Origin: Acidihalobacter prosperus
GTDB lineage: Bacteria > Pseudomonadota > Gammaproteobacteria > DSM-5130 > Acidihalobacteraceae
Length of the DNA stretch: 64,000 nucleotides
NCBI RefSeq assembly: GCF_000754095.2
Contig: NZ_JQSG02000001.1
Span: 481,140 to 545,139, forward strand
Direction of reading: 5' to 3'
Each line of letters starts with the position of its first letter. The first letter of the stretch is position 1. The notes beneath the pieces are model-generated. The model worked only from the letters and a program-made list of their open reading frames with translations, was not told the DNA's origin and ran no database searches. The position numbers and the translations under genes are program-made. Below are positions 1-64,000 of this stretch, piece by piece.

Positions 1-49
1 GATGACGATCTTTTTCCGGCGCAAGGGCTGGCTGGGCGGCAGCCGGTAA
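1..49 (+). CDS. Possible C-terminal end of an upstream gene (partial)
   Basis: Reading from base 2 gives about 15 codons (MTIFFRRKGWLGGSR) followed by TAA at 47-49, before the convergent aldo/keto reductase gene. The basic, aromatic tail could end a membrane protein or permease, but too little is in the window to identify it. The frame may be chance. Confidence 0.25.
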   Translation, partial: MTIFFRRKGWLGGSR

Positions 50-74
50 GCCGGTCGGCCACCGCCGAACGCCA

Positions 75-1073
75 TCAGGCGGTCGCGACGTTTTCCGGCG
101 GCGCCATGAATTCCGGTCCCACGGAATCGGGAATGCATTCCCGCAGGATGGCATCGATCGCAACGCGGTCCGCAACATCGATGGACCAGCCCATCACCGC
201 ATCGACGGGATCGAGCTGGTCCGGGCGTCGGGCGCCCCACAGCGCGGTCGCCACACCCGGCTGGTCGATCAGCCAACGCAGCGCCAGATGGATGACGCGA
301 CGGTCGTATTGCTCCTGCGCGTACGCGTCCAGCCGGCGCACCGCCTCGAGGTAGTGTCCGAAACGCGGCATCTGGAACTTCGGATCGGACAGGCGCAGAT
401 CGTCGCCGGTAAAGCGCGTGTCGGCCTGCATGCGTCCGGAGAGCAGCCCGCGGCAGAGCGCGCCGTAGGCGATCATGCCGATACCCTGCTGCACGCAGTA
501 ATCGGCGACGCCGCCCTCGATCTCGCGCTCGAAAAGGTTGTAGGGCGGCTGATTCGTGGCCAGCGGCGCCGCCTTGGCGAAGGCGGCCATCTGCTCCGGC
601 GAATAGTTGCTCACCCCGATCGCGCGGATCTTGCCCTCGGCGCACAGCGCTTCAAGGGCGGCCGCGGTCTCCTCGAAGGGCACCGCACCGTCGGGCCAGT
701 GCACCTGATAGATGTCGACGTAGTCCGTGCCCAGACGACGCAGCGAATCCTCGATTTCTTGGCGGATGCGTGCCGGCGAACTGTCGCGGCTGACGCGCCC
801 GTCCTGCCAGGCCAGGCCCACCTTGGTGGCCAGTACGATGCGGTCGCGCCGGCCGTACTGGGCCAAGGCCTTGCCCACGATCTCCTCCGAGCGGCCGAAG
901 CCATAGACGGGCGCGGTGTCGATCAGCGTAATGCCGCGGTCGAGCGCGGCGTGTACGGTATCGATGGCCGCGCGTTCGTCCGTGCCGCCCCACATCCAGC
1001 CGCCGATGGCCCAGGTGCCCAGACCGATCTTCGGCACTTCGATATCCGCGTGTGCCAGGCGGGTGTGTTCCAT
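75..1073 (-). CDS. Aldo/keto reductase
   Basis: A 332-residue NADPH-dependent aldo/keto reductase with the (beta/alpha)8 barrel fold expected from its motifs. The N-terminus has the family pattern GLGTWAIGG, then IDTAPVYGFGRSE with the catalytic Asp and Tyr, the Lys of VLATKVGL and the His of IYQVHWPDG. IGVSNYS follows in the middle of the barrel. These match the D-Y-K-H catalytic tetrad. It resembles the YajO/general stress protein 69 branch that reduces aldehydes and ketones in the cytoplasm. It is transcribed away from the putA cluster with 182 bp between them, so it probably has its own promoter. The physiological substrate cannot be read from sequence. Confidence 0.93.
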   Translation of the reverse strand: MEHTRLAHADIEVPKIGLGTWAIGGWMWGGTDERAAIDTVHAALDRGITLIDTAPVYGFGRSEEIVGKALAQYGRRDRIVLATKVGLAWQDGRVSRDSSPARIRQEIEDSLRRLGTDYVDIYQVHWPDGAVPFEETAAALEALCAEGKIRAIGVSNYSPEQMAAFAKAAPLATNQPPYNLFEREIEGGVADYCVQQGIGMIAYGALCRGLLSGRMQADTRFTGDDLRLSDPKFQMPRFGHYLEAVRRLDAYAQEQYDRRVIHLALRWLIDQPGVATALWGARRPDQLDPVDAVMGWSIDVADRVAIDAILRECIPDSVGPEFMAPPENVATA

Positions 1074-1255
1074 ACAGACTCCTTGTGTCGCGATGATCTC
1101 GGTCGGTCCGACACCGTGCGGTCGGGACGGCGCACGCAGGTGTCAAACCGCTCGGTCTGTATTCTGACCCGTCTAACGGTCGCGAGTTCAGCGGCGCATA
1201 TCCACGCTCGATCGTTGACGGCCGACGGTGTCTGGGTGCCGGGGCGGGAATCCCG

Positions 1256-4200
1256 TCATGCGTCCCGTGCGAGCAGTCCCGCATCGCCGCCGACCGCGGC
1301 GGTATTGATCGTCAGCACCCGTTCGGTGGAGAAACGCAGCAGATAATGCGGACCGCCCGCCTTGAAGCCTGTGCCCGATAGCCCTTCGCCGCCGAAGGGC
1401 TGCACGCCGACCACGGCACCGATCATGTTGCGGTTTGCGTATAGATTGCCGACCCGGGCGCGATCGGCGATCTGGCGTATCCGTGATTCGATCCGGCTGT
1501 GCACGCCGAGCGTCAACCCATAGCCGGTTGCGTTGATGGCGTCGACAATCTGATCGAGCGTGCCCGCGCGCCAGCGCACCACGTGCAGAAAAGGCCCGAA
1601 AACCTCGCCTTCAAGTTCATCGATGCCTTCAAGCCGGAAGACCGCCGGCGCGACGAAGTGGCCATGAGCGCATGCGGCGGATAGTTCGGCCCGTGCCAGC
1701 AGGCGGCCCGCTTCGGTCAGGCCAGCCGCATGCGCTTCCAGGTCCGCCCGCGCGTCGGCGTCGATCACGGGTCCGACGTCGGTGGACAGACGGGCCGGAT
1801 CGCCCGTCGCCAACAAATCGAGCGCGCCGCTCAGCATGGTTAGCACGGTTTCCGCGATCTCGTCCTGGAGGTACAGCACCCGGAGCGCGGAGCAGCGCTG
1901 ACCTGCGCTCGAAAAAGCCGATTGCACCACATCCCGTACCAGCTGTTCCGGCAAGGCGGTGCTGTCGGCGATCATCGCATTGAGGCCTCCGGTTTCCGCA
2001 ATCAGTGGCACCATCGGCCCTTGCCGTTCCGCCAGGCCGCGCTGGATATGCTGTGCGGTCAGCGTGGAGCCGGTAAAGGCGACACCGGCAATGCGCGGGT
2101 CACCCGTCAGCCAGGGGCCGATGCGACTGCCGTCGCCGGGCAACAGGGCCAGCACCGACGGCGGAATACCGGCACGCAGCATGAGCTCGACCGCAAGTCC
2201 CGCAATCAAAGGCGTCTGCTCGGCCGGCTTCGCGATCACGGCATTGCCGGCCGCCAGCGCGGCCGCGATCTGACCAGTGAAGATCGCCAGCGGGAAATTC
2301 CAGGGACTGATGCAGACGAAAACGCCGCGTCCGTGCAGACTGAGACGATTGTCCTCGCCCGTCGGTCCGGGCAACCGGTGTGGCGCAGAGAACAGATTGC
2401 GTGCCTGCGCGGCGTAGTAGCGGCAAAAATCGACGGCTTCGCGCACTTCAGCCAGGGCGTCGGCCACGGTGCGCCCGGCCTCGCGCACGCATAACGCCAT
2501 CAGCGCGGCCCGGTGCCCTTGGTAGAGATCGGCCAGCCGATCGAGGCACGCCGCGCGTTCGGCAACCGGCGTGGCGGCCCATGAGGCGGCTGCGGAATAC
2601 GTCGTCGCCAACGCCTTTTCGACGTCGGCCCGGGTGGCTTCGACCACGCTGCCAACCTGTCGCCGCAGATCGGCGGGGTCGTAGACCGGGCGCGAGTCAC
2701 CGACCGAGGAATGTCCGTCAATCAGTGGGGCGACAAGACGTGGCGGCGCGAGAGTGGCCTGCATGTCGTGATCGAGCTTCCGCAGAGTGCCCTCGTCAGT
2801 CAAATCCAATCCGGCGGCGTTGGTGCGCATGTCGCCATACAGCGACGAGGGCAGGGGGAGGAGGGGATGACGCACAGCGGTCCCCAGGCTGCGCAGATGT
2901 TCGGCCGGGTCCGCACACAGCATTGGGTCTTTGTCTCTTGCCGCTGCCCGTACGCGATGCACGAACGAGCCATTGGCCCCGTTTTCCAGCAGCCGCCGGA
3001 TGAGATAGGCCAACAGGTGATCCCGTGAACCGATCGGCGCATAGACGCGGCAGGGCGGCGCGGGGCGGCCCTGACGCGCCTGCCGAACCGCCAAACGCGC
3101 ATAAAGCGCGGCCCCCATGCCGTAAAGCCGTTGATACTCGAAACCGCCACCGTCACCCGCCATCTCCAGCACGGCAGCCACGGTATGGGCGTTGTGGGTG
3201 GCGAACAGCGGATAGCAGCGGTCGCGGCGCGCCAGCAGGCGTCGGGCGCAGGCCAGATAGGCGACGTCGGTGCCGACGCGGCGGGTGTAGACGGGATAGT
3301 CGTCGAGTCCGGCCTGCTGCGCGAGTTTGATTTCAGTATCCCAGTATGCGCCCTTTACCAGTCTTATCATGACCTTGCGGTCATTTCTTTCGGCTTGGTC
3401 GAGCAGCCATTCCAGTACCGCCGGCGCGCGTTTCTGATAGGCCTGGACAGCCACCCCGAAGCCCGTCCAGGCATGCAGCTCCGAGTCGGCCATCAGGCGC
3501 TCGATCAGGTCCAGCGAGGGTTCGAGGCGGCTCGTCTCCTCGGCATCGATACAAAGCGCGATGCCGCGCGCGGCGGCATCGAGGCACAGTTGCCGCAGGC
3601 GCGGCAGGAGCTCGGCGCACACGCGCTCTCGTTGGGCGTATTCGTAGCGCGGATGCAATGCGGAAAGCTTGACCGACAGGGATGCGCGCCGCAGCGGATC
3701 AGACTCGGATGCCGCATGGCGGCCGATTGCGTCGATCGCATGGCGATAGGCGGCCAGATAGCGCAAGGCGTCGGCTTCGGTCATCGCCGCCTCGCCCAGC
3801 ATGTCATAGGCATGGCGCCCTCCGCGAGCTTCGGTGGATGCGGCCCTGTGCAGGGCCCGTTCGATGTCATCCGCAAACACGAAGCTGCGTCCCAGACGGC
3901 GCATGGCACGTATCGCCACAGCGCGCGCGAGCGGTTCGCCTGCGCGCGCTGCGAAACGGCGCAGGCGGCCAGTGCCGCGCCCATCCCCGGAAACGAGCAG
4001 GCGACTCGCCCAGGCGAGCGCGTGGTCGCGTGCGCCGGCCTGCAGCGTCTCGGCGGTGGCACTGCGTCGACGCCAGTCGACCGCGCCGAGCCGATCGCGG
4101 ATCAGCGCGCCGGCGGTCGAACCGTCCGGGATACGCAGCAGGGCTTCTGCCAATCCCATCAACGCCTGACCCTCTGCGCTGTCGAGACCGTATTCGGCCA

Positions 4201-4411
4201 TCAGGAGGCCCGCATCATCCTCCTGCATGGGGTGTTGCAGCATGTCATCGATCAACGCCTCGGCATGCAGGCGAATACGCTCTCGGGCGGGTTCGTCGAA
4301 GCTCGCATCGCTTAGCAGCGCGCGCAGGCAATCGTTCTCGTCGCGGAGATGCGCGCGCCGGATCGCAGCGCGCAGGTCCGGGCTTTCGGCAGGCGTTGCA
4401 TCGAACAGCAT
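1256..4411 (-). CDS. putA: Bifunctional proline dehydrogenase / P5C dehydrogenase PutA
   Basis: Oxidises proline to glutamate in two steps within one protein: FAD-dependent proline dehydrogenase, then NAD-dependent glutamate-semialdehyde dehydrogenase. The N-terminal half carries the PRODH barrel signatures VKLSALHPRYE (about residue 247) and RLVKGAYWD (about 350). The C-terminal half is an aldehyde dehydrogenase with SPWNFPLAIFTGQ, FTGST, ETGGLNAMI and the nucleophile Cys in SAGQRCSALR. The length, 1051 residues, is that of the short PutA class: there is no N-terminal ribbon-helix-helix domain and no long C-terminal extension. It therefore probably does not repress its own gene as the E. coli protein does. 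It stands alone, with no putP beside it. Confidence 0.97.
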   Translation of the reverse strand: MLFDATPAESPDLRAAIRRAHLRDENDCLRALLSDASFDEPARERIRLHAEALIDDMLQHPMQEDDAGLLMAEYGLDSAEGQALMGLAEALLRIPDGSTAGALIRDRLGAVDWRRRSATAETLQAGARDHALAWASRLLVSGDGRGTGRLRRFAARAGEPLARAVAIRAMRRLGRSFVFADDIERALHRAASTEARGGRHAYDMLGEAAMTEADALRYLAAYRHAIDAIGRHAASESDPLRRASLSVKLSALHPRYEYAQRERVCAELLPRLRQLCLDAAARGIALCIDAEETSRLEPSLDLIERLMADSELHAWTGFGVAVQAYQKRAPAVLEWLLDQAERNDRKVMIRLVKGAYWDTEIKLAQQAGLDDYPVYTRRVGTDVAYLACARRLLARRDRCYPLFATHNAHTVAAVLEMAGDGGGFEYQRLYGMGAALYARLAVRQARQGRPAPPCRVYAPIGSRDHLLAYLIRRLLENGANGSFVHRVRAAARDKDPMLCADPAEHLRSLGTAVRHPLLPLPSSLYGDMRTNAAGLDLTDEGTLRKLDHDMQATLAPPRLVAPLIDGHSSVGDSRPVYDPADLRRQVGSVVEATRADVEKALATTYSAAASWAATPVAERAACLDRLADLYQGHRAALMALCVREAGRTVADALAEVREAVDFCRYYAAQARNLFSAPHRLPGPTGEDNRLSLHGRGVFVCISPWNFPLAIFTGQIAAALAAGNAVIAKPAEQTPLIAGLAVELMLRAGIPPSVLALLPGDGSRIGPWLTGDPRIAGVAFTGSTLTAQHIQRGLAERQGPMVPLIAETGGLNAMIADSTALPEQLVRDVVQSAFSSAGQRCSALRVLYLQDEIAETVLTMLSGALDLLATGDPARLSTDVGPVIDADARADLEAHAAGLTEAGRLLARAELSAACAHGHFVAPAVFRLEGIDELEGEVFGPFLHVVRWRAGTLDQIVDAINATGYGLTLGVHSRIESRIRQIADRARVGNLYANRNMIGAVVGVQPFGGEGLSGTGFKAGGPHYLLRFSTERVLTINTAAVGGDAGLLARDA

Positions 4412-4514
4412 GATCGAGCGCTCCGGGATGCTTGCGACAACGGTGGGCGAAGGCTCACCTCCCGTTTCCGCCCATTATGGTTCAGTCCGGCGCGCGGCGC
4501 CCGCCCGTTCGCCT

Positions 4515-5489
4515 TCAGGCAACCCGGTTGCGCGGTGTGCCGGCGAGGAAGGCACGGATGTTCAAGGCCATCTCGTCGACCAGGCGCTGGCGGGCAGTGC
4601 GGCTGGCCCAGGCCACATGTGGCGTGATGATCAGGTTGGGGATGTCGTCGGCGAGCAGCGGATGGTCGGCGGGCGGCGGCTCCCGGTCGAGCACGTCGAG
4701 ACCGGCGGCGCCGAGACGGCCCTCGCGCAGGGCGGCCGCGAGGGCTTGACTGTCGATCAGACCGCCGCGGGCTGTGTTGATCAGCATCGCGGTCGGCCCC
4801 AGGCGATCGAGCTCGGCGGCGCCGATCAGGCCGGCTGTTTCGGGCGTCAACGGGCAGTGCAGGCTCAGCACGTCGGCTTCATCGAGGACCGTTTCGAAGG
4901 CGACGCGGCCGGGACGCGGCGTCGCGCCTGAGCGTTCGGAGAGCAGAACGCGCATGCCCATGCAATCGGCCATACGCGCGACCGCACCGCCGAGCACGCC
5001 ATGGCCGACGATGCCCAGCGTACGCCCGTTGAGTTCTCCGACCGGGAAGTAGTCGTAAAGCGAAAAACTGCGTGCCGAGGTCCAGGCGCCCCGTTCGACC
5101 GCGCGCGCATATTCGGGCAGGTGCCTGATCAGCGCAAGCATGAGGGCGATGGTGTGTTCGGCGACGGAGGCCGTGCCGTAGTCGCGTACGTTGCACACCA
5201 CGATACCCTGGCTTGATGCCGCATCCAGATCGACGTTGTTGGTGCCCGTGGCGGCCACGCAGATCAATTTGAGATGCGCGGCCTGTCGCAACGCCGCGCC
5301 GTCGACCATGACCTTGTTGGTGATCAGGACTTCGGCATCGCCGATATGCGCCGTCACCTCGTCGGCTGCGGTCTGCGCGTGAAAGATCCAATCGGTGACG
5401 GTCTCGTTCAGGGGCGTGCGGTCGAGGTCACCGTTGTCGAGAGTGTCCATGTCGAGAAATACGCCGCGCATCCGAGCCTCCTTCGGCAA
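4515..5489 (-). CDS. D-2-hydroxyacid dehydrogenase (NAD-binding)
   Basis: A 324-residue member of the D-isomer 2-hydroxyacid dehydrogenase family. The Rossmann nucleotide-binding motif reads GIVGHGVLGGAVARMA. NTARGGLID carries the catalytic Arg, LDREPP the Glu and TPHVAWAS the His. Homologues act on glycerate/hydroxypyruvate, lactate or 4-phosphoerythronate; the spacing and the LDVLDREPPP segment are closest to glycerate/hydroxypyruvate reductases, but the substrate is not settled. The start MPKEARMRGVFLD has a second Met (MRGVFLD) six codons in that could be the true start. Neighbours (PutA, a metal transporter) give no pathway hint. Confidence 0.9.
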   Translation of the reverse strand: MPKEARMRGVFLDMDTLDNGDLDRTPLNETVTDWIFHAQTAADEVTAHIGDAEVLITNKVMVDGAALRQAAHLKLICVAATGTNNVDLDAASSQGIVVCNVRDYGTASVAEHTIALMLALIRHLPEYARAVERGAWTSARSFSLYDYFPVGELNGRTLGIVGHGVLGGAVARMADCMGMRVLLSERSGATPRPGRVAFETVLDEADVLSLHCPLTPETAGLIGAAELDRLGPTAMLINTARGGLIDSQALAAALREGRLGAAGLDVLDREPPPADHPLLADDIPNLIITPHVAWASRTARQRLVDEMALNIRAFLAGTPRNRVA

Positions 5490-5541
5490 AAGAGGGGCAG
5501 ATTAGCAGTCTGTCCGTATGCACGAAAGTTTGCCTGCCGCA

Positions 5542-6291
5542 CTACTGCAGCGTGCCGTACAAACCGTGCAGCAGGTGTCCGGTGAAATAGGCCAGCGCGG
5601 CCGCGGCACCGCCGGTCACAAGGGTGCCAATGCCGGAGTGAAGGCGCGAACGATTGAGCAGATGCCCACGCACGGCGCCGATCGTAAAAAAACTCAGACT
5701 GGTAAGCATCACGCTTAAGACGAACGCCCGCTGCGGATACTCGCTTGCGAAAATGAAAGGAAACAAGGGAATGAGACCGATAGCCAGGAACGACGCGAGC
5801 GTCGTCAACGCGGCCTTGAGTGGCTCTGGCGCTTGCGGAGGGAAGCCGAGCTCCTCGGTCAACATGGTATTCAGCCACAACTCGCGATCGGAGGTGATGA
5901 CGCGCACGACGGCCTCCAGCGTCTCGCCCTCGAAACCCTTGGCGGCATAGATCTGGCGAATTTCCTCGCGCTCGCCCGCCGGTATCTCCCTGATATGTCG
6001 ACTTTCGTTGCGGCGCGCCTGCTCGATCTGCTCCTGCTGACTGCGCGCGGCCTGGTAGTTGCTGACCGCCATGCTGAAACCGTCCGCCAGGAGATTGGCC
6101 AGACCGAGCACGATGGCGACCTGGGCCGGGAACTGCGCGCCGACGGCGCCGGCAACCACCGCGAAGGTGGTGACGCATCCGTCGATCGCACCGAGCACGG
6201 CGTCGCCGAGATGTCCCTGCCCACGCCGCTGGATGGCCAGCCGGCGGCGGATGGCGTCAGGTTCGTGTTCTTCCTCGATACCGGGTTTCAT
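5542..6291 (-). CDS. VIT1/CCC1-family iron/manganese transporter
   Basis: A 249-residue membrane protein of the vacuolar iron transporter (VIT1/CCC1) family, which moves Fe2+ or Mn2+ out of the cytoplasm. The conserved first part [23 protein letters not shown] and the following [18 protein letters not shown] contain the acidic and Met residues typical of transmembrane helices 1 and 2. A soluble loop rich in Glu/Arg (about 80-130) is where the family binds metal. Hydrophobic segments near residues 160-180, 190-205 and 220-240 complete about five helices. Iron efflux would suit an iron-rich habitat, but that is inference. Confidence 0.9.
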
Positions 6292-6331
6292 GGCGGCGCC
6301 GGCGTTGGATCGTCCCGGCGCCGCACGGTCT

Positions 6332-9064
<2,733 letters not shown>

Positions 9065-9214
9065 GAGTCGTCCTTGTGTCCGGGTGGGTGTTGGGGGCGC
9101 TGGGCCTGTTGCGCATGCCGAACCGGGACAGATCCGAGGGGGCTGCCCGGAGACGAAGCCCATTGTAAACCACTTGCCGTGCCTTACGCCCCGTGCAACG
9201 TGCGCGGCGAACGA

Positions 9215-9832
9215 TCAGGCGAGCAGGCGCTCGGCCTCGCGCAGCAGGGGCTTGCGCGCGAACAGCAAGCGCAGGCGGGTGCCGCCGGCCTGACGCCACA
9301 ATACGGCGGCGCGGATGCCGGCGAGCAGCAACACGCGGATACGGCTGGCCACGTTTTCGTTGGACAGATGGCTTTGCTCACCGCGCACGATGATTCTTGG
9401 CCCGAGTTCACTGATGGTCTCGCGATAGAGCGCAGCCAGACTGGCGATCACGTTCTCATGGGTGGAATTGAAATACTCCGCCTGTCGCAGGGCACCGTCG
9501 ATGCCCCGCGACAGGCGTTCGAGCATCTCGGGGCGTTTCGACAGCCGCCGCTCCAGATGCAGCAGCGCCACCGCGTAACGCATGACTTCGAGCGCGTGCA
9601 TGCGCGCCTGCGGGTCGAGCTGTGCCTTGAGAATCTGCAGGCCGGGGCGCAGATGGACGATGCCTTCGTAAACGGCCTCCAGGCTCTCGGCATCGCGTGT
9701 CAGCAAGCTGTGGATCATCGGTTTGAGCGCGTCCGCCTCCAGGGTGCCCGTGCGCGCAAGCCTGTCCGCATCGGCGGCGCATTGGAAGACGGCTGCCAGT
9801 GCCAGCGTTCGATTGCGCAGATTTTTTTCCAT
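9215..9832 (-). CDS. hflD: High frequency lysogenization protein HflD homologue
   Basis: A 205-residue all-helical, peripheral membrane protein of the HflD family. The diagnostic features are the start region RNRTLALAAVFQCAADADRLA and the position directly downstream of mnmA, as in E. coli. In E. coli, HflD affects lambda lysogenisation through the CII protein; its housekeeping role is unclear. The start is the ATG at 9830-9832. A longer open frame upstream is only the shadow of mnmA. Confidence 0.92.
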   Translation of the reverse strand: MEKNLRNRTLALAAVFQCAADADRLARTGTLEADALKPMIHSLLTRDAESLEAVYEGIVHLRPGLQILKAQLDPQARMHALEVMRYAVALLHLERRLSKRPEMLERLSRGIDGALRQAEYFNSTHENVIASLAALYRETISELGPRIIVRGEQSHLSNENVASRIRVLLLAGIRAAVLWRQAGGTRLRLLFARKPLLREAERLLA

Positions 9833-9843
9833 TTCATTCCCCC

Positions 9844-10977
9844 TCAGATGCCCTGTGCCGCCCGGTCCGCGTGTATGCCGGTTGCGTCGCGGATATCCGA
9901 CGGACGATCGATCGATTCGATAACTCCGCCGCCAAGACAGATATCGCCCTGGTAGAACACCGCGTATTGCCCGGGCGTGGCCGCACGCTGCGGACGTTCG
10001 AACGCAACCCGTGCGCCGCCGGCTTCCAGCGTGACGGTGCAGGCCTGATCGGCCTGCCGGTATCGGGTCTTGGCGGTACAGGTGAAGCGTTCCGCGGGGG
10101 CGTGCCCGGCAATCCAATGCAGGGGCCGCACCTGCAGCGCGGCCGACTGCAACAGCGGGTGGTCGTGACCCTGGACAACCATCAGTTCGTTGCGATCCAA
10201 TCTTTTTTCGGCGACATACCAGGGCGCCTCGCCGCCGTCCGCCGTGCCCCCGATCCCGAGACCCTGGCGTTGGCCCAGGGTGTAGTACATCAAACCCTGG
10301 TGAGCACCCAGCTGGCGGCCATGCGGATCGACGATGGCGCCTGGCATAGCCGGCAGGTAGCGGGCGAGGAAGTCGCGAAAGCGGCGTTCGCCGATGAAGC
10401 AGATTCCGGTACTGTCCTTGCGCTGATGATTCGGCAGGCCCGCCTCGCGTGCCAGCGCGCGAACATCGGATTTGAGCAGGGCGCCAAGCGGGAAACGGCT
10501 GGCGGCAAGCTGCTCTCGCGTCAATGCGTGCAGGAAGTAGCTCTGATCCTTGTTCGGGTCCAGCCCCCGCAGCAGATTCGACTGCGCGTCGATGCGTGCG
10601 TAATGGCCCGTGGCGATGGCATCCGCGCCAAGCTTGCGGGCATGGCCGAGAAAGGCCTTGAATTTGATTTCGCGATTGCAGAGCACGTCCGGATTGGGCG
10701 TGCGCCCGGCCTTGTATTCGGCCAGGAAATAGGCGAACACACGATCCCAGTATTCGCGTGCGAAATTGACCTTGTGCAGTGGTATTTCGAGCGTTCCGGC
10801 AACGCGACGCGCCTCCGCGAGATCTTCCTCGGCGGCGCAATAACCTTCCTCGTCGTCGTCTTCCCAGTTCTTCATGAACAGGCCCTCGACGCGATGGCCC
10901 TGTTCGAGCAGGCGCAGGGCGGCCACGGCGGAGTCGACGCCGCCGGAGAGTCCGACGATGATGCGCTGGCGCCGCAT
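9844..10977 (-). CDS. mnmA: tRNA-specific 2-thiouridylase MnmA
   Basis: Thiolates U34 of Lys, Glu and Gln tRNAs to 2-thiouridine, using ATP and sulfur relayed from the Tus proteins. The PP-loop [10 protein letters not shown] is at the N-terminus. The catalytic Cys pair lies in [12 protein letters not shown] (first) and [12 protein letters not shown] (second). GHYARI and [14 protein letters not shown] are further family hallmarks. The length is 377 residues from the ATG at 10977. The gene follows nudJ with a 5-bp gap and precedes hflD with an 11-bp gap, so the three should be one transcript. Confidence 0.97.
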
Positions 10978-10982
10978 GCCGG

Positions 10983-11426
10983 TCACGCGAGCTCGCGCAG
11001 CAGATCCAGCGGGTAGCGGCGCCCCAGCAGATAGTCGTCGATGGCTTGCAGGACGAGGGGGCTGCGCAGCCGCGGCCCTAGCGCGCGGATCGCCTCGGGC
11101 GTGAGCCACTCGGCGGCCTCGATGCCGGTGTCGAGAGCGCACCCGGCATTCTCCTCGCCGACGGACCCGGCGAAGGTCGCCCTCAGAAAGGTGGTGCCGG
11201 CCGGGCTGACCCAGCGGTAGAGCGCGATCAGCGCTTCGGGCTGGAAAGCCCAGGCGGTTTCCTCCAGGGTTTCGCGCACCACGGCTTCAAGCAGGGACTC
11301 TCCGGCCTCAAGATGACCGGCCGGCTGGTTGTAGCGCGTTTGGCCATCGATGCGTTCGCGGACCATCAAAAACCGGCCCGCGCGCTCGGCGACCGCCGCA
11401 ACGGTGACGTGGGGGTGGAACCGCAT
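10983..11426 (-). CDS. nudJ: NUDIX hydrolase, NudJ-like phosphatase
   Basis: A 147-residue NUDIX hydrolase. The NUDIX box starts at about residue 37: [20 protein letters not shown], with the metal-binding REXXEE core. E. coli NudJ, in the same place before mnmA-hflD, hydrolyses nucleoside tri- and diphosphates and thiamine pyrimidine pyrophosphate. The gene starts 84 bp from the divergent icd gene, so the promoters of both must share 11427-11510. Confidence 0.92.
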
Positions 11427-11466
11427 CGAACGACTTTATCACAGCTCTGTGGTCGCGGAGTGAATG

Positions 11467-11472
11467 TATAAT
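11467..11472 (+). promoter_or_regulatory. Candidate -10 box of the icd promoter
   Basis: A perfect TATAAT lies 39 bp before the icd start codon in the short divergent nudJ-icd gap. No good -35 hexamer is seen 16-18 bp upstream, so the promoter may need an activator. Confidence 0.5.
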
Positions 11473-11510
11473 GCGACCCATCCCATCTTTCTCGCGGAGA
11501 CCCCCGACCC

Positions 11511-12767
11511 ATGCCTTACGTGCACATCCAGATACCCAGCGACGGCGAAAAGATCGACGCTCGCTCCGATGACGGCCTCCGTGTTCCGGCGCGCCCGATC
11601 ATCCCCTTCATTGAGGGCGATGGCATCGGCGCAGACGTGACGCCGGTGATGCGCGAGGTTGTCGATGCGGCGGTGAGCAAGGTCTATGGCGATGAGCGCC
11701 GGGTCGTCTGGATGGAGGTCTATGCCGGTGAAAAGGCGACCCGGGTCTACGGCGCCGACGTCTGGCTGCCCGACGAAACCCTGGAGGCTCTGAAGGAATA
11801 TCCCGTCTCGATCAAGGGACCGCTGACGACGCCGGTCGGCGGCGGCATCCGCTCGCTCAATGTCGCCCTCAGGCAGCAGCTCGACCTGTACGTCTGCCTA
11901 CGTCCCGTACGTTATTACGACGGAACCCCGAGCCCTCTCAAACAGCCGGAAAAGACCGACATGGTGATCTTCCGCGAGAACTCGGAAGACATTTACGCGG
12001 GCATCGAATGGGCCGCCGGCACGCCCGAGGCGCAGGCGGTGATCACGTTTTTGCGCGAGCAGATGGGGGTGAGCAAGATCCGCTTTCCGGAAACCTCCGG
12101 CATCGGCATCAAACCCGTTTCCCGCGAGGGCACGGAACGCCTGGTGCGCAAGGCGATCCAATATGCCATCGACAACGAGCGGCCGTCCGTGACCCTGGTG
12201 CACAAAGGCAACATCATGAAATTCACCGAGGGTGCCTTCAAGAACTGGGGATATGCCCTGGCCGGTCGCGAATTCGGTGCCGAACCGTTCGACGGCGGCC
12301 CGTGGATGCGCATGAAAAACCCAAGGACGGGATCGGACATCGTGCTCAAGGACGTCATCGCCGACGCTTTCCTGCAGGAAATACTGCTCAAGCCGGAGGC
12401 GTACGATGTGATTGCGACGCTGAACCTGAACGGCGACTATATCTCAGACGCCCTCGCGGCCCAGGTAGGCGGCATCGGCATCGCACCGGGCGCGAATATG
12501 TCCGACCGCGTCGCCATCTTCGAGGCGACCCATGGCACGGCGCCCGACATCGCCGGGCAGGATCGGGCCAATCCCGGTTCGCTGGTGTTGTCCGCGGAAA
12601 TGATGTTGCGCCATCTCGGCTGGACCGAAGCCGCAGATGCGATCGTGGCGGGCCTGTCCGGCGCGATTCGCGCACGGCGGGTCACTGGCGATCTGGCGCG
12701 CCTGATGGACGGCGCGCAGACCGTTACCAGTTCCGAGTTCGGGCGTTGCATCGTTGCACACATGTAG
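11511..12767 (+). CDS. icd: NADP-dependent isocitrate dehydrogenase
   Basis: Oxidative decarboxylation of isocitrate to 2-oxoglutarate, producing NADPH. A 418-residue dimeric Icd of the E. coli type. [17 protein letters not shown] is at the N-terminus. The substrate loop [19 protein letters not shown] carries the Ser that AceK phosphorylates in enterics and the following Arg residues. [32 protein letters not shown] and [19 protein letters not shown] complete the active site and coenzyme region. It is followed by clpS on the same strand. Confidence 0.97.
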
Positions 12768-12852
12768 CGCCGGTACGGCGAATGCGGTTCCGGCGCGCCA
12801 GGCCGCATGGGATGACCTTGAGATTGAAGCTGTGAAGCCCGACATAGTAAAC

Positions 12853-13170
12853 ATGAGCGAGGAAAAGCATGATGGCCAGGCGGACTTCGTGGTCGAGGAA
12901 AGCCGCCCGGAAATCAAGCAGCCGCCCCTGTACAAGGTCGTGATTCTCAACGACGACTACACTCCGATGGAGTTCGTGGTCGAGGTGCTGGAGGTGTTTT
13001 TCGGCATGGATCGGGAGAAGGCGACCCGCGTCATGCTGCACGTACACACCCGCGGCCGGGGTGTCTGCGGAGTGTTTACCCGCGATATCGCGGAAACCAA
13101 GGTGGCGCAGGTCAACGACTATGCGCGTGATCACCAGCACCCCCTGTTGTGCACCCTGGAAGAGGCCTGA
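12853..13170 (+). CDS. clpS: ATP-dependent Clp protease adaptor ClpS
   Basis: A 105-residue adaptor that binds N-degron substrates and hands them to ClpA. The core [23 protein letters not shown] has the N-end pocket residues ([10 protein letters not shown]), followed by a helix and [19 protein letters not shown]. The frame is open from 12754, but the ATG at 12853 gives the family's usual length. clpA follows 60 bp downstream, the usual pairing. Confidence 0.96.
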
Positions 13171-13230
13171 GGCCTGATCGATACGGACTCCATGGGCCGA
13201 GGATGGCCGCCAACCTGAGGCAAATCGGCA

Positions 13231-15492
13231 ATGCTGAACAAAGAGCTTGAATTCTCTCTCAACATGGCTTTCAAGCAAGCCCGCGAGAAGCGCCACGAAT
13301 TCATCACCGTGGAACACCTGCTGCTGGCCTTGACGGACAATCCGACCGCAGTCGGCGTGCTGCGCGCCTGCGGCGCGGACCTATTGCGCCTCAAACGCGA
13401 ACTGGATCTGTTCATCGACGACAATACGCCACGCCTGAACGAGGGCGACCAGCGTGAGACCCAGCCCACGGTGGGTTTCCAGCGCGTACTGCAACGGGCG
13501 GTCTTCCACGTTCAATCCTCCGGGCGCAAGGAAGTGACCGGCGCAAACGTCCTGGTCGCGCTGTTTGGCGAGCAGGAATCACACGCGGTCTACCTGCTCT
13601 CCAAGCAGGGCATCAGCCGGCTCGACGTGCTGAACTACATCTCCCATGGCATATCCAAGGTTTCCGACGACCAGCCCGAAATGGACGCGGAAAGCCCGTC
13701 CGAGGCCGGCGGCGAGGAGACTGCGCGCAGCAATCCACTGGATCAGTTCGCCACCAATCTCAACGAGCTGGCCCGCCAGGGCAAGATCGACCCGTTGATC
13801 GGACGCGATCACGAGATCGAGCGCACGGTGCAGATCCTCTGCCGTCGCCGCAAGAACAACCCGCTCTATGTGGGCGAAGCCGGAGTCGGCAAGACCGCGC
13901 TCGCCGAAGGACTCGCCAAGCGCATCGTCGACGGCGAGGTGCCGGAAATCCTCAACGATGGTGTGGTGTATTCGCTCGATCTTGGCGCTCTCGTGGCCGG
14001 CACGAAATACCGAGGCGACTTCGAGAAGCGCCTCAAGGGCGTGCTCGCGCAGCTCAAGCGCCAGCCGGGCGCGATCCTGTTCATCGACGAGATCCACACG
14101 ATCATCGGCGCGGGCGCCGCGTCAGGCGGCGTGATGGACGCCTCGAACCTGATCAAGCCCATGCTGGCGAACGGTCAGCTCAAATGCATCGGCTCGACTA
14201 CCTATCAGGAGTATCGCGGAATTTTCGAGAAGGATCGCGCGCTGGCCAGGCGATTCCAGAAGATCGATGTGCGCGAACCCAGCGTGGACGAAACCTACCA
14301 GATCCTGAAGGGCCTCAAGGGGCGTTTCGAGGAACATCACGACGTACGCTACACCAATCCTTCGTTGCGCGCGGCGGCCGAACTTTCCGAACGTTACATC
14401 ACCGACCGCCATCTGCCCGACAAGGCCATCGACGTGATCGACGAGGCCGGGGCACGTCGGCGCCTGCAGCCGGCGAGCCAGCGGCGCAAGACCATCTCGG
14501 TGCACGATGTCGAGGATATCGTGGCCAAGATCGCGCGCATCCCGCCGAAGCAGGTGTCGAGTTCGGATATGGAAGTGCTGAAGAATCTCGAAAGCAACCT
14601 CAAGCTGGTCGTGTTCGGGCAGGACGACGCCATTGGCGCGCTATCCGCGGCGATCAAGATGTCCCGCTCGGGACTCGGCAATCCCGATAAACCGATCGGG
14701 TCGTTCCTGTTCGCGGGGCCGACCGGCGTGGGCAAAACCGAAGTGACTCGTCAACTCGCACAGATTCTCGGCATCGAGCTGGTGCGTTTCGATATGTCGG
14801 AATACATGGAGCGGCACACGGTTTCGCGACTGATCGGCGCGCCGCCCGGTTATGTCGGGTTCGACCAGGGCGGCCTGCTGACGGACGCCATTCTCAAGCA
14901 CCCGCACGCCGTGTTGCTGCTCGACGAAATCGAAAAGGCCCATCCGGACGTCTATAACCTGCTGTTACAGGTCATGGATCACGGCACGCTCACCGACGCG
15001 AATGGCCGCCAGGTGGACTTCCGCAACGTGATCCTGATCATGACCAGCAACGCCGGCGCGCAGTCCGTCAGCCGTCGCACTCTGGGCTTTACCGAACAGG
15101 ACCATTCCACCGACGGCATGGAGGCCATCCGCCGCTCGTTCTCGCCCGAATTTCGCAACCGGCTGGATGCCATCATCCAGTTCAAGGCGCTGGAGCCGAG
15201 AATCGTAGCCAACGTGGTCGACAAGTTCCTGATCGAGCTCGAATCACAGCTGGAGGAGAAAAAGGTGCGCCTGATCGTGGACGACACCGCACGCGCCTGG
15301 CTGGCCGAGCGGGGCTACGATCCGTTGATGGGTGCGCGACCGATGTCGCGAGTGATTCAGGAACACGTCAAGAAGCCGCTCGCAGAGGAAATCCTGTTCG
15401 GACGGCTCCGCGAAGGCGGGGAGGTTCATCTCGACGTCGAAGGTGATGAGCTGAGACTGGCCTTCAGCAGCGATCGGGAGGCGGTCCACTAG
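13231..15492 (+). CDS. clpA: ATP-dependent Clp protease ATP-binding subunit ClpA
   Basis: A 753-residue unfoldase that feeds ClpP. The N-terminal double Clp repeat (about residues 1-140) is where ClpS docks. Two AAA+ modules follow: Walker [11 protein letters not shown] with Walker [15 protein letters not shown] in the first, and [10 protein letters not shown] with [16 protein letters not shown] in the second. The C-terminal D2-small domain has [24 protein letters not shown]. The length matches E. coli ClpA (758) and not ClpB, because the long middle coiled coil is absent. Confidence 0.98.
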
Positions 15493-15513
15493 GGCCGCCG
15501 TCCCCGGTCGGGG

Positions 15514-15732
15514 TCACTTCTTGCGGTAGACGATGCGGCCCTTGCTCAGGTCGTAGGGCGTGAGTTCGACGGTAACCTGGTCGCCGGTCAGAATGCGGAT
15601 GTAATGCTTGCGCATGCGGCCGGAAATGTGGGCGGTCACGACGTGACCGTTGTCCAGCTGGACCCTGAACATCGTGTTCGGCAGGGTGTCGATCACCTTG
15701 CCTTCCATCTCTATTGCGTCTTCTTTAGCCAT
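15514..15732 (-). CDS. infA: Translation initiation factor IF-1
   Basis: A 72-residue single OB-fold protein that binds the ribosomal A site during initiation. The sequence ([20 protein letters not shown], then [17 protein letters not shown]) is essentially the family consensus. It converges on clpA with 21 bp between stop codons. Confidence 0.98.
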
Positions 15733-15767
15733 TCGTACGGGATATCCCTCGGGGCGACGAGGCGCCC

Positions 15768-15795
15768 ATTATCAATAACTGGCGCCATAAAACAA
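15768..15795 (-). promoter_or_regulatory. Candidate infA promoter
   Basis: On the minus strand TTGTTT (15790-15795) and GATAAT (15768-15773) are separated by 16 bp and lie about 35 bp before the infA start. A GGCGCC palindrome sits in the spacer. Confidence 0.45.
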
Positions 15796-15913
15796 GGCAC
15801 CTGGTGCCGTTTGTGCCGGAGGCACGGGGGTAGCGGCAAGCGCCGTGGCGGTGCAACATGTTACACCAGCGGCCTCGGCGCGCCACGCGCGCGGCCGGAC
15901 GCCACGCAAGTAT

Positions 15914-15942
15914 TTGCCCACCGACAGGCCTTTGCCTAAACT
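15914..15942 (+). promoter_or_regulatory. Candidate promoter of the fabD operon
   Basis: TTGCCC (15914-15919) and TAAACT (15937-15942) with a 17-bp spacer lie 37 bp before the fabD ATG. This is the only reasonable pair in the 246-bp infA-fabD gap. Confidence 0.45.
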
Positions 15943-15978
15943 ACTCGCCTTTTTGAGCCCGAGGCATTTACAGACTCC

Positions 15979-16923
15979 ATGAGCATCGCTGCCGTGTTCC
16001 CCGGCCAGGGATCCCAATCGATCGGGATGCTGGCCGCGCTTTCCGACAAGTACCCGCAGGTACGTGAAACCTTTCAGGAAGCATCCGATTGCCTGGGTTA
16101 CGACCTCTGGTCGCTGGTGCAGAACGGCCCGGAGGAAGAGCTGGGCCGGACGACCGTGACACAACCGGCCATGCTGGCGGCGGGCGTCGCCGTCTGGCGT
16201 GCCTGGGAAGAGGAGGGCGGCTGCCGGCCCGAGGTGATGGCCGGACATAGCCTCGGCGAGTACACCGCCCTGGTCTGCGCCGGCGCACTGGCCTTCGGCG
16301 ATGCGGTACGCCTCGTCGCCGAACGCGGGCGGCTGATGCAATCCGCCGTCCCCGCCGGCAGCGGTGCGATGGCCGCCATACTGGGACTCGCCGACGACCA
16401 GGTGGCCGCACTGTGCGCGAAGGCGGCGGCAGGCGAGGTCGTCGAGGCGGTCAATTTCAATGCACCCGGGCAGGTGGTGGTCGCGGGACAGTCCGATGCG
16501 GTGGCTCGGCTGATGAGCCTCGCCAGCGAGGCCGGCGCCAAGCGCGTCATCTCGCTCAACGTCAGCGTGCCGTCGCATTGCACGCTGATGAAACCAGCCG
16601 CCGACGCCTTTGCCGACGTGCTACGCGACGTGACGTTCGGTGTCGCGCGCGCACCGGTCATTCATAACGTCGACGTGACTGCCAAGCGCGATCCGGCGGA
16701 AATCGCCGATGCCTTGGTGCGCCAGCTTTACAATCCCGTACGCTGGGTCGAAACCATCGAGGGTTTCGCGGACGAAGGCATTCGCGTCGTCTTCGAATTC
16801 GGCCCGGGCAAGGTGCTCAGCGGCCTTAACAAACGGATTGATCGCAGCCTCAAGGTGCTCTGCGTCGATGACGTGAAGACCCTGGATGCCGCACTTGAGC
16901 TTTGCGAGGAATATGGATCATGA
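15979..16923 (+). CDS. fabD: Malonyl-CoA:ACP transacylase FabD
   Basis: Transfers malonyl from CoA to acyl carrier protein, making the elongation substrate of fatty acid synthesis. 314 residues. VFPGQGSQSIGM is at the start and the nucleophile Ser lies in GHSLGEYTALVCAG (about residue 92). The catalytic His is in VSVPSHCTLM. The gene overlaps fabG by 4 bp (ATGA), so the two are translationally coupled. Confidence 0.98.
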   Translation: MSIAAVFPGQGSQSIGMLAALSDKYPQVRETFQEASDCLGYDLWSLVQNGPEEELGRTTVTQPAMLAAGVAVWRAWEEEGGCRPEVMAGHSLGEYTALVCAGALAFGDAVRLVAERGRLMQSAVPAGSGAMAAILGLADDQVAALCAKAAAGEVVEAVNFNAPGQVVVAGQSDAVARLMSLASEAGAKRVISLNVSVPSHCTLMKPAADAFADVLRDVTFGVARAPVIHNVDVTAKRDPAEIADALVRQLYNPVRWVETIEGFADEGIRVVFEFGPGKVLSGLNKRIDRSLKVLCVDDVKTLDAALELCEEYGS

Positions 16924-17663
16924 GTCTTGTGGGCGAAGTCGCGCTGGTCACGGGCGCAAGCCGCGGCATCGGGCAGGCCATTGCGTTGGAACTGGCGAAC
17001 CGCGGGGCCACCGTGATCGGCACGGCCACCTCGGAAGCCGGCGCACAGGCCATCGGCGCCTATCTCGCGACTGCCGGCGCCAAAGGAGCAGGCATGGTCC
17101 TCAGGGTGGAGGAACAGGCTTCGGTGGATGAAGTTACGGCCCGCATCGCGGCCGAACATGGCCCGACATCGATTCTGGTCAACAATGCCGGCATCACGCG
17201 CGACACACTGCTGATGGCCATGAAGGACGAGGATTGGGAGACGGTCATCGATACCGATCTCGGCTCGGTCTTCAGGCTTTCGCGTGCCTGCATTCGCGGC
17301 ATGATCAAGTCGCGGCGCGGCCGTATCATCAACATCGCTTCAGTGGTCGCCGCCTCCGGCAACCCCGGACAGTGCAACTATTCGGCCGCCAAGGCGGGCA
17401 TGATCGGCTTCAGCAAGTCGCTGGCCCGCGAGGTGGGATCGCGCGGCATCACCGTCAACGTGGTGGCGCCGGGATTCATCGATACCGACATGACCCGCGT
17501 GCTCAAGGAGGAGCAGCGCGAGGGGCTGCTCGGACAAATTCCACTGCGGCGGCTGGGTGGCGTCGATGATATCGCCCAGGCCGTCGCGTTTCTGGCCTCG
17601 CCCGGTGCCGGCTACATCACCGGCGAGACCTTGCACGTCAACGGCGGCATGTACATGGCTTAG
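16920..17663 (+). CDS. fabG: 3-oxoacyl-ACP reductase FabG
   Basis: NADPH-dependent reduction of 3-ketoacyl-ACP, the first reduction of each elongation cycle. 247 residues of short-chain dehydrogenase: [12 protein letters not shown] for cofactor binding, NNAGITRD, the Ser of [14 protein letters not shown] and the catalytic YSAAKAG. The C-terminus [13 protein letters not shown] is typical. The start is set by the ATGA overlap with fabD rather than the longer open frame. Confidence 0.98.
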
Positions 17664-17718
17664 GCCAGTTGCCGTACACAGGTGGCGGTGTGGCTGCGGT
17701 TTCTCTAAAATACCGCCC

Positions 17719-17742
17719 GCAGCCGAAGGCTGCATTTTTTTT
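17719..17742 (+). terminator. Intrinsic terminator / attenuator upstream of acpP
   Basis: A perfect stem of GCAGCC and GGCTGC with a GAA loop, followed by an A and eight T residues. It lies between fabG and acpP and ends 20 bp before the acpP ATG. It should end or attenuate the fabD-fabG transcript. The only -10-like match nearby (TAAAAT, 17706-17711) lies ahead of the hairpin, so how acpP is transcribed past it is not clear. Confidence 0.75.
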
Positions 17743-17761
17743 ACACAGGGGAATAACGAGC

Positions 17762-17998
17762 ATGAGCAACGTTGAAGAGCGCGTCAAAAAGATCGTGGTC
17801 GAGCAGCTTGGCGTCAAGGAGGAGGACGTCAAGAACGATTCGTCCTTTGTCGACGATCTCGGCGCCGACTCATTGGACACGGTCGAGCTGGTGATGGCCC
17901 TCGAAGAAGAATTCGAGTGCGAGATTCCCGACGAAGAGGCCGAGAAGATCACGACCGTGCAGCAGGCGATCGACTACATCAACGCGCATCTGAAATAA
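17762..17998 (+). CDS. acpP: Acyl carrier protein AcpP
   Basis: A 78-residue acidic four-helix protein that carries growing acyl chains on phosphopantetheine. The prosthetic group attaches to Ser37 in the DSL motif of [35 protein letters not shown] ribosome site precedes the ATG at 17762. It sits in its usual place between fabG and fabF. Confidence 0.98.
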
Positions 17999-18089
17999 AC
18001 GCGGCCCGCCCGCTCGAGCCGGTATCCCCCGACCGCGGTCGCCGGGTGCCGGCCGCGGGGGGTTGCAGGTCACGAAAGAGGGTACTGCC

Positions 18090-19328
18090 TTGTCGAAGCG
18101 CCGTGTCGTCGTCACCGGCCTCGGGATAGTTTCACCCGTGGGCTCCAAGCTTCAAACCGCCTGGGACAATATCCTGGCGGGCCGTAGCGGGATCACGCAT
18201 ATCGATCATTTCGATCCCGCCGAAACGCCCGTCAAGATTTCGGGAGCGGTGCGCGACTTCGATGTCGACGAATACATCACCCCGAAAGACCAGAAAAAAA
18301 TGGACATTTTCGTTCATTACGGTCTCGGGGCGGCCATTCAGGCGATTCGAGATGCGGGCATCGATGCCGAGGAGGCAAAGCTCGATCCGGAACGTGTCGG
18401 CGTGGCCATCGGTTCGGGCATCGGCGGGTTGCCAGGCATCGAGAAGGGGCATGTTGCCCTAATGAACGGCGGGCCGCGCAAGGTCTCGCCCTTCTTCATC
18501 CCGAGCAGCCTGGTCAACATGGTATCCGGCAACCTGTCGATCATGTACGGCTTCAAGGGTCCAAACATTGCGATCGTCACGGCCTGCACCACGGGCACGC
18601 ACAACATCGGCGATGCGGCGCGCATGATCGCCTATGGCGATGCCGACGTGATGATCGCCGGTGGCGCCGAAATGGCCTCGACCCCGCTATGCATATCCGG
18701 CTTCGCGGCGGCGCGCGCGCTATCCACGCGCAACGACGATCCCGCCGCGGCCAGCCGTCCCTGGGACCGCGACCGCGACGGTTTCGTGATTGGCGACGGC
18801 GCAGGCGTCCTGGTGCTCGAATCCTACGAACATGCCAAGGCCCGCGGCGCCCGCATTTACTGCGAGCTCGCCGGCTACGCGCTCAACGCCGACGCCTACC
18901 ATATGACCCAGCCCTCCGGCGAGGGGGCTACGCGCTGCATGAAGCTGGCCCTGCGGGATGCCGGCGCCAATGTCGACGAAGTCGATTACATCAACGCACA
19001 CGGCACCTCCACCCCTGTGGGCGATCGTGCCGAGAGCGATGCCATCAAGCGCGCCTTCGGCGAGCATGCGCAGCGCCTCGCGGTCAGCTCCACCAAGTCG
19101 ATGACCGGTCATCTGCTGGGCGCAGCCGGCGGCGTCGAAGCGGTATTCTCGATTCTCGCGCTGCGCGACCAGGTGTTGCCGCCGACAATCAATCTCGAGA
19201 ATCCGGATGAAGGCTGCGATCTCGATTACGTGCCCAATATCGCACGCGAGGCCAAGCTGAACTGCGCGCTTTCGAACTCCTTCGGCTTCGGCGGCACCAA
19301 CGGATCTCTGTTGTTCCGGAAAATCTGA
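18090..19328 (+). CDS. fabF: 3-oxoacyl-ACP synthase II FabF
   Basis: Condenses malonyl-ACP with acyl-ACP. 412 residues with the Cys-His-His triad: Cys in [16 protein letters not shown], His in [11 protein letters not shown] and His in [14 protein letters not shown]. Upstream in-frame TTG codons exist at 18063 and 18090. The TTG at 18090 is preferred because AGAGGG lies eight bases before it and the family begins with [11 protein letters not shown] non-ATG start is thus likely. Confidence 0.96.
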
Positions 19329-19330
19329 GC

Positions 19331-20650
19331 ATGCCGGCGCAGCGCCCGCTGCGCGGGCCAGACGACCTGCTGGCCTTGCACCGGCTCGATGCGCAGCGCT
19401 ACCCGCATCTCCTGCAAAGCGTCACGCCCGGCGGCACCCGCGGTCGCTACGACATTTTGTTCGCTTTTCCCGAGCGCAGCTTCGTTGACGCCGACGGCAC
19501 CGGCTTCGCGGACTGGCTCGATTCGGTCGCGGGCACGCCTTTCTCGCAACGGCAAGCAACGCACGAAATACCTTTCGCCGGTGGCTGGTTCCTCTACCTC
19601 GGTTATGAGCTCGCCTACGGCCTGGAGTCCGTGCTGGGGCGCTCACCGCCACATCCGTGGGGATGGCCTGCTGCCGCTGCCCAATATTGTCCGGCGGCCG
19701 TTATCCGCGATCATTTACACGGGCGCACCTATGCGGTCGCCGCGGATGGGCGGGAATCGCTGCTGGGCGACATCGAGACTGATGCCGCGCGTGCCGACCG
19801 CCTGCCGGCCATGGTCTCGCAACCCCTGCACGCGGTGCTGGAAGAGGCGCCGGTAGACGGATATCTGGCGGGTGTCGAGCGTATCCTCGACTATATCCGC
19901 GAAGGCGACGTGTTCCAGGTCAATCTGTCGCGCGCATGGCATGCGCACAGCGTGGCTGGGCACGATGCCGCGTCGGTCTATGCCCGCTTGCGCCTTGCCA
20001 ACCCGGCCCCCTTCGCCGCATTGGCCACCTTCGGCTCCCGAGCGATCATCAGCTCCTCGCCTGAGCGTCTGGTCGCCCATGACAACGGCTGGCTTTCGAC
20101 GCGCCCGATCGCAGGGACGCGCCCGCGCGGGCGCAGCGCAAGCGCGGATCGCGCATTGCTGGAGGCGCTCGCCGCACACCCAAAGGAACGCGCCGAACAC
20201 GTGATGCTGATCGATCTGGAGCGCAATGACCTCGGCAGAGTCGCGCAAACGGGCACGGTCGAGGTCGATGAACTGATGGCGATCGAAAGCTACGCGCACG
20301 TCCACCATATCGTTTCCAATGTGCGCGCGCGACCGCGTCCCGGCTTGCGTGCCGGCGAGCTGGTCCGCGCGGTATTTCCGGGCGGCACCATCACCGGCTG
20401 CCCCAAGATCCGCTGCATGCAGATACTGCGCGAACTGGAACGCGAGGCGCGCGGAGCTTACACCGGCGCAGTGGGTTACCTGAGCGAGCATGGCCGCATG
20501 GACCTCAATATTCTGATTCGCACGCTGGAATGGGATGACGGTGCGCTTCGCTTCCGTACCGGTGGCGGCATCGTGGCCGACTCCCGGCCCGAGGCCGAGC
20601 TGGCGGAAACCCGCCACAAGGCGGAAGGCCTGATCAGGGCGCTCGGCTAG
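19331..20650 (+). CDS. pabB: Aminodeoxychorismate synthase component I
   Basis: With a PabA glutaminase, aminates chorismate to 4-amino-4-deoxychorismate for folate synthesis. 439 residues. The chorismate-binding half shows GDVFQVNLSRAW, SSSPERLV, TRPIAGTRPRG, HVMLIDLERNDLGRV and TITGCPKIRCMQILRELE. The family distinction from TrpE is based on the neighbouring pabC and on the PIAGTRPRG region. The gene starts 2 bp after fabF ends and 2 bp before pabC, so it is inserted into the fab operon. Confidence 0.93.
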   Translation: MPAQRPLRGPDDLLALHRLDAQRYPHLLQSVTPGGTRGRYDILFAFPERSFVDADGTGFADWLDSVAGTPFSQRQATHEIPFAGGWFLYLGYELAYGLESVLGRSPPHPWGWPAAAAQYCPAAVIRDHLHGRTYAVAADGRESLLGDIETDAARADRLPAMVSQPLHAVLEEAPVDGYLAGVERILDYIREGDVFQVNLSRAWHAHSVAGHDAASVYARLRLANPAPFAALATFGSRAIISSSPERLVAHDNGWLSTRPIAGTRPRGRSASADRALLEALAAHPKERAEHVMLIDLERNDLGRVAQTGTVEVDELMAIESYAHVHHIVSNVRARPRPGLRAGELVRAVFPGGTITGCPKIRCMQILRELEREARGAYTGAVGYLSEHGRMDLNILIRTLEWDDGALRFRTGGGIVADSRPEAELAETRHKAEGLIRALG

Positions 20651-20652
20651 CC

Positions 20653-21467
20653 ATGGCGATGCACGACGAAACGGACACCTTGCCGCGACTGTCTGCAAAT
20701 GATCGCGGTCTTGCCTACGGCCATGGTTTATTCGAAACGCTGGAACTGCGCGAGGGACAGCTGCCGCATTGGCCGCGGCACTGGCGCCGCCTTGCCGAGG
20801 GCTGCCGCCGTCTTGGCTTGCCGGTGCCCGATAGGGACGCGCTGGGAGGAGCGCTGCTCGCCGAAGGCCCGGCGTCGGGCCGACATGTCCTCAAGCTGAT
20901 CCTGACCGCAGGCACGGGTGGGCGAGGCTACCGACCGCCCCCCGTTATCGAACCGGTGCGAGTCGTTTCCCGGCATCCCTGGCCGATCTACCCCGAGAGC
21001 CATACGGAACACGGGGTGATCGTGCGGCATTGCCGCACGCGATTGCCCGTCGATCCGCTGCTCGCCGGACTCAAGCATCTCAACCGGCTGCACCAGGTGC
21101 TCGCGCGTGCCGAATGGCAGGACGAGGGCATCGCCGAAGGCTTGATGTCCGACGCCGATGGCCAGGTGATCGAGGGCACCATGAGCAATGTGTTCTGGAT
21201 CGAAGATGGTACACTGCTCACGCCCGATCTCGGCCGTTGCGGCGTGGCGGGCATCATGCGCGAGCGTATCCTCGATTGGGCGTCGGCCACGGGCATCGAA
21301 ACCCTGATCGAGCCGCTGGCGCCAGACCGTCTGCGCCAGGCGGATGGTCTTTTCATATGCAACAGCGTGATCGGCCTCTGGCCTGTACGCCGCCTGGACA
21401 ACCATGAAATGCGGATACCGTCACTGATGCGCGAGCTGTTGCAGGCCGTGCGTGAGCGAGCCTGCTG

Positions 21468-21468
<1 letters not shown>
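20653..21468 (+). CDS. pabC: Aminodeoxychorismate lyase
   Basis: Splits 4-amino-4-deoxychorismate into p-aminobenzoate and pyruvate. A 271-residue class IV PLP enzyme: DRGLAYGHGLFETL near the N-terminus, the PLP-binding Lys in LLAGLKHLNRLHQV, and EGTMSNVFWI near residue 178. The stop overlaps the mltG start by one base. Confidence 0.95.
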
Positions 21469-24150
<2,682 letters not shown>

Positions 24151-24179
24151 CAGATCGGAGCCCAAGGAGAACCCACACA

Positions 24180-24521
24180 ATGTCCGTCGGACAAGGCATT
24201 CTGACGCTCTCCATCCGCGAGAAGAGCGCGCTATACCAGGCCTATATGCCATTCGTGAAAAATGGCGGTCTGTTCATTCCCACCCAGCGCCAATATCAGC
24301 TCGGCGACGAGGTGTTCATGCTCATCACCCTGCTTGACGATGGCGAGAAACTGCCGGTGGCCGGGCGCATCATCTGGATCACGCCCAAGGGATCGCAGGG
24401 CGGGCGGCTTTCCGGTATCGGCGTGCAGTTCAGCGACCAGGACAACGGCAAGGTCCGCAACCGGATCGAAAATGCCCTGGCCGGCATGCTCAAATCAGAC
24501 CGGCCGACGCACACACTCTGA
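24180..24521 (+). CDS. pilZ: PilZ domain protein (type IV pilus assembly type)
   Basis: A 113-residue PilZ-domain protein. The gene follows holB, exactly where P. aeruginosa carries pilZ, the protein needed for type IV pili. The N-terminal half lacks the RxxxR c-di-GMP motif, as does the pilus-type PilZ. GGLFIPTQRQYQLGDEVFMLI and GIGVQFSDQD are the family landmarks. The frame is open from 24045, but AAGGAG before the ATG at 24180 sets the start. Confidence 0.92.
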   Translation: MSVGQGILTLSIREKSALYQAYMPFVKNGGLFIPTQRQYQLGDEVFMLITLLDDGEKLPVAGRIIWITPKGSQGGRLSGIGVQFSDQDNGKVRNRIENALAGMLKSDRPTHTL

Positions 24522-24554
24522 GCGGTCTGTCTGCGCCTGCCGCCGGCGACGGGT

Positions 24555-25343
24555 TCAGTGGCGGATGCCGACACCCCGGTTGAGCAGCGTCATGGCCACC
24601 GTGGCCAGCAGTGCGATGAAACCCACGATCACCAGATAGGACACCCACAAGGGAATGTCCGAGGTGCCGAGGATGCCGTCACGGAAGGCGTTGACCATGT
24701 ACAGCACCGGATTGGCCATCGAAGCGTGGTGCCAGAAACTGGGGAGCAGGTCGATCGAATAGAACACGCCGCCGAGATAGGTCAGCGGCGTGAGCACGAA
24801 GGTCGGGACGATCGATATATCGTCGAAACTCTTGGCGAAAACCGCATTGATGAATCCGGCCAGCGCGAACAGCGTCGAGGTCAGCAACGCCACGCTGACG
24901 GTCACCAGCAGATTTTCCACGTGCAGATGCGTGAAGGCCAGCGATACCAGCGTCACCGAGAGGCCCACGATGAGCCCGCGCGCCACGCCGCCGAGCACGT
25001 AGCCGAGCAGGATCAGATAGTTCGGGATGGGCGATACCAGCATTTCCTCCACGTAATGTCCAAACTTGGCTCCGAAGAATGACGACACCACGTTCGAATA
25101 GGAGTTGGTGATGATGGCCATCATCACCAGGCCCGGGACGATGTACTGGATATAGCTGTAACCGTCCATTTCACCGATGCGGTGACCGATGAGCTGTCCG
25201 AAAATGATGAAATACAAGGTCGTTGTGACCACCGGCGGGACAATGGTCTGCACCCAGATGCGGCTGAAGCGCAGCACTTCCTTGACCACGATGGTCTTGA
25301 GCGCGATGTACTGACTGCTGAATTGCACGTTGATCTTCCTCAA
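24555..25343 (-). CDS. yadH: ABC-2 type transporter permease (YadH-like)
   Basis: A 262-residue permease with six predicted membrane segments. It closely follows E. coli YadH: ALKTIVVKEVLRFSRIWVQT at the start, PPVVTTTLYFIIFGQLIG, SFFGAKF, and VPTFVLTPLTYLGGVFYSIDLLP. The gene overlaps its ATPase partner by 4 bp. The transported substrate of YadGH exporters is unknown. Confidence 0.94.
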   Translation of the reverse strand: MRKINVQFSSQYIALKTIVVKEVLRFSRIWVQTIVPPVVTTTLYFIIFGQLIGHRIGEMDGYSYIQYIVPGLVMMAIITNSYSNVVSSFFGAKFGHYVEEMLVSPIPNYLILLGYVLGGVARGLIVGLSVTLVSLAFTHLHVENLLVTVSVALLTSTLFALAGFINAVFAKSFDDISIVPTFVLTPLTYLGGVFYSIDLLPSFWHHASMANPVLYMVNAFRDGILGTSDIPLWVSYLVIVGFIALLATVAMTLLNRGVGIRH

Positions 25344-26284
25344 CCGGCCTTGCGCGGATGTTCGGAGGCTGCGCCTTCGCCAACCAGTGCGAGAAACAGC
25401 TCCTCCAGACGATTGCTCTTGTTGCGCATGCTGGTCACGCGCACGCCCTGTTCACCGAGATTGGCGAACAGCTCGGTCAGACCATGCTCGCGCGTGATCT
25501 CGGCCTCCAGGGTCTGGCTGTCGAGCATGCGCAGGCGGTAGCCGGTCACCTGCGGTGTCGTGTGCAGCGGAGCGGCCACATCGAGAATCACGGTTTCATG
25601 GACCATCTTGGCGAGAAGCCGCTTCATGCTGGTGTTTTCGACGATCTCGCCGTGATCGATGATGGCGATGTTGCGGCACAGGTTTTCGGCCTCTTCCAGA
25701 TAATGCGTGGTCAGGATGATGGTCGTGCCCTGCGCGTTAATCTCGCGCAGGAAAGACCACATCGAGCGGCGGATCTCGATATCGACGCCGGCGGTCGGTT
25801 CGTCGAGAATCAGCAGCCGGGGCTCGTGAACCAGCGCACGCGCGATCATCAGCCGCCGTTTCTGGCCGCCGGAGAGGCTGCGCGCCATCTGGCGACGCTT
25901 TTCCCACAGGCCGAGCTGCTTGAGATAGCGTTCCGCGCGCGTGCGGGCGTTGCGGCGGTCGATACCGTAATACCCGGCCTGGTTGATCAGCACCTCTTCG
26001 ACCGGCTCGAACTGGTTGAAATTGAATTCCTGAGGCACGAGGCCAATGTGGGTCTTGGCCTCGGATTTCTGCGTATCGAGGTCGCAGCCGAAAATGCTCA
26101 CCTCGCCGGAGGTTTTGTTGACCAGCGAACTGATGATGCCGATCGTGGTCGACTTGCCGGCCCCGTTGGGACCGAGCAGGGCGAAGAAATCGCCTTCGTC
26201 CACGTCGAGGTCGATACCTTTGAGCGCAACGATATCCTGGCCGTATACCTTGCGTAAATTGCGGATTGATAGTGCCTTTGTCAT
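25340..26284 (-). CDS. yadG: ABC transporter ATP-binding protein (YadG-like)
   Basis: A 314-residue ATPase of the ABC-2/DrrA type. Walker A is LLGPNGAGKSTTIG, the signature is LSGGQKRRLMIARAL and Walker B is LLILDEPTAGVDIE, followed by TTHYLEEAENLC. The C-terminal 80 residues form the extension common in this subfamily. It is the first gene of a two-gene exporter operon and is divergent from the aminopeptidase gene. Confidence 0.95.
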   Translation of the reverse strand: MTKALSIRNLRKVYGQDIVALKGIDLDVDEGDFFALLGPNGAGKSTTIGIISSLVNKTSGEVSIFGCDLDTQKSEAKTHIGLVPQEFNFNQFEPVEEVLINQAGYYGIDRRNARTRAERYLKQLGLWEKRRQMARSLSGGQKRRLMIARALVHEPRLLILDEPTAGVDIEIRRSMWSFLREINAQGTTIILTTHYLEEAENLCRNIAIIDHGEIVENTSMKRLLAKMVHETVILDVAAPLHTTPQVTGYRLRMLDSQTLEAEITREHGLTELFANLGEQGVRVTSMRNKSNRLEELFLALVGEGAASEHPRKAG

Positions 26285-26372
26285 GGAAGCGGCAATTCTC
26301 GGGGCAGGTGAAACCGAAGGGCGGGCAGTCTAACATAGACGCTTTTCGACCACAGATTCCCAAGGAGCGCGT

Positions 26373-27770
26373 ATGGAAATGACCCTGCCCGGGCTGGTCC
26401 GGCCGACGCCCGAGAGCGGCCCGAGCGCAGCGATTCATGCGGTTGGCACGGAAGCCTACGAAGGTTGGCTGACTTCACAGACCGCCGAAACGGCAGGCTG
26501 GTTGGCCGCAAGCGGCTTCAAAGCGAAACACCGCGCCTTCAGCCTGCTGCCTGGGCGCGACGGCAGCATCGCCGTGCTGGTGACGCTCGACGACATGGAC
26601 GATTACTGGGGATTGGGCGATTTGCCCTACCGCCTGCCCGAAGGCGATTACCGGCTCGAAGGCGTGGCCGGCGATACGCTGATGCGTCTGGCCACGGGAT
26701 GGGGACTCGGCGCCTACCGTTTCCAGCGCTACAAATCCGCCCAGCGGGCACCCGCACGGCTGTGCGTCGAGGATACGTCCATCTTCGCGCGCGTCATGCG
26801 CACCGTGGCCGCCTGCACGCTGGTCCGGGATCTGGTGAACACGCCGGCCGAAAACATGGGACCGGCGCAACTCGCGGCAACCGCACGCGCGCTGGCCGAG
26901 GCACATGCCGCCGAGTGCAGGGTCGTCGTCGGCGATACGCTGCTCAGCCAGGGTTATCCCGCCATCCATGCGGTGGGACGCGCGAGCGTACACCCGCCGC
27001 GCCTCATCGATCTGCGCTGGGGCGAAACCGGCAACCCCGAGATCGTGCTCGTGGGCAAGGGCGTCTGCTTCGATACGGGCGGACTCGACCTGAAAAATGC
27101 CAGCGGCATGCGCCAGATGAAAAAGGACATGGGCGGCGCTGCCCACGTTCTCGGGCTGGCGCGCATGATCATGGAGGAAGGCCTACCGGTCAGGCTGCGG
27201 GTGCTCATCCCGGCAGTCGAAAACGCCGTTTCCGGCGACGCCTTCCGACCCGGCGACGTCTTGCGTACGCGCAAGGGCTTGAGCGTCGAGGTCGACAATA
27301 CCGATGCCGAGGGGCGGCTGGTATTGTGCGACGCGCTGGCCGACGCGTCAGAGGGTACGCCCGCCCTGATCGTGGATTTCGCAACCCTGACCGGCGCCGC
27401 GCGCGTGGCTCTGGGCACCGAGTTGCCGGCCTTCTTCACCCATCACGACGCGCTCGCAAGCGCGTTGGCGGATGCCGGCAAGCGGGTTCAGGATCCGCTC
27501 TGGCGCCTGCCGTTGTTCGAGGACTACCGCGCCCAGCTCGACAGCGGCATCGCCGATCTGCTCAATTGCAGCACCTCGCCCTTCGGCGGCGCCATCACCG
27601 CGGCTCTGTTTCTCGATGCCTTCGTGCCGAGAACGATCGATTGGGTTCACATCGACCTGATGGCCTGGAACCAGCGCGCCCGTCCGGGACGTCCGCGTGG
27701 CGGCGAGGCCATGGGCTTGCGCGCCGTTTTCGCCTATCTCAAGTCTCGCTATGGCAACGATGATGGCTGA
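26373..27770 (+). CDS. Leucyl aminopeptidase family protein (M17)
   Basis: A 465-residue cytosolic aminopeptidase using two metal ions. The C-terminal catalytic domain has VGKGVCFDTGGLDLKNASGM (metal and catalytic Lys), the M17 signature VDNTDAEGRLVLCDAL at about residue 307, and TLTGAARVALG. The N-terminal domain is of the shorter PepB/YbiB-like kind rather than that of full PepA. AAGGAG precedes the ATG. It overlaps dusA by 20 bp. Confidence 0.93.
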   Translation: MEMTLPGLVRPTPESGPSAAIHAVGTEAYEGWLTSQTAETAGWLAASGFKAKHRAFSLLPGRDGSIAVLVTLDDMDDYWGLGDLPYRLPEGDYRLEGVAGDTLMRLATGWGLGAYRFQRYKSAQRAPARLCVEDTSIFARVMRTVAACTLVRDLVNTPAENMGPAQLAATARALAEAHAAECRVVVGDTLLSQGYPAIHAVGRASVHPPRLIDLRWGETGNPEIVLVGKGVCFDTGGLDLKNASGMRQMKKDMGGAAHVLGLARMIMEEGLPVRLRVLIPAVENAVSGDAFRPGDVLRTRKGLSVEVDNTDAEGRLVLCDALADASEGTPALIVDFATLTGAARVALGTELPAFFTHHDALASALADAGKRVQDPLWRLPLFEDYRAQLDSGIADLLNCSTSPFGGAITAALFLDAFVPRTIDWVHIDLMAWNQRARPGRPRGGEAMGLRAVFAYLKSRYGNDDG

Positions 27771-28791
27771 ATCCATCGGCGGGCCGAACCGTCGACTCAG
27801 CGTGGCGCCGATGATGGACTATACGGACCGCCATGCGCGCTATCTGCTGCGGCTGATTTCCCGGCACACGCTGCTGTATACGGAAATGGTCACCAGCGCG
27901 GCGTTGCTGCACGGCGAGGTCTCACGCCTGCTTGAATACAATCGTGAAGAGCACCCGCTGGCGTTGCAGGTCGGCGGCAGCGATCCGGCCGAAATGGCCG
28001 TGGCGGCACGCCTGGCGGCGGCCTACGGCTATGACGAGATCAATATCAACGTCGGTTGCCCCAGCGACCGCGTCCAGGCCGGACGCTTCGGCGCCTGCCT
28101 GATGCGCGAGCCCGAGACCGTGGCCGAGTGCGTGGATGCCATGCGCGCCGCCGCACCGTTGCCAGTGACGGTAAAAACCCGCATCGGGGTCGATGAGCAC
28201 GACAGCTACGAGAGCTTGTGCGATTTTGTCGAGCAGGTATCTGCGGCAGGCTGCAACAGCTTCACGATCCACGCTCGCAAGGCCTGGCTCAAGGGTCTGA
28301 GCCCGCGGGAAAATCGCGAAGTACCGCCGCTGGACTACGCTCGCGCCCATCGCCTCAAGCGCGACTATCCGCAACTCCAGATCGTGCTCAACGGCGGAGT
28401 GACGGACCTCGGGCAGGCCTGCGAACAGCTTCGCCACGTCGATGGCGTGATGATCGGGCGCGCCGCCTATCACAACCCCTGGCTGCTGGCCGAAGCCGAT
28501 GCACGCGTTTTCGCTCGCCCCCACGCGGTCGCGCCGACGCGAAGCGAAACGCTGGCCGCCTATGCAGAATATTGCGCGCGTCAACAGGCCGGCGGCGTGC
28601 CGCTCGCACACATGACGCGGCATCTGATGGGCTTGGCGCAGGGGCTGCCGGGTGCGCGGCGGTTCCGGCGCACGCTCAGCGAAGGCGTGCGCCGCCCCCG
28701 GGCAACGGCGGCGCTCATCGACGAAGCCTGGGCGGCCGTCGGGCCGCTCGGCAGTCAATCCATGCCGGCCGGAGCAGCGGGAAAGCTGTGA
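27751..28791 (+). CDS. dusA: tRNA-dihydrouridine(20/20a) synthase DusA
   Basis: An FMN enzyme reducing U20/U20a in tRNA D-loops. The sequence has APMMDYTDRHARYLLRLIS at the start, ININVGCPSDRVQAGRFGACLM with the catalytic Cys, TVKTRIGVDE and FTIHARKAWLKGLSPRENRE. These are DusA signatures rather than DusB or DusC. The start is one of three closely spaced ATGs (27751, 27760, 27763) inside the end of the aminopeptidase gene. Its 3' end overlaps the convergent phosphatase gene by 37 bp. Confidence 0.95.
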   Translation: MATMMAESIGGPNRRLSVAPMMDYTDRHARYLLRLISRHTLLYTEMVTSAALLHGEVSRLLEYNREEHPLALQVGGSDPAEMAVAARLAAAYGYDEININVGCPSDRVQAGRFGACLMREPETVAECVDAMRAAAPLPVTVKTRIGVDEHDSYESLCDFVEQVSAAGCNSFTIHARKAWLKGLSPRENREVPPLDYARAHRLKRDYPQLQIVLNGGVTDLGQACEQLRHVDGVMIGRAAYHNPWLLAEADARVFARPHAVAPTRSETLAAYAEYCARQQAGGVPLAHMTRHLMGLAQGLPGARRFRRTLSEGVRRPRATAALIDEAWAAVGPLGSQSMPAGAAGKL

Positions 28792-29507
28792 ACGCGCCAG
28801 TCTGGCTGCAGTTCCAGTAAGGTCAAGCTCGCCTGCTTGAAACGCATGGCGTAGACCGCGCCGGTGTCGATGAAATGCACATTGGCGGCCTGGCGCGGCT
28901 CGCTCAGCGGCGTGTGCCCGCAGACGAGCAGGTCGATGCCGGGCACGGCGGGCACCTGCTCGCCGCGCCGCACGCGACCGATGCGCGTGCGCGACCATAG
29001 CGCGTGATCGCGCACGTCCTCGTCGCGCGCCAGACACGTCAGGAACTGCGACCAACTCAGGTCGTGCGGGACGTCCGCATGCACGACGCCCACCCGCCCC
29101 CGCCGTGTTTCGATCTCGAGGGCGTAGGGGAGTGCCGCTATCGCGCGCCGGCAGCGCTCCCGGCGCGCAGCCGGCAGCATCGGCCACCATTCGCCGCCGC
29201 AACCCATGACCCAATCCGCCTCCAGTGCGGCATCGGTTTCGCTGTCGAGCAGCATCTGTTCGTGATTGCCGCGCACGGCATGCACCCAGGGCAGGGCGAG
29301 GAAGTCTCCGACCTTCGCGGATTCGGGCCCGCGGTCGATCAGGTCGCCGACGGAGATCAGGCGGTCGCAGGCAGGATCGAACGCGAGCTGCGCGAGGGCA
29401 TGCTCCAGCAGCGGGAACATGCCATGCAGGTCGCCCACGCAATAATCGCGTCCGAGATCGTTGCGGGGCAGGCGTTGAAACCATTGCGCTGTCTGGGTCA
29501 TCGCCAT
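28755..29507 (-). CDS. PP1-like serine/threonine phosphatase / bis-nucleosyl tetraphosphatase family
   Basis: A 250-residue calcineurin-like metallophosphoesterase. The five-motif core is clear: GDLHGMFPLL, GDLIDRGPES, RGNHEQML, a central HADVPHD and VCGHTPLSEP. It resembles E. coli PrpA/PrpB and the ApaH family. Protein phosphatase activity is more likely than Ap4A hydrolysis given the length and the absence of the ApaH C-terminus, but this is not proven. AAGGAG eight bases before the ATG at 29507 sets the start. Confidence 0.88.
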   Translation of the reverse strand: MAMTQTAQWFQRLPRNDLGRDYCVGDLHGMFPLLEHALAQLAFDPACDRLISVGDLIDRGPESAKVGDFLALPWVHAVRGNHEQMLLDSETDAALEADWVMGCGGEWWPMLPAARRERCRRAIAALPYALEIETRRGRVGVVHADVPHDLSWSQFLTCLARDEDVRDHALWSRTRIGRVRRGEQVPAVPGIDLLVCGHTPLSEPRQAANVHFIDTGAVYAMRFKQASLTLLELQPDWRVHSFPAAPAGMD

Positions 29508-29563
29508 CGTTCGACTCCTTGTGGCCCTTGTTATGATGCGCGTGTGAACGACAGCGAGCTGCA

Positions 29564-29770
29564 ATGTCATGCCGACCGACTGCGGGTGCGTCGTGCACGA
29601 CTACGCTTGCCACCCTGGCGTTTTGTGCTTATGGACTGGCGCTGTGGCTATGGTACCCCGATGCGCGCCTGCCCGCGCTGCTCGTGGCGACAAGCGGTTA
29701 TCTGACATTACGGTTGGCGGATCCATGGGCATATCGCCGGGCCGCGCGGCGCCTGCGCGCGGCCGGCTGA
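29564..29770 (+). CDS. Small putative membrane protein
   Basis: A 68-residue frame with two hydrophobic segments (about 15-30 and 36-52) ending in an Arg/Ala-rich tail. No ribosome site is evident and no family was recognised. The overlapping frame from a GTG at 29544 is also open for about 53 codons. The gene is tentative. Confidence 0.35.
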   Translation: MSCRPTAGASCTTTLATLAFCAYGLALWLWYPDARLPALLVATSGYLTLRLADPWAYRRAARRLRAAG

Positions 29771-29778
29771 GCCGAGGG

Positions 29779-30114
29779 CTAGAGTGCCGTGTCGATCGTC
29801 ACCGGCTCGCCGACCTGCTGGCTGAAGACCCGGCCGAGGGCAGCGGTCAGCGATTCGCCGGTGCGGTCGTTGCGCCATTCTCCGCTGGCTTCGTCCAGGC
29901 CGAAATGCGCGGGGCCCTCGGGGGAGGCCAGCCATAATTGCCGCACCGGCTCCTGACGATTGAGAATCAGCACAGCGCCGCTGTCGAAATCGATGCGCAG
30001 CACGCCGTCGATCAAATCCGCGTCGAGATCGGCGAGCGCGTCGTGATCGCTGACGTATTGCAAAAGCGTTTCCATCGCCTGCTCGGCGCGTAGCGCAAAA
30101 GAGAGTTCGGTCAT
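29779..30114 (-). CDS. cyaY: Iron donor protein CyaY (frataxin)
   Basis: A 111-residue bacterial frataxin that binds iron through an acidic first helix and modulates IscS during Fe-S cluster assembly. The pattern includes DADLIDGVLRIDFDSGAVLILNRQEPVRQLWLAS and the conserved Trp in SGEWRNDRTGE. The ATG at 30114 gives the family length; the longer open frame upstream is a shadow. Confidence 0.95.
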   Translation of the reverse strand: MTELSFALRAEQAMETLLQYVSDHDALADLDADLIDGVLRIDFDSGAVLILNRQEPVRQLWLASPEGPAHFGLDEASGEWRNDRTGESLTAALGRVFSQQVGEPVTIDTAL

Positions 30115-30146
30115 GTTGTCGTCTTCGCTCGCTGGGTAGTGAAATA

Positions 30147-30530
30147 TCAGGCCTTCGCGGGACCCTTGACGATCGCGATCACGAACAGCAACCAGGACAG
30201 GATCAGGGCACTGCCACCGAAGGGCGTGATCACCGCCAATCCGTTGAATCCGGTCAGCACGATCAGGTACAGGCTGCCGCTGAACATCGCGGTACCTGCG
30301 AACATCAGCCAGCCGGCGGCACTCAGCCAGCGGCTGCGGCCGATATGCGCAGCGCTCAAACCGATCGCGATCAAGCCGAGCGCATGGTCGATCTGGAAGC
30401 GCAGGGCAATGTTGAAAATGCGAAACAAATGGGCATCGACCTCGGCGTGGACGACGTGATCGCTGACCGCGCCCATGATGACGTACAACATGCCCAGGAT
30501 CGCGCCCAGTGCGACGAAGCTTCGGTTCAT
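30147..30530 (-). CDS. DUF423 family inner-membrane protein (YgdD-like)
   Basis: A 127-residue protein with four predicted membrane helices. It has the DUF423 landmarks near the N-terminus (GAILGMLYVIMGAVSDHV) and GTAMFSGSLYLIVLTGFNGLAVITPFGG in the second half. GGAG lies before the ATG at 30530. Function in this family is unknown. Confidence 0.88.
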   Translation of the reverse strand: MNRSFVALGAILGMLYVIMGAVSDHVVHAEVDAHLFRIFNIALRFQIDHALGLIAIGLSAAHIGRSRWLSAAGWLMFAGTAMFSGSLYLIVLTGFNGLAVITPFGGSALILSWLLFVIAIVKGPAKA

Positions 30531-30589
30531 TGTGAGGACTCCTGACGATTTTCGTATAGTACGGATTTGGTCCATCCAGGTGAAACGAC

Positions 30590-31075
30590 ATGCCCAGCTT
30601 TGATGTGGTCTCCGAAGTCGATCAGCACGAGCTTGCCAATGCGCTCGACCAGGCCAATCGCGAAATCGACACCCGCTACGACTTCAAGGGCGCCGATGCG
30701 CGCATCGGGCAGTCCGGCGAGAGCGGCCTGCAACTCGAGGCGCAAAGCGAATTCCAGATCGAGCAGATGATGGATATCCTGCTCAAGAAAATCGCCAAGC
30801 GCGGTATCGACGTGCGCTGCCTTGAGCGCGGCAAGCTGGCCGAAAGCGGCCGGCGCGCCACGCTCGACGTCGAGGTCAAGCAGGGTATCGACAGCGACAG
30901 CGCCAAGCGCATGGTCAAGACCGTCAAGGACAGCAAGCTCAAGGTGCAGGCCTCGATCCAGGGCGAAAAGCTGCGCGTTACCGGCAAGAGTCGGGACGAT
31001 CTGCAGCAGGTCATGGCCTTGCTGCGCGGCGGTGACTGGGGACGTCCGCTGCAGTTCGAGAATCTGCGCGACTGA
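30590..31075 (+). CDS. yajQ: YajQ family nucleotide-binding protein
   Basis: A 161-residue protein of two ferredoxin-like folds. PSFDVVSEVDQHELANALDQ and EIDTRYDFKG begin the family consensus. GIDSDSAKRMVKTVKDSKLKVQASIQGEKLRVTGKSRDDLQ completes it. Some homologues bind c-di-GMP; others have been linked to RNA or nucleotides. It is divergent from the DUF423 gene with 59 bp between. Confidence 0.96.
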   Translation: MPSFDVVSEVDQHELANALDQANREIDTRYDFKGADARIGQSGESGLQLEAQSEFQIEQMMDILLKKIAKRGIDVRCLERGKLAESGRRATLDVEVKQGIDSDSAKRMVKTVKDSKLKVQASIQGEKLRVTGKSRDDLQQVMALLRGGDWGRPLQFENLRD

Positions 31076-31080
31076 AGCGT

Positions 31081-31404
31081 CTAGGACTCGTCCTCCCCGA
31101 CCATGGCATCGGGCGACCAGCCCAGCTCGCGGGCGCGCGCCATCGCCTCCCGATGGATGCGTTCGTGGCGCGCGCGAATATCCTCTGGCAGCGCGTCGGC
31201 GCGGTAATGGTACTGCGCCCACAGCTCGCTGGTCTTGTCGTACAGCATCTGCATCCGTCCGGCATCCCAGCCTGCGCAGGTTTCGGTTTCCGGCAGCAGG
31301 CCGAAGATCCAGGCGTCCTTGACGATGGCGCCGGTCGGCGTCATGCCGCCGTATTCGTCCTGGTCGATGCCGACGTAGGTGCGTTTCTGCGGGCGTCCTG
31401 ACAT
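31081..31404 (-). CDS. Conserved hypothetical protein
   Basis: A 107-residue soluble protein with no recognised domain. The composition is balanced, with a start that looks conserved (GRPQKRTYVGIDQDEYGGMTPTGAIVKDAWIFGLLPETE) and a helical, charged C-terminal half. It is convergent with yajQ and starts 17 bp from the divergent Rieske-like gene. Confidence 0.7.
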   Translation of the reverse strand: MSGRPQKRTYVGIDQDEYGGMTPTGAIVKDAWIFGLLPETETCAGWDAGRMQMLYDKTSELWAQYHYRADALPEDIRARHERIHREAMARARELGWSPDAMVGEDES

Positions 31405-31421
31405 GCTTGAGATCCTGCCTG

Positions 31422-31982
31422 ATGAATGAATGGGAGCGATCCTACACCAATCCGCGGCGACGCTTGTATCTGCGCCTGACCGTCAAGCTGCTGTTCGCCC
31501 TCCTGCTCGCCGCCGGCCTCTACGTGATGAGCGCTTCGCTGTTCGTGGCGCACCATGCCGCCATGCCCGCTACCCGCGTCGATCTGACCGGCATTGCGCC
31601 GGGCACCCTGCGCGTCGTCGAGTGGGATCATCGGCGCATTCTGGTGCTGCACCGCACCCGGACGATGATCGCGACGCTGCGTGCTGTGCCGCGCGCGCGG
31701 CTTTACGATGCGGATTCGGCTCGGGACGGATTGCCGGCTGCGCTGCGCAACCCGCTGCGTAGCCGGCGTCCCGCGTGGTTCGTGGCCTACGACTACGGCA
31801 CCACCTACGGCTGCGCGCTGACGCTCGATCCGGCGACCGCGGCCGGCGGTCTGCGCGACCGCTGCGGCGGCACGCGCTACGATACCGCCGGCCGCGTGTA
31901 CGCGGGGCAGGATGCGCAGCGCAATCTGTCCATACCGCCGTACCGTTTCGAGGGTCCGGACACCCTGGTGATCGGAGAGTAA
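31422..31982 (+). CDS. Membrane-anchored protein with a degenerate Rieske-like domain
   Basis: A 186-residue protein with one N-terminal membrane segment (about residues 15-38) and a periplasmic or cytoplasmic domain. Its last 60 residues follow the second half of a Rieske [2Fe-2S] domain. The order is a Cys, then RCGGTRYDTAGRVY, then NLSIPPYRFEGPDTLVIG, which is where C-x2-H-G-S-x-F/Y-D normally stands. The His ligands are absent, so a cluster is unlikely. The resemblance was recognised by eye. The ATG at 31422 was chosen over the TTG at 31407. Confidence 0.6.
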   Translation: MNEWERSYTNPRRRLYLRLTVKLLFALLLAAGLYVMSASLFVAHHAAMPATRVDLTGIAPGTLRVVEWDHRRILVLHRTRTMIATLRAVPRARLYDADSARDGLPAALRNPLRSRRPAWFVAYDYGTTYGCALTLDPATAAGGLRDRCGGTRYDTAGRVYAGQDAQRNLSIPPYRFEGPDTLVIGE

Positions 31983-32058
31983 AGCCAGCGTCGCCATGCG
32001 ACACGGGCATGCCCCATGCCCTCGGTCGGGTCCGCGCACAGGGTCCGTCGCACTACCG

Positions 32059-32844
32059 TCAGGGTGTGCCGTAGAGGTCGTATCGTGTGTTCGGACCCTC
32101 CACCTGCCGCAGCGGTGGGGAGCCGTCCAGCGGCAGTGCGCCGCGCGGACGCTTGACCACCACCCTGCGCGCGCCGCTGGACAGGGCGACGCGCAGCAGC
32201 TCGCCGGCATCGGGATCGTCGCCGACCAACTCGCGGATCACGCGCATCTCCTTCTTGACCAGCGCCGATTTCCCGCGATGGGGATACATCGGGTCGAGAT
32301 AGACCACATCCGGCGCGGCGAGCCGCACCAGCGCCTCGCGCGCATCGGCGCAATGCAGACGCACGCGCGCGCGTGCCGCCGGCGGGGCCGTGCGCAGCCA
32401 GCCATCCTCGAGCAGCAAGGCCATCAACGGCGAACGCTCGATCATCGTAACCTCGCATCCGAGCTGCGCGAGCACCGCGCCGTCGCGCCCAAGACCGGCG
32501 GTTGCGTCGATCACGCGTAACGCGATGCCGGGTTTGAGGCCGACCGCCCGCGCCAGTGGCTGGCGGCGGCCGGCCTGGCGCAGACGCAGGCCGGTCGCGC
32601 CGGCCGAAAAATCCAGCCGCAACGGCGCAAAGCGCTGGGTTGCCGGCGCGTGCAGCGACCAGCCATGCGCATCCAGCCAGAGTCCGTAGCCGTCCGGCCG
32701 CGGCGCGGGCACGGGATCGACACCGAACCGCACGGCGACACGCCGCAGTTCGGTGGACTCGGCGTCCTCGGCGCCACCCACCCAGAAACCACTCGGCAGG
32801 GAAGCAGCAGCATCGGGAGGCACCAGGAGCGAGGGCGGATTCAC
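32059..32844 (-). CDS. rsmJ: 16S rRNA (guanine-1516-N2)-methyltransferase RsmJ
   Basis: A SAM-dependent methyltransferase of 16S rRNA G1516. The motifs are DATAGLGRDGAVLAQLGCEVTMIERSPLMALLLEDG for SAM binding, then DVVYLDPMYPHRGKSALVKKEMR for catalysis. The frame stays open into the neighbouring tRNA gene. The start is therefore placed at GTG 32844, giving 261 residues against about 250 in E. coli; GTG 32823 is another option. Confidence 0.92.
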   Translation of the reverse strand: MNPPSLLVPPDAAASLPSGFWVGGAEDAESTELRRVAVRFGVDPVPAPRPDGYGLWLDAHGWSLHAPATQRFAPLRLDFSAGATGLRLRQAGRRQPLARAVGLKPGIALRVIDATAGLGRDGAVLAQLGCEVTMIERSPLMALLLEDGWLRTAPPAARARVRLHCADAREALVRLAAPDVVYLDPMYPHRGKSALVKKEMRVIRELVGDDPDAGELLRVALSSGARRVVVKRPRGALPLDGSPPLRQVEGPNTRYDLYGTP

Positions 32845-32984
32845 GGCGACGGTCGTATCGAAACGCAGTGGTAAGGCACAAGGACGGCGAGGATACCGCC
32901 CCTGTGCCTCGCAAACCAGTTCGGGTATCCTTGGCGCCGCATCGAGGCGGCGAAGCTTTTGCAGCCGCCCGTCCGGGTCGCACC

Positions 32985-33072
32985 GGAAGAGTGGCCGAGT
33001 GGTTGAAGGCACCGGTCTTGAAAACCGGCAACGGGCAACCGTTCGTGGGTTCGAATCCCACCTCTTCCGCCA
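32985..33072 (+). tRNA. tRNA-Ser(UGA)
   Basis: An 88-base tRNA with a seven-pair acceptor stem (GGAAGAG with CTCTTCC), discriminator G and encoded CCA. The anticodon loop CTTGAAA gives anticodon UGA, reading UCA. The long variable arm and the T loop TTCGAAT are class II, as expected for serine. Confidence 0.97.
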
Positions 33073-33123
33073 TCCCCTCGTGGCGTATGACCCCGCTCGG
33101 GTCTCCTCACGTGCTGTAACGTC

Positions 33124-33167
33124 GCGCGAAGTTTGGCACGGTTTTGCGCGATGTTTGACACGGTTAG
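33124..33167. repeat. Two tandem 22-bp repeats at the prophage end (putative transposase-binding sites)
   Basis: Units 33124-33145 and 33146-33167 are identical at 18 of 22 positions and share the core GTTTGRCACGGTT. They begin nine bases inside the terminal TG at 33115. The unit length, spacing and position match the R1-R2 sites of phage Mu, where MuA binds. Confidence 0.85.
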
Positions 33168-33185
33168 AGGATACATAATCAGGCG

Positions 33186-33995
33186 TTAAAACAGGCTCAA
33201 AAGATCGCCGTGCATCTTGGGCGCGCGATCAGCAGCCTCATTCCAAAAAAGCGCCTCGGTGGCTTCGCTGCCAGCACCACCTCCAACCGTGTATCTGATC
33301 GGTCTCGTTTCCAGGTGGAGACGTCCGAAAACACGGCGGATATCGGGGTGGTCATTGATGCTGATGACGACCATGCCCTGGGCGTTTTCGGCGAACTCCG
33401 CCATACGTTCGTAATGCGCCCATCCGAACTCGACGCCATAGCCCTCGGTCTGCCAGTAAGGCGGGTCGAGGTAGTGCAGCGTATGGGGTCGGTCGTACTT
33501 GCTCGTGACTCTTTCCCATGACAAGTGCTCGATGTAGGTCGATTGCAGGCGCAGGTGTGCCTGGCTGAGATCCTCCTCGAGGCGAAACAGATTCAGGCGT
33601 GGCGGCGAAGTCGTCGCTGTGCCGAAAGCTTGGCCATCGACCTTCCCTCCGAAGCTTAGCTTCTGCAGATAGTAGAAGCGGGCCGCTCGTTGCACATCGG
33701 TCAACGTTTCGGGTGGCGTCATCTGTTGCCATTCATAAATCTTGCGACTGGATAATGCCCACTTGAACTGCCGCACCAATTCCTCGGGATGGTGCTTGAG
33801 CACCCGATAAAGGTTGATCAGCTCGCCGTTGATGTCGTTGAGCACCTCGACATCGGCCGGTGGCTTGGCGAAATAAATCGCGCCGGCACCAGTAAAAGCT
33901 TCGACATAGCACTCATGCCTTGGCAATTTCGGCAGAATCCAGTCTGCCAGGCGTCCCTTGCCACCTATCCACGGGATAACGGGTTTGTGGTTCAC
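33186..33995 (-). CDS. DNA adenine N6-methyltransferase (D12/Dam class)
   Basis: A 269-residue type II/orphan adenine methyltransferase. Residues 7-14 (IPWIGGKG) and 31-41 (VEAFTGAGAIY) form the SAM pocket. The catalytic DPPY is at 177-180, and SINDHPDIR (212-220) is a usual late motif of the class. The start is a GTG with GAGGG six bases before it. No restriction partner is adjacent, so it is probably an orphan that protects phage DNA or alters expression. It is the outermost gene of the phage, where Mu carries its own DNA-modification gene mom. Confidence 0.93.
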   Translation of the reverse strand: MNHKPVIPWIGGKGRLADWILPKLPRHECYVEAFTGAGAIYFAKPPADVEVLNDINGELINLYRVLKHHPEELVRQFKWALSSRKIYEWQQMTPPETLTDVQRAARFYYLQKLSFGGKVDGQAFGTATTSPPRLNLFRLEEDLSQAHLRLQSTYIEHLSWERVTSKYDRPHTLHYLDPPYWQTEGYGVEFGWAHYERMAEFAENAQGMVVISINDHPDIRRVFGRLHLETRPIRYTVGGGAGSEATEALFWNEAADRAPKMHGDLLSLF

Positions 33996-34092
33996 GTGAG
34001 CCCTCTATTGTTGTGCTAGGCTCCCCCATGCTGCGATCGCGGCGGGGAGGCCTTGGTCGGCTCACGGTGGATAGCACACCGCGGGTTGATGG

Positions 34093-34120
34093 CCTGCCGG
34101 GTGCTGCAACACTCGGCAGG
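34093..34120. other. Strong hairpin between methyltransferase and tail fibre
   Basis: CCTGCCGGGTG and CACTCGGCAGG form an 11-bp stem (one G-T mismatch) around a six-base loop. No T-run follows on either strand, so it is not a standard intrinsic terminator. It may protect the fibre mRNA end or separate the last two genes. Confidence 0.5.
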
Positions 34121-34130
34121 TCGCTTCCCT

Positions 34131-34168
34131 TATCCAGCTTGATCACTTGTATCCAGCTTGATCACTTG
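34131..34168. repeat. Perfect 19-bp tandem duplication
   Basis: Two exact adjacent copies (34131-34149 and 34150-34168) of TATCCAGCTTGATCACTTG. The copy nearer the fibre gene contains the stop codon of the frameshifted C-terminal segment (34162-34164). Each copy holds one GATC. Confidence 0.9.
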
Positions 34169-34263
34169 ACTCGCTCGACACAGACGTAGCTGATCGATGC
34201 ATCGGGATTGATCGAGTCTGCCACGCTGTTGTTGTACCAGACGTTGACGGTATCGCCGGCCCT
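34162..34263 (-). pseudogene. Out-of-frame C-terminal segment of the tail fibre gene
   Basis: Directly after the fibre stop, the -strand continues in another frame for about 33 codons ending ...SINPDASISYVCVERVK. It reads like a beta-rich fibre tip (AGDTVNVWYNNSVADSINPD). Removing one T from TTGTATTAG would join it to the upstream frame as SARELIRAGDTV. It looks like the original C-terminus, lost by a single-base insertion. Confidence 0.65.
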
Positions 34264-35287
34264 AATACAACTCTCTGGCGCTGATCGACCGAGTAAACCG
34301 CGAATCGGCCGAAGAGACGGTACTCAAGCTGTCCGATGTTGATTCAACATTCCAGTAATATTCGTAAGCATGCGATCCTGCCGGTGGGGTGTCGATGAAT
34401 GACCCCTGAAAATAAGTAAAATCTGTTTTGCTATTTGGAATTATCCAGTCTGTTTTACCTGTTGACGCGCCGTCTCGATATAGCAGCACCGCTCCATTAG
34501 CATTAATGCCCGTTTTTTGCACTACAATATTCCATGTGACCTCAACCGGGTTACCCGTCGAAACAATAGTGCACGTTAAAGTCCCGATTTTTGAGGAAGT
34601 CGTGCTGCTTGTCGTATAGGCACCACCCAGTTCGGACGCGATAACGAGATTGAGTCCACCCCGCAGCCACGCCCGCTTGTCCGTCACGCTCGTGATGCCG
34701 GTTGCGCTCGTTACCACCTCGGCCATCGGCATAAGACCCGCAGTAAATCCCGTTGTGTTGGCACTCACCGACCCCGTGTTGTCATACTCGATGTAGTTGG
34801 TCGCGCTGGCCGTCAGCGCGACGGTCCCACCCGGCACATCAATCGTGCCAGCGGCCCCGAACCGAAACCCCTGATAGCCATAGATCAGCCCGGTTGTGGT
34901 CCCGAGGTCCTGCGCGCCATCGAGCAGATCGGCCATGGAAACTGCCCCGGTGATGCTGAGCGCCCATGCGCCGGCATTGACGGTATAGCGCGCGTTTTTG
35001 TCCTTGACGAGCACCGACAGGCCGTCCGGCGCGGTGGTCGCCGACCAGGCGCCGGCGCTGTACCAGGCGATCTGTCCGGCGGTGTAGGTGGCCCAGTCCG
35101 TGCCCGTGGCGCCTGTGGGGATGATGTAGGCATCGCCATCGGCGGGGCTTGCCGGCTGCGCCGTGGTCGTCATGCTGAGCACGCGGGTCAGCAGCACTTC
35201 GAGCTGGCGCAGGGCCTCGTTGTGCGTGGGGTAGAGGGTGGCCTGGCTCTGGTCGGCTTCGGGGAGTTTGAGTATCGGTGTGGTCAT
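34262..35287 (-). CDS. Tail fibre / DUF2793-like structural protein (3' frameshifted)
   Basis: A 341-residue protein at the distal end of the tail module. Residues about 40-85 (ASPADGDAYIIPTGATGTDW, then AGQIAWYSAGAWSATTAPDG) match the DUF2793 carbohydrate-binding-like motif of phage tail fibres. The remainder is rich in Thr, Ser and Gly, with SATNYIEYDNTG typical of fibre shafts. The N-terminus (MTTPILKLPEADQSQA) probably attaches to the tail tip. The gene starts 9 bp after the central tail protein ends. The present stop probably truncates the tip by about 33 residues. Confidence 0.8.
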   Translation of the reverse strand: MTTPILKLPEADQSQATLYPTHNEALRQLEVLLTRVLSMTTTAQPASPADGDAYIIPTGATGTDWATYTAGQIAWYSAGAWSATTAPDGLSVLVKDKNARYTVNAGAWALSITGAVSMADLLDGAQDLGTTTGLIYGYQGFRFGAAGTIDVPGGTVALTASATNYIEYDNTGSVSANTTGFTAGLMPMAEVVTSATGITSVTDKRAWLRGGLNLVIASELGGAYTTSSTTSSKIGTLTCTIVSTGNPVEVTWNIVVQKTGINANGAVLLYRDGASTGKTDWIIPNSKTDFTYFQGSFIDTPPAGSHAYEYYWNVESTSDSLSTVSSADSRFTRSISARELY

Positions 35288-35298
35288 GTCGGTGATCC

Positions 35299-38200
35299 CT
35301 AGACGGTGGCGATGGCTGCGGTACCGCGGCCGACGGCGGCGCTGCGTTGATAGACGCGGATGCTGACGGCGGTCTGCGCGGCGCCGAAATCTGCGGTCTG
35401 GTCGGCAGCAGTGTAGGTGTAGGTCGGGCTTGATAGGCTGCTAAGGGTGCGGACGACGGTGGCGCCGTTGAGGATCTCGAGGTCGTACAGCTCGCTGGTC
35501 TCGCCCAGCGGGCAGTAGTCCAATTTCCAGTTGGTCTGGTAACGCGTGCGGCGCACCCAGGTGATCGTCAGATCGCCCGAGCTTGCGCGCTTGCCCTTGA
35601 GGTGGCACGGGCTGTACGGCAACAGGCCGCGGGCGGCATAGACGAGCGCCTCTGTGTCGGCGTTACTCGAGTATGTGCCGAGCGTTGTGCCACGATAGTT
35701 GAGCGTGGCGCCGACGAGGCTGGCGCTTTCGGCCTGGCGCAGCCAGCCGGTGCCGGCGCTCGTGACGGCCGCGAAGCGCTCGAAGGCTGCATGGCTGCCC
35801 ATGGCATCCTCGGTGCCGTAGAGTCCGCGCAGCAGTTTGCTCAGGGTGTAGGTGCCGTCGGCGTTGAGCGTCGCGGTCTGGTATGCGATCAGCTCGCCGC
35901 CGAGCACGGCGAGATTGCTGCCGTTGAGCACCTGCAGCTCGGTCGCGCTGGACAGCGCGCCGGCGTACAGCCGCACGGTGATGGTGGACCCGCGGTCGAA
36001 TACCGTGGTGATGCCGCTGTCCGCGAGCGCAGTGGTGGCGACGCCGAGGGTGGCGGTCTGGCCGATGACGCCGATCTGCGACCAGCTCGCGCCGCCGTCT
36101 CCGCTGCGCTCGATGGCCGCGCCCGGCCAGCCCGACACCAAGCCGGCAGCGGCCATGTAGAGGCCCGGCGTCTGCGCATCGGCGTCGCGCAGCGCGGGGA
36201 TATCGAGCAGCAGCAGATCCGTCGGGCCGGGGATGCTGACCGTGGTGCTCGCCGCCGGCGTGCTGCCGGTGCGGTAGCTGGTGTAATCGGCGGGCTGCTG
36301 GTCGACGCCCTCGATGGTGAGCGGGCCGGGCACCGCGCCGTCTATGCGGGTGATGCGGATCTGATAGCCGCCCCAGGCAAGCACGTCGCCCGGCTCGGCG
36401 GCAAGATAGGTGTGCGGCAGCGCGAATTTGCGCTGCGTGCGCGTGCGCCAGGCGGCGCGCAGGACGATCTCGGCGCGCTGCACGGCCTCGGTCGCATCGA
36501 GCGCGCCGGGATATTGCAGATCGATCGTCTGGCCCTCGGTCGCATCGAGGCGGCGCACGGTCTGCTGCGCGGGCTGCAGGTCGCGCGCGGGGTCCAGGTA
36601 ATGCAGGTTGACCTGCCTCGGCAGCTCGGCCGCTTGCGTGCGCGTGCTGGTCAGCGTGGGGATGTCCTGCGCGGCGAAGTCGTGCGCACCGAGATCGTCC
36701 GGGTCCACGGTGATGGTCTGGGCCTGCGCGCGCGGCCGGAAGATGAGCTTGCCGCCCGACTCGATGCAGTCGACCTGATATAGCGCCAGCGCGCTCGACA
36801 GGGCATCGCGCGCGGTGCTGGGCGCTGGGCGGCTGTATCCGGTGATCGGGATGCCGGTGCACGCGGTCACGTCGATGTCGGCCGCCGTGATCTCGGGCGC
36901 TTCGAGGGCGAGCGTGGTGATGAGGTCGGCCAGGGTCAGCGCCGGGTACTGGCTGATGCCGTCCTCGGTGTAGATCTGGTAGTACTCGCCGGATGCCTTC
37001 TGGATCACGTAGACCTGCCGGGGCGCGACGACGAGCGCGACCAGCGCCGTGGTGGACGTCCACGTCGCCAGCGGCGCGGCACTCGTCCACGCCAGCGACC
37101 AGCCGCTGCCGGTCCAGTCGTACTCCTCCAGGTAGCCGGCGCCATTGACGACGGTCAGCGCGCCGTCTTGCAGGTGGCCGATCTGCCAGTTGGTCGGCAG
37201 CGTGCCGGTCCAGATTTGCTGGATGCCGATATCCCACATGTAGCCGGTATTGACGCCACCGTAATTGGTGATGCACACCGGCTCGCCGCCGGCAAGCGTG
37301 CCGATCACGATGCCGGTGCCGGCGAAACCGATCTGCCGCGCGGCATAAGCGGGCTGCCCGTCCGTGATCTGGCCGGGCGTCACGGTGCTGGCAAGGATGA
37401 TCCCGCTGCCGGCCGCGCCCGCCGAAAAAAACATCGCGTTGCCGGCGATCCCCGCGAATTGAGAGCCGCCCCAGATACCCGTGTATCCGCTCGGACGCGC
37501 CAGATGCTTGACCACGCTGGGCGCGCGCGTGTCGAACACGTACAGCTCGCCGGCGGCATACACAAATCCGTAGGGCGTGCCGGTGATCGGCGCCTGATAG
37601 CTGTAGGGACCGCCCTGTATCGTGTCGAGCGGATACGGGCCGATCAGCTTGACGAGATTGCCCGACTGCACCTGCGCGGCCATGGGCAGCTCGTGGCTGT
37701 ACCAGTCCATGCCCGCCAGATCGAGCAGGCCCTGGTTGACACGCCAGATACGCGGCCATGCCCAGGATGCGGTCGGGTGCAGCGCGGCCGGCAGCGCATA
37801 CGGCCCCAGGGTATGCTGCACGCTGACGGCCGCGCCGCCGGGACGCGCGATCACCTCGGCCTCGATCGGCGGCAGCCGGCCGCCGTATTCCGTGACGTCC
37901 AGCTCGTGGATGACGATATAGCAGGTGCCGAGGTACGCCGGCGGCGCCGCACCCTCGTAGGCCTGGATCGTCGGGTCGGGCCCCTGGGATTCCGAGCCGC
38001 GATAGACCGTGAGCACCTGGCCCTGGGCGTTGCCCAGACCCATCACGACCACGGCCGGGTCCTGGCTGGTGGCGTCGTAGATCAGCTTTTTGGCGGCCCA
38101 CACCCGCACCACGTCGGCCTCGCCCTCGCACAGCGCGACGGCAAAGCTGCGCGTGTAGCTGTATGACTGGGTTTTGGGTCCGCCGTCGCCCTTGCCGCTG

Positions 38201-38478
38201 CTGTCGTGGCTGTGCTCGTTGAGCGGGCCGGCCCAGATCGTCGCGCCGCCCACGCGGATGCGGCCGATCAGGCGCGGGATCGATGCGCCATAATCGGCGC
38301 CCTGAGGCGCCAGGCCCTGCAAGCGCGGACCCTGCAGCGGCGGCGCGTTGGCCGCGCCGATCTGGCCGCCGATGGCCGAGCCGATGGCATAGCCGAGCGC
38401 CACGTTGCCGCCCAAAAAAAACCCAATGGCGCCGCCGAAGATGCCGCCGATCAGCGAGCCGGTCGACTGATCGCTCAT
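35299..38478 (-). CDS. Central tail / host-specificity protein (GTA gp15-like)
   Basis: A 1059-residue tail-tip protein. The first 45 residues are Gly/Ala-rich and hydrophobic (GGIFGGAIGFFLGGNVALGYAIG), as in gpJ-type and GTA tail-tip proteins. Residues about 65-170 have RLIGRIRVGGATIWAG and the Phage-tail_3-like pattern SYSYTRSFAVALCEGEADVVRVWA. A C-terminal fibronectin-like segment precedes the end. It forms the baseplate centre and contacts the fibre. The ATG at 38478 overlaps the NlpC/P60 stop by 4 bp; the frame stays open further upstream as shadow. Confidence 0.88.
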   Translation of the reverse strand: MSDQSTGSLIGGIFGGAIGFFLGGNVALGYAIGSAIGGQIGAANAPPLQGPRLQGLAPQGADYGASIPRLIGRIRVGGATIWAGPLNEHSHDSSGKGDGGPKTQSYSYTRSFAVALCEGEADVVRVWAAKKLIYDATSQDPAVVVMGLGNAQGQVLTVYRGSESQGPDPTIQAYEGAAPPAYLGTCYIVIHELDVTEYGGRLPPIEAEVIARPGGAAVSVQHTLGPYALPAALHPTASWAWPRIWRVNQGLLDLAGMDWYSHELPMAAQVQSGNLVKLIGPYPLDTIQGGPYSYQAPITGTPYGFVYAAGELYVFDTRAPSVVKHLARPSGYTGIWGGSQFAGIAGNAMFFSAGAAGSGIILASTVTPGQITDGQPAYAARQIGFAGTGIVIGTLAGGEPVCITNYGGVNTGYMWDIGIQQIWTGTLPTNWQIGHLQDGALTVVNGAGYLEEYDWTGSGWSLAWTSAAPLATWTSTTALVALVVAPRQVYVIQKASGEYYQIYTEDGISQYPALTLADLITTLALEAPEITAADIDVTACTGIPITGYSRPAPSTARDALSSALALYQVDCIESGGKLIFRPRAQAQTITVDPDDLGAHDFAAQDIPTLTSTRTQAAELPRQVNLHYLDPARDLQPAQQTVRRLDATEGQTIDLQYPGALDATEAVQRAEIVLRAAWRTRTQRKFALPHTYLAAEPGDVLAWGGYQIRITRIDGAVPGPLTIEGVDQQPADYTSYRTGSTPAASTTVSIPGPTDLLLLDIPALRDADAQTPGLYMAAAGLVSGWPGAAIERSGDGGASWSQIGVIGQTATLGVATTALADSGITTVFDRGSTITVRLYAGALSSATELQVLNGSNLAVLGGELIAYQTATLNADGTYTLSKLLRGLYGTEDAMGSHAAFERFAAVTSAGTGWLRQAESASLVGATLNYRGTTLGTYSSNADTEALVYAARGLLPYSPCHLKGKRASSGDLTITWVRRTRYQTNWKLDYCPLGETSELYDLEILNGATVVRTLSSLSSPTYTYTAADQTADFGAAQTAVSIRVYQRSAAVGRGTAAIATV

Positions 38479-38879
38479 GCGCTCACTCCGGGTATCGCAT
38501 ACACCGCCACGCGCCGCCGAGCCCAGCGCGCGCCCTCGGCATGCTCGACGACCCGGCCGGTTTCGAGGCTGGTATGGATGATGGTCTCGCCGCCGATCAG
38601 GGCGAGGTGTTGCGGCTCGGCCATGATGCGATAGACCGCGAGCCGGCCCGGCGCCCAGGCCGTGGGCGACCCGCAGTGCCGACCGAGCAGCGGCAGCAGC
38701 AACCCTGACGGGGTGCGCGAGTAGTCCGTGCGGTCGGGCGGCGTCTCGCCGCAGGCGCGCAGGGCGCAGACGATCAGGCCGATGCAGTCGAGCCCGATGC
38801 CGGGCTGACGCGCCTGATGCACCCACGGCGTGCCGATCATGCCCCGCGCGGCGGCGATGAGGTCATCGGCGGGGATCAT
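38475..38879 (-). CDS. NlpC/P60-family tail peptidase
   Basis: A 134-residue peptidoglycan endopeptidase-like protein of the phage tail tip (GTA gp14 type). The nucleophile Cys lies in GIGLDCIGLIVCALR (about residue 32). The His is in PQHLALIGG (about 91), with a late acidic partner. It likely cuts the cell wall locally during DNA entry. It sits between DUF2163 and the central tail protein as in gene transfer agents, except that a plus-strand cassette separates it from DUF2163. Confidence 0.88.
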   Translation of the reverse strand: MIPADDLIAAARGMIGTPWVHQARQPGIGLDCIGLIVCALRACGETPPDRTDYSRTPSGLLLPLLGRHCGSPTAWAPGRLAVYRIMAEPQHLALIGGETIIHTSLETGRVVEHAEGARWARRRVAVYAIPGVSA

Positions 38880-38935
38880 GCGGCATCCTCATATGACCGT
38901 TCGTCGGGTAACTTGGCTAATCTTTGATTTTTGTA

Positions 38936-38963
38936 TTGCGATATTTGTTGATTGCTGTATACT
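38936..38963 (+). promoter_or_regulatory. Candidate promoter of the plus-strand moron cassette
   Basis: TTGCGA (38936-38941) and TATACT (38958-38963) are 16 bp apart in a markedly AT-rich stretch. They lie about 41 bp before the first moron gene. Confidence 0.55.
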
Positions 38964-39004
38964 GTAATCAAGGTTAAGGAAAACACCACGCAAGGAGAAT
39001 CACT

Positions 39005-39205
39005 ATGAACACAAACAATCAATATGCGGTCTGGAAAGATGGCGATCATTACTTTTACAACCCCAACTGCTACGCCATTAGCAATAGTGTTGGGGACGTG
39101 ATCAACGGGTCTATCTGCGTGTTCATCGGGACGCTCGAAGACTGCGAAAAAGTAGTAAATGACCATCGCGTTGATCAGGGTAGCCTTGCGGATATCCTCA
39201 ATTAA
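39005..39205 (+). CDS. Small hypothetical protein, moron cassette gene 1
   Basis: A 66-residue acidic protein (MNTNNQYAVWKDGDHYFYNP at the start), opposite in direction to the surrounding tail genes. AAGGAG lies eight bases before the ATG, and codon usage is less GC-rich than in its neighbours. No family was recognised. It could serve lysogenic conversion or phage exclusion, but that is a guess from position. Confidence 0.75.
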   Translation: MNTNNQYAVWKDGDHYFYNPNCYAISNSVGDVINGSICVFIGTLEDCEKVVNDHRVDQGSLADILN

Positions 39206-39217
39206 GGAGGCGGGACA

Positions 39218-39418
39218 ATGAGCCGATACACAGCAACAATAAGTCATCACAGCGTCAGCAACGCCCGCCAGATCAAGATCGACGGGACACTTTTGCAGGC
39301 CAAACGCGCGGCCAGCCGTGAGTTCGGCGACGGCTTCATCGCTCATACGATCGTCATCCTGGACGAGCGCGGCGAAGTCGTTGCAGCCCGCAAGATCGGC
39401 GAAAACAGGTGGCACTGA
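39218..39418 (+). CDS. Small hypothetical protein, moron cassette gene 2
   Basis: A 66-residue basic protein that follows gene 1 by 12 bp with AAGGAGG seven bases before its ATG. The predicted pattern is beta-beta-alpha-beta (YTATISHHSVSNARQIKIDG, a helix around KRAASREFG, then IVILDERGEVVAARKI). It may be a small nucleic-acid or protein binding fold; no family was recognised. Confidence 0.72.
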   Translation: MSRYTATISHHSVSNARQIKIDGTLLQAKRAASREFGDGFIAHTIVILDERGEVVAARKIGENRWH

Positions 39419-39591
39419 TGCGCGGCGGCGCAGGCCGCGGCCAGGGGCGAAAGCCCCTGCCGCCAGACCAGCGCCGGCAGCCGGTCCAGTTGAGACTGCC
39501 CCCCGATCTGCTCCGGTGGATCGATGCGCAGGAGGCAACACGGACGGAGATCGTCGAGCGCGCTGTGCGGGCGTTGATGGATAGCCGCTGA
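39418..39591 (+). CDS. Ribbon-helix-helix-like small protein, moron cassette gene 3
   Basis: A 57-residue protein starting at an ATG that overlaps the previous stop (TGATG); a GTG nine bases upstream is an alternative. After a Gly/Arg-rich N-terminus (GAGRGQGRKPLPPDQRR) comes PVQLRLPPDLLRWIDAQEAT and RTEIVERAVRALMD. These are the strand and two helices of a CopG/Arc-like DNA-binding fold. It may regulate its own cassette. It abuts the convergent DUF2163 gene without a gap. Confidence 0.72.
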   Translation: MRGGAGRGQGRKPLPPDQRRQPVQLRLPPDLLRWIDAQEATRTEIVERAVRALMDSR

Positions 39592-40422
39592 TCATTTGCC
39601 GGAATACGCCACATCAGCCCCCGGCACCTGCGGGAAGCCGCGAAAGCGCGGCAGGTTGGCGAATTTAGTGGCGCACGTGGTGTCGGTCTTGTCGCAGCCG
39701 GCGACGGCGGTATAGGTGTCGCCCACGGCGACGGGATACGGCCACGGGTCATAGACGGCGAACACGCCGGCGGTGTAGTCCTGCACCTCGCGCTCAAGCC
39801 CTGCATTCTGCCCGCTGGTCGGCGTCACGCGCCCGCCGGTGTAGTAGCCGTCGCCCTCGGTGCGGGCGCTGTCCGTTAGGCTTGCGCTCGTGCCGGCCGT
39901 CGCGCTGCCGGTGACGGTGTAGCTGACGAGGTTGACGCCGCAGCGGGTATCGCCCAGATCGGCATCGCAGGCGGGGCCGATGGTGCGCCCGATGCGGATC
40001 TGCAGCTGCTGCGTTAGGCTCCTAAATTCGAACTTGACGAGGCCCGATGCCTCTATCGTGATGTTGCCGATGCGGCCGCTGACCAGCTCGACGGGCTCGT
40101 AGCTGCTGGCCGACCAGTCGAGCGTCCAGAGCGTGATCCGGGCGTTGTCGTAGATGCCGGCATCGATGTCGGGCTGATCGAGGCCGGTGCGCACGCCGGT
40201 GTCCATATCGGTGGTGATCACGGACATGTCGGCGCGGGCCATGGTTTGAGTGCGGGTATAGGCATCCGTGGCCGCCCAGGTGTAGCCGCCCCACTGGATA
40301 TCCTCGTCGTGATCGGTCCAGCGCTCGACGACGCCATTGACCAGCGTGAGCTGCCAGATGGTGCAGAGGTTGGCGGTGCCGGCGGCCAGCGCGGCTGCGA
40401 GGGCTGCGCCGAGCGCTCTCAT
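39592..40422 (-). CDS. DUF2163 family tail protein (GTA gp13-like)
   Basis: A 276-residue baseplate hub component. The Cys-rich signature is present: GPACDADLGDTRCGVNLVSY, with TAVAGCDKTDTTCATKFANLPRFRGFPQVPG at the C-terminus ending the BR0599-type consensus. In gene transfer agents this protein holds an iron-sulfur cluster. The start at 40422 overlaps the stop of the 37-residue peptide gene. Confidence 0.9.
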   Translation of the reverse strand: MRALGAALAAALAAGTANLCTIWQLTLVNGVVERWTDHDEDIQWGGYTWAATDAYTRTQTMARADMSVITTDMDTGVRTGLDQPDIDAGIYDNARITLWTLDWSASSYEPVELVSGRIGNITIEASGLVKFEFRSLTQQLQIRIGRTIGPACDADLGDTRCGVNLVSYTVTGSATAGTSASLTDSARTEGDGYYTGGRVTPTSGQNAGLEREVQDYTAGVFAVYDPWPYPVAVGDTYTAVAGCDKTDTTCATKFANLPRFRGFPQVPGADVAYSGK

Positions 40423-40532
40423 GCGCCGCCCTCGGGCTTGTGCGCGTCCCACCAGGCGAGCGCGATGGGCGCCGCGCAGAAGGCGACGAGCAGCAGCAGG
40501 ATGCGGATGGCGGTCTTGCGCAGGCGGATCAT
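40419..40532 (-). CDS. 37-residue membrane peptide coupled to nuclease and DUF2163
   Basis: A tiny gene: basic start MIRLRKTAIR, one hydrophobic helix (about residues 10-27) and a short polar tail. Its ATG overlaps the nuclease stop and its stop overlaps the DUF2163 start, both as ATGA. Double coupling argues that it is translated. The role is unknown. Confidence 0.62.
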   Translation of the reverse strand: MIRLRKTAIRILLLLVAFCAAPIALAWWDAHKPEGGA

Positions 40533-40963
40533 GGGAGACACCATCCCGCGCGCCGGCCGCCGAAATAGGGATGGCCAAGGCCCGCGGCGATCAGGTCGGC
40601 TGCGAGGCTGTCGCCGCCGCGCTTGACCTCGGCGACGACGCGGCCGGCATATTTGCCGAGCTGCACGCGATCGAGCGTGATGCCGCCGCCGCGCGCGAGC
40701 CACGCCGCTGTGAACGCCCGGCCCTTGATGGCCAGCGCGCGCTCGCAGGTGTTGCGGCTGTGCAGCTCGGCGGTGTCCACGCCGTAAATGCGCACGGCAA
40801 GGCGGTAGGTGACATCCGGCCAGATGTCGATATCCATCACGACCGTGTCGCCATCGATCACCCGGACGGGTGTCGCGCGATAGGGGCCGTAGGCCTGCGC
40901 GGCGGCGGCGGGGCCGGCCAACATGACGGATAGCATCAGGATGATTTGCAGGATCACGGTCAC
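40529..40963 (-). CDS. Secreted staphylococcal-type thermonuclease
   Basis: A 144-residue SNase-fold nuclease with a signal peptide (about residues 1-23, ending AGPAAAAQA). The catalytic set is intact: VIDGDT (35-40), Arg58 and Asp63/Glu66 in VRIYGVDTAE, and Arg108 in GKYAGRVVAEV. It should cleave DNA or RNA in the periplasm or outside, with Ca2+. It lies inside the tail operon, overlapping DUF2460 by 4 bp, which is not the usual place for such a gene. Confidence 0.9.
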   Translation of the reverse strand: MTVILQIILMLSVMLAGPAAAAQAYGPYRATPVRVIDGDTVVMDIDIWPDVTYRLAVRIYGVDTAELHSRNTCERALAIKGRAFTAAWLARGGGITLDRVQLGKYAGRVVAEVKRGGDSLAADLIAAGLGHPYFGGRRAGWCLP

Positions 40964-41799
40964 AATCTGATCTCCACGACAGTGAGCGACGCGAGGTCGA
41001 ACAGGGCATCGCCGGTATCCGGGTCCGCGACCGCGAAGGTCGCGCTGAATTGATCGGTGTCGAAACGCGCGGGCACGTGAAAGCTGCCGCTCCAGAGTAT
41101 GGCCTCGCCCGGCTGCGGGTAGAGGTCGAGCGTGGGCGCGTTGAGCGAGCCGCTCGCGCTGGTGTCGAGCGCGAGGGTAATGGCGTTGGCCGTGGTGTCG
41201 CGCGCGGTGATCTTGACGGCCTGGGCGGCATAGCCGGTCAGGTTGCTGATCCAGACCAGATTATTGACGGTATAGACCGCAGCCGAGGCGACGTTGACGA
41301 CGGTCGTCGCACCGGGCGTGGCCGACGCGGCGATCTCATGATGATCGGCACTGAAGGTGAGGATGCCGGTGGTGGTGTCCAGCGCGCTGTAGGCATAGGC
41401 GCTGCCGGCGCGGGTCAGCGTCGCGCCGGCATTAGGCTTGGAGATGGTGCGCTGGTAACTGCCGGCGCTGTCCTGGTAGGTCTTGACGAGCTGCGCAGTG
41501 GGCGCGCCGGTCAGCGTGAGCGCTTCGCCGGCGGCGCTGTAGTCTTGCCAGTCGAGGAAGCGGAAACCCTCGTATTGCCCGCTGCGGGCGCGGAAAAACG
41601 CGAGCAGATAGCCGATCTCGGCGCGGTTGATGCGGCGCTGCCCGATCTGCCACTTGCCGCGGCTCGCGCTCCAGCGCCGCGTGCGGTATTCGCGGCCCGA
41701 GGCGGTCGCCGTGATGATGGTGTCGTACTGCGGGCCGCCGACCGTGGCATAGTCGTAGCCGAGGTCGAGCAGGATCTCCGCGAAGGGCGCGCCGCTCAC
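40960..41799 (-). CDS. DUF2460 family tail protein (GTA gp12-like)
   Basis: A 279-residue distal tail protein. The family pattern is clear: FAEILLDLGYDYATVGGPQY, ITATASGREYRTRRWSASR, EIGYLLAFFRARSGQYEGFRF, and a C-terminal FDLASLTVVEIRL. In gene transfer agents and related siphophages it joins the tail tube to the baseplate hub. It overlaps the tape measure by 4 bp. Confidence 0.92.
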   Translation of the reverse strand: MSGAPFAEILLDLGYDYATVGGPQYDTIITATASGREYRTRRWSASRGKWQIGQRRINRAEIGYLLAFFRARSGQYEGFRFLDWQDYSAAGEALTLTGAPTAQLVKTYQDSAGSYQRTISKPNAGATLTRAGSAYAYSALDTTTGILTFSADHHEIAASATPGATTVVNVASAAVYTVNNLVWISNLTGYAAQAVKITARDTTANAITLALDTSASGSLNAPTLDLYPQPGEAILWSGSFHVPARFDTDQFSATFAVADPDTGDALFDLASLTVVEIRL

Positions 41800-44171
41800 G
41801 AATTCCGCCTCAGACCGTGGGTCAGCGCGGCGCCGAGGTCCGCGGCGATCTGCCCGTGTGAGCGTTTAAAGCTGGCCACGTCCGGCGAGTGCACGGTCAT
41901 GTTGACGACGACCGGCTGGCTGGCCGCGCCCTGCGCGAGGTGCTTGCGGCTGAGCACCATCTCGCCGCGCTGCAGGATGGCCGGCACCTCATCGGCCGCG
42001 AGGCCGGGGAAGCCGCCGTTGTGGAATCTCGGCGCGGCCGCGAACGCCATCGCAGGGACGGCCGCGCTGCGGCCGCCGGTGCCGACGACGCCGCCCTCGT
42101 GAAAATATTTAGCCGCCCATGAGCCCAGCGTGCCCACCCAGCCGCCGAGGCCGCCGCCGCTGCCGAAATTGGCGCCGAACAGCTTGCTGGCGATCTGCGC
42201 CGCCGCCGCCTGCGCGGCCATGCGCTGCAAGGTCTGCGCGAAGGCTTGCTCAAGCCCCTTTAAACCCTGTTTGAAGGGGTTGGTCAGAAAGTTGGCCAGG
42301 TCGGACTGGATGCCGCGCGCCGCGCCCACGAAAAACTGGTTCAGCGATGAGCTGGTCTTCTTGGCAGCGTCGGATGCAGCCTTGAGCTGCTTGGTGACCT
42401 TGTCGACGGCCATCTGATATTGCGCGGCGCTGAGATCCCCGGCCTGATATTCGAGCGTGATCTGGTGCAGCTCGCGCTGATATTTCAGCGTCGGATCGAG
42501 CATGTCCTTGACGCGTTGTGCATCGTCGGCGAGTTGCTTGGCATGGCGCTTGGCCTGCGCCTCGGCTTGTTTCTCTGCCTCGGCCTTCTTTTTTGCCGCG
42601 TCGGCGACGGCTTTGAGCTTATCGATCTGATCAAGCAGCACGCGGGCCTCGGCGATCTGTGCCGATGTCGCCCCTTCGGTGCGCAATTTGTAGAGCATCA
42701 CCTCGCGCGACGTCTGGCCATAGGTTGCCGACTGCATTCGCAGTGAGTCGATGATGGCGTTGATCGACTTGAGCTGCTCGGGTGTCTGCATCGATGTGAT
42801 GCTGTCGAGAATGCTCTTGCTGACGAATTGGTTGAGCTGATCTAGCTGCTGCGCGGTACCGACTGCATCCTTACCTGCCTGGTGCAGCGGCGAATTGCCG
42901 GACGAAGCAGGGCCGGTTGGCTTTGAGTAGTCGTGAAGTTCGCGCTGTGCCTGCGCGAGCTGCTTTTGCAGGGACGCCAGCTTGGCCTTTAGCTGGTCGG
43001 AGTTCTTACGCCATTCGGGCATCTGTTGCCCGAACATTGCCGCCATGGCCGATTTTTTCCATGCCGGCGCGTTGATGGTGTCCTGCAGACGTTGAATCTC
43101 GGTTTTGAGCCGGGAGATTCGTACGCGCAATTGATGCGGGTAGGAGGCGTCGAAACCCTTCATCTTGGCAACCAAAACACCGAGGTCAGAGCTGAAACGC
43201 CCGACCAGAGCAAGCGCCTTCACCATGTAGTCAATGAAGCGCCCAAATCCACCAATCAGATTATTCAGGCCTTGCTGGATGGCAGGGTCATTCAGCTCAT
43301 GATTCAGCGTTTGGATCGATTGCGTAAGGGACTCGACGAAGCCGGACGGCTGTGTCTCCAGCTCGAAGATGGTGGTATGCAGACGGTTGAGTTCGGCATT
43401 CAATGAATGCGATGCGCTAACGGCTTCCGGGCCGTATTTTTCGCGCAGCAGTGCGGTGAATTCTTCGAAGAATTGCTTGGCCGGAACTCCGCCATGCTGA
43501 AGCATGTCGTTCAGATTTCCACCCATGCGCTGAACGGCTTCGCTGACCAGCTCGAACGTACCGGGCAGGTGCTGCGCGATCGCACGGAAGTCCTGCATCT
43601 GCAGCCTGCCGAGACTCATGCCCTGTTCGAGCTGGATGAGCAATCCGGACACGTCCTCGGCCGGCGTGTGGAGCACGGTGAAGGTATCTGCCAGGCCGAT
43701 GAAACCCTGGTGAAATTGTTCCTGCGTCAGACCGGCGCTGTAGGCGCTGACCGCCAGGCGCGCGTAAGACTGCGCGGTCAACTGGAGAGCAAGCCCGAGC
43801 CGTTTGCTGGTCTCGCCGACGAACGCCATCTCTTGGCTAGCCCCAGCAGCTGATCCCGTGACATTCTCAAAGGTGTAATGGATGCGCTGCGCCGCGACGT
43901 TAGCCTCGACCAGGCCGCCCGTGAATCGAGTGATGAGATCGCCTGCGTAATAGAGCAGGAACGAATCGCGCAGATCCCGAAACGCACGCGCCGCCATGGA
44001 CGCCCCGTGCGCGGCCTGCTCGGTGGATTTGTTGAGCTGCTTCATGCCGGCGCTGGCCGTGACGCCAGATTCACCTGTGCGTTTGACCTCGCCGGTGATT
44101 TTCTCAAGCTGGCCGACGGCCTGCTGGATATCGGCGCGGATTCGGATCAGCAAATTCATGTCAGTGGACAT
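41796..44171 (-). CDS. Tape measure protein
   Basis: A 791-residue protein setting the tail length. Residues about 65-250 contain the tape-measure N-terminal domain (AAQRIHYTFENVTGSAAGAS, GMSLGRLQMQDFRAIAQHLPGTF). Long helical, Lys/Ala/Gln-rich coiled coil covers about 350-610. The C-terminal 120 residues are Gly/Ala-rich with FHEGGVVGTGGRSAAVPAMAF, a motif common at the end of these proteins. GGAG eight bases before the ATG is a good ribosome site. At about 0.15 nm per residue this suggests a tail a little over 110 nm. Confidence 0.93.
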   Translation of the reverse strand: MSTDMNLLIRIRADIQQAVGQLEKITGEVKRTGESGVTASAGMKQLNKSTEQAAHGASMAARAFRDLRDSFLLYYAGDLITRFTGGLVEANVAAQRIHYTFENVTGSAAGASQEMAFVGETSKRLGLALQLTAQSYARLAVSAYSAGLTQEQFHQGFIGLADTFTVLHTPAEDVSGLLIQLEQGMSLGRLQMQDFRAIAQHLPGTFELVSEAVQRMGGNLNDMLQHGGVPAKQFFEEFTALLREKYGPEAVSASHSLNAELNRLHTTIFELETQPSGFVESLTQSIQTLNHELNDPAIQQGLNNLIGGFGRFIDYMVKALALVGRFSSDLGVLVAKMKGFDASYPHQLRVRISRLKTEIQRLQDTINAPAWKKSAMAAMFGQQMPEWRKNSDQLKAKLASLQKQLAQAQRELHDYSKPTGPASSGNSPLHQAGKDAVGTAQQLDQLNQFVSKSILDSITSMQTPEQLKSINAIIDSLRMQSATYGQTSREVMLYKLRTEGATSAQIAEARVLLDQIDKLKAVADAAKKKAEAEKQAEAQAKRHAKQLADDAQRVKDMLDPTLKYQRELHQITLEYQAGDLSAAQYQMAVDKVTKQLKAASDAAKKTSSSLNQFFVGAARGIQSDLANFLTNPFKQGLKGLEQAFAQTLQRMAAQAAAAQIASKLFGANFGSGGGLGGWVGTLGSWAAKYFHEGGVVGTGGRSAAVPAMAFAAAPRFHNGGFPGLAADEVPAILQRGEMVLSRKHLAQGAASQPVVVNMTVHSPDVASFKRSHGQIAADLGAALTHGLRRNS

Positions 44172-44215
44172 GTGCTAGGCTCCGATGGGGTTTGTTCAGA
44201 CCGAGGGGAGTGGGA

Positions 44216-44524
44216 ATGGCCATCATCAGTTGCCCGGAATGCGGGCACCAGGTATCTGACAAAGCGGCATCGTGCCCTTCATGCGGTACGCCGTTGGCAG
44301 CCGCGGCAACATCTGCCCGCGTCATCGAACAAACGGGCAAAGGATTGAAGGCACAGCAGCTGCTGTCGATCTTGCTGCTGCTTGTTGGCGTGGTGTTTGC
44401 GATCGCGGCCTCCAGTGGTGGTGGATCAAGTTCAGGAGGCATCGGATTGGGCGGCATCATGATCATGATCGGCTTCCTGTGGTATGCCGTGGTCCGCTTC
44501 CGAATCTGGTGGCATCACCGTTAA
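44216..44524 (+). CDS. Zinc-ribbon membrane protein (moron)
   Basis: A 102-residue protein on the plus strand between chaperone and tape measure genes. The first 26 residues form a zinc ribbon: CPECGHQ, then CPSCGTPL. A linker and two membrane segments (about 47-64 and 70-92) follow, then a basic end. GGGGAG lies before the ATG. Its 3' end overlaps the end of the chaperone fusion frame by 4 bp. Being opposite to the late genes, it could be expressed in the lysogen. Confidence 0.8.
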   Translation: MAIISCPECGHQVSDKAASCPSCGTPLAAAATSARVIEQTGKGLKAQQLLSILLLLVGVVFAIAASSGGGSSSGGIGLGGIMIMIGFLWYAVVRFRIWWHHR

Positions 44525-44856
44525 TCGGTATTGCGCAATTTATCGACCCACTTCGTGAACCCATCTCCGCCAGCAAACGCGGCAGCGACTTCTTCGGCCC
44601 TGTCGGCGCGATCGCGCTGTTTCGCCTTGAGCGCCTTGCGGTAGAACAGCTGCATCTGGCGCCGGGTCATTGCATCGACATCCGAGCGCCGATGACCGCG
44701 AGCGATCAGGGCGTCGTAGATGTCTCCGAGGCTGGGGCCTTTCGGTCGCCTGGCGTAGACCCGGCGCCGGCCGTCTGCTGTTCGGCTTTCCTGAACGCCT
44801 GGCGCAGCACCAGGCGGCGCGTGAAAAAACGCGCGTTGACGCCCCAGAACAGCCAA
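44521..44856 (-). CDS. Tail assembly chaperone, C-terminal frame (expressed by -1 frameshift)
   Basis: A second frame overlapping the chaperone gene by 151 bp. Its meaningful part begins near GPSLGDIYDALIARG and continues for about 65 residues, rich in Arg, Gln and Ala. It has no start codon with a ribosome site of its own. It lies in the -1 frame, just ahead of the tape measure, the position where many long-tailed phages make a fused chaperone. The region before about residue 35 is probably shadow. Confidence 0.7.
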   Translation of the reverse strand: MAVLGRQRAFFHAPPGAAPGVQESRTADGRRRVYARRPKGPSLGDIYDALIARGHRRSDVDAMTRRQMQLFYRKALKAKQRDRADRAEEVAAAFAGGDGFTKWVDKLRNTD

Positions 44857-45179
44857 AGCAGATCCAGACCGTCACTGTCCGACAGCGCGTCGATCCACTC
44901 GACCGGGCGATCGCAGGCGGCCGCCATGAGCTGCACCATCTGATCGGGATGCGCGTACAGCGCGTCGTTCAGCGCCTGCATGGATGGGCCTGCTTCCTTC
45001 TCTACCTCCGCACCCATGCTGTCGATGATGGGCTGAGCAATGGGTGCCAGCCGCATGCCTTCCTTGAAACCGAACTCGCGCACCGTGACGATCTCGCCCC
45101 CGATCTCGATCTGCCGATCGGGGAACAAGATCTCGGCCTCGTTGTCCGACGCCTGGGTCTCCTGAGTCTTGTCGGTCAT
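44706..45179 (-). CDS. Tail assembly chaperone
   Basis: A 157-residue acidic protein (start MTDKTQETQASDNEAEILFP) that would coat the tape measure during tail assembly. It follows the major tail protein by 9 bp. The last 20 residues are low-complexity Ala/Ser/Thr/Pro, as usual just before the frameshift site. The candidate slip region CGAAAGGCCCC is at 44734-44744. Confidence 0.82.
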   Translation of the reverse strand: MTDKTQETQASDNEAEILFPDRQIEIGGEIVTVREFGFKEGMRLAPIAQPIIDSMGAEVEKEAGPSMQALNDALYAHPDQMVQLMAAACDRPVEWIDALSDSDGLDLLWLFWGVNARFFTRRLVLRQAFRKAEQQTAGAGSTPGDRKAPASETSTTP

Positions 45180-45188
45180 TCAGCCCCC

Positions 45189-45950
45189 TTAACCGATGGC
45201 CGTGACGCGACCGTACTGGCCGAGGATCGGGTCGACCGGGCGCGCGGAAGCGAACAGCGCGCCACCCTTGAGCTTGGGCGCCATATAAGTATCCGAGATC
45301 GCGCCCATGTTGCTGGCCGGCTCGAAGACGCAGCGGTAGAACTCGATCAGCTGCGGCTTGCCGCCCGCGGCCGAATTCACCGCCTCGAGACGCACCCAGA
45401 CCTCGGCCGGAACGCTCATCATCATCCCGACGTCAGTCGACACGCCGTAGCTGTAGGAAGCCTTGAGGGGAGCGGTGAGCGTCGTGGGGTCGGCAAGCAA
45501 CTGGAACGACCCGTGTACGTCGTTCTCGGTATAGTCGGTGCCGGCCACGAGTGTCTTCGGCGTGCCGGCCGAGTCCGTGATCACCAGGGCGCTGACATTC
45601 GGATTGTCCAGGCGATAGATCGCGTTCTGCTTGAGGGTGCCGTTGATCGTCTCGGACGAGACGCTGCCCGCGACCTTGGCGGTGGAGACGCCCCACAGAT
45701 ATCGGGCGATGTCATCGGGCAGCCACGACTCGTAGTCCAGCTCCAGATCGACCTTGAGGCCGTGGTAAAAACGGTTGTCCTCGCGCGACAGGCCCGACTT
45801 GTGCTCCTGCTTGCTGACGACCGATGCCGACGGCGAGAACAGGCAGCCGCTGGCATCGCCCGTTTCCTCGAATTCCAGCGGATTGCCATTGGCATCCAGG
45901 CCGGCAACCAGAATCGGCCCCTGGCCGCGGAAGTACTGTTCGGTGAGCAT
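45189..45950 (-). CDS. Major tail (tube) protein
   Basis: A 253-residue protein of the size and place of the tube subunit, upstream of the chaperone. The composition is beta-rich with VDLELDYESWLPDDIARYLWG and a middle GTDYTENDVHGSFQLL region. The C-terminus ends in GQYGRVTAIG. It was recognised mainly from context and overall pattern. Confidence 0.82.
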   Translation of the reverse strand: MLTEQYFRGQGPILVAGLDANGNPLEFEETGDASGCLFSPSASVVSKQEHKSGLSREDNRFYHGLKVDLELDYESWLPDDIARYLWGVSTAKVAGSVSSETINGTLKQNAIYRLDNPNVSALVITDSAGTPKTLVAGTDYTENDVHGSFQLLADPTTLTAPLKASYSYGVSTDVGMMMSVPAEVWVRLEAVNSAAGGKPQLIEFYRCVFEPASNMGAISDTYMAPKLKGGALFASARPVDPILGQYGRVTAIG

Positions 45951-45953
45951 GGA

Positions 45954-46187
45954 TTAACCCTCCTGCTTGCCGGTCTGAGTGGTCGGCGCCGGCGTCGGCG
46001 CGGCGGGTTTCTGATCGGCCGGCAGCGGCTGCGCGGGCTTGCCGATCCCCTGCGCCTCGAGCCAGCGCGCCTCGGGCAGCGTGGCCTGGATCGTGGCGCC
46101 CTTGGGTACCAAGACGCCGGCGTGTTTGTGGTTCTCGATGGCGATGGTCACGTCGAACTGTTTCTGTTTCGGCTGATCAGGGGGCAT
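45954..46187 (-). CDS. Small phage structural protein
   Basis: A 77-residue protein with an ordered half (FDVTIAIENHKHAGVLVPKG) and a Pro/Ala/Gln-rich tail. The core VTIAIENHKHAGVLVPKGATI resembles small head-completion or fibre proteins that sit beside Mu-type DUF1320 genes. The function is not known. It overlaps the tail terminator gene by one base. Confidence 0.68.
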   Translation of the reverse strand: MPPDQPKQKQFDVTIAIENHKHAGVLVPKGATIQATLPEARWLEAQGIGKPAQPLPADQKPAAPTPAPTTQTGKQEG

Positions 46188-46639
46188 CAGGTGTCTACCT
46201 CAAGCGTGAATGCGAGCGGGAAATAGGCGAAGCCGGTCGTGTACTTGGGCTTCGGAGGTGTAGCGCGGCGCAGATGCCGCGGGAAATCGGCCGAGAGCTG
46301 AACGCCCTGGAGCGCCTTGATGACGGCGTTCATGATCGGGCCGGCGTCCTCGCGTGCACCTTCGCCCTCGCGGATCTTCTTGACGTTGCGCACGGCGATC
46401 ACGACGAGCCACTGCTGGTAAACGACCTGCGGAGATCCGTAGGTGCCCCGCATATCGGACGCAGACGGTACCGACTCGCCGTTGTAGATCACATGCAATG
46501 CCGGCGTGATCTGCTGGTTCTCCTGTACCGTGGCGAGATCCCCGGCCGTCAAAATAGTGCGGACATTGGCGATCTTGGCCGCTTGCAGGAGCGCCACGAT
46601 CTGCGTCTCGGCATCGAGGTAAGTGGCGGCGAAGGACAT
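46187..46639 (-). CDS. Tail terminator / gp37-like protein
   Basis: A 150-residue protein directly after the DUF1320 gene, where Mu-type phages have gp37 (DUF1834). YLDAETQIVALLQAA at the start and VVYQQWLVVIAVRNVKK in the centre fit the tail-terminator pattern, which caps the tube and joins it to the head. It overlaps DUF1320 by one base. Confidence 0.75.
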   Translation of the reverse strand: MSFAATYLDAETQIVALLQAAKIANVRTILTAGDLATVQENQQITPALHVIYNGESVPSASDMRGTYGSPQVVYQQWLVVIAVRNVKKIREGEGAREDAGPIMNAVIKALQGVQLSADFPRHLRRATPPKPKYTTGFAYFPLAFTLEVDT

Positions 46640-47055
46640 CAGTAGTCCTTGAGCGTGTCATAGGTGAACACCCGCGCCGGAGGATTCGGAGGCGTGACGG
46701 CGTCGGCCGGCTGCGCACCGACGGCGTCGACGCCGAGCTGGATCACGCCATTGGCGACCTGGGTCAGCCATTGCGTGTTCGCCTTGTAGCGATTGGCCAC
46801 CTCAGTCGGCGCCTCGAACGTGTAGAGCCGATATCGGGCGATATCGGCACACACGCGGTTGAGAACGGGAGGCACCGTCGAGAGGGGGAGCGTGTAACGA
46901 CCACCGAGGTAGCTGTCGATCTCGTTGCCGGCGTCGGCAATCGCATCGTCCAGCACGGTCGTGTCGATCGCTCCGGTGTTGTTCCGGTCGGTGAGCTGCA
47001 GCAGCTCATCGTTGCCGAAGCGATCGATCATGTCCTGTTCGGTGGTGTAGGTCAC
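46639..47055 (-). CDS. DUF1320 family head-tail protein (Mu gp36-like)
   Basis: A 138-residue head completion protein. The family start is clear: YTTEQDMIDRFGNDELLQLTDR. DDAIADAGNEIDSYLGGRYTLPL and VCADIARYRLY follow. It binds the portal ring and prepares it for the tail. Confidence 0.92.
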   Translation of the reverse strand: MTYTTEQDMIDRFGNDELLQLTDRNNTGAIDTTVLDDAIADAGNEIDSYLGGRYTLPLSTVPPVLNRVCADIARYRLYTFEAPTEVANRYKANTQWLTQVANGVIQLGVDAVGAQPADAVTPPNPPARVFTYDTLKDY

Positions 47056-47066
47056 AGGCTACGTCC

Positions 47067-47312
47067 TTATTTCTTGGCCGGCTTGCCCGCGACGAAGCCC
47101 TCGAGGCGCAACAGGCCGCTCTCGATCATGGCTTCGAAGTGCTGGAATTCGTCCTCGATCTTCCCGCCGATCTTGTACAGCGTGCCGCTGTGTTTGACGG
47201 GCGACTTGGTGAGGACGGTCACGGTCGCGATATCGTTCGGCGCCGGCGTTTTGGGCGCATCGGTCTCGGTCGCGGCGGCCGGTGTCTGCTGTGTGGTCTC
47301 TTCGGTGGGCAT
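47067..47312 (-). CDS. Small phage head protein (Mu gp35-like position)
   Basis: An 81-residue protein: a Thr/Pro/Ala-rich first 30 residues, then VTVLTKSPVKHSGTLYKIGG and a Lys-rich end. It occupies the place of Mu gp35 between capsid and DUF1320. No firm family was recognised. Confidence 0.7.
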   Translation of the reverse strand: MPTEETTQQTPAAATETDAPKTPAPNDIATVTVLTKSPVKHSGTLYKIGGKIEDEFQHFEAMIESGLLRLEGFVAGKPAKK

Positions 47313-47423
47313 TGTCTTCTCCGTGTGGTTGACGCGAGCCGGCTCAAGGTCGGGAGAGCCGGCTCAATCGCTGCCTCCATCCGAGTTCCCGACGCTCGCG
47401 ATGGCCATCCTCGTCGCAGGGGG

Positions 47424-48497
47424 TTATGCGGGCGTCTGGATCAGGAACGCCGAGTCGATGCTGGTGACCACCGGCGCGCGCTCATACGTGACCGGATAGA
47501 TCCAGCTCTTGGCGTTGCGGTCCTGGTAGGGTTCCTCGGCATACGGCGCGCCGACCATGCGGTACGTGTAGCCGAAGGACGGTTCCTGCTGGCTGGAAGG
47601 TGCAGGCGGCACGTAGGCAAGGACCGCGTTGTTGCCCCACACGTCGACCATGGCTCCCGTGGTTTCGTCGTAGTACACGTCCGTACCGATGACGATCTTG
47701 TCCACCTCCCAAAGGTTGGCCAGCATTTCTGCCGTGATCGAGTCATGCGAGGTGTACTGGAAGCGCGCTACCACGTTGGGATTCTCGCGAGCCGCTTTGA
47801 AGGCAGAAGCCGACAGCAGCAACGTGTTCGGGTACATTCCGATGGCGGTACGGATCGCTTCGCGGTAGTCGAGAATGTCCGCGGTGGGCGTGCCGGCGGC
47901 ATTGGACCACTTGCTTGTACCACTCAGCACCACGGTATTGTTGGCCGGGTAGAGCGCCGCATTCAGCGCCAGCGCGGCCTGGTCGGATTCGAGGCTCTTC
48001 TTCACGACCTGCATGGTGGTCTTGAGATACTGCGCGGCCAGATTGATGCCCGGCACGCGCTCGGCGTCCTGCATGATCTCGAACGGTACCTTCCCTTCGA
48101 CGCTGTCTTCTAGCAGTGCATACGGCAGACCCGCATACCCGAACTCGATGCGCTTGGTGCCGGCGCCCGGCGCGCGGCGCAGATTGAACTTCATGAAGGC
48201 CGTCTTATCGAACGACACGATCTGACCGCCGCGCGTCGAGACGGGCACCTCCGGAAACAAAGCGCTGCCGACGAGCTGCGGATACTGATAACCCTGCACG
48301 ACCTCCGTGACGATCGGGTCGATGATGCGCGCCTGGCTTGGGCTGAGATTGCCGATACCGATGCCGATCGCGCCCATGCCGATCAGATCGTGCGGGTGCA
48401 GGAGGGGATAGCCGAGGAAACCGCAGATCTCGGCGAATACGAGGAAGGCAAAGAGCAGCAGGAATGCCTTCTGGTGTTGGGTGAGCTTGCTGAGCAT
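47424..48497 (-). CDS. Major capsid protein
   Basis: A 357-residue capsid subunit, located between the DUF2190 protein and the head completion genes. From about residue 47 it reads as a normal capsid (GIGNLSPSQARIIDPIVTEV, FDKTAFMKFNLRRAPGA, and near the C-terminus a PYAEEPYQDRNAKSWIYPVTYE core). The first 40 residues form an unusual hydrophobic stretch (FLLLFAFLVFAEICGFLGYP). The upstream ATG has GAGG nine bases before it. The inner ATG at 48377 has no ribosome site, yet would give a more usual N-terminus. Confidence 0.88.
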   Translation of the reverse strand: MLSKLTQHQKAFLLLFAFLVFAEICGFLGYPLLHPHDLIGMGAIGIGIGNLSPSQARIIDPIVTEVVQGYQYPQLVGSALFPEVPVSTRGGQIVSFDKTAFMKFNLRRAPGAGTKRIEFGYAGLPYALLEDSVEGKVPFEIMQDAERVPGINLAAQYLKTTMQVVKKSLESDQAALALNAALYPANNTVVLSGTSKWSNAAGTPTADILDYREAIRTAIGMYPNTLLLSASAFKAARENPNVVARFQYTSHDSITAEMLANLWEVDKIVIGTDVYYDETTGAMVDVWGNNAVLAYVPPAPSSQQEPSFGYTYRMVGAPYAEEPYQDRNAKSWIYPVTYERAPVVTSIDSAFLIQTPA

Positions 48498-48555
48498 GGC
48501 GATATATCCTCGGATTTGAGTGCTGTCGTGCTGACGGATTGGGATCGGGCGCCGG

Positions 48556-48975
48556 TTATCGGCGCGTGATGACCTCGATGATCTGGCCGGCAGCGGTGGC
48601 CGCCTCGAGCGCGTCCGCGAAGACGTATTCGGGCATGATGCCGCCGGTCAGGATGGCGCCATTCGCAGCGGAACTGGTCACAGCCGTGGCGCCCGCCGCC
48701 ACGCCGATCTCGCCGGTACTGGGAATGGCGCGACCCTGCGCATCCATGATCAGCGCGTCGCCGATGGCGATCGCGGCGCCGGCTTCGACCAGGACGGTGT
48801 CGTCGACGTCGACGGTGACCTCATCGCCGATGACCGCATCGAAGTGGGCGACGCCGAGCACCTTCTGGCCCTGCGCGCTGGCCTGCGCGCCGTCGAAGCC
48901 GACGCCGCGATGTTGCGTGATCGCCGTGGTCGCCTTGAGGGTCAGCGACAGATTGACAAGTGATTGACGTCCCAT
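48556..48975 (-). CDS. DUF2190 family capsid decoration protein
   Basis: A 139-residue Ala/Gly/Val-rich beta protein. The pattern GVGFDGAQASAQGQKVLGVAHFDAVIGDEV and TGEIGVAAGATAVTSSAANG is that of DUF2190, a capsid-stabilising protein of the lambda gpD role. It lies between protease and capsid genes, the normal order. Confidence 0.88.
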   Translation of the reverse strand: MGRQSLVNLSLTLKATTAITQHRGVGFDGAQASAQGQKVLGVAHFDAVIGDEVTVDVDDTVLVEAGAAIAIGDALIMDAQGRAIPSTGEIGVAAGATAVTSSAANGAILTGGIMPEYVFADALEAATAAGQIIEVITRR

Positions 48976-48978
48976 GGC

Positions 48979-50340
48979 TTACTGACCTCGCTCGATGGCC
49001 TCGACGGCCTGGATATAGGACACGCTGTGCTTTTCCGAGTAGGCCAAAGCCTGGGCGTGCAATTCGGCGCGTTCCTGGCGGACGCCATAGCCGGGCGGCG
49101 TCTGAACCGTCGCGGTCACGCGTTCGCGCGACTGCTGATTGCCGCGCTCGCCGTAGTCGATCGCCGGCGGCAGATTCGACAGGAAGCTGTTGAGCCACTC
49201 GGTGGCTGGCTTCTTGACGGTCGTGGCGCCCTCGGCGAACTCGACGACGACATCCGCGCCGATGCTGTCCATGAACTCGACCAGACCGGCCTGGTCACGC
49301 GGTAGCACCTTGCCCTCCTTGACGAGCTGCTCGACGAATTCGGTGATGTAGGAGCGGCGCGCCTTGCGCTCGCGATCTACCAGGGCGGCTTCGCGCTCGG
49401 CGAACTGCGCCTCCCTGGCTTGCTGCTCGGCCTCTTTGGCCGCGATCTCTTCTGGGGTCATGGTCTCGGTGGCTCCGTTCTCGGAAAAATCGGCAAGCCG
49501 CATGAGCGACGCCGCAGGGGGGAGTTTGTGGGCCTTCAACAGCTCGACGAGCTTCTTGGCCGCCGCGCGCTTGACGTCGGCGGGAAGATCGACGCCGCCC
49601 CGTGCGCCGACAAGCGCGCCTTGCGCGGCATACAGCGCATGGCGATTGACCTTGCCGCCCGGCTCCTTGATGGGCAGGTGGCACTGGCTTTTGGTTTTCG
49701 GCTGGCCGGGCTTGTTTTCGTCGACCAGGCATGCGCTGCAGTAAGCCTCGGCGCTGGCGTAATCGGATGCCGCGGCTTTCCAGGGCGCGGTCGACAATGC
49801 CTCGGCGAATGCGGTCGCATCGTCGGCCGGGATGCGTTCACGCAGCCAGCGCACGAAGCGCCCGAACAGGGCTTCCTCGGCGTCGCTTTCGGCGAACTCC
49901 ACTTCGACCTGGACGACGCCATCCTCGCCATCGGCGAACTCGGCCTGCTTGAGACCCTTGACCGCCGGCGGCTGCGCGCCGAGGAACCCGACATGGCGCA
50001 GGTAATAAACGCCCGGCACAGGGTTGGCCGGGGAATCGGGGGTGTAGAAGCTGGCGGAGATTTTCTTATAGCGGCCGGCGCTGACGAGTTCGGCGAACTG
50101 CTCTTCGACCTGGTGGGGTTGGGCTTGAAGGGTGTCGCCGATCGCTTCGACGCGACTGACCCAGCCATAGGCAGGATCATCGTGGGCAGGATGCCCGACC
50201 ACGATCGGTGCCTCGTGGATGGCCGGGTCGTAAGCCTGGGCCGTGGCGGCCAGGTCAGCCTCGGTGAAGTTGAGGGTGGCGCCGGACATGGCCGTGTGCC
50301 GGCCGACGCGGAAGATATTGAGCGGATGGGTCATGTCCAT
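48979..50340 (-). CDS. Phage prohead protease / scaffold (Mu gpI/Z-like)
   Basis: A 453-residue protein. The N-terminal 160 residues are the Mu-type protease part: HPLNIFRVGRHTAMSGATLNFTEADL, APIVVGHPAHDDPAYGWV and FYTPDSPANPVPGVYYLRHVGFLGA. A long Glu/Ala/Arg coiled coil (about 285-340) and the C-terminus act as scaffold. A Cys/His cluster sits at about 195-220 (AYCSACLVDENK, SQCHLP). In Mu the same gene also makes a shorter scaffold product from an internal start. Confidence 0.9.
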   Translation of the reverse strand: MDMTHPLNIFRVGRHTAMSGATLNFTEADLAATAQAYDPAIHEAPIVVGHPAHDDPAYGWVSRVEAIGDTLQAQPHQVEEQFAELVSAGRYKKISASFYTPDSPANPVPGVYYLRHVGFLGAQPPAVKGLKQAEFADGEDGVVQVEVEFAESDAEEALFGRFVRWLRERIPADDATAFAEALSTAPWKAAASDYASAEAYCSACLVDENKPGQPKTKSQCHLPIKEPGGKVNRHALYAAQGALVGARGGVDLPADVKRAAAKKLVELLKAHKLPPAASLMRLADFSENGATETMTPEEIAAKEAEQQAREAQFAEREAALVDRERKARRSYITEFVEQLVKEGKVLPRDQAGLVEFMDSIGADVVVEFAEGATTVKKPATEWLNSFLSNLPPAIDYGERGNQQSRERVTATVQTPPGYGVRQERAELHAQALAYSEKHSVSYIQAVEAIERGQ

Positions 50341-50553
50341 GCCGCCACTCTACGAATGGGGCGATGGCTGATGACGGGGGAACGGGTTCCGGCGGGACGC
50401 TCTGAGAGCTGATTACACGATACCGACGCCCATACGGTCACGCAAGCACACCCGCGCGCGCAGGAAGGCGTTTAAATCCTCGCCAAACCGTTTAACTCTT
50501 TTTTGGAGGTGCGGTGGGAGCGCCCCACGGGACTAAACGGCTTAGAACGGCTC
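50341..50553. other. 213-bp intergenic region in the middle of the late genes
   Basis: No gene is seen. It holds three copies of a CGTTTAA/CGTTTAG-like heptamer: GCGTTTAAA (50469-50477), CCGTTTA (50488-50494) and an inverted TAAACGG (50534-50540). There is also a GTGGG-AGCGC-CCCAC hairpin near 50514-50527 and a run of six T at about 50500. No T-tract follows the hairpin in the late-gene direction. Mu has its strong gyrase site between the same two genes (G and I). Confidence 0.6.
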
Positions 50554-51009
50554 TCAGCGCGTCGCAGCCGTCAGGTGTTCCTGGAGGATATCGAGCACGT
50601 TCATGCGATCCGAATCGGACAGGCCGAGGAACGGCCTTGCCGGGATGTCGCCCCAGGGCGAGACCCCGAACGCATGCTTGGCCGCGCCGAACTGCTGAAC
50701 GGCCGCATAGATCAGTGGGGAACCGATTTCGACACCATCCGCGAAGACGTGCGGGTAGATCTCGTTCTCCAGGCGTCCCGACTCGCCGTGCAGCGGGCGC
50801 GGGTCGCTCTTGCGCGAAAGCGTGACAGGGCTGTTGGGCGCCCAAGGGTCGCCATCCGGCGAGATCCCCTCGCCGAAGCGCCGCTTGGTGGAATCGACCA
50901 TGTATTCGCCGATGTCCCGGAATGCCGGCTCCAGGTGAGTGCCGGCATCCATCAACGCCTGGAGCGCGGCGAGCACTTCCTGATCCTCGATCCGTATCGT
51001 TACCGTCAT
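50554..51009 (-). CDS. Phage virion morphogenesis protein (Mu gpG-like)
   Basis: A 151-residue protein of the Phage_tail_S/gpG family. DIGEYMVDSTKRRFGEGISPDGDPWAPNS and HGESGRLENEIYPHVFADGVEIG are the family core. VQQFGA and IPARPFLGLSDSD mark the end. In Mu, gpG is a head-tail connection protein. It lies between the F-like protein and the protease. Confidence 0.92.
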   Translation of the reverse strand: MTVTIRIEDQEVLAALQALMDAGTHLEPAFRDIGEYMVDSTKRRFGEGISPDGDPWAPNSPVTLSRKSDPRPLHGESGRLENEIYPHVFADGVEIGSPLIYAAVQQFGAAKHAFGVSPWGDIPARPFLGLSDSDRMNVLDILQEHLTAATR

Positions 51010-51083
51010 GCTATGATCTCATCAAGGCCGTGGCACATACCGCTGTGCTCATACCACGGAGCGTTTCGGACGTAGGGATAAGG

Positions 51084-52337
51084 TCACGGCTGCCTCTCAT
51101 TCCTGATGTGGAGCGTCTGGAGCGCCAGCATCCGGCGCCCCTTGCGGATCTCAAATACCGCGCTCCATTGTTCCCCGTCAATATCCGCCTGCCATTTAAC
51201 GAGCGGGAGCTTCGTCGTTCGTGAGAATCCCGCATCGGTCAGGATGCCCTGGGCATTCAGCAGGGCAGGCAGCTGGGCATAGTCGTCTGTCGTGACGGGA
51301 CGCTGACCACGCGCGGCTTCGTTTTCGGGATTGCCGTGCTTGTCCTGCACATGCCGGATCGCCGAGGGGTCCAGCGCGAAGTCAAAGCCCGAAACGTTTT
51401 TGCCCGTGAGCGTTTGGATCTCGTGAGCATCTTTCGATGTGACCAGTCCCAGCGTGCGATAAGGCGCCGTCGAACGGTCTTCGACGACCGCTTGAGCATA
51501 ACGCCTGGTGTCGTCGGCCACCGAGGGCAGCGAGCGATAGCTGCGCGCCAGGCTGTCGCGCACATCGGCCGGCATCGACTGCATGTAAGCCTTGGCGATG
51601 GTGTAGGGCCACTGCGTGGTTTTGGCCGCCATCGCCTCGACCGTATCGCTGACGCTGGCGCCGGGGGCATAACCCCAGCCTTTGTCGATGCCGGGCGGTT
51701 CGCCGGTTTTGGCATCCGTGCGATCCCAGCCATCGGGCAGCGGTTTGGACGAATCTCCGCCGAGTCGTTCCGCGCCACGCTCTGATCGCGCACCCACCAC
51801 GTAGCACCTGCAGCCCCACCCGTTGGGAGGATAGTGCGCGTTCCAGAATGCATCCTCCTGGCGCAGGGTCAGGCCATCCCAAGCCTCATGCTGTGGCCGC
51901 GGATATCGCTCGCCGTGTGTGTGTCGATAGACCCAAAGCGGGAACGCCTTGAGCTGGGCGAAGCGGCCGGCGGCATAACTCGTGGCCGCATTCGTTTTGT
52001 AGATGATCCGGGTACGCCAGGCTTCGCCGGCCGCCGAGCCTTCGCCCGTCCAGCCGTGCCAGCCGTTGCGCTCGACGATGGCGCGAAAATCCTTGCGGAA
52101 CGCTTCGAGACTCTGGCCTTCGCCGATCGCCCGCTCCACGGCCGCGGCGAGGTCGCTGAGCAGATCGGCCTTCGCGGCGCCGGCGACCATGAATCCGCGA
52201 TCGTGCGCGGACTTGAGCATGTCATCCCACGCGGCCGTCGGCACCAGGTTGGCGAGCTTCTGGCGAAAGAAGGCGAGCTGCTGCGGAAACGGCTGACCGA
52301 GAATGCCGCCGATCGCGGAAGGCTGCGGGTCAGTCAT
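51084..52337 (-). CDS. Mu F-like minor head protein with C-terminal PBECR-type nuclease domain
   Basis: A 417-residue protein in two parts. Residues about 40-190 are the phage-head morphogenesis (Mu gpF / SPP1 gp7) domain, with YKTNAATSYAAGRFAQLKAF and ERYPRPQHEAWDGLTLRQED, then HYPPNGWGCRCYV. From about residue 300 the chain reads SGFDFALDPSAIRHVQDKHGN and, about 50 residues later, ADIDGEQWSAVFEIRKGRRM. This is the pattern of the barnase/EndoU/colicin-E5/RelE-like (PBECR) fold fused to many such proteins. A conserved His and Arg/Lys residues are visible. Whether it cuts RNA is unknown. Confidence 0.87.
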   Translation of the reverse strand: MTDPQPSAIGGILGQPFPQQLAFFRQKLANLVPTAAWDDMLKSAHDRGFMVAGAAKADLLSDLAAAVERAIGEGQSLEAFRKDFRAIVERNGWHGWTGEGSAAGEAWRTRIIYKTNAATSYAAGRFAQLKAFPLWVYRHTHGERYPRPQHEAWDGLTLRQEDAFWNAHYPPNGWGCRCYVVGARSERGAERLGGDSSKPLPDGWDRTDAKTGEPPGIDKGWGYAPGASVSDTVEAMAAKTTQWPYTIAKAYMQSMPADVRDSLARSYRSLPSVADDTRRYAQAVVEDRSTAPYRTLGLVTSKDAHEIQTLTGKNVSGFDFALDPSAIRHVQDKHGNPENEAARGQRPVTTDDYAQLPALLNAQGILTDAGFSRTTKLPLVKWQADIDGEQWSAVFEIRKGRRMLALQTLHIRNERQP

Positions 52338-53799
52338 TTGCCGTTTGCTGGACGTCGAAGCGACCCGCGGCCTCGGCCGCAGCCATCGCGCGGCCCATGA
52401 GATAGCCCAGCTTGTTGGACGGCAGCTCGGCGAATGAATTGACCAGCATGTCCTCGAGCTGCTCGAGACTTTCGGCCTGGCTGATCATGGCTTCGATCTT
52501 GGCCATCCAGCGGCCGATCTCGGGTTGCGCGAACTGAGCCAGCGTCGCGGTCGAGAGGTCGACCGGATCGCGCGGATCTGCGCCCTCGGCAAAGGCCGTC
52601 GATGGGATCGAGGCGCCGGGTTGCCCTTGAGCCGGCATCCCGAGGTCGTCGAACTGTCCGCCGAAGGTTTCCTGCACGTCCTCGAGCTTGCGCCGGAAAC
52701 CGATCGACGCGAGATCCTTGTCGGTCGCCGCCATGGCGCCGAGATCGACGGGCTCCTCGATCCGGCGATACACGCGCGGATAGGCCGCGCCGGGGAAGTT
52801 CCAGTCGCACAGCCAGCGCACCACCTGGTTGTTGAACGAGGCACACAGCGTATCGGCATCGGACTTCACCAGATCCTGCCGCACGACCATGTGGATCTGC
52901 GCCTGGCTGCGCGAGCTGCCGTGATCGGCCGTCATCGTCTGGCCGACGATCGCCTTGGAGATTGCCTCGTTCATGCGCGAGTGCAGCTTGTCGTAGTCGC
53001 CGGTACCGGAGCGCGCCGCCTCCAGCAATTCCAGCTGCATGCTCGCCGGGATGATCACGCCGCTGTCGGTCTGGATTGCCTGCACGGCCGCGAGCAGATT
53101 GTTCTGATCCTCTGCCGTCGTGCCGCTCGGATATTTGCCGACCCCGGTGGGCATCCCGAACTTCTCGAGGAAGATGAGCCAGAACCGCATCCCGTTGCGC
53201 TTGAACAGGACGGGCCAGTAGACGTAGTGACCCAGGCCGAGGCCGTAGGGTTCGTCGTCGTTGTCGGCGCCGCTTTGATAGATCCAGAACTTGCGATCGG
53301 GCAGCAGCTCGCCCATGAGGTTGTCATAGGTCAGCATGCGCATGCGCAGCTCGCCGTCGAAACGGAAGCGGCGGCTCTTGCGCACACGGATGTCGTCCAG
53401 CACGACCTGCGCGCCGTCACGGGCGTACAGGCATTCGCCGACCGAGTAGCCGTAGAACGTGCCATACAGCATCTTCTCGGTGATGCGATCCCACTCGATG
53501 CCATTGAGCTGCTGCTTGATGAAGTCGGCCGCGGCCTTGTCGATCGCGCGTTTGCCGCCGGCGTCGACGGTCCACTCGGCCGAGGTGACCGCCAGGCGCC
53601 GCTGCTGGAACGTCGCGGCGACCTGGTCGTCGCGCAGCAGATCCTCGTAAGCCCTGAGATCGTTTCCGCCGCGGATGGTGAGCACCAGATCCTGCGGCAT
53701 GAGCAGGATCTGCGGCCAGACATAACCGCGGGTGATATCGCGACCATCGAGCGTTGTCGCGATCTGATCAAAATCCGGTTTGACCTTGGTGTCAGCCAT
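52330..53799 (-). CDS. Portal protein, DUF935 (Mu gp29-like)
   Basis: A 489-residue portal: ITRGYVWPQILLMPQDLVLT near the start, then CLYARDGAQVVLDDIRVRKSRRFRFD and FEKFGMPTGVGKYPSG-like segments (LEKFGMPTGVGKYPSG). GQTMTADHGSSRSQAQIHMVVR follows in the centre. All belong to DUF935. Twelve copies would form the gateway for DNA. It overlaps the terminase by 8 bp and the F-like gene by 8 bp. Confidence 0.95.
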   Translation of the reverse strand: MADTKVKPDFDQIATTLDGRDITRGYVWPQILLMPQDLVLTIRGGNDLRAYEDLLRDDQVAATFQQRRLAVTSAEWTVDAGGKRAIDKAAADFIKQQLNGIEWDRITEKMLYGTFYGYSVGECLYARDGAQVVLDDIRVRKSRRFRFDGELRMRMLTYDNLMGELLPDRKFWIYQSGADNDDEPYGLGLGHYVYWPVLFKRNGMRFWLIFLEKFGMPTGVGKYPSGTTAEDQNNLLAAVQAIQTDSGVIIPASMQLELLEAARSGTGDYDKLHSRMNEAISKAIVGQTMTADHGSSRSQAQIHMVVRQDLVKSDADTLCASFNNQVVRWLCDWNFPGAAYPRVYRRIEEPVDLGAMAATDKDLASIGFRRKLEDVQETFGGQFDDLGMPAQGQPGASIPSTAFAEGADPRDPVDLSTATLAQFAQPEIGRWMAKIEAMISQAESLEQLEDMLVNSFAELPSNKLGYLMGRAMAAAEAAGRFDVQQTAND

Positions 53800-55258
53800 C
53801 GTAGCCTCGGAAGTCGTTGCCGCCGCGTACAGCGCCGAAGCCCGTCGCCGTGCTCAACGAGCGGGAGCCCATGTAGTCGGTTTGCGCAACCGAACGGCGC
53901 GGCCCTGTGGATTTGAACGCGATCTCGCTGACCGGCCCGCTGCCGGCATGCAGCGCCAGTGCGAGCGCCCAGAAGCGGTCGGCATGGCCATCGGCCGTGC
54001 GTTCGGCGGTGAAGCGCACATTGCCGGCTGTGGTGGTCTGCTTGGTGACCTGGCGCAGATCCGCGCGGATCTGCGGGTCGTAGGGGATGCGCACCGTCCG
54101 ATCTTCCATGGCGCTGCGCACGGGATAGGCGAGGGCTTCCTTCGTCGCCACTGTGAAACTGACCCCCTCGATCTTGTGCTCGCCGAACTTGTCCTGCGCA
54201 TCGTCGACCCAGCCGATGCCGAGGCCCGTCTGATCGATGCACACTCGGTTGGCGCGTTCGAACCAGGGATAGAGGATTGCCTCCTGCGCGCTCTTGCGCA
54301 TTTTCTCCATGGCCTCGACGTGGCGCGTATAGAGCACGTCGCCCAATTTTTCGAGCACCCAAAGGACGGTTAAATCCTTTTTACGGCCGATATCGACACC
54401 GCAGAACAGGTAGCCGTCTTCGATCTCGCTCCAAGGCCAGTCGATCTGATACTCGACGCTGGCGATCAGGTCGTATTCGAGGAACGCGGCATTGTCGTCG
54501 GCGGGGCTGCACATGTACTCCTGCTGGAACGACTCCTCGTCGGCCGCGCCGCTGCGCACGAAGTCGAAGTACTCGGCCTCGTCCATCGCCTGGCGTTCGT
54601 CGTCTTCCGGCAGCATCTGCTGCAGTTTCCACAGGAAGCCCTGGTCGAGCGCATCCTGCAGCGTGACGCGGTGCAGGCTGATGTTCTTGGGGTTGCCGTT
54701 CTCGCGTGCCTCGCGCACGAGCTGGTTGAAGAAGTTCGCGCTCCCTCGGTGCGTGGAGATCAACTCCATGTTGCCCCCCCACGTGATACCGGGGTAAGCG
54801 ATCGCCCATAGCTTGCGCGGATCGGGGTGCAGCGCGAACTCGTCGAGGATGCGCCCACCGCGCTTGCCGGCCTGGGCGTCCGGGTTGCTCGACATGGAGT
54901 GGATGCGCCTGCCGTTGGAGAACTGCAGCACGAAAGCCGACAGGCGCTTCTCCGGGTCGATCACAACCTCGCCGAGATCCTGCGCAGCCAGCTCCATCGC
55001 GCCAGCCCACATCTTGCAGTCTTCGATGAACAGGCGCGCCTGGAGATCGTCGCGGCTGCTCACCCACTGATCGAAGCGTGCGCCCTTGGCCGCGGTGCGT
55101 TCGACGGCCGCATACGCAGTCGCCCACGAGAAGCCGATCTGGCGCGATTTCTCGGACAGTTTGAGGCGGCTCTGATCGGCCGCCCATTTCGCCTGGTAGG
55201 GGAGGAAAATGCCGCCCGGATTCTCGGGCCGGATCTTGGCGCGGCCGCGGGCTTTCAT
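53792..55258 (-). CDS. Terminase large subunit (Mu gp28-like)
   Basis: A 488-residue packaging ATPase-nuclease. The N-terminal ATPase has a Walker A-like SRQIGFSWATAYA (about residues 38-50), and GGRILDEFALHPD as Walker B. QEYMCSPADDNAAFLEYDLI bridges to the nuclease, whose first Asp is in LFCGVDIGRKKDLTVLW. The true start is the ATG at 55258, which overlaps the small subunit stop; the open frame upstream is shadow. Mu-type terminases pack DNA by headful from near the left end. Confidence 0.95.
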   Translation of the reverse strand: MKARGRAKIRPENPGGIFLPYQAKWAADQSRLKLSEKSRQIGFSWATAYAAVERTAAKGARFDQWVSSRDDLQARLFIEDCKMWAGAMELAAQDLGEVVIDPEKRLSAFVLQFSNGRRIHSMSSNPDAQAGKRGGRILDEFALHPDPRKLWAIAYPGITWGGNMELISTHRGSANFFNQLVREARENGNPKNISLHRVTLQDALDQGFLWKLQQMLPEDDERQAMDEAEYFDFVRSGAADEESFQQEYMCSPADDNAAFLEYDLIASVEYQIDWPWSEIEDGYLFCGVDIGRKKDLTVLWVLEKLGDVLYTRHVEAMEKMRKSAQEAILYPWFERANRVCIDQTGLGIGWVDDAQDKFGEHKIEGVSFTVATKEALAYPVRSAMEDRTVRIPYDPQIRADLRQVTKQTTTAGNVRFTAERTADGHADRFWALALALHAGSGPVSEIAFKSTGPRRSVAQTDYMGSRSLSTATGFGAVRGGNDFRGYDG

Positions 55259-55806
55259 CCTGCGATCCCCATGATCTGCTCGCGGATGAGCTTGATCGTC
55301 TCCTCGGAAACGCCGGCATTCTTGGCCACCTTGGATGCCTTGCTCGCCGCCTCCTCGGCAGCCTTGGTGCGGACTTCGGCCTCCCACTTCTTCTGGCTGA
55401 CGGAGGCGCGGCCGGTCTGTGCGATCGCACGCGCCGCGCGGCTCAGCAGCTTGACGCGCTCGGCCGGGTCGACGTCCTCGCCGTCAGCTTCCTGCAGCGA
55501 CAGCAGCGCCTCGAACAGATCCGATTGCACCAGGCTGATGACGGCTGCCGAGCGGTGATCGGCATCGTCCGGCGCGGCCTCTGCGATCGCGCGCGCCGCC
55601 TCCGTGCTGGCCTTGATGGCGGCAAGACGGCGCTGCAGCTTCGAGCCGTACCGATGCAGGCTGCTCTTGTTGGTCTCGATGCCGTGTTCTTCCGCCAGGC
55701 GTTCGGCCAGCTCGGCATAACCGCCGAAGCCTGCCGCGATCAGCTCACGGTCAATGGCGGCGCGGGTTTGCGGGGAGAGGGATTCGAGAGCGTTGCGACG
55801 TGGCAT
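55255..55806 (-). CDS. DUF3486 family protein, small terminase (Mu gp27-like)
   Basis: A 183-residue helical DNA-binding subunit. LSPQTRAAIDRELIAAGFGGYAELAERL then NKSSLHRYGSKLQRRLAAIK is the DUF3486 start, with a predicted helix-turn-helix. A coiled, Ala/Lys-rich C-terminus follows. It overlaps the large subunit gene by 4 bp. Confidence 0.93.
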   Translation of the reverse strand: MPRRNALESLSPQTRAAIDRELIAAGFGGYAELAERLAEEHGIETNKSSLHRYGSKLQRRLAAIKASTEAARAIAEAAPDDADHRSAAVISLVQSDLFEALLSLQEADGEDVDPAERVKLLSRAARAIAQTGRASVSQKKWEAEVRTKAAEEAASKASKVAKNAGVSEETIKLIREQIMGIAG

Positions 55807-55807
55807 G

Positions 55808-55978
55808 TCATTCCGCCCGATCGCATAGCCAGTTGCCGAGGTTGAAGCTGCCGACGATCAGCACGGCCGCGAGAGCGCATGCAAGAAGGGGCCGCATCCC
55901 CGTCAACGTCAGCAGCCACGCAATCCCATCGCCGGCAAGTATGGCGAGTGCTTTGGCCGCGACTCCGTAACCGTTCAA
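55808..55978 (-). CDS. Small membrane protein
   Basis: A 56-residue protein starting at a TTG that overlaps the upstream stop (TTGA). Two hydrophobic segments: about 8-22 (AKALAILAGDGIAWLL) and 29-47 (PLLACALAAVLIVGSFNLG). The sequence ends before the small terminase start. It may act in lysis or be an unneeded remnant. No family was recognised. Confidence 0.55.
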   Translation of the reverse strand: MNGYGVAAKALAILAGDGIAWLLTLTGMRPLLACALAAVLIVGSFNLGNWLCDRAE

Positions 55979-56268
55979 GGACGCGGCCTCGCGATGCCTT
56001 CGACGCGCGTGCGGCCGGCGGCGATATCGGCACCGCGGGCAGTGATGCGCGCGGCCTGGATGCCGTCGTGGTATTCGATGGTCAGCGCGCCGCAGTCTGC
56101 CAGCCAACGCAGTTCTTCGCGCAGGCCGTCCTGGCCGATCGCCAGACGTTCACCTTCCAGGAGGCGCAGCAAGACGGTCTCGCGCAGGGCATAGTCCGGC
56201 GACTCGGTCAGCGCCTGCAACAACACCAGGCGTCGATCCTCGGCGACCAGATCGGCGTAGCGACTCAT
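55975..56268 (-). CDS. Winged-helix-like phage protein (Mu gp26-like position)
   Basis: A 97-residue protein of the VpaChn25_0724 type. SRYADLVAEDRRLVLLQALTE starts it, followed by the helices and wing of a small HTH-like fold (LREELRWLADCGALTIEYHDG). It sits between DUF2730 and terminase genes as in Mu-type phages. The role is unknown. Confidence 0.85.
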   Translation of the reverse strand: MSRYADLVAEDRRLVLLQALTESPDYALRETVLLRLLEGERLAIGQDGLREELRWLADCGALTIEYHDGIQAARITARGADIAAGRTRVEGIARPRP

Positions 56269-56612
56269 CGTTTACCTCCCTCGTTCATCAGCTTGTCCTC
56301 GACTCGGTCAAGGCTGCGCTGCACGCCGCTCATTACCCCGACCAGTTCGCGGACGGCACCGGAGAGATCGTTGATGCGGTCGTGCAGATTGCCCAGGTCT
56401 TGATGCGTCGGCGCAGAGTCGAGGCGGTTCTCCAGCGCCACCACGCGGCTCTTGGCCGTCGCCAGTTCAATCTCCAGATCTTCGATCGATTTCTTGTTGG
56501 CGATGCCATGGCGGAGCGAGAAAGTGTAGATCCCGATGATGATGATGCCGATGGTCTGGACGATGTCCGTGATGTTTTTGAACGTCGTCAGATGCTGCTC
56601 CCAACCGCTCAC
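56265..56612 (-). CDS. DUF2730 family protein (Mu gp25-like)
   Basis: A 115-residue protein with one N-terminal membrane segment (about residues 13-32, ITDIVQTIGIIIIGIYTF) and a long coiled coil thereafter. This is the DUF2730 layout. It overlaps the holin-like gene by 4 bp and may help lysis. Confidence 0.87.
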   Translation of the reverse strand: MSGWEQHLTTFKNITDIVQTIGIIIIGIYTFSLRHGIANKKSIEDLEIELATAKSRVVALENRLDSAPTHQDLGNLHDRINDLSGAVRELVGVMSGVQRSLDRVEDKLMNEGGKR

Positions 56613-57166
56613 GCCGCCCCCTTCGCTCGCGCGGTCTGGTCGGCCCTGGCCGCGGCGATGTACTGCCCCATGATCGCGTCCTTGTTCTTGCTGCCGAGGC
56701 TGGAACCGAGCCAGAAGGTCAGGACCATGCCGAAGCCGGTGCCGAGGTTACCGAGCAGCAGATAGGCGAGATTCTGCGATCCCACCGGCACCGCGTGGAA
56801 CATCACGAACCAGCACGAAACGCCGTAAGCCACGAGGACGATGATCGAAACGATGATCGCGCCATTGCTGACGGTCAGCGTCTTGCGGGCATCCTGGACA
56901 TCGGCCGTTCTCAGCTTCAGTTCGTCCAGCTCCAGTTGGCGCGCCTGCAGCCTGAACTGGTTGAGTTTGTCGCTATCCTCCAGGATGGCCTTGGCCGCAT
57001 CCTGGATGTTGCCGTCGGCACCCGTGCCGGTGAGCTTGCGCACCAACGATGCCAGCACTCCCCCGACAGCGACATTGCCACCGGAAAGGGCAGTCCCGGC
57101 TGCGCCGACTAGCGTGGGCGCTACGTCCTTAACCTCACCGAGTAGTTGACTGAACCAGTCGCTCAC
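56609..57166 (-). CDS. Holin-like membrane protein (GTA holin type)
   Basis: A 185-residue protein. A Gly/Ala-rich first part (DVAPTLVGAAGTALSGGNVAVGG) precedes two strong membrane segments at about 110-135 and 143-165. The pattern fits the three-helix holins of gene transfer agents. The start is the GTG at 57166 with GGAG seven bases before it. With the endolysin 200 bp upstream it makes a lysis cassette. Confidence 0.78.
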   Translation of the reverse strand: MSDWFSQLLGEVKDVAPTLVGAAGTALSGGNVAVGGVLASLVRKLTGTGADGNIQDAAKAILEDSDKLNQFRLQARQLELDELKLRTADVQDARKTLTVSNGAIIVSIIVLVAYGVSCWFVMFHAVPVGSQNLAYLLLGNLGTGFGMVLTFWLGSSLGSKNKDAIMGQYIAAARADQTARAKGAA

Positions 57167-57372
57167 GATTGCATCTCCTCGTAATGCCGCTCGCATGCGG
57201 CCTTGGCTTCGGTAGCGTCGTCATCGGGCTCGCGGTGGATCACCCGATCCCAGCCGTCCATCGCTTTCGGAATCCACGCCTCGTAGTGCCAGCGGGCATG
57301 TATGAACACGCGGCAGACGGTGTACCCCGCATCCGATTCGATGGCGTAGTCGTCGATGCGGCGCCATTTCAT
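57163..57372 (-). CDS. Small hypothetical protein in lysis cassette
   Basis: A 69-residue acidic protein rich in Trp (KWRRIDDYAIESDAGYTVCR, then HARWHYEAWIPKAMDGWDRV). It overlaps endolysin and holin genes by 4 bp each, so it must be translated with them. The function is not recognised. Confidence 0.68.
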   Translation of the reverse strand: MKWRRIDDYAIESDAGYTVCRVFIHARWHYEAWIPKAMDGWDRVIHREPDDDATEAKAACERHYEEMQS

Positions 57373-57938
57373 GCCGCCCCCGTCAGGAAGGGTTCGCGGT
57401 CGATGAAGGGCGCGATGCGGTTCATCCAGCCGGATGCGTTCGCGGCCTGGTCGGGCGTGTTGGTGATGATGGCGCCATAGAAGCGCACGCGCTGCGAGAG
57501 AGTGCGCACGTATAGCGCGCGGGCGTTGGCGGTATTGATGGCATTGAGGCTGATCGGCCCGAGGATGCCGTCGACCTTCACGCCGACGCTGCGCTGCACC
57601 CACTGCACTGCGCGGCCCGGACCATGCTGAACCCCCGAATCGACCAGCAGATCCCGCAGATCGTCGCTATCGATGTGCTCGAACTCGGGATCGTCGATGT
57701 AGGCCTTGAGGTAGATCGCGAACGCTTCGTCGCGCGTCAGCGCCTCGACGTCGGCCGGCGTGACGGGCTGGCCGCGATACTTCGCCAGCGTGGCCTGGGT
57801 GATGCCGTACTTGGTCGGGCCGCCCAGATCGCTGACGCGATCGGTGTACGTATCACCCTCGCGCGTGAGGATGTTGCCGATGAGGGTTTGCACCCACGGA
57901 TCGGAGGCGACGGGACTGGAGGCGGCGACGGAATCCAT
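57369..57938 (-). CDS. Endolysin, glycoside hydrolase family 108
   Basis: A 189-residue muramidase. The N-terminal half has the catalytic Glu in ILTREGDTYTDRVSDLGGPTKYGIT (about residues 23-47). The C-terminal half resembles the peptidoglycan-binding_3 domain (VQRSVGVKVDGILGPISLNAIN). No signal peptide is seen, so it depends on the holin. It is the first gene of the late block. Confidence 0.93.
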   Translation of the reverse strand: MDSVAASSPVASDPWVQTLIGNILTREGDTYTDRVSDLGGPTKYGITQATLAKYRGQPVTPADVEALTRDEAFAIYLKAYIDDPEFEHIDSDDLRDLLVDSGVQHGPGRAVQWVQRSVGVKVDGILGPISLNAINTANARALYVRTLSQRVRFYGAIITNTPDQAANASGWMNRIAPFIDREPFLTGAA

Positions 57939-58095
57939 GGCGCCATGCTAGGGCGCGACCACGGGGTAAAGGAGGCGGAACCGGTTCCGGCGTCCTTGGG
58001 TCTAGAGCGATAACAGGCTACCTAGGCACCACAATACATGCAAGTTCAGCTATTCTGAAAATGTGATTACGTAGCACGCTAAAGGAGGAAACACT

Positions 58096-58335
58096 GTGGC
58101 AATCACCGCAAGCTATGACACCTTGTTGAATCAAGCTTCCATGACAGCAGATACGTATTTTCGGGCAGCGATACGGTGCATAGATGAGCAATTTGAATCA
58201 GGTTATGCAAGTAAACACCCAGAACTGATTGCGGCATTTATGCGGGCATGTTCAAGCGACTACAACAATGCAGCATTCATTGTCGCCATTCAAGAAGCAT
58301 CGAGGGAAATAGCAGACGCTCTCGAGAGAGAATGA
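58096..58335 (+). CDS. Small hypothetical protein (moron between early and late regions)
   Basis: A 79-residue helical, acidic protein beginning at a GTG with AAAGGAGG nine bases before it, a near-ideal ribosome site. It is opposite to all neighbouring phage genes and less GC-rich. No family was recognised. Expression in the lysogen is likely. Confidence 0.78.
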   Translation: MAITASYDTLLNQASMTADTYFRAAIRCIDEQFESGYASKHPELIAAFMRACSSDYNNAAFIVAIQEASREIADALERE

Positions 58336-58359
58336 TCCTGCACTGCACCTCTCAAAAAT

Positions 58360-58752
58360 TCAGAATAAATCCCCCTGCGCATCCTCGATATCGCCGCGCG
58401 CCTCAAGGCGCCGGCGCAGCTTGCGGATGCCGCGCTCGGTGTAGGCATGACGCCTGGCCACGCGCGCGACGGAATCATGTTCCAGCTCGGCGGCGATCTG
58501 GCGCTCGCGAGCTGCACGTATGGCGCTAGCGCAGCGGGGCACGTCGATCTCTTCGCCATCGTAGTGCGCCACGAGCGCCCGCAGCGCGTCCAAACCGATC
58601 AGCGGTACGAGCCAGTGATCCTCGCGCGCGTTGCGCGGCACGCAGAGTCGGATGCCGCCGCGCTCCTGCACGATGGCCAGCGCCGCGTCGATGCCGATCA
58701 GCTCGACGAGTTCCTGCACTGACTTCGGCAGTTCCTGGAGGCGAGCGTCCAT
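58360..58752 (-). CDS. Mor/C-family late transcription activator
   Basis: A 130-residue activator, the same length as Mu Mor. Residues about 10-70 (SVQELVELIGIDAALAIVQE) form the dimerisation domain. The C-terminal helix-turn-helix is at 88-115 (AAELEHDSVARVARRHAYTE with following RKLRRR). It probably switches on the late operon that starts 420 bp further on. GAGAGG favours the ATG at 58752; an ATG at 58758 overlaps the upstream stop. Confidence 0.9.
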   Translation of the reverse strand: MDARLQELPKSVQELVELIGIDAALAIVQERGGIRLCVPRNAREDHWLVPLIGLDALRALVAHYDGEEIDVPRCASAIRAARERQIAAELEHDSVARVARRHAYTERGIRKLRRRLEARGDIEDAQGDLF

Positions 58753-58754
58753 GG

Positions 58755-59450
58755 TCATCCTCTCGGGATGATGCCCAGCACATCCCGCGGCTGCGGGAAT
58801 TTTCCGCCCTGGGCGATCTCTGAAAAGGCCGACCGAATCCGCGCGGCTCCGGTATAGCGGGACTCCGGGTTCCATTCACGCTTGGGCGCCAGGTACTCGA
58901 TCCAGCGCTGCGCGGTGACTTCGACCAGGTCAAGCGCCGGCGTACCTTCCAGGCCGCTCGTCCAGAGCACCGAAAGGCCGTCCAGGATCGCGCGCGCCAG
59001 CCATGTCGGGACGCCTTCAGGCGGTGCGATCCGGCTCAATGCATCAGCCGCTTGCGCGGCCTTCGAACGTGGTTTGTCGGGGCTTTGAGGCGCCACTGCA
59101 GCCGGCGCGTGGCGCACGTTTTCGAGCACGCTGATCAGGTAGCGATGATTGGCGAGCGGCTTCCAATTTTCGGCCTGGCGCCGCGCGCGCAATGACTCGA
59201 CGGTTTCGATCATGGCTGCGCCTAGACGCGGCACGTCCGCGGTCAGCGCCATGGCCTCGTGGGCGAGCTGCAGCGCACGCGACCAGCGCAACGCCTGGCG
59301 TCGTGGCTTGAACAGTCCGAGATAGGCCACCAGCGCCGGCGAGATCGAAGTCTGGCCCATCAAGGCGAACAGCTCGCGAGCGGCACCGTCCTCCGTGTGC
59401 GCTTCCAGCGGCGTCGGCGTCTGGCAGTGCGGGCAGATGATGATCATCAA
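58755..59450 (-). CDS. Phage early protein with N-terminal zinc-binding CPHC
   Basis: A 231-residue protein; CPHCQTPTPL starts it but no second Cys pair follows. The rest is helical (WSRALQLAHEAMALTADVPR) and ends next to mor. The sequence was not recognised; it is between GemA-type genes and the activator, so it may help replication or regulation. Confidence 0.72.
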   Translation of the reverse strand: MMIIICPHCQTPTPLEAHTEDGAARELFALMGQTSISPALVAYLGLFKPRRQALRWSRALQLAHEAMALTADVPRLGAAMIETVESLRARRQAENWKPLANHRYLISVLENVRHAPAAVAPQSPDKPRSKAAQAADALSRIAPPEGVPTWLARAILDGLSVLWTSGLEGTPALDLVEVTAQRWIEYLAPKREWNPESRYTGAARIRSAFSEIAQGGKFPQPRDVLGIIPRG

Positions 59451-59698
59451 TCGACAAACCTCATTTGACCGGCATGAAGCTCCAGTTCAAGAGGCGTGGC
59501 TACCAGCTCCTTCTCCGGATCAAAACTGCAGCAGCCAATCGCGTCATCCATGTCGTAATGGTCTTTAGAGCAAACCGGGCATAACCAACATTCGTGGATC
59601 TCTGGCGCGCAGCATTCTCTGGCTTCATCTTCAACCTCATACAGCGCTCCACAATCGCCGCATTGGAATCGCAGATATTTGTCAGAAAGATCCATCAC
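59447..59698 (-). CDS. Small zinc-finger protein
   Basis: An 83-residue protein with eight Cys in three groups: FQCGDCGALYEV, ECC...ECWLCPVCSKDH and AIGCCSFDP. It probably binds two zinc ions. It overlaps its neighbours by 4 bp. The role is unknown. Confidence 0.75.
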   Translation of the reverse strand: MMDLSDKYLRFQCGDCGALYEVEDEARECCAPEIHECWLCPVCSKDHYDMDDAIGCCSFDPEKELVATPLELELHAGQMRFVD

Positions 59699-60015
59699 GT
59701 CACCTCCATATCCCGATCGATGTTGGTTTCAGTAAGCACGGTCAGCCCTAGATCACACGCCAGGCGATGCTCGATCAGTGCGCCGCGGGAATTCTGCCAA
59801 CCGTTGAGCATGAGGATGTGATCGCAACGAATCAGCTGGGCGATCGCCAGGCGCATCCAGCCGGTCCAGGTGCCGCAAGGCGGTGGATTGCTGGCATTCT
59901 CGGCCGGGTTTTCGACGTGATAGCCATGGGCACGCAACTCATCAGCCATGCGATGGAACGCGGGATAGTTGTTGTCCGGTAGGCCCGTCATAGGGCCGGC
60001 GATGTAGATTTTCAT
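59695..60015 (-). CDS. DUF4406 (nucleoside 2-deoxyribosyltransferase-like) protein
   Basis: A 106-residue protein with the DUF4406 pattern: MKIYIAGPMTGLPDNNYPAF, then NPPPCGTW and CDHILMLNGWQNSRGALIEHRLA. The fold is related to nucleoside 2-deoxyribosyltransferases, and the conserved Gly-Glu pocket (residues about 75-83) is present as SRGALIEH. It may act on nucleotides or DNA bases. It abuts gemA with a one-base overlap. Confidence 0.88.
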   Translation of the reverse strand: MKIYIAGPMTGLPDNNYPAFHRMADELRAHGYHVENPAENASNPPPCGTWTGWMRLAIAQLIRCDHILMLNGWQNSRGALIEHRLACDLGLTVLTETNIDRDMEVT

Positions 60016-60590
60016 CAGCGCGCCTTCCTGCGACGCTGGTCGATGGCCAGCGCGGCGATGATTTTTTGCAGCTGATCGCCGTTACAGAACGCGACGGCAT
60101 CGATTTGGCACACGCGCTTGGCGATGGCATCCGCATAACCCCACGGGCGCCCGGCATCGGCCAGCAGCGCCTCGATCTTGCCGATCTGCGCCTCGCGTGA
60201 GATATGTGGGTTAGGACGCCGTGCGTTCTTGTCCTTGAACCCTATCGATCGCAGATGCTCGAGCACGCGACCGATCCCGGTGGGCGTCAGCGCCTTCGCG
60301 CTGGTGACGCCTGCGATGCGCTGGAGCATCGCGCGGTAGGTTTCCTCGTCCATGCCGAGCTGCTGCCGGGCGATGTGGATCTTGGCGAGCTGGGCGTTGC
60401 GACGCCGGTCGACTCGCTTGGCTTTGGGTTTCGACTTGGTCGCTGCGGCTTCCAGTCGGCGCGCTTGCTCGTCCAGGTCATCCGCCTGGCGCATGTCTTT
60501 GTCGTAGGCGTCCAGGCTGTCTGCGCGCTGAGCGCTGGCGCGAAGGTTATGGGCCTGCTCGCGGAGGCCGGCGGCTGTTTCAGCCATCAC
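60015..60590 (-). CDS. gemA: GemA regulatory protein (DUF1018, Mu gp16-like)
   Basis: A 191-residue protein of the GemA/gp16 family: AKIHIARQQLGMDEETYRAMLQRIAGVTSAKALTPTGIGRVLEHL is the hallmark, followed by PNPHISREAQIGKIEALLADAG and PWGYADAIAKRVCQID. In Mu, GemA alters host DNA topology and gene expression. The N-terminal 60 residues are helical and not conserved. It belongs to the early operon. Confidence 0.94.
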   Translation of the reverse strand: MMAETAAGLREQAHNLRASAQRADSLDAYDKDMRQADDLDEQARRLEAAATKSKPKAKRVDRRRNAQLAKIHIARQQLGMDEETYRAMLQRIAGVTSAKALTPTGIGRVLEHLRSIGFKDKNARRPNPHISREAQIGKIEALLADAGRPWGYADAIAKRVCQIDAVAFCNGDQLQKIIAALAIDQRRRKAR

Positions 60591-60799
60591 TGTACCTCCC
60601 GGTAATACCAGACACGCTTGTCCTGACGGCAGACGATGTTGCGGCCGTTGGCACGCAGCTCGGCGATCGTCGCGCTCACGGCCATCACCTGGGCGCGCGC
60701 CACGATCTCCAGTGTGCTGTGTTCCTGGCCATCGGCCAGCACCTGAGCCACACGCTGCAGGCGCGGGCTGTTTTCGATACGAGCTGCGTGCATGGCCAT
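60587..60799 (-). CDS. Small winged-helix protein
   Basis: A 70-residue DNA-binding-like protein: RIENSPRLQRVAQVLADGQE, TLEIVARAQVMAVSATIAELRAN and a final wing with VWYYRE. AGGAGG lies five bases before the ATG at 60799. It overlaps gemA by 4 bp. Regulation of early genes is possible. Confidence 0.8.
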   Translation of the reverse strand: MAMHAARIENSPRLQRVAQVLADGQEHSTLEIVARAQVMAVSATIAELRANGRNIVCRQDKRVWYYREVQ

Positions 60800-60800
60800 G

Positions 60801-61058
60801 TCAGCCTCCTCGGTGCAACCAGGAGTTGCGCTCGCGTGCATCCTGGCAGACGACGCAGATCGTGTAGCCGGCACGCACGCGGGCCTCGGGGATCGGCTCG
60901 CCGCATGCCGGGCATCTGAGGTCGTCGCTCGACAGGGCCACGTCGGCGCTCAAGGGCTCCGGCGGACGTTCGCGCTCGGCGATGCGGTGTTCGGTTTCGA
61001 CCTCAGTGACCTGCCTGGCGGCGTCGAGCCAGTCGGTTTCTCGTTGCATTTCTCGCAT
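60801..61058 (-). CDS. TraR/DksA-type zinc-finger protein
   Basis: An 85-residue protein with a C4 zinc finger CPACGEPIPEARV...CVVCQ near the C-terminus, as in phage TraR/DksA proteins that bind RNA polymerase. The N-terminal 45 residues form a helix with Asp/Glu. The start (ATG, TGATG overlap with the preceding gene) gives the usual TraR length. It could redirect host transcription. Confidence 0.85.
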   Translation of the reverse strand: MREMQRETDWLDAARQVTEVETEHRIAERERPPEPLSADVALSSDDLRCPACGEPIPEARVRAGYTICVVCQDARERNSWLHRGG

Positions 61059-61327
61059 CAGCGGATCTCCTCTGCGTTGGCGCGCAACGCACCGACGAGT
61101 GCGATGTCGTTCGAGTACTCGGTCTGTGCCTTTGTGCTGTCCCACACGTCGCCGTCGCAGAACACGACCCGAAAATCCTCGGCATTCGTTTCGATGACGC
61201 CAGCGGCCTGTTTCGCCAGCCTGGAAAGCGCTCTGTTTTGCTCAAGGAGCCGCTCGACCTGCCTGGCATCGTGCGATGTGGCATCGCCGGTTTCGATCCT
61301 GTGTATGAGTTGCTGCCAGTCCATCAC
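61058..61327 (-). CDS. Small hypothetical early protein
   Basis: An 89-residue helical protein (MMDWQQLIHRIETGDATSHD) with a short C-terminal beta segment (VVFCDGDVWDS). No family is recognised. It is joined to gam and the TraR-like gene by short overlaps. Confidence 0.7.
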   Translation of the reverse strand: MMDWQQLIHRIETGDATSHDARQVERLLEQNRALSRLAKQAAGVIETNAEDFRVVFCDGDVWDSTKAQTEYSNDIALVGALRANAEEIR

Positions 61328-61872
61328 GCGCCCTCCTGTTCATCGGCCATGGCGTCGCCCATGAGCATGTCGATCAGCTTGTCCAGCTCGCCGGCGGTAT
61401 CCTTGATGACCACCTCTTCGGAGCCGTCCGTGACGGTGATGCCGAGCTTCTTGAGTCGCTTGGCGTCGAGCTGCTGGATGGCGTCCTTGACGACGCTTTC
61501 CTTGCTGCGCACGTAGGTGTCGGCCTGATCGCAGAACTCCTGCTTGATGCGCTCGATGACCTTGGCCTCATCGGTCCAGGTGATCTTGCCTTTGCCCTTC
61601 ATCCAGCCGAACCGAATGCCATGCGCGGTACGCGTGCGGCGGCGCTTCCAGAGGTCGGCGGATGACTGTTTGACGGCCGCGCGCAGCGCGTCCTGGGCAT
61701 CGTTGAGGGCACACACACGCTCGCGCATCGGGGCAAGGAAGGTGCGCCGGATCTCGGAGATCCGAGATTCCAGATCGGTGACCACTTCACCGAGCGCGTT
61801 GCGAGCGTTGCGCACGTCTTCGGCCAGCAGCTCCAGCTGCTGCATGTCGTTGGGTTGTTGGTCAGTCTGCAT
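61324..61872 (-). CDS. gam: Host-nuclease inhibitor Gam
   Basis: A 182-residue Ku-like DNA-end-binding protein of the Mu Gam family. Helical first part (NALGEVVTDLESRISEIRRT), then the central RTAHGIRFGWMKGKGKITWTD and a C-terminal region KRLKKLGITVTDGSEEVVIKD. It protects linear phage DNA from exonucleases. The start at 61872 has GGAG seven bases before it. Confidence 0.95.
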   Translation of the reverse strand: MQTDQQPNDMQQLELLAEDVRNARNALGEVVTDLESRISEIRRTFLAPMRERVCALNDAQDALRAAVKQSSADLWKRRRTRTAHGIRFGWMKGKGKITWTDEAKVIERIKQEFCDQADTYVRSKESVVKDAIQQLDAKRLKKLGITVTDGSEEVVIKDTAGELDKLIDMLMGDAMADEQEGA

Positions 61873-62542
61873 GGGTTTTCTCCCAGGACTCGCGCGCATC
61901 GATCGCTGCGTCGGTGGCTGCGATCAGGGCGCTCAGGGTCACGTCGTCGAGCTGCTCGACGTACTGGCGCAGCAGGGCGCGGGATTCGCGCTCCTGGGCA
62001 CGCAGGCGCTCGGCGAAGGCGATATCCGCAGCCGAGGGGTTTTTGCTCGCCGTGATGGTTGGGGACGGTGATGGGCTGCGCGGCGCGGCCTCATGTGTCT
62101 TGCCGTCGTTGAGGGCATAGAGCTGCTTGCGGCCTTTCCATCCGCAAGAGACCACCTTGCCGGCAGCGCGCAGACGGGTGATCACATTCGTCGCTTGCTT
62201 GCTGGTCAGCCCGAGCATGCGCACCAGGTCGTCGTTGGTGCGAGGCTCATCCATGATCGTGAGCGCCTGGTCGGTAAATGATGGCGGCGGTGCAGTAGAT
62301 CCTTCGCTGGCACGAACAACTGGTTCATCTGCAGATGAACCAGTTGCTTCAGGCTGGGACTCGACACGCTCGTAGGCGCCGTCCTCGTCGCGCCTAATCA
62401 GGCCATTTTCAGACAGCTCTCTAAGCGCCTTTGTGCATTGCGCTTCATCAATGAATAGCTCGGACAGACCGAAAAAGGCCTGGCGCGTAGCGCCTGGATT
62501 TCCTTCAAGGCAGTGCAGCAATTCCTGTTTTAGTTCATCCAT
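61862..62542 (-). CDS. Two-winged-helix early protein
   Basis: A 226-residue protein with two helix-turn-helix-like parts: about residues 1-60 (LKQELLHCLEGNPGATRQAF, then CTKALRELSENGLIRRDEDG) and 88-140 (TNDDLVRMLGLTSKQATNVI, then TRLRAAGKVVSCG). A charged helix ends it. GGAGG eight bases before the ATG at 62542 is a good start. It overlaps gam by 11 bp. It could be a regulator or a replication helper. Confidence 0.75.
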   Translation of the reverse strand: MDELKQELLHCLEGNPGATRQAFFGLSELFIDEAQCTKALRELSENGLIRRDEDGAYERVESQPEATGSSADEPVVRASEGSTAPPPSFTDQALTIMDEPRTNDDLVRMLGLTSKQATNVITRLRAAGKVVSCGWKGRKQLYALNDGKTHEAAPRSPSPSPTITASKNPSAADIAFAERLRAQERESRALLRQYVEQLDDVTLSALIAATDAAIDARESWEKTHAD

Positions 62543-62543
62543 C

Positions 62544-62888
62544 TCAAGATCCTCCACGGTGATGGCGATCGGCCGTGCGGTGACCGCGCCAGGCATGACT
62601 GCGGCACGGCTCGACCAGGCGATCGTTGCGAAGTACTGCATCGGGACCGCCCAGCTCGTCGGTCAGCTCGTCCAGACGTTCGCGCACGCGCAGCTGCGGC
62701 GGCAGCAGCGGTTCGTAATCGGCCGAGCCGAGCGTTTGCCGATCGATCAGATGCAGCCGTTCGCGGGCGGCCAGGTGCGATTCCGGGTCGATCAGGAAGG
62801 TTTCGAAGGTGAGGCCGGTGGCCTCGTGCAAGCCGCTGGCGACGAACACGTTTCCCCAGCGTTCGATGTAGGCGTCGGGATAGCTCAT
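62544..62888 (-). CDS. Hypothetical early protein
   Basis: A 114-residue protein: MSYPDAYIERWGNVFVASGL begins it; the middle is helical (LRVRERLDELTDELGG), and the end is basic and rich in His/Arg. No family is recognised. It lies between overlapping early genes. Confidence 0.68.
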   Translation of the reverse strand: MSYPDAYIERWGNVFVASGLHEATGLTFETFLIDPESHLAARERLHLIDRQTLGSADYEPLLPPQLRVRERLDELTDELGGPDAVLRNDRLVEPCRSHAWRGHRTADRHHRGGS

Positions 62889-63115
62889 GCATCACCTCGT
62901 GGAGTGCGGTCGTCCTGCAGCAGCGGGGCGACGATGTCGGGCGCGTCAATCTCGATGACGGGTTCGCCGGCGCGCAGCCGGATCTTGCTACCGTCGTACA
63001 GCGGGATGACGCAGGGGACGCCGCGCTGGGCGTTGGCGTACTCGCGCGGCCACGTGTGAGCGATGAGCTGGCGCAGCTCTGGGGCGGCGCGCCATTCGGA
63101 TTGGCAGGCATTCAT
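62885..63115 (-). CDS. Small hypothetical early protein
   Basis: A 76-residue protein with a helical first third (SEWRAAPELRQLIAHTWPRE) and a beta-rich remainder (CVIPLYDGSKIRLRAGEPVIEID). The ATG at 63115 overlaps the upstream stop (ATGA) and follows GAGGGG. No family is recognised. Confidence 0.7.
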   Translation of the reverse strand: MNACQSEWRAAPELRQLIAHTWPREYANAQRGVPCVIPLYDGSKIRLRAGEPVIEIDAPDIVAPLLQDDRTPRGDA

Positions 63116-63432
63116 GACTTTTTCCCCTCGGTGTTGTTCGCGCAGGTCGGGCAAGTGCGGAAGAGCTGCACGCGCATGGGGTTGGTGGGCGCATAGGGCG
63201 AGCGCTGGTATTCGATGCAGCGCTGGCGCGGCATTTCGCCGATGACGGGGCAACTGACGGTGGCGCCCATCAAAGCGCCTTCGACGGCCGCTTGAACGCG
63301 GGTCAAATCACCTTTGTAGAGGCCGTTGAGCACCTGGCTGATAACGCTCGTCGAGTAGTCGATCTCGGTGCTGACGGCGCGCTGCCCGCGATCTGCGCAG
63401 GCTTCGCGCAGGACTTCGATCCAGTCAGTCAT
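63112..63432 (-). CDS. Cro-like HTH early protein
   Basis: A 106-residue protein. Residues about 12-50 (CADRGQRAVSTEIDYSTSVI, SQVLNGLYKGDLTRVQAAVE) make a LacI/Cro-type helix-turn-helix. The C-terminal part has CPVIGEM and CPTCANN, possible metal-binding pairs. It may be a Ner/Cro-type negative regulator. Confidence 0.78.
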   Translation of the reverse strand: MTDWIEVLREACADRGQRAVSTEIDYSTSVISQVLNGLYKGDLTRVQAAVEGALMGATVSCPVIGEMPRQRCIEYQRSPYAPTNPMRVQLFRTCPTCANNTEGKKS

Positions 63433-63784
63433 CGCGCGCCTCCTTGGGGCGCTGATCGACGCCTCCAGTGACGACCTCGTGCTTGTTCGGGTCGTAGGTG
63501 GTGCCGTTGCTCTGCAGGCGTGGCGCGATCGGGCCGGTGTCGCGGATGAGTCGATAAACCGCATGGCCACCGCGTCGGCCGCTGTCGCGCGGCTTGACGA
63601 CGTACAGGTACGACGCGGCGAGCAGCCCGCGCACGTAGCGCATGACGTTCGTTTCGCTCGCCTCGGCCGTGGCCATGAGCGTCGGGATCGTGAACGAGCG
63701 CAGGATGCGCATGGACTGCCAGATGCGGTCGCGGGCGCGCGGCTTGCGCTTGTAGACGCGGGTGTGTGCTCCTGGTGGGCGCAT
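63425..63784 (-). CDS. Winged-helix early protein
   Basis: A 119-residue protein, basic at the start (RVYKRKPRARDRIWQSMRIL), with a winged helix at about 25-80 (FTIPTLMATAEASETNVMRY, then LLAASYLYVVKPRDSGRRGG). It overlaps the B-like gene (TGATG). Homologues are common in transposable phages next to B, but their role is unknown. Confidence 0.78.
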   Translation of the reverse strand: MRPPGAHTRVYKRKPRARDRIWQSMRILRSFTIPTLMATAEASETNVMRYVRGLLAASYLYVVKPRDSGRRGGHAVYRLIRDTGPIAPRLQSNGTTYDPNKHEVVTGGVDQRPKEARDD

Positions 63785-64000
63785 CAGACACCTCCCAGGG
63801 CCGGCATGCCCAGGAAGAAGTCGCGGCCCTTCGGCCAGTCGGCCACGCCGATCCGGTCCATGCCGCGCTGACGCGCGTAGCCCTCGACCTGCGACAGGCC
63901 GACGACCAGGCGTCTGGCCTCGGCGCCGCTGTTGCGGGTGCTGGCGGCGCGGTAGATGACCTGCAGCAGATCGTCTTCGACCTCGACCTCGATCAGGCTG
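63784..64000 (-). CDS. C-terminal part of a probable MuB-like ATPase (partial)
   Basis: The last 71 residues of a gene that continues beyond the window: a helix with DDLLQVIYRAASTRNSGAEARRLVVG and ARQRGMDRIGVADWPKGRDF at the end. The Gly-Ala-Arg-Arg-Leu pattern resembles the C-terminal helical lid of AAA+ target-DNA selectors, and MuB would be expected here, downstream of the transposase. The assignment rests on position and needs the rest of the gene. Confidence 0.5.
   Translation of the reverse strand, partial: SLIEVEVEDDLLQVIYRAASTRNSGAEARRLVVGLSQVEGYARQRGMDRIGVADWPKGRDFFLGMPALGGV

Follow-up and report, generated by a model that had tools for sequence, protein, structure and literature searches.

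Why would a prophage carry the gene for an apparently secreted nuclease in the middle of its tail operon? The locus lies in a stretch of 64,000 nucleotides from Acidihalobacter prosperus (the window), within an element that, judged by its Mu-type head genes, Mor-like activator, DUF2730 and D12 methyltransferase, is a Mu-like prophage whose tail is of the GTA type. On the minus strand the tape measure gene is followed by DUF2460, a thermonuclease-like gene (SNase), the gene of a 37-residue peptide (pep37) and DUF2163, and then by the NlpC/P60 peptidase and the GTA-type tail tip protein (Table 1). Every junction from the tape measure gene to DUF2163 is a 4-base overlap. The initial annotation had described the overlaps around the nuclease as ATGA, which is correct for SNase/pep37 and pep37/DUF2163, where pep37 and DUF2163 start with ATG, but not for DUF2460/SNase, where the overlap is GTGA; DUF2460 and SNase both start with GTG. 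The ribosome site of SNase (GGAGAT) is a good match, and that of DUF2163 (GAGGG) sits within the last codons of pep37. The putatively exported SNase and its peptide are an insertion at the DUF2460/DUF2163 boundary, and the tail genes on either side remain translationally coupled through it. Since the GC and GC3 of SNase equal those of its tail neighbours, the gene is not an obvious recent import. A D12-class adenine methyltransferase gene (33186-33995, minus strand) appears to be the last prophage gene, adjoining tRNA-Ser (32985-33072, plus strand).

Table 1. Genes of the prophage tail locus, in window coordinates.
Feature	Position	Strand	Evidence and remarks
Tape measure protein, first of the overlapping gene chain	41796..44171	-	TMP_3 E 1.5e-25
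DUF2460 distal tail protein, upstream flank	40960..41799	-	Pfam PF09343 E 1.1e-37
SNase-fold nuclease	40529..40963	-	144 aa, GTG start; PHROG 452, AF2, Foldseek, conserved residues
pep37, 37-aa hydrophobic peptide (single-pass membrane or signal-like)	40419..40532	-	ATGA-coupled both sides
DUF2163 / baseplate hub (TIGR02218), downstream flank	39592..40422	-	PF09931 E 2.5e-47; TIGR02218 E 1.7e-50
NlpC/P60 tail peptidase	38475..38879	-	TIGR02219 E 1.7e-10 (below cut-off); PHROG 329 minor tail protein E 1.1e-11
GTA-type tail tip protein	35299..38826	-	Phage-tail_3 E 7.6e-35; Rcc01698_C E 2e-26

By its profile matches, the nuclease is a member of a divergent subfamily: the Pfam SNase profile PF00565 scores 16.1 bits, under its gathering score of 21 bits, while the PHROG 452 endonuclease profile recovers it with an E-value of 7e-19. 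An AlphaFold (AF2) model built on 61 sequences has a pLDDT of 93.7, and every listed match of this model in a Foldseek search against the PDB is a staphylococcal nuclease (top E about 1e-6). Residues D39, R58, D63, E66 and R108, which by motif we take to be Asp21, Arg35, Asp40, Glu43 and Arg87 of the established SNase numbering, are kept in 143-145 of 146 family members. Modelled fold and catalytic set place the gene in the SNase/thermonuclease superfamily despite the low Pfam score, and bear out the initial annotation of a thermonuclease with a full catalytic set between DUF2460 and DUF2163, down to the position of the open reading frames. The signal peptide that had been proposed along with it fares less evenly. 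The leader MTVILQIILMLSVMLAGPAAAAQA has a hydrophobic core and a plausible AAA/AQA-type cleavage site, and a hydrophobic N-terminus (mostly MKK or MRK plus a hydrophobic stretch) occurs in 133 of 146 family members; the n-region of this copy, however, contains neither Lys nor Arg. A Cys pair is likewise present in 133/146 members, its first Cys being displaced by two residues in the window SNase. With profile match, leader and Cys pair, the protein falls among the PHROG 452-like exported phage SNases, and its prediction as an exported, catalytically complete nuclease that is active outside the cytoplasm is well supported.

The window SNase shares with staphylococcal nuclease the fold, the Asp/Arg/Asp/Glu/Arg catalytic set and secretion (predicted here), but the two are about 20-25% identical, and the window protein has an extra conserved Cys pair, a short WC C-terminus and a place in a prophage tail operon. 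The SNase-like endonucleases of PHROG 452 (the Rhizobium phage 'nuclease SNase-like protein' and cyanophage T4-GC 228) have the same fold and catalytic residues, share a C-terminal PY..WC-type motif with it and mostly carry an N-terminal hydrophobic leader. Their genes, however, adjoin DNA-metabolism, terminase or lysis genes, whereas the window SNase is coupled into a tail operon.

How unusual is this placement? DUF2460 and DUF2163 had been said to touch each other normally, and so they do: among 155 measurable junctions (viral contig scans seeded with DUF2163 and with DUF2460, plus five annotated phages, shared contigs removed) the gap is at most 30 nt in 138, 31-250 nt in 10 and above 250 nt in 7. 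A search of such gaps for SNase genes, as the initial annotation had suggested, found none in these 155 other junctions among the best 80 viral loci per scan. The inserts that do occur at the boundary are unrelated to SNase, for example a TnpB-like transposase gene, which fills it in a near relative (L049, 4398-5630) and also in L292. In the three nearest DUF2460 relatives (L288-L290, 44-45% identical) DUF2460 overlaps DUF2163 directly, meaning that the site is empty. The reverse search agrees: among 145 SNase relatives on viral and bacterial contigs (again limited to the best 80 viral loci), DUF2460 or DUF2163 is a neighbour in this prophage alone. The placement is unique within these searches, both of which covered the best 80 viral loci, such that rare further cases may exist. 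Nor did the literature searched, the coverage of which was incomplete, describe a tail operon with an exported SNase. The claim that the layout lacks a described counterpart is upheld within these searches, though the enzyme is common. DUF2163 itself can be interrupted: in L038 and L043 some 700-900 nt are inserted between its N- and C-terminal halves, in frame for L043, and the DUF2163 matches of Caulobacter and Brevundimonas phages are likewise in two pieces.

Indeed, SNases with an export leader and the Cys pair occur widely among phages, with hundreds of matches; phages commonly carry such an enzyme as an accessory of an already known family, and its placement in a tail operon is what is unusual. 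The gene keeps varied company. In the lysis cassettes of several separate phages it adjoins GH19-type endolysins in L016, L153, L178, L188 and L191, and an M15 endolysin with holin-like genes in L139 and L167; holin- or spanin-like genes accompany the GH19-type or M15 endolysin in MW202675, L139, L153, L167, L178, L188 and L191, and in L179 the SNase lies near a lysozyme resembling the window's own. Elsewhere it adjoins the terminase (L137 and L182, as read from the sequence, and P-SSM4 by annotation), a RecA-like gene together with a DNA polymerase (L147, again as read from the sequence) or, in other family loci, ribonucleotide reductase. Cell-wall hydrolases and holins are somewhat commoner within 3 genes of SNase than 6-9 genes away, but not significantly so in this unbiased comparison; a first version of the lysis-cassette enrichment was discarded because its seeds had been drawn from the SNase loci themselves. 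An association of the family with lysis genes is no more than suggestive. In the tree, the window SNase has L252 and L018/L236 (homologue at 4044-4466 in L018) among its neighbours; in the latter the catalytic Arg and Glu are replaced by Gly and Ser, changes seen in two family members in total, and this homologue is probably inactive. Because SNase changes gene context while keeping its leader, Cys pair and active site, it is best read as an independent, mobile accessory DNase that would act outside the cytoplasm and not as a tail part. We consider the label 'extracytoplasmic DNase' quite likely to be right. The literature searched yielded no function for exported Cys-paired phage SNases.

The explanation we favour overall, with a probability of roughly 0.45, is that of an exported DNase, produced late, that would attack periplasmic or lysate DNA. 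Being coupled to tail synthesis, SNase would be made late, together with the tail proteins; it would be exported by Sec, acquire its disulphide bond and become calcium-active only outside the cytoplasm. Calcium dependence is established SNase biochemistry, and together with disulphide formation it should leave the enzyme inactive in the cytoplasm, where the phage's own replicating DNA would thus be spared. Its substrate would be periplasmic DNA and mainly the DNA spilled at cell lysis, the digestion of which could free virions or yield nucleotides. That the payoff comes mainly at lysis is a tentative suggestion. We count in favour of a role in periplasm or lysate the empty sites, the SNase fold, the conserved leader, Cys pair and active site, the lysis-cassette loci, the composition and the ribosome site borne by pep37; against it count the n-region of this copy, the many family members that lie beside DNA-metabolism genes rather than lysis genes, and the lack of significance in the unbiased comparison.

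Another question regards the peptide. The tiny hydrophobic product coupled after the nuclease is as first described: when its bases are shuffled, none of the 2876 stop-free sequences reaches its maximum hydropathy over 17 residues, and its GC3 is 0.95. Its sequence is compatible with a single-pass membrane peptide and equally with a signal peptide whose A-L-A site would leave 11 residues. Both pep37 and the prophage are known from one copy. Matches in phage records, related genomes and PHROGs did not rise beyond chance level, and pep37 did not accompany other SNase family members in any searched case. In many T4-like contigs a conserved acidic zinc-ribbon-like protein of 47-56 aa (CxxC...CPFC) is ATGA-coupled to SNase, lying directly downstream of it in L142, L146, L149, L162, L192 and others. 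Such small ATGA-coupled ORFs were rejected as a conserved partner, as they are not membrane peptides. Most likely, pep37 either maintains ribosome coupling into DUF2163 or is a small membrane or signal peptide that is there incidentally. The part of anchor or immunity factor that had been put forward for it is speculative, as no relative of the peptide turned up.

As the main alternative, the pair may act against other phages. The exported SNase would then cut DNA of other phages or plasmids stalled in the periplasm of an infected cell, while injection might be blocked or diverted by the peptide, the pair thus resembling T4 Imm plus host endonuclease I. The initial annotation had proposed such a periplasmic barrier against competing phages, and one half of it stands: sequence and family point to an exported, complete nuclease outside the cytoplasm. 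The exclusion of competitors is more speculative: family members sit among many different kinds of genes, in all searched cases without pep37 and outside GTA-type tail modules. An exported nuclease with a coupled hydrophobic peptide does suit a barrier, and there are precedents. SNIPE, an inner-membrane protein with a TM segment and cytoplasmic DUF4041 and GIY-YIG domains, cuts DNA during injection and shows that nuclease attack at this stage is a real defence (PMC13190303). The HK97 moron gp15 is an exclusion protein according to a title in the reference list of the same paper (PMC13190303). The window SNase resembles SNIPE as an envelope-placed nuclease that could meet incoming phage DNA, but it is exported, has 144 aa and the SNase fold and contains neither DUF4041 nor GIY-YIG, which places it outside the SNIPE type. 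Moreover, pep37 is without relatives and absent beside other SNases, and the genes are probably silent in the lysogen because they belong to the late tail operon. Injected phage DNA is also usually shielded from the periplasm. In the literature searched none of the SNase family is known to act in exclusion, and nothing ties a phage thermonuclease to superinfection exclusion, a moron or a lysis cassette. Exclusion by SNase is a possible role, but we regard it as rather unlikely. Its elaborated form, a two-part entry barrier in which pep37 would hold up foreign DNA as it arrives at the inner membrane, leaving SNase to cut it in the periplasm as a self-contained analogue of T4 Imm and endonuclease I, seems improbable.

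The insertion could also be incidental cargo, tolerated by the phage but not selected for any function. Its singleton position fits this, as does the unrelated cargo (such as the TnpB-like transposase) that occasionally occupies the same boundary. However, the open frame, intact catalytic set, neighbour-matched composition and retained coupling make mere cargo an unlikely explanation. With phage morons such as HK97 gp15 the pair shares the position of an extra gene between conserved tail genes and a small hydrophobic product (pep37), and the flanking genes are adjacent in relatives (138/155 tight, L288-L290 empty). Classical morons, though, have their own promoter and terminator, whereas here the genes are co-directional with 4-base overlaps on all sides, and a crude sigma-70 scan found no promoter-like site near SNase or pep37. 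Between DUF2163 and NlpC, three small opposite-strand ORFs (39005-39595, plus strand) look like a classical moron cassette: the first, AT-rich at a GC of 0.46, has a promoter-like site at 38936-38963, and the translation of the third resembles a ribbon-helix-helix protein.

A benefit to the lysogen or its population is also conceivable, with a DNase secreted for nutrition, for the eDNA of biofilms or for limiting DNA uptake. The closest tree members of SNase are mainly bacterial-contig genes and the family also occurs on plasmids, but the gene lies on the same strand as the late tail genes and is coupled to them, and the crude scan gave it no promoter-like site of its own; we think this improbable. 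Finally, that SNase is a virion-borne tail component acting at the next infection, as had also been suggested and as its position and overlaps between two structural genes would fit, is very unlikely in view of the leader and Cys pair that the family shares, the cytoplasmic assembly of tails, the nearest tail modules that work without SNase, and the family members elsewhere, which are not in GTA-type tail modules.

The translational coupling into the tail operon ties production of the nuclease to virion assembly. Together with the empty-site relatives, the locus lends itself to a clean test of what phages gain from exporting DNases, be it lysate clearance, nucleotide recovery or the blocking of rival DNA.
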